This document shows positions 1-33,750 of a DNA stretch of 33,750 bases, piece by piece. Positions within the stretch are counted from its first letter, which is position 1. Every line of letters begins with the position of its first letter. This stretch comes from a virus. The stretch is from IMG/VR virus record IMGVR_UViG_3300010354_007956, positions 1 to 33,750 of that record; one strand, given 5' to 3'. The notes beneath the pieces are model-generated. The model was not told where the DNA came from, made no database searches, and saw only the letters and a program-made list of their open reading frames with translations. The position numbers and the translations under genes were made by a program.

Positions 1-425
1 ATAAGACAGTATCCACGATCCAAACCATAAACACCGCCGCTAGTACCACAATCAATATATTGGATACCAAGTTTTGCCAAGCGTTCTGCTCTTTTCCGAC
101 TGTCTTTAAAATTGCTATTGCCATGATCAATAATAATATCTCCTTCACTACAATATCGTAGTAGCTCATTGATTGTCTCCTCTACAGTTTCAGCAGGAAC
201 AACCATCTGAAATATTCCTGGTTGTATTCTTCCCCTTTCGTTTTGTTTAACTACTTTAACAAGATTTTCAATAGTAGTTGAAATCCCATCCACATATCCC
301 TTTTCATAGGCTTCGTTTGCTTTTTCATAATTCCTTCGATAACCCCAAACTTCTATACCTGCTTTCATCATACGACGGGACATACCTTCACCCATACGTC
401 CCAATCCGATCAGTCCTACTTTCAT
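1..425 (-). CDS. gnd: 6-phosphogluconate dehydrogenase, N-terminal part (cut by window edge)
   Basis: The enzyme oxidatively decarboxylates 6-phosphogluconate to ribulose 5-phosphate, making NADPH in the pentose phosphate pathway. Translating 425 down to 1 gives about 141 residues with no stop. The start MKVGLIGLGRMG carries the Rossmann GxGxxG motif, a later stretch reads VVPAETVEETI, and the visible end reads DCGTSGGVYGLDRGYC, which matches the family's substrate-binding SGG region. The C-terminal helical domain lies outside the window. The gene begins 1 base after the stop of the small upstream ORF and is the last visible gene of the operon with talC. In cyanophages this pair is thought to push host carbon toward NADPH and ribose for nucleotides. 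Identification is secure; completeness cannot be judged. Confidence 0.93.
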   Translation of the reverse strand, partial: MKVGLIGLGRMGEGMSRRMMKAGIEVWGYRRNYEKANEAYEKGYVDGISTTIENLVKVVKQNERGRIQPGIFQMVVPAETVEETINELLRYCSEGDIIIDHGNSNFKDSRKRAERLAKLGIQYIDCGTSGGVYGLDRGYCL

Positions 426-632
426 TTAACTCTCCCAATTTTCGTATTGTTGTTTGAAATAAGCATCAACTTTTCTTAAATCATCCAAATGAATATCACA
501 AGTATAATTATTTTCATCACACCATTCTAATGCGAATGCATGAATTCTTTCATCACTTTTCATTTTTGGTACTCCATAAATTCTAGCAAAAGAAGACATT
601 ACAAAGTTCCAACATTCATGCTCTTTTTTCAT
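426..632 (-). CDS. Small hypothetical protein between talC and gnd
   Basis: This 68-residue protein is not recognised. It is acidic to neutral, has no membrane segment or signal peptide, and contains three cysteines (two near the N-terminal half of the molecule, one in CDENNYTCD). Charged and aromatic residues dominate the C-terminus (DAYFKQQYENWES), suggesting a small soluble helical protein. Its start overlaps the end of talC by 4 bases and its stop lies directly against the gnd start, so it is translationally coupled between two pentose phosphate genes. That position hints at a role with carbon metabolism, but this is only inference. The tight fit between neighbours is the main reason to believe it is real. 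Confidence 0.7.
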   Translation of the reverse strand: MKKEHECWNFVMSSFARIYGVPKMKSDERIHAFALEWCDENNYTCDIHLDDLRKVDAYFKQQYENWES

Positions 633-1294
633 TTATCTTTTTGATTATTAATGACTTCATCCCAATCTTTTTGGAAAAGTTCTAGACCCTTATCAGTCAT
701 AATATTTTTATACATTCCCCAGAATACGATTGGTGGAATAGTAACTACATCGGCACCATTCAGTGCAGATTGCTCAACTTGTCTTACATCACGAAGAGAT
801 GCGGCAAGGATTTGTGTTTTTGTTCCAGAGTAATCAAATGCCTTACGGATATTTTTGATCAACTCAATCCCATCAATTGAATTATCCATCCAACGACCCA
901 CGAAGGGTGAGATGAACGTTGCTCCTGCCTTAGATGCAAGAATTGCCTGAGCAACTGAGAACACCAGAGTTACATTAGTTTTAATGCCTTTGTCGGAAAG
1001 AAACTTACAAGCCTTAAGTCCCTCCACTGTACAAGGAACTTTAATCGTAACTGCAGGTGCAATCGTGTAATACTTTTCTGCTTGTGAAAGCATTTCTTCA
1101 GATGCATCTGCTACAACTTCTGCGGAGATACTTTCCAAGTTTTTAAATTCACTTGAAATCTCTGCGATAACGTCTAGAAGTTGTCTGCCGCTTTTAAGAA
1201 TAAGTGATGGATTTGTAGTGACCCCATCTAATATTCCCGTTTCATATGCTGGTTTAATTAAAGAAACATCAGCAGTATCTAGAAAAATCTTCAT
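629..1294 (-). CDS. talC: Transaldolase, TalC/FSA-like short form
   Basis: This transaldolase transfers a dihydroxyacetone unit between sugar phosphates in the pentose phosphate pathway. The 221-residue protein matches the short TalC/fructose-6-phosphate aldolase-like class rather than the ~330-residue TalB class. It shows the barrel-start Asp (FLDTAD, D6), TTNPS at 26-30, the Schiff-base lysine in TIKVP (K85), TNVTLVFS at 107-113 and the phosphate-binding FVGR at 131-134. It sits between small membrane-protein genes and gnd, in the same direction. Cyanophage TalC is a known auxiliary metabolic gene that supports nucleotide synthesis during infection. The start at 1294 directly follows a purine-rich stretch (GGAGATAATGA on the coding strand). 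The call is secure. Confidence 0.95.
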   Translation of the reverse strand: MKIFLDTADVSLIKPAYETGILDGVTTNPSLILKSGRQLLDVIAEISSEFKNLESISAEVVADASEEMLSQAEKYYTIAPAVTIKVPCTVEGLKACKFLSDKGIKTNVTLVFSVAQAILASKAGATFISPFVGRWMDNSIDGIELIKNIRKAFDYSGTKTQILAASLRDVRQVEQSALNGADVVTIPPIVFWGMYKNIMTDKGLELFQKDWDEVINNQKDK

Positions 1295-1304
1295 TCATTA
1301 TCTC

Positions 1305-1394
1305 CTATTGTGGATATGCGTGATTTAATCCCCAAATAATAAAAATTCCAATGACCCCAAAAATAGTCATCGTTGTATATATGAGTTTAGTCAT
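1305..1394 (-). CDS. 29-residue single-pass membrane peptide
   Basis: The frame reads MTKLIYTTMTIFGVIGIFII followed by WGLNHAYPQ and a TAG stop at 1305-1307. The centre is a clear hydrophobic helix of about 18 residues, giving the size and look of the tiny single-helix subunits of photosynthetic complexes, although I see no match to a specific one. It overlaps the end of the upstream gene by 8 bases and ends 11 bases before talC, filling what would otherwise be an empty gap in a compact operon. Both facts support translation. A role at the host thylakoid membrane is inference from its neighbours only. Confidence 0.5.
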   Translation of the reverse strand: MTKLIYTTMTIFGVIGIFIIWGLNHAYPQ

Positions 1395-1677
1395 CTTCCT
1401 CATCCTCGTAAGTAGATGGTTCTTCAAAGAGTTCATCCATTTTTTGTTGAAGAATTCTTTGATGTAGTTCTTGTAAATCTTCTTCTGTAAATCTAATCAC
1501 CAGTAAAGGATCTCCTGCCCTAACGTCGTTTAATTCTGGGTGTTTGACTTTTGGACTTTTTGAATACCCATGATGAGCATTCATAATCATCCACCCCTGC
1601 ACAAACATTGATATAGAAATAATTAAAAGAACAAACCACGGAACCAAAAAAATTAGTTCAGAGTGATTTTGAGCCAT
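1387..1677 (-). CDS. Membrane-anchored small protein resembling DUF2973
   Basis: The protein has 96 residues. Residues about 8-30 form a strong membrane helix (LIFLVPWFVLLIISISMFVQ). They are followed by a soluble part with HPELNDVRAGDPLLVIRF at about 47-64 and a very acidic end. From memory, the HPEL...EPLLVMR pattern after an N-terminal helix is typical of the small cyanobacterial family DUF2973 of unknown function; this assignment is moderate and was not checked by search. It overlaps the upstream membrane gene by 25 bases and the downstream 29-residue peptide by 8. Its place in the talC/gnd operon suggests a host-derived function tied to photosynthesis or membranes, which is inference. 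Confidence 0.75.
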   Translation of the reverse strand: MAQNHSELIFLVPWFVLLIISISMFVQGWMIMNAHHGYSKSPKVKHPELNDVRAGDPLLVIRFTEEDLQELHQRILQQKMDELFEEPSTYEDEEDD

Positions 1678-1859
1678 GGTAGTAAAGGCGGAATTACCCC
1701 AACCAGTCTCAACAGTCCCTCAGCAAATAAAGCAAGAACCACCCAACCGACGCACATACTAATGATAGAAGCATTACGATTGTGTCTTCTGATAGCAGCA
1801 TCGATCATCTCCTGCACTTCTGTGCGAGTTACATAATCATCATCGAAAGGTTCCATCAT
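1653..1859 (-). CDS. Small membrane protein with acidic N-terminus
   Basis: This 68-residue unknown protein starts MMEPFDDDYVTRTEVQEMID, a short acidic helical segment. A hydrophobic stretch follows at about 32-60 (ISMCVGWVVLALFAEGLLRL and VIPPLLPWL), making one or two membrane passes. The start shares an ATGA overlap with the stop of the 49-residue gene upstream, and its end overlaps the DUF2973-like gene by 25 bases. This chain of overlaps shows one polycistronic message from the promoter near 2032-2059. The function is unknown; membrane location is predicted from hydrophobicity only. Confidence 0.68.
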   Translation of the reverse strand: MMEPFDDDYVTRTEVQEMIDAAIRRHNRNASIISMCVGWVVLALFAEGLLRLVGVIPPLLPWLKITLN

Positions 1860-2005
1860 TTCTCATCTCCAAGAAATTTTGCGAGAGGATCTCTTCGGGT
1901 TTTCACAATTTCAACTGCTCTTTTGTAAAACATATTGTCTGTATTACCAGACTGTTCAAAAGTCTCCTTGATCTTCACCCAGTTAAGGTAGGTGTGCTGA
2001 TCCAT
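1856..2005 (-). CDS. 49-residue hypothetical protein, first gene of the talC/gnd operon
   Basis: Reading from the ATG at 2003-2005 gives MDQHTYLNWVKIKETFEQSG, then NTDNMFYKRAVEIVKTRRDP, then LAKFLGDEK and TGA. It looks like a small, charged, mostly helical soluble protein. The stop forms an ATGA overlap with the next gene. The start lies about 27 bases downstream of a sigma70-like promoter (2032-2059), making it the promoter-proximal cistron. No family is recognised. The overlap, promoter placement and non-random composition support a real gene. Confidence 0.6.
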   Translation of the reverse strand: MDQHTYLNWVKIKETFEQSGNTDNMFYKRAVEIVKTRRDPLAKFLGDEK

Positions 2006-2031
2006 AGGTCTTAAATTAATTACTACTAGTT

Positions 2032-2059
2032 ATGCTAGTGAGTAATTGTGATTTGTCAA
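2032..2059 (-). promoter_or_regulatory. sigma70-like promoter of the talC/gnd operon
   Basis: On the minus strand a perfect -35 TTGACA (2054-2059) is followed after 16 bases by TAGCAT (2032-2037), which matches TATAAT at 4 of 6 positions. The first gene starts at 2005. T4-like cyanophage early genes are read by host sigma70 polymerase, so this fits an early promoter. The -10 is only moderate. Confidence 0.5.
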
Positions 2060-2119
2060 CTATGTGTTGATCTTGAGACACAGATTAAGACATTATTAAA
2101 TTTGTTATATTTCTTAAAC

Positions 2120-2202
2120 GGAAAGGGTGGGATTTGAACCCACGGTGCTACTAACACGGCAGTTTTCAAGACTGCTGCCATAAACCACTCGGCCACCTTT
2201 CC
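2120..2202 (-). tRNA. tRNA-Ser (UGA)
   Basis: The minus strand folds as a class II tRNA. The acceptor GGAAAGG pairs with CCTTTCC, and the anticodon stem GCAGT/ACTGC encloses CTTGAAA with anticodon TGA. It has a long variable arm, and the T-arm carries GGGTTCAAATCCC. It is 83 bases long with no encoded CCA. The gene stands alone between the talC operon promoter and a plus-strand gene. Confidence 0.92.
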
Positions 2203-2251
2203 AAATTGTATAGTATATATTATAATACCATTTAAAGTTTTTTGTCAAGAT

Positions 2252-2845
2252 ATGAATTTTGATCAGTTTTTAATCTCATTAGGTTATAACGATGATAATC
2301 AAATTATAACACCACCAGAAAAAACTGGTCCAATATTAGAATATAATATCAATAACCATATAGTTTTCATATGCCCATACGTTATAGTATACGAAAACAA
2401 AAAAAGTTATTTGAATGTAGAGTATGAATATAGTAAGTATTACTACTCCCAAGAAAAAACTAAAACTAAAATTAAATCTTTAATTAATATTATAAAATAT
2501 CCAAGTCCAGGGAAAATATATGATGTTGGTTGGGATATAAGATGTTCAGTAAATCCAGTTTTATTCTCAAAAAAAGATAGATCTTTTCTTGCAATTTCGA
2601 CATTCAGGCAATGTAAAAAATGTCTAGAGACTGGTGCTGGATTTTTTCATCCAACACCAGGTGATATTGTGGGATCAAGACCCGTTGGAATTAAATTGGA
2701 TATGGGATTTAATTTTGAATCTGAAAGAATGGGAACCCATCAAAGAAGCATTCTTTCAAAAAAAGTATTCTCTTTTGGAGAAATTAAAGAAGATGGTATG
2801 CAATATGCAATATACGGAGATGATTTGAAATTATCCCCTATCTAA
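2252..2845 (+). CDS. Hypothetical protein, the only plus-strand gene in the window
   Basis: This 197-residue protein is not recognised. It begins MNFDQFLISLGYNDDNQIIT, has no obvious signal or membrane helix, is rich in Tyr, Ile and Lys, and carries a CKKC pair at about 122-125 followed by a Gly/Pro-rich part (TPGDIVGSRPVGIKLDMGF). No larger minus-strand frame competes with it. A TATAAT-like box lies at 2221-2226, 26 bases before the start, in an AT-rich stretch just after tRNA-Ser. Its end overlaps by 8 bases the end of the minus-strand gene at 2838. Opposite orientation to everything around suggests recent acquisition or separate expression; that is inference. Possible later ATGs exist, so the start is not certain. 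Confidence 0.68.
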   Translation: MNFDQFLISLGYNDDNQIITPPEKTGPILEYNINNHIVFICPYVIVYENKKSYLNVEYEYSKYYYSQEKTKTKIKSLINIIKYPSPGKIYDVGWDIRCSVNPVLFSKKDRSFLAISTFRQCKKCLETGAGFFHPTPGDIVGSRPVGIKLDMGFNFESERMGTHQRSILSKKVFSFGEIKEDGMQYAIYGDDLKLSPI

Positions 2846-3098
2846 TTTCAAAGTCTAATTTACGTACCTTTCTTTTTCTTCTCGCTTCTTGCCACGCAAT
2901 ATCTTCCATAGAAAAGATAGTTTCTTTTTGTTTATTTTTAACTTGATTTAACATTACAATACTAGTCAAATCAAGTGCAGTTATAGTTTTGTTGTTTTTT
3001 ATCGTAGACATATTAGAGCATCCACACGTTATTGTTCTACTTGGATGCCCTTCAATCTCAACATTACACATTTTACATCTTATCTTTATATTTTCCAT
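2838..3098 (-). CDS. Small Cys-rich protein downstream of the radical SAM gene
   Basis: With the ATG at 3098 the product is 86 residues: MENIKIRCKMCNVEIEGHPS and onward. A CKMC pair and a later CGCSN motif could bind one zinc ion. The middle contains ITALDLTSIVMLN, and the C-terminus is basic (EARRKRKVRKLDFEIR). A longer start at 3125 would overlap the radical SAM gene; 3098 lies 2 bases after that gene's stop and is preferred. Direct coupling to the radical SAM gene suggests the two may work together, for example as modifier and substrate or adaptor, but nothing in the sequence proves this. Confidence 0.7.
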   Translation of the reverse strand: MENIKIRCKMCNVEIEGHPSRTITCGCSNMSTIKNNKTITALDLTSIVMLNQVKNKQKETIFSMEDIAWQEARRKRKVRKLDFEIR

Positions 3099-3100
3099 AA

Positions 3101-4351
3101 TTAACTTACATAATCGACTAAACATTGAAGTTCTGGAATAACTTCTAATAAATTTTGATTTCGTATTTTATCTATTTTTTTAGTATCTTCTAAAAATTCT
3201 ATTATCTTATTTTTATCTGGCGGTTCTGGATTATCTAGTTTTTCCAAAATTTGTCTAAGATGTTCATCTATATTTACTGGATATGTATTGGAAAAATTCA
3301 ATAACTTTTCTTTTATTTTTTGTCGCTGTTCAATAGGATATAACTCCAAATTATATATACCATCACGCATGTTTCCTTCTTGCGACAATGTAAAATTTGA
3401 GAACGAATATTCTTCTTTAATAAAATTAATATCAATTAAATATGAAATAATTTCTGGTATCCTATCAACATTGAAAATACTAACAACAATATTAGCAGAT
3501 ACATTAAAAATATTAGGACTAAATCCTAAGATAGTAAAATCATGAAATATATTAGATATTGTTTTTAAGTTACTAGATAATTTATTCCATACCGTTCCAT
3601 ACCTAACATATTCAGATCTTGATCCTATTTCATCAATACTAATATTAACAAATAGTTTAGATGAATCCCATTTAGACCATAATTTTAATATATCATTATT
3701 TTTATAATCTATTACAGAAAAATTAGTATTGTATCTCAATTCTACCTGTGACTGTTTATTATTAGCAATAAGATATTCTAACATTTCATAATGCTCATCC
3801 ATTATTAATACTTCACCACCAGAAAACTCAATGAGTTCTAAGTTATCAATATTGTCACGATACAATTTCTTAAAATCAAAATAATTGTTAACATTTAAAA
3901 TAGGTTCATCATAATAATCACCTAAATTATTAACTCTAGTTTCAAAATTAATAGAACTGCTAAGTTTTGCCCAACATGTTCTACACTTGAAATTACATTT
4001 ATTACTTAATCTGTAATCAAAACCCTTTATTTTAATTTCTTTAACGGATCCATCATCAAGTGTAATAGAATCAACCTCAGAAAAACTACTTTCAAATTTT
4101 TTATTGTAAAAATATTTTAAATTTTCATGATCAAATTCATTAGTACATGATTGGCACGATTCGGGCAAATCATCTTTAAACATATCCAATCTGAATTGCT
4201 TCATCTTATCACCATTCCAAATTTCTTCTAAAGTTTGGAATTTTAAATTTCCCAACTCAGTTGCATTACTACAACAAGGCACCACAGTTCCTTCAGGAAG
4301 TATATCCAAATAAACCCATGGTACAATACATTTGGGTATTCTATTTGCCAT
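3101..4351 (-). CDS. Radical SAM protein with N-terminal SPASM/twitch-like domain
   Basis: Radical SAM enzymes use a 4Fe-4S cluster and S-adenosylmethionine to start radical reactions. In this 416-residue protein the cluster motif CNFKCRTC (C119, C123, C126; CX3CX2C) lies after an N-terminal region, and FSGGE is found further on. The first ~80 residues look like a SPASM or twitch auxiliary-cluster domain (C8 in CIVPWVYLDI, PCC at 25-27, GNLKFQTLEEIWNG at 34-47, CQSC at 66-69). This domain normally follows the radical SAM core, so here the order is reversed. The substrate is unknown. An AATAAATA late-type promoter lies 28 bases upstream, and the gene is followed after 2 bases by the Cys-rich small gene. 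Confidence 0.85.
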   Translation of the reverse strand: MANRIPKCIVPWVYLDILPEGTVVPCCSNATELGNLKFQTLEEIWNGDKMKQFRLDMFKDDLPESCQSCTNEFDHENLKYFYNKKFESSFSEVDSITLDDGSVKEIKIKGFDYRLSNKCNFKCRTCWAKLSSSINFETRVNNLGDYYDEPILNVNNYFDFKKLYRDNIDNLELIEFSGGEVLIMDEHYEMLEYLIANNKQSQVELRYNTNFSVIDYKNNDILKLWSKWDSSKLFVNISIDEIGSRSEYVRYGTVWNKLSSNLKTISNIFHDFTILGFSPNIFNVSANIVVSIFNVDRIPEIISYLIDINFIKEEYSFSNFTLSQEGNMRDGIYNLELYPIEQRQKIKEKLLNFSNTYPVNIDEHLRQILEKLDNPEPPDKNKIIEFLEDTKKIDKIRNQNLLEVIPELQCLVDYVS

Positions 4352-4378
4352 ATATCTATACTATAAACGTGTAGTAGT

Positions 4379-4386
4379 TATTTATT
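4379..4386 (-). promoter_or_regulatory. T4-type late promoter (AATAAATA) before the radical SAM gene
   Basis: The minus strand reads AATAAATA, fitting the NATAAATA late box known from T4-like cyanophages, 28 bases before the ATG at 4351 and just downstream of the tRNA-Val gene. AT-rich chance matches are possible. Confidence 0.45.
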
Positions 4387-4396
4387 TTTTTAAATA

Positions 4397-4468
4397 TGGG
4401 AAGTATCGGATTTGAACCAATGACTTACTGCTTGTAAGGCAGTCACTCTACCGCTGAGTTAACCTCCC
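4397..4468 (-). tRNA. tRNA-Val (UAC)
   Basis: The acceptor GGGAGGT pairs with ACTTCCC with one G-U, and the anticodon stem ACTGC/GCAGT encloses CTTACAA, giving anticodon TAC. The T-arm carries TTGGTTCAAATCCGA. It is 72 bases with discriminator A and no CCA. It is the last gene of the tRNA cluster in the direction of transcription. Confidence 0.9.
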
Positions 4469-4472
4469 GAAA

Positions 4473-4516
4473 CAGGGGTGATCAATTCCCCTGACCTAGA
4501 AAATTCTAGGTTTTAG
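4473..4516. other. Two short hairpins in the tRNA spacer
   Basis: The spacer between tRNA-Val and tRNA-Asn contains an AGGGG...CCCCT hairpin (about 4475-4493) and a stronger ACCTAGAA/TTCTAGGT hairpin (about 4495-4513). On the plus strand the second is followed by TTTTAG; on the minus strand there is no T-run. They may guide processing of the tRNA precursor. The rest of the ~108-base spacer shows no gene. Confidence 0.4.
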
Positions 4517-4576
4517 AAAGTCGGATATGATGATCCCGACTAGTATGAAAGATCCAGACATTTCCAGACCTTTCAA

Positions 4577-4649
4577 CTCCCCCGCCTGGACTCGAACCAG
4601 GGACATAAGGATTAACAGTCCTCCGTTCTACCGACTGAACTACAGGGGA
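4577..4649 (-). tRNA. tRNA-Asn (GUU)
   Basis: The acceptor TCCCCTG pairs with CGGGGGA with one G-U. The anticodon stem GAGGA/TCCTT encloses CTGTTAA, giving anticodon GTT. The T-arm is GGTTCGAGTCC. The discriminator is G, as usual for tRNA-Asn. It is 73 bases and the third of four canonical tRNAs in the cluster by direction of transcription. Confidence 0.92.
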
Positions 4650-4657
4650 ATATGTGT

Positions 4658-4732
4658 ACCGTTGTGGGGGAATCGAACCCCTACTTCTCCAACTCCCTTG
4701 TCGGGGTGTCCTGACCACTAGACTACCAACGG
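4658..4732 (-). tRNA. tRNA-like gene with aberrant anticodon arm, isotype unassigned
   Basis: The minus strand has clear tRNA ends. CCGTTGG pairs with ACAACGG except at the innermost pair (G-A). T8-A9 and a D-arm TAGTCTAGTGGTCAGGAC are present, as is a T-loop GGGGTTCGATTCCCC. Between D-arm and T-arm there are two bases too many, and no 5-bp stem with a 7-base loop and U33 can be drawn. Instead the region forms ACCCC-GACAA-GGG(A)GT with a 5-base loop. The closing pair of the T-stem is also mismatched. It lies among intact tRNA genes, so it is either a decaying tRNA, an unusual one, or a tRNA-like RNA element. The anticodon cannot be read with confidence. Confidence 0.6.
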
Positions 4733-4755
4733 CATGATGGAGCATAAAACTCCAA

Positions 4756-4829
4756 CGTCTCAGGAGGGACTTGAACCCCCGACCAACTGCTTAGAAGGCA
4801 GATGCTCTATCCAACTGAGCTACTGAGAC
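4756..4829 (-). tRNA. tRNA-Arg (UCU)
   Basis: The acceptor GTCTCAG pairs perfectly with CTGAGAC. The anticodon stem CTGC/GCAG encloses CTTCTAA, giving anticodon TCT, which reads AGA/AGG. The D-arm is AGCTCAGTTGGATAGAGC and the T-arm GGGTTCAAGTCCC. It is 74 bases with discriminator G. AGA is a favoured Arg codon in AT-rich phages, which fits a codon-compensation role. Confidence 0.93.
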
Positions 4830-4853
4830 AATAAGACAATCTATGATTGTCAA

Positions 4854-4925
4854 TAGGACTGCAGAGAATTGAACTCCGTTCACACCGTTATAAGCAGTGG
4901 GCCTTAACCGATAGGCGACAGTCCC
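4854..4925 (-). tRNA. tRNA-Ile (UAU)
   Basis: The acceptor GGGACTG pairs with CAGTCCT with one terminal G-U. The anticodon stem CACTG/CGGTG encloses CTTATAA, giving anticodon TAT, which reads AUA. The T-arm is GAGTTCAATTCTC. It is 72 bases. AUA is rare in many bacteria but frequent in the AT-rich genes of this window (for example the glycan operon). The alternative, a CAT anticodon modified to lysidine, is excluded by the sequence. Confidence 0.9.
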
Positions 4926-4941
4926 TTATGTAGTTATTGTA

Positions 4942-5334
4942 TCACTCCTTAGGGCAGTTGTCAACCCATGGAGCACAAAGTCGCATTTCACCACCTAGTA
5001 GTTCCTGCGCTTTGCTACCGTCTGGTGGTCTCTCAACCAACGTCGGTGCAATCATCTTAACCTCTCCCGTGTCTCCTGTCAAGCGTTCGTAGTCCGCAAT
5101 TGCTGCATCAACATCACGCTTAACTCTACGTTCAAGTTTCTCGGGATCCTTAATAACAAACTCATTAAGAATAGTTTGTGGAAAATATTTTCTTTGAATT
5201 TCATCCAGTAAGTCCCAAAGTCCATTTTCGGATACTCCTGTACATTGTGAAAGTGCTACAATAATAGATGATAATACAATTCCTATAATTGCATATTGTT
5301 TTATATCTGGTTTCTTTTTACCGAAGTTGAACAT
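4942..5334 (-). CDS. Membrane-anchored hypothetical protein next to the lysozyme gene
   Basis: From the ATG at 5334 the product is 130 residues: a short basic start (MFNFGKKKPDIKQ), one hydrophobic helix at about 14-31 (YAIIGIVLSSIIVALSQC), then a charged helical stretch and a Pro-containing end with two cysteines. A GTG at 5352 would add six residues, but it lies only 8 bases after the AATAAATA box at 5360-5367, so the ATG is favoured. It follows the tail-lysozyme-like gene in the same direction. An inner-membrane or spanin-like role in lysis is possible from topology and neighbour, but no family is recognised and the gene is not clearly a spanin. Confidence 0.65.
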   Translation of the reverse strand: MFNFGKKKPDIKQYAIIGIVLSSIIVALSQCTGVSENGLWDLLDEIQRKYFPQTILNEFVIKDPEKLERRVKRDVDAAIADYERLTGDTGEVKMIAPTLVERPPDGSKAQELLGGEMRLCAPWVDNCPKE

Positions 5335-5359
5335 AGGGGAGTTCTGCAGCACTCCCCCG

Positions 5360-5367
5360 TATTTATT
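5360..5367 (-). promoter_or_regulatory. T4-type late promoter (AATAAATA)
   Basis: AATAAATA on the minus strand, 26 bases before the ATG at 5334, sits in the 23-base gap after the lysozyme gene. It fits the NATAAATA late consensus and supports the ATG start of the downstream gene over the GTG. Confidence 0.45.
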
Positions 5368-5375
5368 CTATTGTA

Positions 5376-6029
5376 TCAAACTTCTACCGTGATCAGTCGG
5401 TTAGCATATTCATGTGCATAAGATGTACGGGCACCATGAATGCCCCAACCAATCCAACTATACGCATAGTTCATGTAACGATCTATAGACTTACCAGGCA
5501 TTTTCATTCTGTCTGAGATACGTTTCCATTGAACTTCATTCGTTAGATAACGAAGTTGCGTTTGAAGATCTGATGGAGAACCACCATACTTCTTAGCAAA
5601 TTCACCCAATCCATAATAACGATCGGCAGATGTCCATTGGATCAGTCCATAACCGCCATAGCAGCGGTTCCAACTGGTCCTGCTACCACCTTCACAAATA
5701 TTAGGCACGAACATAGATTCTTGCTTAATATTGCCCATGATAGTAGCAAGGGCGTTTCTGTCTTTAATTCCTTGATCTTGGAAATAATCCAGAGCAAGTT
5801 GTTCATGTTGTGAACACCCTTTACAAATTAGCCTTTTCTCTTTAGGCTTTGGGATTGCAACCTCGCGGATTGCTGTCGTCTCTGGTTCAAACTCTTTAAT
5901 AATTGAATAAGGTTTTTCTTCCACTGGGGGAGGAGGACCTTGCAGTTTATAACTAGAGAATGGCAGTGTTGCCGTATTGGTTGTAACCATCGCTACGAGA
6001 GGAACGGCTACAGTAAAGAAGTTAAGCAT
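5376..6029 (-). CDS. Phage tail lysozyme-like peptidoglycan hydrolase
   Basis: The 217-residue protein begins with a hydrophobic, signal-like stretch (residues 1-22) and a Pro/Glu-rich linker to about 70. The domain from about 77 on resembles the phage tail lysozyme family (lysozyme fold, cleaves peptidoglycan). Key parts are LDYFQDQGIKDRNALATIMG, then NIKQES with candidate catalytic E104, CEGG with a Cys pair, and GLIQWTSADRY, a conserved substrate-cleft segment. Aromatic repeats (YMNYAYSWIGWG) close the domain. An export signal plus a lysozyme fold would suit either host lysis or virion entry. A terminator lies 97 bases upstream, so it probably has its own promoter, though I found no good late box in the gap. 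Confidence 0.82.
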   Translation of the reverse strand: MLNFFTVAVPLVAMVTTNTATLPFSSYKLQGPPPPVEEKPYSIIKEFEPETTAIREVAIPKPKEKRLICKGCSQHEQLALDYFQDQGIKDRNALATIMGNIKQESMFVPNICEGGSRTSWNRCYGGYGLIQWTSADRYYGLGEFAKKYGGSPSDLQTQLRYLTNEVQWKRISDRMKMPGKSIDRYMNYAYSWIGWGIHGARTSYAHEYANRLITVEV

Positions 6030-6125
6030 TAAAATTAATTGAACTCTACATCCGTATAGAAGAGGGGTACACCCACCTCTCGATGGGCATCTTCCACGGC
6101 TCTAAATGTCACTCACAGACTCATA

Positions 6126-6152
6126 ATAAAAAACCCACCATTTAAGTGGGTT
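6126..6152 (-). terminator. Rho-independent terminator
   Basis: On the minus strand AACCCAC and GTGGGTT form a 7-bp stem with a 7-base loop, followed by TTTTATT. It ends transcripts of the small-gene group 6184-6998. The remaining 6030-6125 shows no ORF or clear promoter. Confidence 0.8.
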
Positions 6153-6183
6153 CTATGCATAATAAGTTATTATTTAGGATCTG

Positions 6184-6426
6184 TCAATAAAGACACTCCT
6201 CTTCACCACCAACCTCACGAATTTTTTCCAAGTACATAATATCCAATTGTTGATTTGGATCATCATACTCTTTAATCCATTCATCAAACTCTTCAGCAAT
6301 CGAAACAGCATTAAAATAACATTCTGTTGGAGATTTATCTGGAGATTTCGTTTCGGATAATACATGAATTCTATCAATTGACCACTGACGGATATCAGCA
6401 ACAATTTCTTCAGTTGTCATTTCCAT
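6184..6426 (-). CDS. Small acidic hypothetical protein
   Basis: From the ATG at 6426 the product is 80 residues: MEMTTEEIVADIRQWSIDRI and onward, acidic and helical with no membrane segment. A second ATG at 6420 (MTTEE) is equally possible. The longer frame up to 6603 lies inside the GIY-YIG-like gene and looks like a shadow (Ser/Thr-rich, low complexity). The start overlaps the end of the upstream gene by 17 bases, and a terminator follows the stop. It has no recognised family. The C-terminal ECLY and central CYFNAVSIAEEFDEW may be useful for family searches. Confidence 0.65.
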   Translation of the reverse strand: MEMTTEEIVADIRQWSIDRIHVLSETKSPDKSPTECYFNAVSIAEEFDEWIKEYDDPNQQLDIMYLEKIREVGGEEECLY

Positions 6427-6853
6427 AATAATCTTTTCGGAAGTACCTGTTGAGGATGTTGGAATTGTAGTACCTTGGCGTTCCGTCGTCAAGTGCTTCT
6501 GTGAGAACGTTGTTGAAGAAGAGTTGTCTTGTTTCTTCAAAGTTAGTTTTGCCCTTTGTTTTATGTAATGAGATAATAGTGCGCGTAAAATTCTCCCTAC
6601 CATACTTTTTTACATCCTCTTTGAGTTCTGGGCACGATCCATAATAGCACTTCCAGTCAGATTCTGCCTTAACCTTTCTAGATTTTCCTCTTGGTGTGCG
6701 GAAACTCCAGAAATACTTTCTACCAATATAGTCACGATTAGTTTTGTTGCAATGAATATGATATACAAAACCAAAATAATCTTGAATATCATTTGAACTA
6801 AATTCCTTTCCGCCGTAGATCCAAGGATTTTCATAGTCAATATCTGTACTCAT
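6410..6853 (-). CDS. GIY-YIG-like nuclease, possible homing endonuclease
   Basis: From the ATG at 6853 the product is 147 residues. FVY (29-31) and YIG followed by RK (42-46) fit the two strands of the GIY-YIG nuclease core; ESDWKCYYGS (64-73), GRENFTR (85-91) and E106/E107 followed by N114/N115 complete the usual catalytic order. The whole protein is one nuclease domain with little room for a separate DNA-binding domain, like small Seg-type or phage-specific GIY-YIG proteins. It overlaps both neighbours by 17 bases. In T4 such genes are often mobile; no intron or interrupted gene is visible here. The GIY motif is loose, so activity is not certain. Confidence 0.72.
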   Translation of the reverse strand: MSTDIDYENPWIYGGKEFSSNDIQDYFGFVYHIHCNKTNRDYIGRKYFWSFRTPRGKSRKVKAESDWKCYYGSCPELKEDVKKYGRENFTRTIISLHKTKGKTNFEETRQLFFNNVLTEALDDGTPRYYNSNILNRYFRKDYYGNDN

Positions 6854-6998
6854 CAATAATATCAAGAACTTCGTTCAGATATTTATGGGCAAGTCCTTTC
6901 ATATCCATTTCTGGTCTAATGTGTTCGACGTATAATTTATTTTTTAACTTCAAAACACGAACTCTTAATTCTTCTTTAGTCAATTGATTTTTAGACAT
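6837..6998 (-). CDS. 53-residue hypothetical protein
   Basis: From the ATG at 6998 the product begins MSKNQLTKEELRVRVLKLKN and ends EVLDIIDEYRY. It is a small, charged, helical protein that I recall as a type of short conserved protein in cyanomyoviruses, but I cannot name it. A longer frame to 7040 would start inside the terminator hairpin at 7024-7052, so it is rejected. TATAAGTA, one mismatch from the late box, lies 20 bases upstream. It overlaps the GIY-YIG-like gene by 17 bases. Confidence 0.7.
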   Translation of the reverse strand: MSKNQLTKEELRVRVLKLKNKLYVEHIRPEMDMKGLAHKYLNEVLDIIDEYRY

Positions 6999-7017
6999 AA
7001 AAAATTTACAACTAAAA

Positions 7018-7025
7018 TACTTATA
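7018..7025 (-). promoter_or_regulatory. Late-promoter-like box (TATAAGTA)
   Basis: TATAAGTA on the minus strand differs from TATAAATA at one base. It sits directly behind the terminator of the previous gene and 20 bases before the ATG at 6998, the same arrangement as the perfect boxes at 8059, 14414 and 20053. Confidence 0.4.
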
Positions 7026-7052
7026 AAAAAGAGACCTCATAGAGGTCTCTTT
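7024..7052 (-). terminator. Rho-independent terminator after the Lys/Ala-rich protein gene
   Basis: AAAGAGACCT and AGGTCTCTTT form a long stem with a short loop (CTATG region on the minus strand), followed by TTTTTTATAAG. It lies 21 bases beyond the stop at 7073. The symmetric A/T flanks could let it work both ways. Confidence 0.85.
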
Positions 7053-7072
7053 GTTTTCAAATTGAAATATTA

Positions 7073-8035
7073 TCAGAGGTTTTCGATAACATTATCTAAC
7101 CAACCCTCACCCATATTTGCCATAATTACGATTGCATTTTCATTAGTATCAGCATACCCTTCGGCAACAAGATATTCAAGAACTGCATCAAATAAATCAT
7201 CTCTTTGAACTTCTTCACCAAGTCTTGAAGCAACTTTACCTGCACCAGTAGCAACCTTTCTTGCTGCTTTACCAACAGCACTCTTAGCGCCCGCCTTAGC
7301 AGAACTTGCCGCACCTTGTACATTTCTCTTAGCAACTGCTGCCTTATTTTTAGCAGACTGAACTGCTCTATTCTTAACATCAGATGCTGCTTGCTTAGCA
7401 GAACGTGCTGCTGCATATCCTGAGACTGCTGCAGATGCTGCCTTTTGCTTAACCTTACCAACTGCCGATTTGATCTTATCCTTTACTCTAGATCCAACAT
7501 GCTTAGCAACTGCAGAGCGAAGTTCGCCTCTACCCTTGCTCGATTGGGTCTTAAGACCAGCACCCTTTACAAGGTTATGCTTGCTTGCATATTTTGCAAG
7601 TCCTACGTGTGATTGTTGCTTAAGACCTTTTGCAGTTTTTTGTGCAGATCCCTTTGCAGCAACAGCAGATGCCTTTACTTTCTTAACACCACCCTTTACA
7701 GCGGTCTTTACTTTTTCTTTTGCTGCCGAAACTGCTGCTGCTCTTTCAGCACTACGCTTTGAAGATGAAGTTGATTTCTGATATGCTCTTGCATCTTTCG
7801 ATCCAGCAGGAGCATATGGATTTAATTCCATAATAACTGCTTCAAATACATCATCCAATTCATCAATTTCAATTCCTTCTTCCAGAACTTCATAAATTGT
7901 TTCTTCTACAATATCATCGAAATCTTCTTCGGTCAGATCTTCGATACCATCATACTCCTCAGAAAGAAATTCTTCATTAATTTCTTGAGGTGAGTAAATT
8001 GACTGATATGCCTCAGTAATATTTAAAACTGTCAT
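7073..8035 (-). CDS. Lys/Ala-rich histone H1- or LEA-like protein, candidate internal virion protein
   Basis: From the ATG at 8035 the product is 320 residues in three parts. The first ~60 residues are very acidic and begin MTVLNITEAYQSIYSPQE. Residues about 75-265 are almost only Ala, Lys, Ser, Val, Gly and Arg, in imperfect AAK/SAVGKVK repeats like histone H1 or LEA helices. The end (DDLFDAVLEYLVAEGYADTN...MANMGEGWLDNVIE) is shared with the protein at 19459. A highly basic middle between acidic ends fits a DNA-compacting internal head protein, as T4 internal proteins do, but this is inference. The perfect late promoter at 8059 supports this start and late expression; the longer start at 8083 lies in a terminator. 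Confidence 0.78.
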   Translation of the reverse strand: MTVLNITEAYQSIYSPQEINEEFLSEEYDGIEDLTEEDFDDIVEETIYEVLEEGIEIDELDDVFEAVIMELNPYAPAGSKDARAYQKSTSSSKRSAERAAAVSAAKEKVKTAVKGGVKKVKASAVAAKGSAQKTAKGLKQQSHVGLAKYASKHNLVKGAGLKTQSSKGRGELRSAVAKHVGSRVKDKIKSAVGKVKQKAASAAVSGYAAARSAKQAASDVKNRAVQSAKNKAAVAKRNVQGAASSAKAGAKSAVGKAARKVATGAGKVASRLGEEVQRDDLFDAVLEYLVAEGYADTNENAIVIMANMGEGWLDNVIENL

Positions 8036-8058
8036 TGCTTTATTTTTGAGTTTAATAA

Positions 8059-8066
8059 TATTTATA
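8059..8066 (-). promoter_or_regulatory. T4-type late promoter (TATAAATA)
   Basis: A perfect TATAAATA on the minus strand abuts the T-run of the nrdB terminator, 23 bases before the ATG at 8035. It is the box read by the phage late sigma factor (gp55) with gp33/gp45 in T4. Confidence 0.75.
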
Positions 8067-8094
8067 AAAAAAGGGGAGGTCAAACCTCCCCAAA
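8066..8094 (-). terminator. Rho-independent terminator of the primase-nrdA-nrdB operon
   Basis: GGGGAGGT and ACCTCCCC pair perfectly around a 3-base loop, followed on the minus strand by seven T. It starts 8 bases after the nrdB stop and separates early nucleotide metabolism from the late gene at 7073. Confidence 0.9.
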
Positions 8095-8098
8095 ATGA

Positions 8099-9277
8099 TT
8101 AAAGTTTAAATCCACTAAAGGTATCTTTTTTAACATCTTGTTTGATGCCACCAACAATATAAGATTCTACTTCTGTTTCCTGTGGAGCAACTTGTAGACC
8201 TTTAGAAGAGATCCAATGTTCCGTCCATGGAAGAGGATTATTTGTTGCTGGTACATCATAAACTGGTTTTAAACCAAGTGATTTCATTCTACGATTTGCA
8301 ATCCATTCAACGTATTTTTGTAAGAGTTTATCATTAAGTCCAATCATGCTCCCATCTTTGAACAGATAATCTGCCCAACGCTTTTCTTCATTTACAGCAC
8401 GATCAAACATAGCATAAACCCATTCTTCTTCTTCCTTGGCAATCTGTTTCATTTCTGGGTCATCACCATCACGCCACTTGTTTAGAATATTCTGTGTGAT
8501 GGCAAGATGTTGATTTTCATCTCTTGCAATAAGAGAGATTATTTTTGCAGAACCCTCCATGAGTTTGAGTTCACCGAAAGCGAAAGAACAAGCAAAACTA
8601 ACGTAAAAGCGAATACCTTCAAGAATGTTAACGTTTGCGATGGCTCTATAGAGTTTTCTTTTAACGTCATTTAATGATTCCTTTGCGTATGATACTCCTT
8701 CAAGTTGATGCTTCCATTGATTGGAAGTTCCATAAAATTGTGCTGATTGAATAAAATCATCATATGCTTCAGTAACACTAGTAGCACGTTCTACAATACG
8801 ATTATCAGTGATAATCGCATCAAAAACTTCGGATGGATCCGAATAAACATTTTTAATAATATAAGTATATGAGCGACTATGGATCATTTCCATAAATCCC
8901 CACACTTCCATACATGCTTCCAATTCAGGAAGTGAGCAGTATGGAATAAATGCCATTCCAGGACCACGACCCTGAACAGAATCTAGCATGATCTGATACT
9001 TCAAATTAGAAGTATAGATATGCTTCTGCTCAGGACGAAGAGTTTGATAATCACCACGATCTTTCTGAAGAGATACCTCTTCAGGTCTCCAGAAATAACC
9101 CAACTGTTGTGTGGTTAATTTATCGAAAACAGGATATTTGTATGAATCATATCTCTGAATTCCTAAGGGTTTTCCAAAAAACATTGGTTGTTTTTTTGTA
9201 TCAACTTGTTCAGTGTTAAAAACTGTCATCCCTTTAATTTTGGTTTCCTCTTTGGTATCCAGAAATTTAAAATCCAT
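8099..9277 (-). CDS. nrdB: Ribonucleotide reductase class Ia, beta subunit
   Basis: NrdB holds the di-iron site and tyrosyl radical that NrdA uses to reduce ribonucleotides to deoxyribonucleotides. The 392-residue protein has all expected ligands at Escherichia coli-like spacing: D99, E130, H133, E220, E254 and H257, with the radical tyrosine at Y137 in EMIHSRSY. The N-terminal segment PMFFGKPLGIQRYDSYKYPV also matches the family. The C-terminal tail, which normally docks into NrdA, is present (VKKDTFSGFKL). The start at 9277 follows a good GGGAG ribosome-binding site. It follows nrdA by 78 bases and ends at a strong terminator. Confidence 0.97.
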   Translation of the reverse strand: MDFKFLDTKEETKIKGMTVFNTEQVDTKKQPMFFGKPLGIQRYDSYKYPVFDKLTTQQLGYFWRPEEVSLQKDRGDYQTLRPEQKHIYTSNLKYQIMLDSVQGRGPGMAFIPYCSLPELEACMEVWGFMEMIHSRSYTYIIKNVYSDPSEVFDAIITDNRIVERATSVTEAYDDFIQSAQFYGTSNQWKHQLEGVSYAKESLNDVKRKLYRAIANVNILEGIRFYVSFACSFAFGELKLMEGSAKIISLIARDENQHLAITQNILNKWRDGDDPEMKQIAKEEEEWVYAMFDRAVNEEKRWADYLFKDGSMIGLNDKLLQKYVEWIANRRMKSLGLKPVYDVPATNNPLPWTEHWISSKGLQVAPQETEVESYIVGGIKQDVKKDTFSGFKL

Positions 9278-9355
9278 TTTTTACTCTCCCTATTAAAACA
9301 AATAATCTAATTAACTTCCACATTTAATATTTAAACTTTTAAATTGTTAACAAAA
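9278..9355 (-). promoter_or_regulatory. nrdA-nrdB spacer with possible weak promoter
   Basis: The AT-rich spacer reads TTAACA, 17 bases, then TTAAAT on the minus strand, a weak sigma70-like pair (5/6 and 4/6), followed by GGGAGAG before the nrdB ATG. It could give extra nrdB transcript; simple read-through from nrdA is just as likely. Confidence 0.25.
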
Positions 9356-11647
9356 CTAAATTTTACAACTTTCACAATCTTCTTCAGATTCAAGAATATC
9401 ATTTAACAATGAATTTAACTTGTTAGTATCATCTACAACTTCATCAGTTTTATTATCATATGTATTTTGATAATATGAGGTCTTCCAACCATACTTATAA
9501 GTTGTCAAGAAATCTTGTGCCATTACCGAAGTAGGAACTTCATTATCGGGATAATGCTCTGGATTATACGACCAGTTACCCGAGATTGCCTGATCAAAGA
9601 ACTTTTGCATAACAGCAACAATATTAATATAACCAGTATTACTAGACATATCCCACAGAAGCGTATAATTATTCTTAAGAGTTTGATACTGGGGTACAAT
9701 TTGCTTAAGAGGTCCTTTCTTTGATTTCTTAACGGACAAGTATCCGCGAGGTGGTTCAATTCCATTGGTCGCGTTTGACACAACGGAACTGCTCTCCGAA
9801 GGCATCTGTGCGGACAGTGTTGAGTGCCTGAGACCGTGTTCCAGGATTGATGTTCTAAGTTCTTCCCAATCATGCTGGTATGGAATAGAAGAAATTTCGT
9901 CTACGTCTTTTTTGTAAGTATCAATTGGTAGAAGTCCATCTGCATACTTAGTACGATTAAAGTATTCACATGCACCTTTTTCCTTTGCTACCTGATTTGA
10001 TGATTTAAGAAGATAATATTGGAATGATTCAGTCAATCCGTGAACTGCGTCCCATGCTTGTTGACTATCATATTTAAATCCAAGTTTTGCCAAATAATGT
10101 GCCAAACCAATAAAACCTACCCCAAGAGACCTACGTGCCTTTGTAGCGACTTCTGCAGCGGTTACAGGATACTTCTGATAGTCAATCAGTTCTTCTAAAC
10201 CACGTACAGAAAGATCACAAAGTTCTTCTAATTCATCATCAGATTTAACTTTACCGACATTAATTGCAGAAAGAATACAAAGAGCAATTTCACCTTCACC
10301 ATCAATGTGCTGAATAGGATCTGTAGGCAAAGTAATTTCTTGACAGAGATTACTCATATTTACCTTATCAAGGAATGATGAGTGTGAATTGCAATGGTCA
10401 ATATTCATAATGTAGATACGACCCGTTTCCGCACGTTCTTTAAGAAGGTTAAGGATGAGTTCTTGTGCTTTAATAGTCTTTTTCGGAATGGACGGATCTT
10501 GTTCATATAAACAGTAGAGTTCATCAAAACCAGACAATCCAAAGCTATCATAAAGTCCAGGTACATCATGGGGGGAGAAAAGCGTGATTTCACCATCCTG
10601 AATGAACCTCTCATAGAAGAGTTTACTGATCTGAATGCTGTAATCAAGTTTGCGAACACGATTATCCTCCGTACCTTTGTTATTTTTCAGAACAAGAATA
10701 TCTTCTATTTCTTGGTGCCAGATCGGAAAGTGGACAGTAGCTGATCCGCCACGGATTCCATTTTGTGTGCAGCAACGTACAGTTGATTCAAACTTCTTAA
10801 GGAAAGGAATAACGCCTGTGTGCTGAACTTCTCCGCCTCTGATTTTACTGTTGATGCCACGAATTCTCCCCGCATTAATACCGATTCCAGCGCGTTGTGA
10901 GACATATTTGCCAATAGCCATATCGCTAGAAAAGATACTGTCGAGGGTGTCATCAACATCAACCAAAACACAAGATGCAAATTGACGAAGAGGCGTTCTG
11001 ACCCCTGCCATGATTGGTGTTGGGATGTTGATTTTGTGCTTGCTGATTGCGTCATAGTATCTTTTAACGTAAGAAAGACGTGTTTCTTTTGGATAATTTG
11101 AAAAGATAGTTAAGGCAATCATAATATACATGTATTGAGGTGTTTCATACACCTGCCCACTACTTCTATCTTGAACTAGATACTTATCAACGACCTGGCG
11201 TAGACCAGCGTAAGTGAACAAGAAATCTCGCTCGTGATCAACGAAATGATTTACTTTGTAAATATCTTCTTCAGTATAGTTAGACAAAATTGTGTCGTCA
11301 TATACACCTTTATTGACACAATTCTTAATGTGCTCTAATAGGGTTGGAAACTCACGCATTCTACCGTAAATACCTTTACGAATAGAAAAAAGTAATAGTC
11401 TAGCAGCAACGAATTGGTAATTTGGGTGATCAAGATCAATCAAATCACTTGCACTACGAATTAAAATTTCTTGAATTTCTGCTGTGGTGATTCCATCATA
11501 AAATTGAATACCTGATTGCATTTCTACTTGAGAAGCAGAAACTCCAGCAAGATCTTTACATGCCTCATCAACCATAACATGCATTTTATCGAGATTGATA
11601 TTCTCAATAGATCCGTCTCTTTTTTTAACCTTTAAACCGTTGCTCAT
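9356..11647 (-). CDS. nrdA: Ribonucleotide reductase class Ia, alpha subunit
   Basis: NrdA carries the active site that makes deoxyribonucleotides for phage DNA synthesis. The 763-residue protein has an N-terminal ATP-cone-like allosteric domain (about 1-90, starting LKVKKRDGSIENINLDKM). The barrel carries the redox pair C226 (QFASC) and C457 (LCILSAINVG), the radical triad N433/C435/E437 in NLCQE, and PSESSS near residue 617. The C-terminal CESC relays electrons from glutaredoxin or thioredoxin. All key residues are present, so it should be active. The ATG forms an ATGA overlap with the primase stop, making primase-nrdA-nrdB one operon. Confidence 0.97.
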   Translation of the reverse strand: MSNGLKVKKRDGSIENINLDKMHVMVDEACKDLAGVSASQVEMQSGIQFYDGITTAEIQEILIRSASDLIDLDHPNYQFVAARLLLFSIRKGIYGRMREFPTLLEHIKNCVNKGVYDDTILSNYTEEDIYKVNHFVDHERDFLFTYAGLRQVVDKYLVQDRSSGQVYETPQYMYIMIALTIFSNYPKETRLSYVKRYYDAISKHKINIPTPIMAGVRTPLRQFASCVLVDVDDTLDSIFSSDMAIGKYVSQRAGIGINAGRIRGINSKIRGGEVQHTGVIPFLKKFESTVRCCTQNGIRGGSATVHFPIWHQEIEDILVLKNNKGTEDNRVRKLDYSIQISKLFYERFIQDGEITLFSPHDVPGLYDSFGLSGFDELYCLYEQDPSIPKKTIKAQELILNLLKERAETGRIYIMNIDHCNSHSSFLDKVNMSNLCQEITLPTDPIQHIDGEGEIALCILSAINVGKVKSDDELEELCDLSVRGLEELIDYQKYPVTAAEVATKARRSLGVGFIGLAHYLAKLGFKYDSQQAWDAVHGLTESFQYYLLKSSNQVAKEKGACEYFNRTKYADGLLPIDTYKKDVDEISSIPYQHDWEELRTSILEHGLRHSTLSAQMPSESSSVVSNATNGIEPPRGYLSVKKSKKGPLKQIVPQYQTLKNNYTLLWDMSSNTGYINIVAVMQKFFDQAISGNWSYNPEHYPDNEVPTSVMAQDFLTTYKYGWKTSYYQNTYDNKTDEVVDDTNKLNSLLNDILESEEDCESCKI

Positions 11648-12633
11648 ATTTTTTTCCAGTTAGTAAATTTAAGTTTTGCTTGTAATCCACTATAGGTGTT
11701 TAATTCTACCATCTTCTGAACGTTATGTCCAGACAAAACCATATCATTGATATCTTTGTCTTTTATTGTTGATGGCCAAATTACAACCCTTTCACCTTTA
11801 TCGATTGTTCTTGAAATCCTTGATACAATCTCTGAATTTCGTGGTTCGTTATCATAGATCCACACAGGATTGTTAATACCCCACTTACTAAGATCACCGT
11901 CAGCTCCACAAAGAGCAATTGCGTTTGAAATGAAAGTGGAATCGAACGGACCTTCTGTGACATAAATTGTTTCATCTTTTTTAATATTATCTAAACCATA
12001 AATTTTTGGTGCGTCATCATCAATCATGATGGTAATATATTTAACCTTGTTTAAACCTAGTGCTCTTCCCTGAAATCCAACAAATTTATTTTGATAATGA
12101 ATTGGTATAATAATCCTAGGTTCATCATATTCCAAACTTTTCTTATTGAAAGTATATTTTAAAGAATTAGACCATTCCTTAAATTTATCCACATAATAAA
12201 ATTTATCTGAATTAAGTTTTCTACGTTCTAGATAAATTTTTGCGGTTGAATTTGAAGACGCTTTTGGTATATTTAATTCTTCAGGTTTTTCTTTTTTCAA
12301 AAAAACAGGTTTTTTAAACTCAAATTTTGGTTGTTCGACAACAAAATTTTTACCAGTGTGTCCCTCTTTAAATTTTTCTAAAACATATTGTTTATGAATT
12401 TCTAGATCTATCATTTTTAAAAAATTATTAAATGACAAACTAGATCCACAATTATGGCACTTATAATTGGTATTATTTTTTACAGAATACAAATATCCTC
12501 TTGCCTTTATTTTAGATTTATGAGAATCACCACAGATAGGGCAGCGAAAATTGTAAAGGTCTGCTTTAACCCTTTTGAATTTTTGTAGTTTTGGTGATAC
12601 CAATCCTATGAATTTTACATCAACAAAATCCAT
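11644..12633 (-). CDS. 61: DNA primase, T4 gp61-like
   Basis: Primase makes RNA primers for lagging-strand synthesis together with gp41 helicase. The 329-residue protein has a zinc-binding N-terminus (C31, C34 in FRCPICGDSH; C59, C62 in YKCHNCGSS). A TOPRIM-like catalytic region follows, with the acidic site in YVTEGPFDSTFISNA and WIYDNEPRN further on. Length and order fit T4 gp61. In T4 the primase lies close to gp41; here gp41 is about 20 kb upstream. It has its own sigma70-like promoter (12656-12684) and is translationally coupled to nrdA. Confidence is high from the motifs and context. Confidence 0.92.
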   Translation of the reverse strand: MDFVDVKFIGLVSPKLQKFKRVKADLYNFRCPICGDSHKSKIKARGYLYSVKNNTNYKCHNCGSSLSFNNFLKMIDLEIHKQYVLEKFKEGHTGKNFVVEQPKFEFKKPVFLKKEKPEELNIPKASSNSTAKIYLERRKLNSDKFYYVDKFKEWSNSLKYTFNKKSLEYDEPRIIIPIHYQNKFVGFQGRALGLNKVKYITIMIDDDAPKIYGLDNIKKDETIYVTEGPFDSTFISNAIALCGADGDLSKWGINNPVWIYDNEPRNSEIVSRISRTIDKGERVVIWPSTIKDKDINDMVLSGHNVQKMVELNTYSGLQAKLKFTNWKKI

Positions 12634-12655
12634 TTTTCATAATCTAGGTTTAGTT

Positions 12656-12684
12656 ATCGTAACACTAGTGCCTTGTCATGTCAA
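12656..12684 (-). promoter_or_regulatory. sigma70-like promoter of primase-nrdA-nrdB
   Basis: The minus strand has a perfect TTGACA (12679-12684), a 17-base spacer, and TACGAT (12656-12661, 4/6). Primase starts at 12633. This fits an early promoter used by host polymerase. Confidence 0.6.
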
Positions 12685-12802
12685 TGGATTTTTCAAGAGA
12701 TTGGTAGGACAGTATGCTAGTCCATTTAATAACAGAGTTTGTAACTTTTTGCAAATAATATAAAGACTTTATTTTTGTTAGTTTAATTTCAGTTTTAGTC
12801 AT
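12665..12802 (-). CDS. Possible 45-residue protein
   Basis: The frame from the ATG at 12800-12802 reads MTKTEIKLTKIKSLYYLQKV, then a basic, helical sequence ending IDMTRH before TAG. It fills the otherwise empty 195-base gap between primase and the coiled-coil gene. An AATAAATA box lies 23 bases upstream (12826-12833), and a GGCG...CGCC mini-hairpin directly precedes the ATG. It overlaps the early promoter of primase at its 3' end. No family is recognised, and a chance ORF cannot be ruled out. Confidence 0.35.
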   Translation of the reverse strand: MTKTEIKLTKIKSLYYLQKVTNSVIKWTSILSYQSLEKSIDMTRH

Positions 12803-12825
12803 GGCGTTTTCCGCCGAATTAAATA

Positions 12826-12833
12826 TATTTATT
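12826..12833 (-). promoter_or_regulatory. Late-type promoter box (AATAAATA)
   Basis: AATAAATA on the minus strand overlaps the stop codon of the coiled-coil gene and lies 23 bases before the small ORF at 12802. It fits the NATAAATA pattern but is in AT-rich DNA. Confidence 0.35.
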
Positions 12834-13236
12834 TTCTGACTTCTTGTGAAACTGAATGCGAGTAAAATACAGTTTTTAAAGTTGGAATAATTCCAACAAA
12901 TATTAAAGTAGCACTAACAATAGCAGCAAACTGCCATCTAAATTTTTTAAGATCTTCTACAACTTTTTCTAATGTTTCAATTCTAGATACTACTGATTTA
13001 TGATCCTCTTTATTCTCTTCTTTCAAATCATCAATCATTCTGACAATTAATTCATCAGTTTTAATACTTTGCTCTATTCTTTCATCATGTTTTGCAAGAA
13101 TTGTAGCAATGCGAGAATTGCCCTCAGAAATTTTATCAACTGCCGTTTCTAATTTTGATAACATTTCGCGGGATAAGTCTTCATAAATATTGAGTTTAGA
13201 TTCAAGAACCGCTAATTTTGATTCTTGCGAGAACAT
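12829..13236 (-). CDS. Coiled-coil protein with C-terminal membrane helix (XhlA-like topology)
   Basis: This 135-residue protein has a long N-terminal heptad-like region (residues about 5-95, for example LAVLESKLNIYEDLSREMLS and SVVSRIETLEKVVEDLKKF), then one membrane helix at about 101-118 (FAAIVSATLIFVGIIPTL) and a short tail. This arrangement resembles XhlA-type phage proteins that help holins, and also some virion proteins with coiled coils. No specific motif decides between them. It follows three probable late genes with gaps of 2 bases or overlaps, so it should be read from the late promoter at 14414. The name is by topology only. Confidence 0.68.
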   Translation of the reverse strand: MFSQESKLAVLESKLNIYEDLSREMLSKLETAVDKISEGNSRIATILAKHDERIEQSIKTDELIVRMIDDLKEENKEDHKSVVSRIETLEKVVEDLKKFRWQFAAIVSATLIFVGIIPTLKTVFYSHSVSQEVRK

Positions 13237-13238
13237 TT

Positions 13239-13457
13239 TTATTTTCCTTTAGAGTTAAAGTAATCTAACCAATTTTTACGAGATTTTTGTCCCCCGTAAA
13301 TATATCTTTTTTGAACCTTACCACTAAAAAGTTTTGGAGTTTTTCCAGCAACAGGACCAGATGGATCAGATTCAGTGCTAAATCCACCACCAGTTCCTGG
13401 TGCATTAGCAACCATCATTTCTCTAAGTATTTGAATTACCTTATCAACACTTTTCAT
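13239..13457 (-). CDS. Small Gly-rich basic hypothetical protein
   Basis: This 72-residue protein starts MKSVDKVIQILREMMVANAP, followed by a Gly-rich hinge (GTGGGFSTESDPSGP), a basic stretch (KVQKRYIYGGQKSRK) and NWLDYFNSKGK. The short N-terminal helix followed by APGTGGGFS seems familiar from small conserved cyanomyovirus proteins, but I cannot attach a function. It overlaps the upstream gene by 14 bases and ends 2 bases before the coiled-coil gene, so it belongs to the late group 12829-14382. Confidence 0.68.
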   Translation of the reverse strand: MKSVDKVIQILREMMVANAPGTGGGFSTESDPSGPVAGKTPKLFSGKVQKRYIYGGQKSRKNWLDYFNSKGK

Positions 13458-13833
13458 TTTTGTAAACCTTTTGCAATTCTGCTAAACATCCAATATCAAC
13501 AGGAACATCGTGTATATAACATTTTGGATATTGTGGAAGTCTATTTAAAAATATAACAAAAGTTTTCATCACAGACCACAAATCACTTTCAATTTTATAA
13601 AACAGCATTGGAGTTGTTGCCTCACCAAAAATATTATATAAAATTGTAAAGTGATTTATTAAAAGATGCGTTTTCAACTGTCCAGTATTTTTATATCTTT
13701 TTAGCAATCTCTTAATGTATTTAAAATGGTTCAAATCACGATCAAAATCCTCTTTAGTTACCGCTTGAGGATTTTCGTAATGTTTAATTGCAAATAATAA
13801 AAAATTATCTTCATTCAGTTCATTAAAAAACAT
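13444..13833 (-). CDS. Hypothetical protein of the late gene group
   Basis: The 129-residue protein begins MFFNELNEDNFLLFAIKHYE and is a mixed helical soluble protein with a basic central segment (YIKRLLKRYKNTGQLKTHLL) and a Cys-containing end (PVDIGCLAELQKVYKNEKC). No domain is recognised. It starts 6 bases after the stop of the Gly/Thr-rich structural candidate and overlaps the next gene by 14 bases. This coupling to probable virion genes suggests late expression. Its composition is less AT-biased at the protein level than the glycan operon genes. Confidence 0.7.
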   Translation of the reverse strand: MFFNELNEDNFLLFAIKHYENPQAVTKEDFDRDLNHFKYIKRLLKRYKNTGQLKTHLLINHFTILYNIFGEATTPMLFYKIESDLWSVMKTFVIFLNRLPQYPKCYIHDVPVDIGCLAELQKVYKNEKC

Positions 13834-13839
13834 ATACTA

Positions 13840-14382
13840 TTATGCTAGTGGGTTTCCGTCATAGATTGGTGTGTTGCCAGTGGTAATTCCAGACATAGCA
13901 ACAAGAGTTTCTTTTTTAACTCTAAGATTGCCATGTTGGTCAACATAAGTTGTAACACCAACCCAACCTGCATGAGTTAATTCATACGAAGTAGTTTGTG
14001 CAGCAGTTGTACCACCTTCAGCAACTCCATAAACATGTATATTACCACTAGTATTTGCTGAGTTATAATTTGGATCTAAAACAGTGTATTTTGGTGCTTC
14101 GGTAATTTGGAATGAAGTACCAGCAATCGCAACTCCACTAAGTCCAGCAGTAGAAGCAATTGAAAGTTGAGTAGTGCTTGCAATTCCAACAATAACTGCT
14201 TCACCAAAATAAGTACCAACACCAGCAACACCAGTGTGGACACCAAATCTAATTACATCTCCAGTTGCAGCAGCACCTACCTGTCCAAAAGTAGTTGCAG
14301 TACCAGTTACTGTGAGGGTTGCATAATCGAGTGTTACTGTACCACCAGCACCTTTAGCGTCATTGTTTCCCCAGAGTGCCAT
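13840..14382 (-). CDS. Gly/Thr/Ala-rich beta protein, probable virion component
   Basis: The 180-residue protein starts MALWGNNDAKGAGGTVTLDY. It is nearly free of charged residues and is built of alternating small and beta-branched residues (VTGTATTFGQVGAAATGDVI, TAGLSGVAIAGTSFQI), as in decoration or neck proteins. The C-terminal part is more polar (THAGWVGVTTYVDQHGNLRV). It is the first gene after a terminator plus a perfect TATAAATA, the clearest late signal in this region, and its ATG has an upstream GGAAG. A structural role is inferred from composition and late promoter, not from a named family. Confidence 0.75.
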   Translation of the reverse strand: MALWGNNDAKGAGGTVTLDYATLTVTGTATTFGQVGAAATGDVIRFGVHTGVAGVGTYFGEAVIVGIASTTQLSIASTAGLSGVAIAGTSFQITEAPKYTVLDPNYNSANTSGNIHVYGVAEGGTTAAQTTSYELTHAGWVGVTTYVDQHGNLRVKKETLVAMSGITTGNTPIYDGNPLA

Positions 14383-14413
14383 GTTGTTTCTTCCGTAAAG
14401 TTATTCTAAGAAA

Positions 14414-14421
14414 TATTTATA
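14414..14421 (-). promoter_or_regulatory. T4-type late promoter (TATAAATA)
   Basis: A perfect TATAAATA on the minus strand, 31 bases before the ATG at 14382 and immediately behind the terminator T-run. Confidence 0.75.
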
Positions 14422-14452
14422 AAAAAGGGAGACGTTACTTTTGGTCTCCCTT
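14421..14452 (-). terminator. Rho-independent terminator overlapping a gene end
   Basis: GGGAGAC and GTCTCCC pair around a 10-base loop, followed by TTTTTTAT on the minus strand. The upstream stem arm codes for the last residues of the 54-residue gene ending at 14435, so gene end and terminator overlap. Confidence 0.8.
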
Positions 14453-14599
14453 ACGTAAAATTATTTTTAAAAAATGAGTTACTAAATCAAGCAACCCATT
14501 TTCCTCAAATCTTTTTGTTTTTGCTAACCATTCAGAAGCAGTTAACAGTAGACCAAGAATAATAGTTACTCCCCAATTAGTTACTAAACACGTAATCAT
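14435..14599 (-). CDS. 54-residue membrane protein
   Basis: The frame from the ATG at 14597-14599 reads MITCLVTNWGVTIILGLLLT, then ASEWLAKTKRFEENGLLDLV and THFLKIILRKGDQK before TAA. It has one membrane helix at the N-terminus and an amphipathic basic C-terminus. Its start shares an ATGA overlap with the stop of the 57-residue gene, and its end overlaps a terminator. Size and topology would suit a small holin-like or membrane peptide, but that is a guess. It fills the gap between two annotated genes in a natural way. Confidence 0.6.
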   Translation of the reverse strand: MITCLVTNWGVTIILGLLLTASEWLAKTKRFEENGLLDLVTHFLKIILRKGDQK

Positions 14600-14769
14600 T
14601 CTTGTGGTTTAAAGAGAAGTTCTTTAACTGTAGCAAGAACCATATCATCAATACTATTATCAGTTGTCTTTACATATTTCTCAAGAAGTTCAATCACAAG
14701 ATTTTTAACTGCTGGGTGAGTAGCAATTTTGAGAAGAAGTGGTTTTACCACTTTTACAACTACATCCAT
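14596..14769 (-). CDS. 57-residue amphipathic hypothetical protein
   Basis: The ATG at 14769 is preceded by a strong GGAGGT site, so it is chosen over a TTG at 14781 that overlaps that site. The product MDVVVKVVKPLLLKIATHPA and onward is hydrophobic and basic, probably two amphipathic helices, ending in an acidic TTDNSIDDMV segment and LLFKPQE. It is coupled by ATGA to the 54-residue membrane protein. Together they form a small pair behind the large Lys/Ala-rich gene. The function is unknown. Confidence 0.68.
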   Translation of the reverse strand: MDVVVKVVKPLLLKIATHPAVKNLVIELLEKYVKTTDNSIDDMVLATVKELLFKPQE

Positions 14770-14807
14770 GATGACCTCCAAATAGAGTATCCTTTCTTAT
14801 TTAGCAA

Positions 14808-17165
14808 TCAATCAAATCTTGAATGCATCATGTCTTGTGATCTTTGGGCAGCAGCACGACGTTTTGCTACTTTTTGTGCAGGAGATGCTGGAGCACCATA
14901 TTCACCAGCAGCAGGTGGTTTTTTACCAGGAACTTTTTTTTGTTGACCTGCAGGTTTGCCAGTCATACCACGCATAGTTTTTCTAACTGCTCTGAGTGCA
15001 GGATCGGTATCCCCACCCTTTTGAGTTGGTCTTCCTTTTGGCATATTAAGAGAACCAGAAGATGTTCCAGTTTCTTTTTCATAACGATTTAATTCACTAA
15101 CATCTTGACCATCAATCTCAAAAGAATCTCCAATATTAGTTACACCAGATCTAATTGCTTGGGTCTGTGCTTGTTGAAGATTTTTTCTTGCAGATAAAAT
15201 TTTATTTAATTTTGCTTGAGCATTTTTAGTTTGTTTCTGCTCAGTATCTTGCTGTTTACCAGTAACTTGATTTCCCTGTTGACCAGTTGGAGTGGAAATT
15301 GCTTCATCTACTTTCTTAGCAATTTTATGTGCCTTATTAATCGTAGACTTTTTTAGGGGTGGTTTATCACCAGTTGCTTTCATCGCAGCAGCCATCCCTA
15401 TAGCATAAGGATTTTTTGCTTCTTCAGGAACACAATTAGGAACTTCCTTACCACCTTTCTTTTTAGTTCCTACCATTTGGTATCCTTTCCAACAAGGATC
15501 TTCACCTTTCATTTTCTTTGCTTCATTTTGTAAATGGTCTGCTGCCTTATAACCTTTGTGACCTGCCTTATAATTTTGCCACGCTTTGGTGTTTGCTTTT
15601 TTATCAGCAGCAGTGACAGTCATTCTAGTATCTGCTGGTGCTGCTGGTTTTTTTGGTTCACCACCATAGACAGCTTCATCCATTTCATATGAATTCTTAA
15701 GAACTCTATGTGCTGTTTGTGCCGCTTTACCAGTTGCCTTTACACCAGAAGCAACACCTTTACCAAATTCGGAAGCACCTTTTGCTGCAACTTTAAGTGC
15801 TTTACCTGCAGTCGCAGTTGCTGCTTTATGACGTTCCATTCCTTGCTGATATGCCTTAACAGCACCAAGAACACCCTTAGCAATTCTATCTTTTAATGGT
15901 TTTTTAGTACCTTGAGATGCTTTTGCTTTTTCTACTGCTTTTTTACCTTTATCAGTAGTCACTTTCTTAGCAACCGAAGACTGACTTCTAAGAGCAGCAG
16001 TCATTCCAGATGGTCTGTCATCAGTCGTATCTCTTGCCGCCTTTTCTTTTTGCTTTGCTCTAATAGCAGATGCTTTTGCACCACCTTTTAAACTACCAAT
16101 AGATTTTCCAGTCTTAGTGACTGGTTCAATACGACCACTTCTTCTCGCTTCAATTAACTCATAATCTTCAGCAACATAGAATACAAAATCAGTAAACTTT
16201 TCTAATCCAAGTTCTTCAATAACAATATCTAAACCATATTCATTTAGTCCTTGATTGAAGAAATATTCGGTTGCAATATCAACACTCTCAAACAAATAAT
16301 CTTCATTAATTTCATCTACACCAATTACCTCACCACCAAGAGAAGACATTGCCTCTTTTAAAGGTGGATTAATTACAATTTTATTATTTACTTTCTTTTC
16401 CGAAATTTTCTTATCATTTTTTTCTTTATCCAAAACATCCATAACTTCACTAAGATCTTCTCTCCATGAAGAAAATTCTTCTTTCACTCCAGCAACCTTT
16501 TTAGCTACTGATTTTTTAATTGCTTTATCTCTAGAACCTTTCCACTCATCAGTACCACTTTCAATTCTTCCATCACCATCATAATCTTTTTTAGCTTTCT
16601 TTTCTGGTTTTTTAGGTTGAAGTGCTGATGCAGTCTGCTCACCTTTCTTCCTTTCACCCTCATATGGAGTTCCATATGCAGTTCCAACTACAGATTGAAT
16701 TTGAGGATTTCTTCTTAATTCATGCTTTTTCTTAAGATCCGCATATCTACGATATGGTTTACCAAACCCCTTTGCAGGAGTGACTAAAACCATATCCTTT
16801 TTATTAGATGCTGTTGAAGTTCCTTTTTTTAAAACTTTTTTACCTTCTTCTAATTCAAATTCTTCCTTCTTAACTCCACCAAAAATCATATTTTTGGCGA
16901 GTTCTTTTACAGGTGCTGAAGCAGAAGAATTCTGAAGGACTTGAGACCAAGCTCTTTCTAGAGGAATGTCTTCTCTTCTCGCTTTATAACGGGTATCGTA
17001 AGCAAGTTGTCTTGCCTGCTTTTTGATATTATCATCCCCACCCCCTTCACCACCACTTTCAGAAGATGGTGCTTCTTTTTTACCCATTTGAGGTTTAATT
17101 TTTGCTTCCATCTCAGTCAAATAAACCTGATGGAGATCAGTAACAACGTGGTGTAATTTAGACAT
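14808..17165 (-). CDS. Large Lys/Ala/Pro-rich low-complexity protein, candidate internal virion protein
   Basis: This 785-residue protein starts MSKLHHVVTDLHQVYLTEME and is mostly low complexity, rich in Lys, Ala, Gly, Thr and Gln. An acidic patch at about 285-345 contains two repeat-like units (EINEDYLFESVDIATEYFFN, FTDFVFYVAEDYELIEARRS). A very basic Ala/Lys tract follows at about 350-500. A CWKGYQMVGTKKKGGKEVPN element is found around 560, a motif I recall from many cyanomyovirus proteins. The acidic YxEx unit followed by a basic tract mirrors the proteins at 7073 and 19459. A CATAAATA late box lies 31 bases upstream. A packaged or scaffold-core role is inferred; no catalytic domain is visible. 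Confidence 0.78.
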   Translation of the reverse strand: MSKLHHVVTDLHQVYLTEMEAKIKPQMGKKEAPSSESGGEGGGDDNIKKQARQLAYDTRYKARREDIPLERAWSQVLQNSSASAPVKELAKNMIFGGVKKEEFELEEGKKVLKKGTSTASNKKDMVLVTPAKGFGKPYRRYADLKKKHELRRNPQIQSVVGTAYGTPYEGERKKGEQTASALQPKKPEKKAKKDYDGDGRIESGTDEWKGSRDKAIKKSVAKKVAGVKEEFSSWREDLSEVMDVLDKEKNDKKISEKKVNNKIVINPPLKEAMSSLGGEVIGVDEINEDYLFESVDIATEYFFNQGLNEYGLDIVIEELGLEKFTDFVFYVAEDYELIEARRSGRIEPVTKTGKSIGSLKGGAKASAIRAKQKEKAARDTTDDRPSGMTAALRSQSSVAKKVTTDKGKKAVEKAKASQGTKKPLKDRIAKGVLGAVKAYQQGMERHKAATATAGKALKVAAKGASEFGKGVASGVKATGKAAQTAHRVLKNSYEMDEAVYGGEPKKPAAPADTRMTVTAADKKANTKAWQNYKAGHKGYKAADHLQNEAKKMKGEDPCWKGYQMVGTKKKGGKEVPNCVPEEAKNPYAIGMAAAMKATGDKPPLKKSTINKAHKIAKKVDEAISTPTGQQGNQVTGKQQDTEQKQTKNAQAKLNKILSARKNLQQAQTQAIRSGVTNIGDSFEIDGQDVSELNRYEKETGTSSGSLNMPKGRPTQKGGDTDPALRAVRKTMRGMTGKPAGQQKKVPGKKPPAAGEYGAPASPAQKVAKRRAAAQRSQDMMHSRFD

Positions 17166-17169
17166 TCCT

Positions 17170-17814
17170 CTAATTTCTATTTTTTACTTTATACTTATTT
17201 ATGAAATTAATACCATAGGGTTTTTGACCATGCGCCAAATATTCTTTATTTGTTCCCAATGCACCTGGTGTCATTTTTGCAGCATATTTAAAATAACCAG
17301 TTGTTCCTACTAGTGTATTTGGTTTTCCAGGAACTCTAGTTTCACTGTCAACTGCAACTTCAGTATATTCAACAACATCTTTAATCCAAGATTTAAACAT
17401 CTGATCATTTTCAGTAACACAGATCAAATAATTAGTACCTCTTCTTATAATTTTACCAACCATTCTAGTATTAATATTTTCAACAATTTCACCCTGTTTA
17501 AATATTTCACCCGAAATATATTTTTCACGCAGTTCTCTTTCATAATCAACACCTTCACGCACTTTCTTTTTAGAAACTTGCTGTGTGTATGCAATTTGCT
17601 GATTACGTTGTGTTCTTACTTGGGGAGGATCTGGTTGCCCCAAAACTTGATTTTGATTATAGAACTTTAATCTACCACCTTCATTTTTAGCAATAAACTC
17701 TCCAGTTTTTTTATCATGATACCCCCCATGCCCGTCTGGAACGAGACCCAATCTCTTACCTTGCAAAGATGCAATAGATCTAGTTTCGGATATAAACTGA
17801 GAAAAATTTTTCAT
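17170..17814 (-). CDS. Hypothetical protein with T4-like capsid-targeting N-terminus
   Basis: The 214-residue protein starts MKNFSQFISETRSIASLQ. This resembles the MKTYQEFIAEA-type signal that sends T4 internal proteins into the prohead (known for T4; recalled, not searched). A DGHGGYHDKKTGEFIAKNEG unit follows at about 27-46, like a short beta-hairpin domain. The middle (EIFKQGEIVENINTRMVGKI) resembles a small beta-barrel, and the end is basic. It starts behind an AATAAATA box at 17834 and is followed after 4 bases by the large Lys/Ala-rich gene, which shares the likely late timing. Delivery with the virion is inferred. Confidence 0.72.
   Translation of the reverse strand: MKNFSQFISETRSIASLQGKRLGLVPDGHGGYHDKKTGEFIAKNEGGRLKFYNQNQVLGQPDPPQVRTQRNQQIAYTQQVSKKKVREGVDYERELREKYISGEIFKQGEIVENINTRMVGKIIRRGTNYLICVTENDQMFKSWIKDVVEYTEVAVDSETRVPGKPNTLVGTTGYFKYAAKMTPGALGTNKEYLAHGQKPYGINFINKYKVKNRN
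17196..17203 (-). promoter_or_regulatory. T4-type late promoter (CATAAATA)
   Basis: CATAAATA on the minus strand, 31 bases before the ATG at 17165, inside the C-terminal end of the upstream gene. It fits NATAAATA with ideal spacing. Confidence 0.5.
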
Positions 17815-17833
17815 AATTGTCTTGATATAATGA

Positions 17834-17841
17834 TATTTATT
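17834..17841 (-). promoter_or_regulatory. T4-type late promoter (AATAAATA)
   Basis: AATAAATA on the minus strand in the 30-base gap before the ATG at 17814 (20 bases). Position supports a real late promoter for the capsid-targeted candidate. Confidence 0.5.
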
Positions 17842-17844
17842 AAT

Positions 17845-19206
17845 TTAAGCAGCTCTTGAAATCAATTCAGATAGGAATTCTTCTTTTTCAAGATATTGTC
17901 TATATGTTATTGTTCCATCAGATCTTTGTTCATATTTTGATCTTATAGTTATCAGTTTTTTTCTAGATAATTTTTCATGAATAGTAATTATTGGTAAAGT
18001 CTGATCATCACCACTCGCATAAGTACTATACTCAACATAAAAATCATATTGAACCATTAAATCTGGAAGATTTTTAAAGTTATATATTCTAGCTTCACCA
18101 GATCCAATTTGAACCAACTCGACATTTTCTTCATTTAAAGTTGCATAATATTTTATACCCTTACCCAGTTTTTCAAATAAACTTTTTTTAGTTCTATCAG
18201 TTCTTATAAGATCAGTCAACCTATCATTAACTTCAGAATAAACTACCTCAAATGCTTTATCTGTTTTCTTCTCTTCTATCAATAATTTTTCATATTTAGA
18301 TTTCAATGTATCGATATTGATATCAAATAATTGATTAAAAAATTCTTTTATAGAATCAAATTTAACTCCACCTTTTTGTCCAAACTGTTTTATATCACCA
18401 GATTTCAAAGATGCTTTGATATCAATATTTCTCGGTTTACCTTTATGATCAGTCAATTTAACATCAACATCAACTTTAGTTCCTTTTGTAGCAACGCCTT
18501 TCGCTTCTACATCTATCTTATCATATCTACCATTTAAATATATTAATTTTGCCCATCTAGACACTTTTTGATTATTTGCATATTTGACTGCACCTTTAAC
18601 ATATCCATCCAAGTCTTTTTTATTTTCTCTAGATCCAAATAAAAAGTCTATATTTGCAGATGATAATTCTACATATAATCTAACATCATCTTCAATACTT
18701 ATACCTTTATTTGATGATTTTAAATTAACTGTTGTAGAAAAACTTTTTCTTCCCGCTATCGGAGTTTTACCACTGTTACTCATTTTATCAATCATATCAT
18801 AAACATCATTTGGAGTTATTGGTGCTTCTTTATTTACAAACCTACATGCTATTGCAGCAGCAACTACTCCTTCAGCAACATTACCCAAATTATAGTCGGT
18901 TTTAGTTTCAGTTTTTATATTTAAAACTATTTGATTTATTGATATCTCTCTTTTAGTTCCACTAGAAAAATATGTAACATTAAACTTTTTAGTTCCTTTA
19001 TTGAATTTACTATCAAGATAATCTCGTATATTCTCAGAAGTTTTATGAACGTCAACATCGTTCGGTAATATCACGTCCGCCTTTCTCCCACCAATTATGG
19101 GAGCATTCACTACCATAACTCTACCAAGTTTATATGTCCTTCTATCTTTTTGCGTTATCCCTTCGATAAGAGATTTTAAAATTTGTAAGTTTACTACCAC
19201 ATCCAA
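17845..19206 (-). CDS. Hypothetical protein with PD-(D/E)XK-like core
   Basis: This 453-residue protein has no recognised family. Residues about 105-125 (NLGNVAEGVVAAAIACRF) form a helix with a Glu. In the middle, KVDVDVKLTDHKGKPRNIDI followed by KASLK gives an Asp ... I-D-I-K pattern with the spacing of PD-(D/E)XK nucleases (D, then D-x-K, preceded by a helix Glu). The last third is Lys/Glu rich. The order helix-Glu, D, DxK is only suggestive, and the protein could be structural. It starts 18 bases after a TCTAAATA box near the tRNA-Leu gene and precedes the probable virion genes, which suggests late expression. Calling it a nuclease is inference. Confidence 0.6.
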   Translation of the reverse strand: MDVVVNLQILKSLIEGITQKDRRTYKLGRVMVVNAPIIGGRKADVILPNDVDVHKTSENIRDYLDSKFNKGTKKFNVTYFSSGTKREISINQIVLNIKTETKTDYNLGNVAEGVVAAAIACRFVNKEAPITPNDVYDMIDKMSNSGKTPIAGRKSFSTTVNLKSSNKGISIEDDVRLYVELSSANIDFLFGSRENKKDLDGYVKGAVKYANNQKVSRWAKLIYLNGRYDKIDVEAKGVATKGTKVDVDVKLTDHKGKPRNIDIKASLKSGDIKQFGQKGGVKFDSIKEFFNQLFDINIDTLKSKYEKLLIEEKKTDKAFEVVYSEVNDRLTDLIRTDRTKKSLFEKLGKGIKYYATLNEENVELVQIGSGEARIYNFKNLPDLMVQYDFYVEYSTYASGDDQTLPIITIHEKLSRKKLITIRSKYEQRSDGTITYRQYLEKEEFLSELISRAA

Positions 19207-19223
19207 CTGCGATTACTTACATG

Positions 19224-19231
19224 TATTTAGA
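19224..19231 (-). promoter_or_regulatory. Late-promoter-like box (TCTAAATA)
   Basis: TCTAAATA on the minus strand, one mismatch from TATAAATA, 18 bases before the ATG at 19206 and just downstream of tRNA-Leu. Position is right; sequence is imperfect. Confidence 0.3.
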
Positions 19232-19232
19232 G

Positions 19233-19314
19233 TGCCCAAAAGAGGACTTGAACCTCCACAGATTAATCTACAGGAACCTAAACCCTGCGCGTCTACCAAT
19301 TCCGCCATTTGGGC
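19233..19314 (-). tRNA. tRNA-Leu (UAG)
   Basis: The acceptor GCCCAAA pairs with TTTGGGC (discriminator A). The anticodon stem CAGGG/TCCTG encloses TTTAGGT, giving anticodon TAG. It has a class II variable arm and T-arm AGGTTCAAGTCCT. It is 82 bases with no CCA, and 3 bases separate it from tRNA-Ala. Confidence 0.92.
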
Positions 19315-19317
19315 AAG

Positions 19318-19390
19318 TGGAGAATAGGGGACTTGAACCCCTGACTTACAGCTTGCAAAGCTGTCACTCTACCAACTGAGTTAATTCCCC
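19318..19390 (-). tRNA. tRNA-Ala (UGC)
   Basis: The acceptor GGGGAAT pairs with ATTCTCC with one G-U. The anticodon stem ACAGC/GCTGT encloses TTTGCAA, giving anticodon TGC. The T-arm is GGGGTTCAAGTCCCC. It is 73 bases with discriminator A. It lies just behind the terminator of the gene at 19459. Confidence 0.92.
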
Positions 19391-19399
19391 AAGTTCAAA

Positions 19400-19435
19400 T
19401 ATTATAAAACCCCTCAACTAAAAAGTCAAGGGGTT
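19400..19435 (-). terminator. Rho-independent terminator, 11-bp stem
   Basis: On the minus strand AACCCCTTGAC pairs with GTTGAGGGGTT (two G-U pairs) around TTTTTA, followed by TTATAAT. It ends the gene at 19459 but lies directly before tRNA-Ala, so tRNA transcription needs read-through or a promoter hidden here. Confidence 0.8.
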
Positions 19436-19458
19436 AGAGCAACCTTCCGATTTATTTA

Positions 19459-20025
19459 TCAACCTCTGTACTTCGATTTTGCTCTTGCTTTTGCTGCCTC
19501 ACCCTCTGGATCTTTTTTGTGTGCCTGCAGAACACTATCAATTTTTTGATTGCGTGAACTACCAGCAGCTTCTCCCGTCTTCATATTTACATAAAATCTT
19601 CTGTTTTGCATTTTTTGAGTTGGAAGAGGTTTTTGTGCTTCAAGAATTTCTTCAATATCTTCTTCAGTTAACTCATTTGCCATTAACCATTCGGCATCAT
19701 CAAGATCTTCTGCATAACCTTCTACACAAAGATACTCAAGAACAATATCGTAAATATCAATCTCTTCCTCAACTGGTTTAATTTTACTTCCAGTTCTCGC
19801 TGCTCTTGAAGCAAGAGTTTTATTCAACATATTCTTCTTAGCATTCTGCTTACTATAGTTAGCAGACATTCCACCATCACCTAAAGAAGCGTTGTATCTT
19901 CTCTCTCTAGTATTTCTTGCCGCTCTTGCTAGTTTATCAGAAACTTCGTCAAGTTGATCCACATCTTCGGAGAGATAAATTGATTGATACAAATCTCTCA
20001 TTCCATCTGGGTTAGTAAAATCCAT
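19459..20025 (-). CDS. Late protein sharing N- and C-terminal motifs with the Lys/Ala-rich protein
   Basis: The 188-residue protein begins MDFTNPDGMRDLYQSIYLSE, close to the AYQSIYSPQE start of the protein at 7073. It then has an Arg/Ala/Asn-rich basic stretch (LARAARNTRERRYNAS). At about 90-130 it contains IYDIVLEYLCVEGYAEDLDD and EWLMANELTEEDIEEILE, matching the C-terminal unit of that same protein. The last part is basic. It lies between a perfect TATAAATA and a strong terminator, so it is a single-gene late unit. The shared motifs suggest a family of virion or core proteins targeted through the N-terminal signal; the unit itself has no known function to me. Confidence 0.75.
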   Translation of the reverse strand: MDFTNPDGMRDLYQSIYLSEDVDQLDEVSDKLARAARNTRERRYNASLGDGGMSANYSKQNAKKNMLNKTLASRAARTGSKIKPVEEEIDIYDIVLEYLCVEGYAEDLDDAEWLMANELTEEDIEEILEAQKPLPTQKMQNRRFYVNMKTGEAAGSSRNQKIDSVLQAHKKDPEGEAAKARAKSKYRG

Positions 20026-20052
20026 TTTAGATTATCGTTATTTTTATAAAAA

Positions 20053-20060
20053 TATTTATA
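20053..20060 (-). promoter_or_regulatory. T4-type late promoter (TATAAATA)
   Basis: A perfect TATAAATA on the minus strand, 27 bases before the ATG at 20025, touching the T-run of the mazG terminator. Confidence 0.75.
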
Positions 20061-20085
20061 AAAAAACCTCCCATTTGGGAGGTAA
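20059..20085 (-). terminator. Rho-independent terminator after mazG
   Basis: ACCTCCC and GGGAGGT pair around a 3-base loop (AAA on the minus strand after ACCTCCC), followed by a run of T. It starts 6 bases after the mazG stop and overlaps the next late promoter by 2 bases. Confidence 0.85.
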
Positions 20086-20089
20086 AGTA

Positions 20090-20497
20090 TCAGAGATCTC
20101 CTTCCACCCTATTCTCTGAACGATAAACATCAAAGGTTCCTTCAGGATAACGAGCACTCAGCTTTTTATAATTTCTTTCCATAACTTCTTCAAAAGATAC
20201 TTCAAGTGCCATACACGCTTGAGCAGCATACCAAAGAATGTCTCCAAGTTCAATTTTAAGATGTTCAATATTATCTTCACTATAAGGTTTACCCTGGAAG
20301 ATAATCTTTTTAACAATCTCAGTAAATTCCCCCGCTTCTGCACCCATACCGACTGCAGCAGTTAATAGACGGGGGACATCACAATCCAAGGTTTCAAGTT
20401 CAGTCAAACGAGATAAAAATGCAGCATAATCGGTACTTGCAGCACTAGTAGTTTGACGCACAAAATCAATGTATTTGGTTGTATCGATAGTTGCCAT
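20090..20497 (-). CDS. mazG: MazG-like nucleotide pyrophosphohydrolase
   Basis: MazG-type enzymes hydrolyse nucleoside triphosphates to monophosphates. In cyanophages the role has been linked to nucleotide pools or ppGpp levels in the infected host. The 135-residue single-domain protein shows the metal-binding helices EAGEFTEIVKK (about 54-64) and HLKIELGDILWY (about 79-90), which form the typical EExxE ... ExxD set with one position varied. It is an all-alpha protein, shorter than bacterial MazG (two domains), as usual for phage copies. A strong sigma70-like promoter (20521-20549) points to early expression, and a terminator ends the unit. Confidence 0.9.
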   Translation of the reverse strand: MATIDTTKYIDFVRQTTSAASTDYAAFLSRLTELETLDCDVPRLLTAAVGMGAEAGEFTEIVKKIIFQGKPYSEDNIEHLKIELGDILWYAAQACMALEVSFEEVMERNYKKLSARYPEGTFDVYRSENRVEGDL

Positions 20498-20520
20498 AAT
20501 TTTTTAATGTCTTCTTTGTT

Positions 20521-20549
20521 ATTGTATCAAGGTAGTCAATTTTAGTCAA
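20521..20549 (-). promoter_or_regulatory. sigma70-like promoter of mazG
   Basis: TTGACT (20544-20549, 5/6), a 17-base spacer, then TACAAT (20521-20526, 5/6) on the minus strand, with mazG starting at 20497. The -35 overlaps the stop of the upstream dehydrogenase gene. One of the best promoters in the window. Confidence 0.7.
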
Positions 20550-21763
20550 GTGCTAAATCTACTGTTTCCATAATGAATTACATGATGTTCATCAGATTTA
20601 AATTTTCTCCAGGGGTCAAGAATAATACTACCACTCGGAATTTCACAATAAAGTTCATCCTTACTATCTTCGTGCCAATATGTAGTAGAAGCACTATGAG
20701 CAAGGAGAAATACTGCAGGACCATTTGGAGTATATTCATCCCCAGTGTACTTGTCAACATAAATTGGCGTTTTACCCATCTCAACACAATAATGTCCAAC
20801 TAGAAGACTATAACTACCGTCAATATAAGGAACCTTTGGTTTATACGCTTTACCATGAATAACAATAGGTAATTCATCACCAGCAAGTTCAATCAATTTC
20901 TTTGCAAGATTTTTTGCTTGAACCTCACGAGATCCCATAATACTTTCAAATAAATCATATCCAAGATCTAATTTTTCAGCAAGATACCGAAGAGCAATAT
21001 TATCTCTTGGATGACATGCACCACCATCACCCATTCCTGCAGTCATATAATGAGAACTAATAATTCTAGAAGAACCTAGACATAATGCTTTAGTAACAAC
21101 ATCAACATTAATATTACCAGATCGTTCAGCAACATCCTGTATCATGTTGACAAAACTAATCTTATTACTGATGAAGGTATTATAAAAAACTTTAATGCAC
21201 TCGCATTCGTCCCAAGTACCAACAACATATGGAGGATCATTTTCCATGATTGTTTCGTAAAAATTAATCAGTTGTTTAGCATCTCCATTCCTTTTACCAT
21301 CTTGCGTCCCAATCATAACCATCTCAGGATTAACCATATCCCAAGCGACAGAACCCATTGCGATAAGATAAGGGTTGTAAACAAATCTAGTATTCTCAAC
21401 TAAATCGCAAAATTCATTTCTAGTTGTTCCAGGAAGAACCGTAGAAATAAGAACAAGTAATTGATTTTTATTCATGTACTTGTTCGCTTCAACTAAACAC
21501 TCTTTTACAATATTATAAGAAAAATCTTTTGGTTCAAGATCCATACAAGGTTTACTACCATCATATTCAGGATCATGTGGAGTTGGAACAGCGATAAAAA
21601 CAATCTCTTTACTATCTACAACTTCTTTAATAGAACTTTTAACAGAAACCAAATCACTGTTACGCTCTAAGACATCATAACCACTCACATTATGTCCATG
21701 AAGGACGATCTCTTCGGCACACGGCATTCCAAGTTTACCAAGTCCGATAAATCCAATTTCCAT
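20546..21763 (-). CDS. UDP-glucose/GDP-mannose dehydrogenase family protein, full length
   Basis: These enzymes oxidise the C6 of a nucleotide sugar to a uronic acid with NAD. The 405-residue protein has the N-terminal Rossmann start FIGLGKLGMP (5-14), VPTPHDPEYDG (59-69), STVLPGTT (107-114), the central K191/N195 (CIKVFYNTF) and the catalytic C250 in GDGGACHPRD. It also has a C-terminal domain (IHGKAYKPKVPYIDGS) that binds the nucleotide sugar in this family. All parts are present, so it should be active; the exact sugar cannot be told. It starts 3 bases after the amidinotransferase stop, and both are read from the promoter at 22759. Confidence 0.88.
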   Translation of the reverse strand: MEIGFIGLGKLGMPCAEEIVLHGHNVSGYDVLERNSDLVSVKSSIKEVVDSKEIVFIAVPTPHDPEYDGSKPCMDLEPKDFSYNIVKECLVEANKYMNKNQLLVLISTVLPGTTRNEFCDLVENTRFVYNPYLIAMGSVAWDMVNPEMVMIGTQDGKRNGDAKQLINFYETIMENDPPYVVGTWDECECIKVFYNTFISNKISFVNMIQDVAERSGNINVDVVTKALCLGSSRIISSHYMTAGMGDGGACHPRDNIALRYLAEKLDLGYDLFESIMGSREVQAKNLAKKLIELAGDELPIVIHGKAYKPKVPYIDGSYSLLVGHYCVEMGKTPIYVDKYTGDEYTPNGPAVFLLAHSASTTYWHEDSKDELYCEIPSGSIILDPWRKFKSDEHHVIHYGNSRFST

Positions 21764-21765
21764 AA

Positions 21766-22743
21766 TTAATCCCTCTCAAGATCTAAAGTTACACAGTGAA
21801 ATCCACCACTCAAGGTGCGTTGATGCCTCATAGGTAGCATAGCACATTCTATACCAGATTTTTCAAGAACTTTCCTAGTAGGATGCTGGTGCTCTTCTAG
21901 AGCAACTAAATTTGGATTTACACTAAACAAATTCATATTTACCCACTCCGAAGCATTATTATATCCTGGATAATAACCAATGTCTATTGGTTCTGGACAC
22001 CAAATAATATCCCATTTATCAAATGGTTCGGGAAGAACATCTCTAGATTTAATTCTACTTGGATTTGCTAAAAGTAAACCTTCACGTAAGAAAGCAATTG
22101 TAGTATCAATATGAACATAACTATAAACATTTTCCAAATAATGAACTTTATATTGAACGTCCGACCCTTCATTTAAAATATTTGATATTTTCCTTCCACC
22201 AGATTTATTACCACTATTAGAAACTAGATATAAAATATGTTCGTTGGCACGTATTGCATTAGCAGCATCAAAAGCAACTATATTATCATTAAGTGCTAAA
22301 ATATCAGGATTTCCAATACATTTTTCATTATAAAGATCATCCATATAATTACATTTTAATTCTATAACATCATTATTGAAATGATGCTTCATGGATAACC
22401 AATTATTTTCTCTAGATCTTAATGGCATAGGTGCAGAAATAGCCTTATTGCCATGAATAAAAATACAATCTCTTGGACAAAAATTATAATATTCTGTTGG
22501 TTCTCTCTTTGGTCTTAAAACTTCTACATCTTGTTTTTTTAAAAAATCAACAAATATTTCCAAATCTTCATTTGCTTCATCTATAACTTGTTTTGGATAA
22601 GGTCCCGTTTTTATAGTGTTTTCATCTTGTACATCAGCATAATTAATAGTGCGAAGACTTTTATCTAAAGGAGGAATAGTCGCATAGTCTGCAACACCAA
22701 CTATTACTTTCTTTAGTTTTCCCCATTCATTAGTACTATACAT
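21766..22743 (-). CDS. Amidinotransferase (glycine / inosamine-phosphate amidinotransferase-like)
   Basis: The family moves the amidino group of arginine onto an amine, making guanidino compounds (creatine precursor, streptidine of streptomycin). The 325-residue protein has the expected triad: D159 in AFDAANAIRANE, H211 with D213 in VHIDTTIAF, and the nucleophile C317 in GGFHCVTLDLERD. PRDCIF at 90-95 matches the conserved RD element. The intact triad suggests activity as a transferase or related hydrolase. The substrate is not visible. Its position between a sugar dehydrogenase and a large sugar-modification operon containing StrS-like aminotransferases makes an amino-sugar acceptor attractive; that is inference. 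Confidence 0.88.
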   Translation of the reverse strand: MYSTNEWGKLKKVIVGVADYATIPPLDKSLRTINYADVQDENTIKTGPYPKQVIDEANEDLEIFVDFLKKQDVEVLRPKREPTEYYNFCPRDCIFIHGNKAISAPMPLRSRENNWLSMKHHFNNDVIELKCNYMDDLYNEKCIGNPDILALNDNIVAFDAANAIRANEHILYLVSNSGNKSGGRKISNILNEGSDVQYKVHYLENVYSYVHIDTTIAFLREGLLLANPSRIKSRDVLPEPFDKWDIIWCPEPIDIGYYPGYNNASEWVNMNLFSVNPNLVALEEHQHPTRKVLEKSGIECAMLPMRHQRTLSGGFHCVTLDLERD

Positions 22744-22758
22744 TTATTAAATAGAAAT

Positions 22759-22787
22759 ATTTTAAATTATTTTTATAAAATTGTCAA
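22759..22787 (-). promoter_or_regulatory. sigma70-like promoter of the amidinotransferase-dehydrogenase pair
   Basis: A perfect TTGACA (22782-22787), a 17-base spacer and TAAAAT (22759-22764, 5/6) lie on the minus strand; the gene starts at 22743. The TGA stop of the last glycosyltransferase gene is inside the -35 box, so the glycan array ends exactly on this promoter. Confidence 0.7.
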
Positions 22788-23587
22788 CAATCAACCCTAA
22801 TTGTCATTTTTTCATCGTTTGGTTTACCGTAAGTAAAAAATTCATCTAAAGTAAAATCATTCCTTTTATTGATCCACCAGTAATAATAATACTTTTTACA
22901 CAATTCATGATGTTTTCTATCTATCAATACATCATACTCGGTGCTACCAAGTTCCGTGTTTGTAGTAATTAATGGTATACAATATGTTTTTCCAGTATGA
23001 CCTATAAAATAATCTACAGTGATAGAACAGTCTTTAAAAGTTAAATCACAAACTACTTTATCTAAACAATACTTATCACCATTCATATGCAGTCTCAATA
23101 TTTTTTCTGCATATTCCCTAGTAATTAAAACTGGTCCAAAAAAACTACCCCTGGTTTTGGGGTGTAAGAAAAAGGGAATATACTCTTTAGTCTCAAAACC
23201 TAATTGAATACAGTCCCAATCATAAGGTAATCTTGACATCAAATAATCCCAATCAAAATGCCAATATCTTATCAAATTTAAATCATAATCATCTTCCATT
23301 AAAATGACATATGGATCATTAGTCGTATTTAACCACATTTTTAATGTTTCAAAATGACTTATGGCAGTTCCAACTACATATGCAGGTATATTTTTTACTT
23401 TACCTTCTATTAAGTTCGACCACTCTTTAGATCTTGAAGCTAAGTATTTTGAAGTAGAAACTCTAGTATAATTTGTTATGCCCCAATACAGAAATTGTTT
23501 TTCCATATACTCTTTTCTATCAACTCTATTATCTAAATTCAAATAATAAATGTGTGGGATATTTTTTAACTTATTAAATAAATCCAT
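22784..23587 (-). CDS. GT25-like glycosyltransferase, array copy 6 (last in operon)
   Basis: The fold resembles glycosyltransferase family 25, enzymes that often add sugars to lipopolysaccharide or proteins. The 267-residue protein starts NKLKNIPHIYYLNLDNRVDR (5-24), the usual nucleotide-sugar-binding start, and has the acidic motif EDD at 98-100 (ILMEDDYDL), intact. A FDWDYL...PYDWDCIQLGFE block follows at 111-132, then HPKT and FFGPVLITREYA. The C-terminus has the array signature WW followed by FTLDEFFTYGKPND (246-259). It is the last of six tandem paralogues and ends within the promoter at 22759. Its substrate is unknown. By eye it is close to copies 3 and 4. Confidence 0.82.
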   Translation of the reverse strand: MDLFNKLKNIPHIYYLNLDNRVDRKEYMEKQFLYWGITNYTRVSTSKYLASRSKEWSNLIEGKVKNIPAYVVGTAISHFETLKMWLNTTNDPYVILMEDDYDLNLIRYWHFDWDYLMSRLPYDWDCIQLGFETKEYIPFFLHPKTRGSFFGPVLITREYAEKILRLHMNGDKYCLDKVVCDLTFKDCSITVDYFIGHTGKTYCIPLITTNTELGSTEYDVLIDRKHHELCKKYYYYWWINKRNDFTLDEFFTYGKPNDEKMTIRVDC

Positions 23588-24405
23588 TATTCAAACAACC
23601 ACCAACTATAATTTTTAATTTTTCTAATCATAGAGATATCATTAGGTTTACCATATGTAAAAAATTCATCTAGAGTTACTTTATTAGACTGATTTTGCCA
23701 CCAATCATAATACACATTTCTACAGCAAGATATTAATTTATATTTCTTTCCATCTTTATTTAAAAACTTAGGATTAGATGGTAACAAAGGAATTGAATAT
23801 GTTTTTCCATTGTGTCCAATAAAATAATCAATAGTTCCAGAATGACCACCCATATTCATGTTGGCAATGTAATTAGATAATTTACACTTATCACCAGAAT
23901 AATGTAACTTTACTATTTTTTTAGCATAATGCCTGTTTATCAAAGATGGTCCAAATGTATGACTTGGTAATATTGGATGCAAATAAAAAGGAATTATTGA
24001 TACATTTTCAAATCCCAATTGTATACAGTCCCAATCATATGGAATATTATCCATAATTGTTTTCCAATCAAAAACCCAATGATCTATGATCTCAAAATCA
24101 GTTATATCTTTTATTAAAATAAAATATTGCTCATCAGTTTCACTCAACCATTTCTTAATGAATTCTAGAACGGATACCGCATAAGAAGCAACATTATAAT
24201 TCAATCTGTATAAATTTAAGTCTATTACCTTTTCCCCAATATTACTTTCGTTGTAGGTAGATGTAGACACTCTTTCATAATTTTCTATTCCAAATTTAGA
24301 AAACTGATCTTCGATATAATTTTTTCTATTTAAATGATGGTCATAATTCAAATAATATATTTTTGGAATTCCAATTATTTTTTCATGTAATTTCATATTA
24401 CTCAT
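23587..24405 (-). CDS. GT25-like paralogue with altered acidic motif, array copy 5
   Basis: This 272-residue member begins with a shifted start (MSNMKLHEKIIGIPKIYYLN) and keeps the DHHLNRKNYIEDQF element, PYDWDCIQLGFE and the C-terminal FTYGKPND. At the place of the catalytic EDD it reads IKDITDFEI (about 98-106), so the first acidic residue is Lys and the third is Ile. In GT-A folds this acidic group binds the metal of the sugar nucleotide, so this copy may have lost transferase activity or changed use. The reading frame is intact, arguing against simple decay. It shares one base with the next gene's end (stop/start overlap). A regulatory or partner role is a guess. Confidence 0.8.
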   Translation of the reverse strand: MSNMKLHEKIIGIPKIYYLNYDHHLNRKNYIEDQFSKFGIENYERVSTSTYNESNIGEKVIDLNLYRLNYNVASYAVSVLEFIKKWLSETDEQYFILIKDITDFEIIDHWVFDWKTIMDNIPYDWDCIQLGFENVSIIPFYLHPILPSHTFGPSLINRHYAKKIVKLHYSGDKCKLSNYIANMNMGGHSGTIDYFIGHNGKTYSIPLLPSNPKFLNKDGKKYKLISCCRNVYYDWWQNQSNKVTLDEFFTYGKPNDISMIRKIKNYSWWLFE

Positions 24406-25285
24406 ATTGCAACAATACCTGTTCTCTTATACTTATCATCTTATTAAAAAAATATTTAGGGTCACAATCAACAACACTCCTCTGCATCAAACTATCATTT
24501 GGTTTACCATAAGTAAAGAATTCATCTAAAGTAAATTTATCTCTACAGTATTTCCACCAATCATAATATGTATCTAAACATATTTGCATGTGAGGTCTAG
24601 GTAACCAAACATTGTCTTCAAAACTTCCAAAACACGGATTTAATGGTATTAATGGCAATGCATAAGTTTTTCCATTTTGACATAAAAAATAATCACCAGT
24701 ACCAGAAACACTTTTATATCCCTTATGATTTTTCCATACAGAATTCCCTATATTATTATCAAGTTTATACTTATCACCAACACAGTGCAATCTCAATAGT
24801 TTTTCAACATAACTTCTATTAAATAAACAAGGACCTAAAGAATACTCATAATTTAATGGATGAAGATAAAAAGGAATTATATCGGGGGATTCAAATCCCA
24901 ACATAATACAATCCCAATCATACGGCAATTTAGACATCAAATAGTCCCAGTCAAAATGCCAATATTCAATAATTCCCAAGTCATAATCATCTTCCATCAT
25001 TATTAGATACTCATCATCAGTAGCATCTAACCAGTGTTTTAAAAAATCAAAATGTGTTATTGCATGTGCAACAGCATAAGAAAAAGAATTTGTAGTATCA
25101 CCCAATACCAAATGCTTCCATTTTTCTTTTTCAGATACTAAAAATTTAGATGCCGATATCCTTGTAAAATTTTCTATACCCCACCTTTTAAATTGCGTTT
25201 CCATATATTTTTTTCTATCAATTCTCTCATCAAGATTTACATAGTAAATATGAGGTATATTTTTTAATTTATTTTTTATGGTCAT
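24398..25285 (-). CDS. GT25-like glycosyltransferase, array copy 4
   Basis: The 295-residue protein starts KNKLKNIPHIYYVNLDERID (4-23), has an intact acidic motif (IMMEDDYDLGIIEYW, EDD 98-100) and the PYDWDCIMLGFE block. Compared with copy 6 it has a longer insert between the GDKYKLDNNIGNS part and TGDYF (about 175-205), and a C-terminal extension of about 20 residues after GKPNDSLM. The ATG at 25285 lies within the last 17 bases of the upstream gene. Catalytic residues look complete, so an active glycosyltransferase is likely; donor and acceptor are not predictable. Confidence 0.82.
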   Translation of the reverse strand: MTIKNKLKNIPHIYYVNLDERIDRKKYMETQFKRWGIENFTRISASKFLVSEKEKWKHLVLGDTTNSFSYAVAHAITHFDFLKHWLDATDDEYLIMMEDDYDLGIIEYWHFDWDYLMSKLPYDWDCIMLGFESPDIIPFYLHPLNYEYSLGPCLFNRSYVEKLLRLHCVGDKYKLDNNIGNSVWKNHKGYKSVSGTGDYFLCQNGKTYALPLIPLNPCFGSFEDNVWLPRPHMQICLDTYYDWWKYCRDKFTLDEFFTYGKPNDSLMQRSVVDCDPKYFFNKMISIREQVLLQYE

Positions 25286-26129
25286 ACATTTTATATCTTG
25301 CTGGATTATAAACCATTAAGTGGTCATTTGGTTTTCCATACGTGAAAAATTCATCTAAAGTAAACTTATCTCTTTCATTTTTCCACCAATAATAGTATGT
25401 ATTTCTAGCCATAACATCTCCACCCTGTCGGTAAATATTGTGTTGAACTCTACTGTGATTTTCAAAACTACCAAAATCAGGATTTGTCGTTATTAAAGGT
25501 ATTGTATATGTCTTTCCAGGGTGACACATAAAATAATCAACAGTTCCAGAACCAGCAACATCTTCTTGCCGATTCCAAGCAGCACTACAAACTGTGTTTA
25601 CTAACTTATACCTGTCACCTTCACAATGCAATCTTATAAGTTTTTCAACATAATTTCTATTCAATAAACAAGGACCAAAATCATGAGCAGAATCTATAGG
25701 GTGTAAATAAAACCTAAGACCTAAAGGATTTTCATATCCCAATTGAATACAATCCCAATCATAAGGTATCCTCGTCATCAAATAATCCCAATCAAAATGC
25801 CAGTATTCTATTAAACTTAAATCATAATCATCTTCCATCAATATCAAATATTCATCATTACTACTCCTCAACCATGTTTTTAAAAAATCTAGATGCGTTA
25901 TTGCGTTGGCGGCAATAGGAACCAATAAATTATAATTCTGACAATCAATTATTAAATGTTTCCATTCATCCTTTTTAGATGCTAAAAATTTAGTTCCAGA
26001 TATTCTAGTATAGTTTTTTATACCCCAATATTTAAACTGGGTTTCCATGTATTCACGTCTATCTGTTCTATTGTCAAGATTAAAATAATAAATATGTGGT
26101 ATATTTTTTAATTTGTTATTTAAATCCAT
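25269..26129 (-). CDS. GT25-like glycosyltransferase, array copy 3
   Basis: The 286-residue protein starts NNKLKNIPHIYYFNLDNRTD (4-23). The acidic motif EDD is at 99-101 (LILMEDDYDLSLIEYW), followed by DWDYLMTRIPYDWDCIQLGY. The central HPIDSAHDFGPCLLNRNYVE and TVDYFMCHPGKTY match the other copies, and the C-terminus carries FTLDEFFTYGKPND. At DNA level it is closest by eye to copies 6 and 4: blocks of about 30 bases near 25776, 23237 and 24935 are nearly identical. This suggests recent duplication. It overlaps the upstream gene by 10 bases and the downstream gene by 17. Confidence 0.82.
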   Translation of the reverse strand: MDLNNKLKNIPHIYYFNLDNRTDRREYMETQFKYWGIKNYTRISGTKFLASKKDEWKHLIIDCQNYNLLVPIAANAITHLDFLKTWLRSSNDEYLILMEDDYDLSLIEYWHFDWDYLMTRIPYDWDCIQLGYENPLGLRFYLHPIDSAHDFGPCLLNRNYVEKLIRLHCEGDRYKLVNTVCSAAWNRQEDVAGSGTVDYFMCHPGKTYTIPLITTNPDFGSFENHSRVQHNIYRQGGDVMARNTYYYWWKNERDKFTLDEFFTYGKPNDHLMVYNPARYKMYDHKK

Positions 26130-26965
26130 AATATTTTTTGCTCATCATTCATAAATTTTATATTTAATGCTTCTCCATATACTTTATTTTGGTGATCATC
26201 TTCCAAAAAAAGTTTCATTCTGAAATCATTAGGTTTACAAAAATGAAATTTATCAAAAACAGTAAATAACTTTGATTTAGTCTTCCACCAATTCTCAACA
26301 CTGACAGATGAATTTTTTTCAATGTCATCTTCATAATTTCCCCACGTATTGAAAATTGGGAATGTATAGCATATACCCATCTCAAACAGAAAAAAATTTA
26401 TATCCCCATAATAGTACTCTTGTATGCTATAATTTTTAGTGCCATTATGTAACTTATATTTACCATCAAAAAAATGTAATTTTTTTATTTTTTTAGCAAA
26501 TTGTCTAGTTATCATAAAACATTTGGATTTACATATATCTTCATCTTTAGGTTTAAGATGCATAGAAAGAACATCAGATTTAATAACATTTAATTGTACA
26601 CAATCCCAATTATAAGGAAGACACTTCATTAAAAATTTCCAATTAAATGACCAGTATTCAGCAAGATTAATGTTTATAGTATCATCCATAAAAATACAAT
26701 ATTCATCTTCAAAATTATCATACCAATCAATAATAGATTTCAAATGAGTAAAATTATATATCAATTGATTATCAGTTAAAGATAAATCATCATCTAAAAT
26801 TACTTTCTTATAATTTTTATATTCATAAGAAATTCTTTCATAATTTGCAATATTCCATTTTATAAAATTATCTTCAATAACTTGTTTATTTTGAGTGTCT
26901 TTATCGTGATTGAAATAACGTATTCTAGGAATTCCAGTTAATTTATTTGTATTTTCTACATTCAT
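26120..26965 (-). CDS. Divergent GT25-like paralogue, array copy 2
   Basis: The 281-residue protein is the most divergent member. The start reads NKLTGIPRIRYFNHDKDTQN (7-26) and lacks the DR pair of the usual LD.R.DR element. The acidic site reads FMDDTININ (about 92-100), so Glu is replaced by Asp and the third acidic residue by Thr. It keeps PYNWDCVQLN, FDGKYKLHNG and a C-terminal WWKTKSKLFTVFDKFHFCKP that matches the signature only partly. The frame is open and overlaps both neighbours, so it is expressed as part of the array. Activity is doubtful from the missing residues; a structural or substrate-binding role is possible. Confidence 0.76.
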   Translation of the reverse strand: MNVENTNKLTGIPRIRYFNHDKDTQNKQVIEDNFIKWNIANYERISYEYKNYKKVILDDDLSLTDNQLIYNFTHLKSIIDWYDNFEDEYCIFMDDTININLAEYWSFNWKFLMKCLPYNWDCVQLNVIKSDVLSMHLKPKDEDICKSKCFMITRQFAKKIKKLHFFDGKYKLHNGTKNYSIQEYYYGDINFFLFEMGICYTFPIFNTWGNYEDDIEKNSSVSVENWWKTKSKLFTVFDKFHFCKPNDFRMKLFLEDDHQNKVYGEALNIKFMNDEQKILWI

Positions 26966-27837
26966 AATGTTATATAAGTGTTGTTAAAAGATGGTATGGT
27001 TATTGTCATTTTATAATCATTAGATTTATTATAATTAAAAAAATCTTCAGCAGTAAATTCTTGACTTTCATTCATCCACCATTTCTTGATATAATAACTA
27101 GAGAATATATCATTCATTTTATTGTGATGCATTTTTATAGTATCATCATAATCTTGCCCAGGAAATAAACTTGGTTTATTATCTGGATTTTGTGATAGAT
27201 GTTGATTTAACGAAAATAATGGTAAGGTATAATTAACACCGACTTGATAGATTAAAAAATCATCACTACTATAACAAGGTTTTTCAACTCTACAATCTCT
27301 TAAATTATTATCCAATTTAAATCCACCATCAGGTCTCAAATGCATTTTGATTAACTTTTCAGCATACCATCTGTTAATCATATAACATGCACCTGAGCAA
27401 CAATTATGAAGTCTCTTTTTAAGATGCATTGGAATATAGGCATAATGACAAAAATATAAAAGAATACAATCCCAATTATAAGGAAGGTTTTTCATCAAAT
27501 AATCCCAATCAAACATCCAATATTCTATTAAATCAAGGGATAAATCATCTTGCATAATAATACAATATTCAGAAATTCCAGAATTATACCAATCTATTAT
27601 TGTAGTAAATTGGTTCATTACAATTGAAGCGTCTGAAGGAGTTAATAACATCAAATCTAACTTATCTTTCCACTCATCAATTTTATCGATAGAATACCTA
27701 GAAGCAGAAACTCTGGTGTAATCAGTTATTCCCCATTTTTTAAATTGGGTTTCCATATTATTTTTTCTATCAATTCTATGATCTAAATTTTGATAAAATA
27801 TTGGTGGTAAATTTTTTAACTTATTATCTAAATTCAT
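26962..27837 (-). CDS. GT25-like paralogue, array copy 1 (first of six)
   Basis: The 291-residue protein starts DNKLKNLPPIFYQNLDHRID (4-23), the canonical opening. Its acidic site reads IMQDDLSLDLIEYW (QDD at 96-98): Gln replaces Glu but two Asp remain, so metal binding is possible. The PYNWDCILLYF block, HLRPDGGFKLDNN and the C-terminal FTAEDFFNYNKSND follow; Ser replaces the usual Pro of GKPND. It shares an ATGA overlap with both the upstream short DegT-like gene and the next copy. Compared with the others it has a longer insert before the WW signature. It links the array to the sugar-synthesis genes upstream. Confidence 0.78.
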   Translation of the reverse strand: MNLDNKLKNLPPIFYQNLDHRIDRKNNMETQFKKWGITDYTRVSASRYSIDKIDEWKDKLDLMLLTPSDASIVMNQFTTIIDWYNSGISEYCIIMQDDLSLDLIEYWMFDWDYLMKNLPYNWDCILLYFCHYAYIPMHLKKRLHNCCSGACYMINRWYAEKLIKMHLRPDGGFKLDNNLRDCRVEKPCYSSDDFLIYQVGVNYTLPLFSLNQHLSQNPDNKPSLFPGQDYDDTIKMHHNKMNDIFSSYYIKKWWMNESQEFTAEDFFNYNKSNDYKMTITIPSFNNTYITL

Positions 27838-28433
27838 TTTCTAAAAACCTCCATGTCTGGAAGATAGGGATAATTTAAATATCCATATCTTTTGGGTTCT
27901 TTATATGCAACATCTTTAAACTTTTCAATTCCCATTGATGCTATTTCTGGGGTCATATAATAATGATATCCAATCATTTTTATATTTTGTTCACCCCATG
28001 GTTTATCGGATGATCTACCATCATATACCATTTTTTTAAGTACATCATATGCTTCTTTGTTATCCAACAAAATTATTCCACCTCTACCCAAACTTAAATG
28101 TTTTCTAAATTGAAAACTTACACACATATAAGTATTTTTAATGTAACTATTCTGCTTCCATAAGAATGCAGCGTCTATTATATTTGTATTCCCAAGATAA
28201 TAATAATCTCTCCATTGATAATTTCTTTGCCAATCCCACTTCAATCCTAGTTTTTCTGCAGTAAATGGAATTGAAATATAGGTATGCTCAGGAATAAGAA
28301 TATTATTGTATTGTTCATATCTCAAACATAATTCTACGGCATGAGTGCAACAATCCGTTGCCACTGCATAAGGTGAACCAAAAAATTCAGATATTATTTT
28401 TTCAAAATCTTCGATGACAGAAAAATTATTCAT
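27834..28433 (-). CDS. Short DegT/DnrJ/EryC1/StrS aminotransferase-like protein
   Basis: Family members put an amino group on a keto sugar using PLP. This protein is 199 residues, about half the usual ~370. The large-domain parts are present: EDFEKIISEFFGSPYAVATD start, PEHTYISIPFTAEKLG, D87 in NIIDAAF (pyridine partner) and K111 in SFQFRKHLSLGRGG (PLP lysine). The family's C-terminal small domain is missing or replaced by ~70 residues ending LNYPYLPDMEVFRK. The frame is open with ATGA overlaps on both sides, so it is not a simple truncation. It could be active as a minimal enzyme, or act with the full-length homologue at 31253. Confidence 0.78.
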   Translation of the reverse strand: MNNFSVIEDFEKIISEFFGSPYAVATDCCTHAVELCLRYEQYNNILIPEHTYISIPFTAEKLGLKWDWQRNYQWRDYYYLGNTNIIDAAFLWKQNSYIKNTYMCVSFQFRKHLSLGRGGIILLDNKEAYDVLKKMVYDGRSSDKPWGEQNIKMIGYHYYMTPEIASMGIEKFKDVAYKEPKRYGYLNYPYLPDMEVFRK

Positions 28434-29071
28434 ATTGATTTACTATAAAGAACAAAATCCTTTTCATACAATTTATAAAAATATTTTAAATCCATTCTAA
28501 CATAGGTATAAAATATTTTTTCACACATAAGTTTTGTAATTATATTACTCTCTCTTTCTTTTTGAAGAGATATTTTTGAATGGTGTAATAGTTGATTTAT
28601 TTTATCCTCTAATTTATCATCCAATTTTAAATAAGTATTATCTAATTTATCTATGTAGGGATCTATGAATACGTGTTGTGGAGAAGTGTGATAATCAAAT
28701 ATGTATTTTTTATTTTTTATTTGTTCAATAATATAATTAGTTGATACATCAAACCTATTCATAAATTCACCAAGTGCAGAAATCCATCTTTTTATTGGAT
28801 CCCTAATCACACAAAAAGACTTATATTTTTTATAATCTAATAACATTTCAATATCATTTACATCAATATTAGTCATATCAATAAACATTAAATTTTTTAA
28901 TGCTGATGAAATCGATGTACTAGCACATTTGTCTATATGTAAATATACTAATTTCTCCTTTGTACTCATATAACACCCATTATATTCCCTACATTTATCA
29001 ACTTCTAAATTTTCACATTTAAAGGTAAAAGAAGAACAATAATCACCATACAGATTTATAATATTATTCAT
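28430..29071 (-). CDS. Sulfotransferase-like protein
   Basis: Sulfotransferases move sulfate from PAPS to sugars or proteins. The 213-residue protein has a 5'-phosphosulfate-binding loop HIDKCASTSI at 45-54 (family form HxxKTGGTSI, here with Cys-Ala-Ser) and a 3'-phosphate-binding motif VIRDPIKRWISA at 88-99 (R90, R95, S98). Both are characteristic of the carbohydrate sulfotransferase group (Sulfotransfer_2). The rest is helical and Lys/Tyr-rich. Overlap with the upstream oxygenase is 8 bases. In this operon the natural substrate would be the sugar made or attached by the neighbours, which is inference. Confidence 0.82.
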   Translation of the reverse strand: MNNIINLYGDYCSSFTFKCENLEVDKCREYNGCYMSTKEKLVYLHIDKCASTSISSALKNLMFIDMTNIDVNDIEMLLDYKKYKSFCVIRDPIKRWISALGEFMNRFDVSTNYIIEQIKNKKYIFDYHTSPQHVFIDPYIDKLDNTYLKLDDKLEDKINQLLHHSKISLQKERESNIITKLMCEKIFYTYVRMDLKYFYKLYEKDFVLYSKSI

Positions 29072-29585
29072 TCAAAATTCTAGCGGTCACTTGTAATGTA
29101 TATCTATTTTCTCGACCAATATTTGCGGCAACATGTGGAGCTTCACCCAACCACATACAACAATCACCTTTATTCCAGTTCACTATTGGATCATCATCAA
29201 CTTCAAAATAATGACCAGATTTCCAGTCATCCAAAAAAACTAAAATTCTACATACCTGATTAGGGTCATCAATACCAAGCATTTTTTTATAGACGGGATA
29301 TGTATCTTTATGCTCTGGCATTATTGTTCCTGGTGGCATACAATATAAACATAATTTTGGATTAGTTATTTTAAACTTATTACTTAATTGATTGAGTACA
29401 TCATAACACCAACTAGGAAGTCCCTTATATTCTTCAATTAAAAATCCAGTATAATTAACATATAAATGACCAAGATCTTTCCAATGATTTACAGTACTAT
29501 CATCGGGAAACTGTCTTCTCGGGGAGTATACCAAATCTTCAAAATTACCTATAAGATCTGGATTTATTTTTTCAAAGTAATGCAT
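29064..29585 (-). CDS. 2-oxoglutarate/Fe(II)-dependent oxygenase, Asp/Asn hydroxylase-like
   Basis: These enzymes hydroxylate substrates using 2-oxoglutarate, oxygen and iron. From the ATG at 29585 the product is 173 residues with the iron triad H92 and D94 (PEHKDTY) and H151 (APHVAANIG), and R161 (RYTLQVT) for 2-oxoglutarate. The pattern near the second His resembles aspartyl/asparaginyl beta-hydroxylases. A TTG at 29615 would add ten residues and overlap the upstream gene by 44 bases; the ATG still overlaps it by 14. The substrate could be a sugar or a protein. Confidence 0.82.
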   Translation of the reverse strand: MHYFEKINPDLIGNFEDLVYSPRRQFPDDSTVNHWKDLGHLYVNYTGFLIEEYKGLPSWCYDVLNQLSNKFKITNPKLCLYCMPPGTIMPEHKDTYPVYKKMLGIDDPNQVCRILVFLDDWKSGHYFEVDDDPIVNWNKGDCCMWLGEAPHVAANIGRENRYTLQVTARILNE

Positions 29586-30495
29586 TGTTCTTATACCATT
29601 TACAAGTTTTTTCAAGTCCTTCTTGTATTGAAGTAAACTTTGTAATATTAGTTATATTGCACATCAGTTCGATATTTGGAGATCTTCTATCAACAGACCC
29701 ATCTTTAAAATTTAAATTCAAAATTTCAGATTTATAATCAAATATAGAAAATATTTTATAAACCAAATCTCTTATAGAAATTTCATCATTAACACCAATA
29801 TTAATAATTTTACGATTACTATGCTCACTATTCATAATACTCTCAAGCATTAATATTGCATCATCAACGTAACAAAAAGATCTGGTTTGATTTCCACCAT
29901 AAACTTTAAAGGGATTTTCTTTTAAAAGAACACGGTTAATAACTTCGGGAATTACATGGTTATATCCCATTCTTGGACCATAGATATTGTGAGGTCTGAC
30001 TATGGAAAAATTAAGACCAGAATTTATAAACATCAATTCACCAAGTATTTTACTTCCAGCATAAGACCATCTTGGATTGTAAACATTATTAATTGAAACT
30101 GTAACATCTTCTTTTGTTGGTATCTCTTTATCGACAGTAGATGCGTACACTTCAGATGATGAAGTATATAATACCTTTTTCACCCCAGTCTTCTTACACC
30201 ATTTTATAAAATTTATATTAATCAAAGTATTAATTTCTAAAACTTGATATGGCATTTCATAAAAATTACTAGTGCCATTTATAGCAGCAAAATGGTATAC
30301 ATAATCATATTTTCCTAGTTTTTCGTACTCATCTTCCTTTGTTAAATCACACTCAATATAAGCGATATCTTTTACAAACTCATCTACTTTACCCCTAAAA
30401 TTATTATCGCATATAGTTACATCATTATTTTTAGACAAATGCCTAGCTAAATGAGATCCTATAAATCCAGTTCCACCAGTTATAAGTATTTTCAT
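29572..30495 (-). CDS. NAD-dependent nucleotide-sugar epimerase/dehydratase
   Basis: The protein belongs to the extended short-chain dehydrogenase family that epimerises or dehydrates nucleotide sugars. The 307-residue protein has the NAD-binding TGGTGFIGSH (6-15), the serine motif TSSSEVY (111-117) and the catalytic pair Y145 and K149 (SYAGSKILGE). RPHNIYGPRMGYN and a C-terminal GGNQTRSFCYVDDAI complete the family features, so the enzyme appears intact. A dehydratase product (4-keto sugar) would be the natural substrate for the DegT aminotransferases in the same operon. Overlap with the upstream dehydrogenase gene is ATGA. Confidence 0.9.
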   Translation of the reverse strand: MKILITGGTGFIGSHLARHLSKNNDVTICDNNFRGKVDEFVKDIAYIECDLTKEDEYEKLGKYDYVYHFAAINGTSNFYEMPYQVLEINTLININFIKWCKKTGVKKVLYTSSSEVYASTVDKEIPTKEDVTVSINNVYNPRWSYAGSKILGELMFINSGLNFSIVRPHNIYGPRMGYNHVIPEVINRVLLKENPFKVYGGNQTRSFCYVDDAILMLESIMNSEHSNRKIINIGVNDEISIRDLVYKIFSIFDYKSEILNLNFKDGSVDRRSPNIELMCNITNITKFTSIQEGLEKTCKWYKNNALL

Positions 30496-31256
30496 AAAAA
30501 TTTTTTATTATCCTCAATGATTGTTTCAAATAATTTAATATTTAAATTATTTTGTTTACAATAATTATCCATTGCTAGTGTGTCTTTTGGTAAACAAGAA
30601 CCAGAAAATCCTCTAAGATTTTTATTACAATTTAAATACAATCCAGATATAAAATCTTTTTTAGTGAGGGCATTTTTAACATCATCATAATTGACATTAA
30701 GATTTTCACATATTTCATAAAAAACATTTGCTAAAGTAATCATAGTAGCATTATGAATGTTATGAAAATATTTTAAAATTTCACTCTGAGTTGGATTTAA
30801 CATAATATAGTTTTTGGGATAAAACCCATGAGATTTTTTAACTATTTCAAAAATACTTTCATCTAAAGTTCCAACAATACATATATCATGATTATCCATA
30901 AAATCAGATACTGCACATCGTTCTCTAAGAAATTCTGGAACGTGGCATATTTTTAAATCATACAAATCTATCAAGTTTTGTGTTGTTCCTGGTTCAACGG
31001 TAGATTTTATAGCAACTACGCCTTGATAATTTAATAAATTAAGTTGGGTTACAACATCAAGTACAATAGAAGTATCACATTTACCTTCAGATGTGCTTGG
31101 AGTAGGAACACAAATATAGCAAATGTCCGTCTCCAAAACATCATTAATTTTAGTTTTTAAAATAATGTCATGAGGGATAACTTCATATCCCAATCTACTA
31201 AAGCAATATTCCAGTGTTTTACCAACAACTCCTAAACCAATAATACCTATCCTCAT
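30492..31256 (-). CDS. Short UDP-glucose/GDP-mannose dehydrogenase-like protein
   Basis: The 254-residue protein matches only the first two domains of the family. It has GIIGLGVVGK (4-13), CVPTPSTSEGKCD (49-61), KSTVEPGTT (84-92), PEFLRE (107-112), E159 and K162 (SEILKYFHN), and the catalytic C221 in GSCLPKD. It stops at KLFETIIEDNKKFL, where other members continue with the ~100-residue nucleotide-sugar-binding domain. The full-length relative lies at 20546. Catalytic residues are intact, so a reduced enzyme or one that borrows binding from a partner is possible. The stop is followed immediately by the epimerase in an ATGA overlap. Confidence 0.82.
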   Translation of the reverse strand: MRIGIIGLGVVGKTLEYCFSRLGYEVIPHDIILKTKINDVLETDICYICVPTPSTSEGKCDTSIVLDVVTQLNLLNYQGVVAIKSTVEPGTTQNLIDLYDLKICHVPEFLRERCAVSDFMDNHDICIVGTLDESIFEIVKKSHGFYPKNYIMLNPTQSEILKYFHNIHNATMITLANVFYEICENLNVNYDDVKNALTKKDFISGLYLNCNKNLRGFSGSCLPKDTLAMDNYCKQNNLNIKLFETIIEDNKKFL

Positions 31257-32392
31257 AGTTTTTCGTACCTCGATACAATATTAATAATTTTATCTACATC
31301 AGAATTAGTCATTTCATAATGACAAGGTATCATTATGTGATGATCTTCAGCATATTGAACATTTACTAAAGAATTATCAATTCCACCAAAAATTGGATAT
31401 TGATCTAGTCTTCTATTATTCATATGCACATGAATATTATTTTCCCACATTAACTCAGCAAATTTTTTCCTATCCTTAACAAATATTGGAAATATCTGAT
31501 AGTTCGGAACATTATAATCACTATATTTTACCAATTTTATATTTTCAAAATTTTTAAATGCCTCTCTATATCTTTGACCAATATATCTTCTACGATCTAA
31601 ACATCTATCCAAATAATTTAGTGCAATATTTGCCATAGATGCGGTGATATCATTCATATTTAATTTAAATCCTAAAGTATCTGGCATATAATCAAAAAAT
31701 GGATCTACATTCATACTTCCATCTCTAGCATCCCGATCTATACCAAACCACAAAGATTTTTTCAATTTACTATAATATTCATCATTACTAGTAGTAACAA
31801 ACCCACCATCACCACAAGTAATTATCTTTACTGTTTGAAGAGAAAATGTACACAATTCACCAGATCCAATTTTTTCCCCTTTATAATAAGATCCCATTGC
31901 ATGACAACAATCTTCAATTAATGGTAGATTATACCTTTTACAAACATCACGCAGTTCATCGAGATCAACTGGATTTCCAGCAAAATGAACACAAACTACT
32001 GCTTTTGTTTTTTTGGTTATTTTTCCTTCCACACTTTTTGGATCAATATTCAAAGTATCTTTTTGAATATCTGCAAATACTGGTTTTGCACCCATCTCAA
32101 GTATAGCAGTATTAGTTGCAATAAAAGTCCAGGGAGTAGTAATTACCTCATCCCCAGACTTTATTCCTATAGCAGAATATGCAGATTTTAATGATCCAGT
32201 TCCACTAGTAGTTGCAACTGAATATTTTGCATTAAATATTTTACATATTTTTTCCCTCAACACTCTTTCTTTTTTTCCAGTATTAATCCAACCTGATTTT
32301 AGGACTTCAGAAATATCTTTATCCAAATCTTCAGGTATAAATGCACCAGAGCATCTAATTTCTTTTCCTAAATTTCCGTCGTATTTAAACAT
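31253..32392 (-). CDS. DegT/DnrJ/EryC1/StrS aminotransferase, full length
   Basis: This PLP enzyme transfers an amino group to a keto sugar nucleotide. The 379-residue protein shows TSGTGSLKSA (62-71), TTPWTFIATN (85-94), D161 in PLIEDCCHAMGS, and the PLP lysine K189 in SLQTVKIITCGDGG. The C-terminal domain with NDITASMANIALN and the substrate-facing HYEM segment is present, so it is complete, in contrast to the 199-residue relative at 27834. In antibiotic and surface-polysaccharide pathways such enzymes act after a dehydratase, matching the epimerase/dehydratase here. It overlaps the upstream oxygenase gene by 8 bases. Confidence 0.92.
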   Translation of the reverse strand: MFKYDGNLGKEIRCSGAFIPEDLDKDISEVLKSGWINTGKKERVLREKICKIFNAKYSVATTSGTGSLKSAYSAIGIKSGDEVITTPWTFIATNTAILEMGAKPVFADIQKDTLNIDPKSVEGKITKKTKAVVCVHFAGNPVDLDELRDVCKRYNLPLIEDCCHAMGSYYKGEKIGSGELCTFSLQTVKIITCGDGGFVTTSNDEYYSKLKKSLWFGIDRDARDGSMNVDPFFDYMPDTLGFKLNMNDITASMANIALNYLDRCLDRRRYIGQRYREAFKNFENIKLVKYSDYNVPNYQIFPIFVKDRKKFAELMWENNIHVHMNNRRLDQYPIFGGIDNSLVNVQYAEDHHIMIPCHYEMTNSDVDKIINIVSRYEKL

Positions 32393-32957
32393 GGTTGTTA
32401 TTAATTAAATCGAATACATGATCTTCCTGTATGGTAAACCACATAGCAATAGTATATCTAGGGTTTGTTTTAACCTCAGTAACACCATGTTCAACATATG
32501 ATGGAAAAAATACGACTTTCCCTTTCTCAGGTATACATGCTTTATTCTCGTTAGGAAAAAATGTATATCCACCTTCATACCCATCGTTCAAATAGCATAT
32601 AGAACTATAGTATCTAAATGGCAACTTTGCAGTATCTGGATTAGTGCCTCTACTAGGATCATAATTATCAATATGAGCATCCATACTCATTCCTGGACCC
32701 CAATAAACAATATCAATAAATTCACTGAATATAAATTTTTCATCATAAAAAAGTTTAGATGCCGTTTGAACCATTTTCTGTTCAAATGCTCTAAATTTTT
32801 GAATTATATTTGGGTCCTTTATTTCACGAGGAGTTAGAGTTCTTCCATGAAAATCTTGATGTGTTTGCCACCAACTTCTTTGACCACTCTCATTAAAATA
32901 TTTTATAACTTCATCACAAAATTCATGTGATAAAAAATTAGGTATTTCGTATATCAT
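32385..32957 (-). CDS. 2-oxoglutarate/Fe(II)-dependent oxygenase, prolyl-4-hydroxylase-like
   Basis: The 190-residue protein carries the iron ligands H95 and D97 (MDAHIDNYDP) and H157 (YVEHGVTEV) and the 2-oxoglutarate arginine R167 (PRYTIAMWF). Together with CYLNDGYEGGYTFFP these fit the P4H-like 2OG-Fe(II) fold often found in T4-like cyanophages. It is the first gene after gp41, separated by 5 bases, and leads the sugar operon. It may modify a protein or a sugar; the family alone does not decide. It is distinct in sequence from the second oxygenase at 29064. Confidence 0.85.
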   Translation of the reverse strand: MIYEIPNFLSHEFCDEVIKYFNESGQRSWWQTHQDFHGRTLTPREIKDPNIIQKFRAFEQKMVQTASKLFYDEKFIFSEFIDIVYWGPGMSMDAHIDNYDPSRGTNPDTAKLPFRYYSSICYLNDGYEGGYTFFPNENKACIPEKGKVVFFPSYVEHGVTEVKTNPRYTIAMWFTIQEDHVFDLINNNHV

Positions 32958-32962
32958 AGTGA

Positions 32963-33750
32963 TTAAAATTTAAATGCGTTGAATTTATCTTTTGGCGTTT
33001 TCTTTTCTTCATATTCATATTCATCATGACCAGAATCAATTATTTCATCTTGTGCTTTTTGTTCACAATCATATAGTCTCATTTTAGCACGATCAATTCC
33101 AATAACAAACCTTTTATAAATTGTAGGATCATTATATCTATTCTTCAACTGTTTCACCATAATCTGCCCCAACTGTTCCAACTCTTCTGTACTAATAAGG
33201 GCAAACATAAGATCAGCAGTAGCAGGGAGACCAAAGGATTCCGAAGTATCAGTAAGTTCAACATCAGAGTTCCCATAACCACTCCTAGTGGTTTGGGTAG
33301 CAGAGACAATGGGAACATTGAATTCCACCGCCAATCCGCGAAGTTCTTCTGCAATTGCTTTAATATAAGAATAAGAATTGACAGTGCTGTTTCCTTTATA
33401 CCTAGAGGAAGCGCAAATGTTAAGGTAATCAATAAAAATAATATCAGGTCTAAATGACTTCTTAAGTGCAAGTTCATTAAGAAGTGCCTTGAAATGTCCA
33501 CTATGTGCAGAAGCAGTTGGATATTCCTTAATTATAAGAGTTCCCTGAGTTTTATTAGCAATAGAAGTCACTTTACTTTCAAACATTGACTTAGGAAGTT
33601 CAGTCAATTGTTGAATTGGGACGTTGAAAAGGTTAGCATCAATTCTTTCAGCAATTCGTTCCTCCGCCATTTCAAGAGTGATGTAGAGAACGTTCCTGCC
33701 TTGCAGTAAGACGGAAGCAGCAACATGGCACATAAAGAGACTTTTTCCGA
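32963..33750 (-). CDS. 41: Replicative DNA helicase, T4 gp41-like (cut by window edge)
   Basis: gp41 is the hexameric 5'-3' helicase that unwinds DNA at the phage fork and works with gp61 primase. The visible 262 or so residues begin within the P-loop (GKSLFMCH) and include YITLEMAEERIAERIDANLF, the Walker B IIFIDYLNIC, the sensor-like VPIVSATQTTRSG and the C-terminal arginine-finger region KRFVIGIDRAKMR, which match DnaB-family RecA folds. The N-terminal part lies outside the window. An internal ATG at 33733 is within the P-loop and is not the true start. The acidic/Lys C-terminal tail could bind partners. It heads the glycan operon. Confidence 0.92.
   Translation of the reverse strand, partial: GKSLFMCHVAASVLLQGRNVLYITLEMAEERIAERIDANLFNVPIQQLTELPKSMFESKVTSIANKTQGTLIIKEYPTASAHSGHFKALLNELALKKSFRPDIIFIDYLNICASSRYKGNSTVNSYSYIKAIAEELRGLAVEFNVPIVSATQTTRSGYGNSDVELTDTSESFGLPATADLMFALISTEELEQLGQIMVKQLKNRYNDPTIYKRFVIGIDRAKMRLYDCEQKAQDEIIDSGHDEYEYEEKKTPKDKFNAFKF

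Follow-up and report, generated by a model that had tools for sequence, protein, structure and literature searches.

A Candidate Guanidino-Sugar Module in T4-Like Cyanophages: Linkage of a StrB1-Type Amidinotransferase with a Half-Size DegT/StrS Aminotransferase

The Glycan-Gene Operon and Its Viral Setting

The DNA analyzed in this work (referred to here as the window) is a virus record of 33,750 bases that originates from a T4-like cyanophage. The NrdA protein encoded by it is 86% identical to that of Synechococcus phage S-T4, and the window also codes for NrdB, a gp61-like primase, a gp41-like helicase, transaldolase and 6-phosphogluconate dehydrogenase. Seven tRNAs are present, beyond which nothing was detected in an Rfam scan of the window. 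Many relatives of this virus are known solely from water metagenomes, and no match to the cluster described below was found in phage records searched at near-identity. The glycan-gene operon lies on the - strand, where it extends from position 32957 down to 20546 and is flanked by genes for the helicase and MazG. In addition to sugar enzymes, it encodes six GT25-like glycosyltransferases, one sulfotransferase and two 2OG oxygenases. The genes of this operon, in order of coordinates, are as follows:

20546..21763, - strand, NDP-sugar dehydrogenase (UDP-glucose/GDP-mannose dehydrogenase family), 405 aa; adjoins the amidinotransferase in window-type phages
21766..22743, - strand, predicted StrB1-type L-arginine amidinotransferase, 325 aa; key residues R91, D92, R111, D159, H211, D213 and C317
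22784..23587, - strand, GT25-like glycosyltransferase a; weak PF01755 match
23587..24405, - strand, GT25-like glycosyltransferase b
24398..25285, - strand, GT25-like glycosyltransferase c; modeled with pLDDT 91.9, structural matches being Mimivirus R655 and human COLGALT1
25269..26129, - strand, GT25-like glycosyltransferase d
26120..26965, - strand, GT25-like glycosyltransferase e, divergent
26962..27837, - strand, GT25-like glycosyltransferase f
27834..28433, - strand, half-size DegT/StrS aminotransferase (mini-DegT), 199 aa; D87, K111, T30, S106 and R140 kept
28430..29071, - strand, sulfotransferase (Sulfotransfer_2), optional
29064..29615, - strand, Asp/Arg-hydroxylase-type 2OG-Fe(II) oxygenase, 183 aa; invariant H102, D104, H161 and R171
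29572..30495, - strand, UDP-glucuronate-decarboxylase-like SDR, lineage-specific addition
30492..31256, - strand, short UDP-glucose dehydrogenase, 254 aa, lineage-specific addition; catalytic Cys kept, lacks the C-terminal domain
31253..32392, - strand, full-length ArnB/PseC-like DegT aminotransferase, 379 aa, lineage-specific addition
32385..32957, - strand, 2OG-Fe(II) oxygenase (2OG-FeII_Oxy_3)

A preliminary description of this region had listed two NDP-sugar dehydrogenases, an epimerase/dehydratase, two DegT/StrS-family aminotransferases and an amidinotransferase. All of these are intact, co-directional open reading frames on the - strand with family matches far beyond chance, but one of the assignments is narrowed: the nearest relative of the SDR is UDP-glucuronate decarboxylase (1e-31), which indicates an enzyme of the dehydratase/decarboxylase type and not a plain epimerase. 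The nearest relative of the full-length aminotransferase is ArnB (2e-56). The short dehydrogenase, the SDR and the full-length aminotransferase look like a separate, lineage-specific route to a UDP-4-aminopentose. The GT25 assignment is tentative, with a fold that matches GT25-type enzymes and only a weak Pfam match; the predicted structure of glycosyltransferase c is nearest to Mimivirus R655 and the human collagen galactosyltransferase COLGALT1, and this would fit a role in protein glycosylation.

The Amidinotransferase

Sequence comparisons indicate that the product of 21766-22743 is a true L-arginine amidinotransferase of the StrB1 type. Although neither Pfam nor NCBIfam gave a match for this protein, its best match in the PDB is StrB1 (1bwd), the L-arginine:inosamine-phosphate amidinotransferase of streptomycin biosynthesis, which it matches along its whole length with 39% identity over 312 aligned residues (E 4.7e-54); HsvA, AGAT and SxtG come next, with E values between about 1e-26 and 1e-23. 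Only amidinotransferases scored above noise in this search, with no deiminase or dihydrolase among the matches. The residues D159, H211 and C317, which had been noted earlier, are present; among 62 distinct phage amidinotransferases D159 and H211 are invariant and C317 is found in 61. The single exception is probably L056, whose row in the alignment is aberrant, probably as a result of a frameshift. R91, D92, R111 and D213 are likewise invariant in the phage enzymes, and in the alignment these four residues together with R230 and S265 agree with both StrB1 and AGAT; we take them, from the AGAT and StrB1 structures, to form the arginine-donor pocket. The phage enzymes thus have the catalytic and arginine-binding residues in common with StrB1, and their acceptor-side H(I/V)D motif is spaced identically, but they are about 11–12 residues shorter ahead of the CPRD motif.

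In phylogenetic trees the phage amidinotransferases formed a clade of their own (support 100/100) among the bacterial StrB1-type enzymes. The neighbors of this clade, a phage-like contig (L160) and a Bdellovibrionota gene, were joined to it with moderate support (90/81). AGAT, a distant outgroup, was placed far outside this assemblage, the wider grouping having moderate support. A second tree left out the long-branching CP220 and L056 rows. The Campylobacter phage amidinotransferases are a distant lineage nearer to HsvA. Clustering with dihydrolases, which the preliminary description had named as one outcome that would speak against its proposal, is absent, the enzyme being StrB1-like both by sequence and in the tree. 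The bacterial genomes that encode close amidinotransferases (L084–L163) have almost no partner genes in common, and hence the bacterial neighborhoods do not reveal the acceptor.

The Half-Size Aminotransferase

The mini-DegT protein matches PF01041 with 55.5 bits (gathering score 19.8), and 45 diverse members of its family all retain D87, K111, T30, S106 and R140 unchanged. By the standard DegT motifs, D87 would be the PLP-binding aspartate and K111 the Schiff-base lysine. The AlphaFold2 model (pLDDT 95.4) has GDP-perosamine synthase as its top Foldseek match, and with VIA-align it gave tied Z scores of 17–19 to many sugar aminotransferases, which do not tell a perosamine substrate apart from other amino sugars. 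The large-domain fold and the PLP lysine and aspartate are common to mini-DegT, GDP-perosamine synthase and other DegT/StrS sugar aminotransferases (3bn1, 7b0d, 4zwv); however, the latter are about 370 aa in length and only about 15–20% identical to it, and in mini-DegT the middle segment is shortened and the C-terminal small domain is absent. This domain is missing from all aligned members, which are all about half size, and mini-DegT is therefore a half-size relative of the DegT/StrS enzymes and not a standard member of the family. In full DegT enzymes the C-terminal domain contributes to the active site. Its loss counts against the explanation that we favor below, and the aminotransferase activity of mini-DegT is a prediction from the model.

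Relatives of mini-DegT occur in more than 550 viral stretches; none was found in 194 cyanobacterial genomes searched at E 1e-15. In the mini-DegT loci without a nearby amidinotransferase (n = 31), a Gmd-like GDP-mannose 4,6-dehydratase gene follows directly in 10 and is near in 13; these Gmd-like neighbors usually come with a WbuC-like cupin, and Fcl is beside Gmd in only three of the loci. In Flavobacterium phage immuto, mini-DegT is followed by a NeuD/PglD-type sugar N-acetyltransferase, an arrangement in which the same amine-maker would be combined with a different cap for the amine.

Conserved Linkage in Viral Loci

In a scan of viral contigs, relatives of the amidinotransferase were found in 182 stretches, from which 80 loci were retrieved and compared. 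Mini-DegT is present in 74 of these 80 loci, the Asp/Arg-hydroxylase-type oxygenase in 72 and GT25-like glycosyltransferases in 67–69. Other genes are optional, viz. an NDP-sugar dehydrogenase adjoining the amidinotransferase (40/80) and a sulfotransferase (34/80), while only 2–3 of the 80 loci, all of them closely related to the window, carry the full-length aminotransferase, the short dehydrogenase and the SDR. When the loci were clustered at 90% identity, mini-DegT was present in 24 of 25 clusters, the exception (L003) ending at a contig edge; at 95% identity it was present in 40 of 43.

The order of these genes is variable. In the window-type arrangement mini-DegT lies several glycosyltransferase genes upstream of the amidinotransferase, and in the type represented by cyanophage S-SCSM2R only the oxygenase or a few genes separate the two. 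The two genes directly abut in six loci (L069, L075, L079, L185, L186, and L230), and in L082 mini-DegT adjoins the amidinotransferase on its downstream side. Among the Synechococcus phages of a cultured-phage collection, the amidinotransferase was found in only one and mini-DegT in only one, and it is the same phage. As the linkage survives rearrangement of the gene order, it points to a single function for the amidinotransferase, mini-DegT, the oxygenase and the glycosyltransferases.

Uncut examples of an amidinotransferase without mini-DegT, which count against the pathway proposed below, are limited to L029 (a 24 kb contig) and L030 (8 kb). Conversely, searches of whole contigs (up to 106 kb) carrying mini-DegT of the Gmd-associated type did not find an amidinotransferase, whereas two GT25-type mini-DegT loci that appeared to lack it (L189 and L193) have one elsewhere on the contig. 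The occurrence of mini-DegT without the amidinotransferase, and the rarity of the reverse, fits a scheme in which the amine is introduced first and the amidine second. The preliminary proposal of a pathway combining the amidinotransferase with a StrS-family aminotransferase is borne out in that a StrB1-like enzyme is linked to such a protein in many phages, but the conserved partner is the half-size protein and not the full-length one.

Several loci also connect the amidinotransferase to nucleotide sugars. In L029 and L030 the stop codon of a Gmd-like gene overlaps the start of the amidinotransferase gene, and in L194 and L219 another SDR takes the place of the Gmd-like gene, overlapping or abutting the amidinotransferase. 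L082 contains a single operon with short overlaps that codes for GT25, the amidinotransferase, mini-DegT, a 365-aa protein, a cupin and a Gmd-like enzyme. A canonical Gmd is encoded elsewhere in the genome in five window-type relatives; in the nearest of these it lies about 25 kb downstream, a position whose equivalent would be just off the left end of the window. In these relatives Fcl directly follows Gmd, so that GDP-fucose is also made, and Gmd in the window-type phages, considered as direct support for perosamine, is consequently only weak evidence. No clear Gmd was found in the complete genome of S-SCSM2R, a further point against a perosamine-like route.

Proposed Pathway and Alternative Explanations

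On the basis of what is observed, namely the enzyme families, active sites whose residues are intact, the fold predicted for mini-DegT and the linkage of four conserved gene types, we propose, with a probability of roughly 0.55, that these genes constitute a phage glycan-building module in which a keto-sugar nucleotide is aminated by mini-DegT, amidinated, and transferred onto a viral or host glycan. The substrate, the order of the steps and the destination of the glycan are inferred as follows. A nucleotide-sugar 4,6-dehydratase, either the phage Gmd or that of the host, would form a sugar nucleotide of the 4-keto-6-deoxy type, with GDP-4-keto-6-deoxymannose as the likeliest one. Mini-DegT, with PLP bound on K111, would then add an amine to give a perosamine-like sugar, to which the amidinotransferase would transfer the amidino group of arginine via a Cys317-amidino intermediate, yielding a guanidino sugar and ornithine. 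Lastly, the GT25-like glycosyltransferases and the 2OG oxygenase, sometimes also with the uronic-acid-forming dehydrogenase and the sulfotransferase, would incorporate the guanidino sugar into a glycan carried either by virion proteins or by the surface of the host. A broader reading, which we advance only tentatively, is that T4-like cyanophages widely make a guanidinylated 4-amino-4,6-dideoxyhexose via mini-DegT and expose it, as a cationic sugar, on the glycans of the virion, in effect using streptomycin-like chemistry as surface decoration.

One alternative concerns the location of the sugar. The target may be a polysaccharide or LPS of the host surface instead of the virion, serving in superinfection exclusion or receptor masking, and the same chemistry is compatible with this. 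In its favor, bacterial LPS clusters often contain Gmd, WbuC-like cupins and GT25 families. We regard a host target as less likely than not, as the GT25 model best matches Mimivirus R655 and the collagen hydroxylysine galactosyltransferase, the L029 cluster, as read from its sequence, comes after tail-fiber-like genes, and polymerase or flippase genes were not recognized in the loci read. The acceptor could also be a small amine or amino acid, giving guanidinoacetate or a guanidino-polyamine, with the glycan genes being coincidental or regulatory neighbors. The phage enzyme has AGAT and HsvA among its homologs, the Campylobacter phage versions are nearer to HsvA, and phage genes of this type are commonly annotated as glycine amidinotransferase. 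However, the glycan partners are kept over several gene orders and genome positions, the start–stop overlaps are with nucleotide-sugar dehydratase genes, and the nearest characterized enzyme is StrB1 and not AGAT, and we therefore consider a small acceptor unlikely.

It is more unlikely still that the sugar amidinated is a UDP-Ara4N-like product of the full-length ArnB-like aminotransferase. The UDP-glucose dehydrogenase, decarboxylase-like SDR and ArnB-like aminotransferase do make up a coherent route, but this trio is restricted to a few loci closely related to the window and so cannot provide the acceptor in general. It appears very improbable that the module attaches guanidino or glycosyl groups to the bases of phage DNA: T4-like phages can glucosylate their DNA, and amine hypermodifications occur in some phages, but a base-hydroxymethylating enzyme was not recognized among the open reading frames of the window and the conserved partners are nucleotide-sugar enzymes and enzymes resembling protein glycosyltransferases.

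Comparison with Known Systems and Significance

A guanidino-sugar module of the kind proposed here may be compared with several known systems. StrB1 differs in its gene context, since the phage genes are linked to glycosyltransferases and mini-DegT and not to a recognized streptomycin cluster. The closest working analog is that of Mimivirus, where UDP-viosamine and Vio4NAc are made by a viral dehydratase, aminotransferase and acetyltransferase and are displayed on the capsid fibrils (PMC10117803, PMC9614988). It likewise combines a 4-amino-4,6-dideoxyhexose of its own, an amine-tailoring enzyme, glycosyltransferases and virion display; however, the amine is N-acetylated instead of the predicted amidination, the aminotransferase is of full length, and the virus infects eukaryotes. 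Phage-encoded amidinotransferases are not new in themselves, having already been annotated in Campylobacter phages CP220 and CPt10, as "glycine amidinotransferase" (PMC2853527), and in S-SCSM2R (PQ898602), as inosamine amidinotransferase. In CP220/CPt10 the gene is also clustered with nucleotide-sugar-transferase-like genes, but its product is 25% identical and radical SAM genes lie alongside it; no counterpart of mini-DegT or the oxygenase was found in CP220. S-SCSM2R has the same module (GT25s, mini-DegT, AspOx, and an amidinotransferase at 68%), differing in a radical SAM gene after mini-DegT, in having no NDP-sugar dehydrogenase beside the amidinotransferase, and in a second, short amidinotransferase elsewhere in the genome. 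Viral creatine-type genes are considered in a global survey of AMGs (PMC11360552), but in the literature that we searched neither the mini-DegT family nor its linkage to an amidinotransferase is described. Hence, while phage amidinotransferases and virus-encoded glycosylation with rare sugars were known before, the linked amidinotransferase/mini-DegT module is apparently new.

If the proposed pathway is correct, phages make guanidino sugars, a chemistry that is best known from the aminoglycoside antibiotics, and mini-DegT would be an active DegT enzyme of unusually small size. As S-SCSM2R is a cultured phage of Synechococcus WH7803, the module is directly testable. The guanidino group would place a fixed positive charge on the glycans of the cyanophage virion or of its host, with consequences for adsorption and defence.

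NDP-sugar dehydrogenases and other sugar genes

L069 1622-4144 (-): interrupted NDP-sugar dehydrogenase gene, with an Intein_splicing match
Window 30492-31256: short UDP-glucose dehydrogenase, C-terminal domain absent
L239 1498-3418: Gmd and Fcl (GDP-fucose route), radical SAM gene adjoining
Window 3101-4351: SPASM-type radical SAM protein
L082 3299-4396 and L029 7535-8629: conserved protein of ~365 aa

In two of the compared loci (L069 and L079), an interruption splits the NDP-sugar dehydrogenase gene precisely at the catalytic cysteine, and an endonuclease-like ORF separates the two halves. With its Intein_splicing match, this interruption looks like a split intein. Short UDP-glucose dehydrogenases of 242-265 aa, comparable to that of the window, were found in L211, L220, and L229.

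Gmd and Fcl, together with the adjoining radical SAM gene, are borne by the closest relative of the window (L239). A run of tRNA genes lies near the window's own radical SAM gene. The ~365-aa protein is flanked by a cupin/Gmd pair on one side and by mini-DegT or glycosyltransferase genes on the other; its comparison with Pfam gave no clear match, and it contains a dioxygenase-like H...H...R pattern.

Amidinotransferases and partners of mini-DegT

L245 23354-24247 (S-SCSM2R 213353-214246): second, shorter amidinotransferase, 297 aa
L160 5580-14991: region with amidinotransferase and mini-DegT, contig binned as Chloroflexi
L235 4986-6196: mini-DegT, then NeuD/PglD-type N-acetyltransferase, Flavobacterium phage immuto

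The second amidinotransferase of Synechococcus phage S-SCSM2R (22% identity) has KdsA/KdsB genes on one side and 2OG oxygenase genes on the other. The L160 contig, which looks phage-like, encodes, besides the amidinotransferase and mini-DegT, 2OG oxygenases, a B12-type radical SAM protein, a NodU-type carbamoyltransferase, a tryptophan halogenase and a possible AMP-ligase. In phage immuto, the N-acetyltransferase that follows mini-DegT suggests that the same amine is capped there in an alternative way.

Follow-up and report, generated by a model that had tools for sequence, protein, structure and literature searches.

An order-conserved tandem array of predicted GT25-like glycosyltransferases in putative T4-like cyanophages

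The window analysed here, a 33,750 nt stretch (IMG/VR record IMGVR_UViG_3300010354_007956, positions 1 to 33,750) of a virus whose hosts are probably cyanobacteria, encodes six consecutive paralogues (g1 to g6) that are best explained as long-diverged specialists: across phages, every gN forms its own clade, the gene order is kept, and in about 30 arrays the altered active-site motifs are fixed according to position. With a probability of roughly 0.6, we interpret the locus as a glycan-elaboration operon of T4-like cyanophages in which the paralogues are specialised, g2, g5 and perhaps g6 acting as partner or metal-independent subunits.

Layout, family and active-site motifs of the array

An earlier note, made from the nucleotide sequence, described six consecutive genes of 267-295 codons at 22784-27837, joined by overlaps of 1-17 bases. 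The ORFs lie exactly there, in a row on the minus strand, with 267, 272, 295, 286, 281 and 291 codons (g1 to g6) and successive overlaps of 1, 8, 17, 10 and 4 bases; the array lies between the gp41 helicase and the primase/NrdAB genes. E-values are for the phrog_2835 profile.

22784..23587, minus strand: g1, predicted GT25-like transferase, canonical (E 8.5e-53)
23587..24405, minus strand: g2, paralogue with charge-reversed acidic motif (E 1.9e-37)
24398..25285, minus strand: g3, predicted GT25-like transferase, canonical in the window (E 4.9e-47)
25269..26129, minus strand: g4, predicted GT25-like transferase, canonical (E 5.3e-47)
26120..26965, minus strand: g5, paralogue with eroded acidic motif (E 1.9e-31)
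26962..27837, minus strand: g6, paralogue with fixed E-to-Q change (E 4.2e-40)

The phrog_2835 profile covers most of each of the six proteins (E 1.9e-31 to 8.5e-53) and the copies are 30-59% identical in pairwise comparisons; their homology is therefore not a matter of chance. The curated cut-off of Pfam PF01755 (Glyco_transf_25), 24 bits, is not reached: the best score is 15.7 bits (g1), g3 and g4 score lower, and g2, g5 and g6 have no match. The AF2 model of g4 (pLDDT 87.4) has a GT-A fold and, in Foldseek, matches mimivirus R655 (E 5e-9), COLGALT1 (E 6e-7) and a bacterial b1,4-GalT (E 1e-6), with TM-scores of 0.44-0.60; the model of g2 (pLDDT 87.9) has the same fold and the same set of nearest GT25 structures. 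TM-scores to solved structures are moderate (0.40-0.60), and identity to GT25 structures in the structural alignments is only 12-17%. With GT25 enzymes as the top structural matches, the earlier assignment of the array genes to GT25-like transferases is supported, transfer activity being predicted from the sequences and models. Neither an affinity of copies to unrelated families nor a non-GT fold was found, and the family assignment stands; in the tree, all six copies belong to one family, apart from the single-copy cyanophage homologue.

The shared start that had been reported, NKLKN[IL]P followed by NLD.R.DR, is present in g1, g3, g4 and g6 and is lacking in g2 (HEKIIGIP..NYDHHLNR) and g5 (TNKLTGIP..NHDKDTQN). 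The acidic site, also thought to be common to all copies, is not. The N-terminal GT25 motif NL.xR.DR together with EDD is found in g1 (NLDNRVDR; EDD at 23288-23296), g3 (24986-24994) and g4 (25827-25835), partly in g6 (QDD, 27544-27552), and neither in g2, where KDI (24103-24111) takes the place of EDD, nor in g5 (DDT, 26678-26686). The PY[DN]WDC block was correctly recognised in all six proteins. The second D-x-D element is DWD in g1 (23213-23221), g2 (retained; 24028-24036), g3 (24911-24919) and g4 (25752-25760), and NWD in g5 (26603-26611) and g6 (27469-27477). The block appears to correspond to D461-W-D463 of GLT25D1, a segment checked in PDB chains and matched by motif and context, not by superposed coordinates; in GLT25D1, this element is required for activity (PMC3244457).

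Orthologous arrays, motif loss and selection

The tandem amplification that the earlier note considered unusual is real, given that isolate genomes nearly always contain one copy, with Synechococcus phage S-SCSM2R as the clear exception, but it is not confined to a single phage: about 30 other IMG/VR loci have orthologous arrays of five or six genes in the same order, g3 being the copy missing from five-copy arrays. Elsewhere, 2-6 copies occur in different arrangements (78 non-redundant multi-copy loci). A pattern scan with g5 alone recovered zero relatives because g5 evolves too fast for such a search. A host origin was considered and rejected, the sole cellular match being a MAG contig that resembles the phage glycan cluster.

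Copies cluster with their orthologues across phages, not with their neighbours, so that ongoing diversification is not supported; orthologues always cluster together and there is no sign of gene conversion or concerted evolution. A single recent duplicate pair was identified (p3/p4 of locus L141). AU tests reject one origin per six-copy array (type A, p 1.7e-4; type B, p 9e-5), as well as a one-time loss of EDD with g2 forming a clade either with type B p6 (p 8e-4) or with g5 (p 4e-4). Thus g2, g5 and another six-copy lineage each lost EDD independently.

The motifs are position-specific across the orthologues. EDD is found in 29/29 orthologues of g1, 30/30 of g4 and 11/13 of g3, whereas all 30 orthologues of g2 have [KR]D[TISCQ] and none has EDD; g6 carries QDD in 28/28, and g5 has EDD in a single one of 30 and NWD in all 30. 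D100 and D103 of g2 are invariant, so that a non-canonical metal site in this copy is possible. Several arrays, e.g., L139, L141, L213 and L221, have EDD in all copies, and therefore, an altered copy is not obligatory in an array. Every copy, including the altered ones, is under purifying selection, with median dN/dS of 0.03-0.19 (Nei-Gojobori estimates, with pairs partly saturated). The fastest-evolving copy is g5 (median 0.09, range to 0.33) and the most strongly conserved is g6 (0.031); the median for g2 is 0.09.

Neighbouring genes and the proposed function

The array is embedded among genes for putative sugar-modifying and related enzymes, listed here with the matches behind each assignment.

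20546..21763, minus strand: UDP-glucose/GDP-mannose dehydrogenase family protein (PF00984 E 1e-17, PF03721 E 2.9e-15)
21766..22743, minus strand: StrB-type (inosamine-phosphate) amidinotransferase, conserved module partner (phmmer to PDB 1bwd, E 4.7e-54)
27834..28433, minus strand: short DegT/DnrJ/EryC1-type aminotransferase, 199 aa (PF01041 E 7e-15; synteny)
28430..29071, minus strand: sulfotransferase, Sulfotransfer_2 (PF03567 E 2.8e-7)
29064..29615, minus strand: aspartyl/asparaginyl beta-hydroxylase-like 2OG enzyme, conserved module partner (PF05118 E 3.6e-6)
29572..30495, minus strand: NAD-dependent sugar epimerase/dehydratase, accessory, missing from some relatives (PF01370 E 4.7e-46)
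30492..31256, minus strand: second NDP-sugar dehydrogenase, short form, accessory (PF03721 E 8.5e-21)
31253..32392, minus strand: full-length DegT-family aminotransferase, accessory (PF01041 E 1.2e-87)

Co-localisation of the array with the short DegT (the commonest partner beside it), the Asp-hydroxylase and the amidinotransferase is conserved over several architectures. The amidinotransferase matches 1bwd over its full length (residues 5-324), with the C-terminal GGFHC block aligned. In window-type loci, the dehydrogenase at 20546..21763 is a conserved partner and the fast-evolving sulfotransferase is constant.

Under the favoured interpretation, the tailoring enzymes (NDP-sugar dehydrogenase, DegT aminotransferases, StrB-type amidinotransferase, sulfotransferase, Asp-hydroxylase-like and 2OG enzymes) would build or alter an unusual sugar that probably bears an amino or guanidino substituent; the guanidino-sugar is a guess because amidinotransferases act on non-sugar amines, too. 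The tandem GT25-like GT-A transferases would then attach sugars of this kind, either to a surface glycan or to a glycosylated protein. The predicted catalysts are g1, g3 and g4, with the canonical EDD and DWD, whereas g2 (E-to-K/R fixed), g5 (eroded) and perhaps g6 (E-to-Q fixed) most likely belong to a multi-GT complex in which they serve as non-catalytic partners or bind the acceptor; if catalytic, they would be metal-independent or altered-specificity enzymes. More tentatively, and with considerable doubt, we suggest that tandem duplication built multi-subunit GT complexes in cyanophages, that paralogues arising through at least three separate losses of the acidic motif persisted as essential subunits, non-catalytic or metal-independent, that direct the active copies, and that the product could be a guanidino- or amino-sugar glycan new for phages.

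The model of the earlier note, in which six active transferases each add a successive sugar of one oligosaccharide, appears unlikely. The fold family is common to all six copies, all are under purifying selection, and an altered motif need not imply inactivity: g2 retains D100 and D103, and some GT-A enzymes function without the DXD metal site. However, g2, g5 and, more mildly, g6 are remodelled in every related phage yet remain under purifying selection, EDD being absent from 30/30, 29/30 and 28/28 orthologues, respectively; the idea of six equivalent catalytic steps therefore finds no support. Moreover, related phages manage with five copies (no g3) or with two to four, and thus, six steps are not required.

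Protein O-glycosylation, whereby the hydroxylases of the module would act on a phage structural protein that COLGALT-like transferases then glycosylate, as in collagen modification, is an improbable alternative as well. Among the closest solved structures are actual or putative collagen glycosyltransferases (COLGALT1, R655), 2OG/Asp-hydroxylase genes constantly adjoin the array, and in several architectures the gene immediately upstream of the array encodes a 2OG protein of about 400 aa. However, bacterial GT25 enzymes acting on LPS match about equally well, the sugar-nucleotide and amidinotransferase genes are left unexplained, and in the 246.5 kb relative G001, most of which was searched for a collagen-like substrate, no convincing Gly-X-Y protein turned up, only one six-unit run.

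Glycosylation of modified phage DNA bases, as in T4, seems very improbable: despite the proximity of the array to the gp41 helicase and primase/NrdAB genes, its fold neighbours work on glycans or proteins, neither PF00303 (thymidylate-synthase/dCMP-hydroxymethylase) nor PF00145 (C5 methyltransferase) was found in the window, G001, G002, G003 or S-SCSM2R (records that are possibly incomplete), and Tet_JBP (PF12851) matched below the cut-off only. There is similarly little to commend g2 and g5 as duplicates decaying within a duplication-prone island since, although their motifs are degraded and g5 evolves fastest, almost every array has the two at full length, and the dN/dS medians of 0.09 and the fixed motifs, including the g2 charge reversal (30/30), contradict decay.

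Comparison with known systems

Glycosyltransferase clusters are common in cyanophages; our literature search for tandem glycosyltransferases in these phages found no papers. The array emerges as a delimited set of paralogues that evolved more than once and for which catalytic and non-catalytic copies, along with their tailoring enzymes, can be predicted. The same family includes the single-copy phrog_2835 'glucosyltransferase' (T4-GC 266) of T4-like phages of Synechococcus and Prochlorococcus, e.g., PSSM2_271 of P-SSM2, which is the final gene of an annotated glycan cluster in P-SSM2, S-SM2 and S-SCSM2R. The related phages G001-G003 and S-SCSM2R also carry this gene, elsewhere in the genome. 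Unlike the array, it has EDD in 47/47 readable singles, and its branch is separate from all array copies.

The GT25 enzymes (COLGALT1/GLT25D1, mimivirus R655 and the bacterial b1,4-galactosyltransferase 8xgx) have the GT-A fold, N..R.DR, EDD and, judged by motif context, D-W-D in common with the canonical copies, whereas the array copies are tandem and fall below the Pfam GT25 cut-off. A same-family precedent for a paralogue retained with a changed acidic element, like g2 and g5, is CEECAM1, a COLGALT paralogue with an incomplete DXD that is inactive in a collagen assay (PMC3244457). The change in CEECAM1, which is not a phage protein, affects the DXD at 461-463, whereas g2 and g5 are changed mainly in the EDD element. 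That the acidic motif was lost repeatedly while purifying selection persisted offers a natural experiment in the conversion of transferase paralogues into partner subunits.

The array is common in uncultured cyanophages, and its one clear isolate is S-SCSM2R, which infects Synechococcus WH7803; no published analysis of its locus was found in the literature searched. At 229579-236332, S-SCSM2R encodes four array copies, annotated as GT25/glycosyltransferase, next to a short DegT and a 2OG/Asp-hydroxylase-like enzyme, as in the window, and its amidinotransferase is 68% identical to that of the window. Unlike in the window, other genes interrupt the copies and the copy set is different. The existence of this isolate makes the use by a phage of its own sugar-building genes testable.

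The array and its distribution in phages

The window, a virus record of 33,750 bases, encodes a primase, helicase, NrdA/B, TalC and MazG, a gene content of the T4-like cyanophage type, and all of its annotated relatives are Synechococcus or Prochlorococcus phages or marine cyanophage-like records. Positions 22784-27837 are filled by six consecutive minus-strand open reading frames, g1 to g6, numbered by window position and transcribed from g6 to g1; the lengths and overlaps given in an earlier note on the bare sequence were borne out. G+C content is distinctly lower in the array (27%) than in the window (33%). Pairwise identity among the copies is 30-59%; each copy has a match to phrog_2835, a family of cyanophage 'glucosyltransferases', whereas matches to Pfam GT25 are limited to g1, g3 and g4 and fall below the Pfam cut-off. 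AlphaFold2 models of g4 (pLDDT 87.4) and of g2 (pLDDT 87.9), which has an altered motif, match the same solved enzymes, namely, mimivirus R655, COLGALT1 and a bacterial GT25 beta-1,4-galactosyltransferase, so that g2 retains the fold; the TM-scores of 0.40-0.60 indicate a shared fold family, not a close relationship.

Scanning IMG/VR with single copies and two profiles yielded 137 non-redundant loci with at least one family member, 78 of them multi-copy (two or more), with copies undercounted where contig ends cut a locus. In the window-type arrays (type A), located between the gp41 helicase and mazG, the order is fixed as g6-g5-g4-g3-g2-g1 or is identical minus g3. A second six-copy arrangement (type B, copies p1-p6) occurs in eight loci (L133, L134, L137, L144, L153, L154, L161 and L162), and other arrays have two to five copies. 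Related large contigs also carry, at a separate genome position, one copy of a widespread single type, which in P-SSM2, S-SM2 and S-SCSM2R is the final gene of a glycan cluster. The family is matched in 97 of 50,697 phage records, with an array in S-SCSM2R only (five places). No convincing cellular homologue of the family was found. A Saprospiraceae MAG contig in GTDB (L091) bears an apparent cyanophage glycan cluster and is probably a misbinned phage contig.

Active-site motifs, selection and phylogeny

The PY[DN]WDC block is indeed present in all six copies; g1-g4 have its DWD form, g5 and g6 its NWD form. Judging by motif and context rather than superposed coordinates, the block appears to correspond to D461-W-D463 of human GLT25D1, a segment matched letter for letter in PDB chains. 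Mutation of this DXD motif abolishes GLT25D1 activity (PMC3244457). The acidic site that the earlier note considered common to all six is not: it reads EDD in g1, g3 and g4, QDD in g6, KDI in g2 and DDT in g5. Across type A orthologues, EDD is found in 29/29 g1, 30/30 g4, 11/13 g3 and 1/30 g5; g6 has QDD in 28/28 arrays, and in all 30 compared for g2 the first position is basic and the third lacks an acid. Type B p6 has [SP]DH in 7/7 copies compared. Every copy of some other arrays retains EDD, so that alteration of the motif is frequent, not universal. Drift is not expected to yield a fixed charge reversal such as that in g2, which also retains D100, D103 and DWD and for this reason is not called dead.

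Median dN/dS (Nei-Gojobori, orthologue pairs) is 0.07 for g1, 0.09 for g2, 0.19 for g3, 0.09 for g4, 0.09 for g5, 0.03 for g6 and 0.15 for type B p6; these values are rough because many dS are near or above 1, and the picture is unchanged in pairs with dS <0.6. The altered copies are maintained proteins.

In a 74-row tree, each of g1 to g6 is monophyletic with strong support, and the array copies are all separate from the 40 single copies. A single clade of the six type A copies is rejected by the AU test, as is a single clade of the six type B copies. Therefore, the six-copy states were reached by separate expansions from a smaller ancestral set. A 122-row tree contains two deep classes: one has NWD and comprises g5, g6 and p3 and p4 of type B, and the other has DWD and takes in all remaining copies. 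Topology tests reject joint clades of g2 with type B p6 and of g2 with g5; hence there were three or more separate alterations of the acidic motif.

Neighbouring genes and proposed function

Genes of note in the window and in L137 are:

21766-22743, minus strand, StrB-type amidinotransferase
27834-28433, minus strand, short DegT-type aminotransferase (~199 aa), conserved next to GT arrays of almost every architecture
3101-4351, SPASM/radical SAM protein, well away from the window's own array
L137:4944-6149, ~400 aa fusion joining a 2OG oxygenase to a domain that PHROGs (3531/2954) labels 'ferrochelatase'; in several architectures it lies immediately upstream of the array
L137:2412-4043, three consecutive ORFs of 172-177 aa upstream of type B arrays, with similar-sized ORFs in other loci

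Neighbours recurring across architectures are the short DegT protein (~195 aa), an Asp-hydroxylase-like enzyme and the amidinotransferase; in type A they are joined by a sulfotransferase, an NDP-sugar dehydrogenase and MazG, and other array types have the ~400 aa 2OG protein and, sometimes, radical SAM/SPASM enzymes. In L139 and L155, homologues of the window SPASM protein (44-45% identity) directly adjoin the array module. DegT-type aminotransferases are usually ~370 aa long; the window protein matches the Pfam profile in parts only and has no sequence match in the PDB. The 'ferrochelatase' label looks doubtful, and the three small ORFs, with no Pfam or PHROG match, are possibly another tandem family. 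Amidinotransferases also occur in a dozen T4-like Campylobacter phages (24-26% identity) and are otherwise almost unseen in sequenced phages.

Dehydrogenation, transamination and amidination constitute the logic of streptidine-type guanidino sugars (Str/Sts pathway). Because the tailoring genes fit this logic, we favour an amino- or guanidino-sugar as the likely operon product, which the array transferases would place on a surface glycan or protein. The canonical g1, g3 and g4 are the predicted catalysts, and g2, g5 and perhaps g6 would be partner or acceptor-binding subunits. The main alternative is that g2, g5 and perhaps g6 are metal-independent catalysts; six equal enzymes acting stepwise are less likely, and DNA modification is unlikely because no base-modifying partner genes were found in the window, three related phages or S-SCSM2R.

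The array is a real, conserved and under-noticed system. For the predicted partner paralogues, the GT25 family offers a precedent in CEECAM1, a COLGALT1 paralogue that has an incomplete DXD and is inactive in the collagen assay (PMC3244457). GT25-like phage transferases as such are already known, and the function proposed here is a prediction; what is unusual about the array is how many copies it holds and that its active sites have been remodelled repeatedly under selection.
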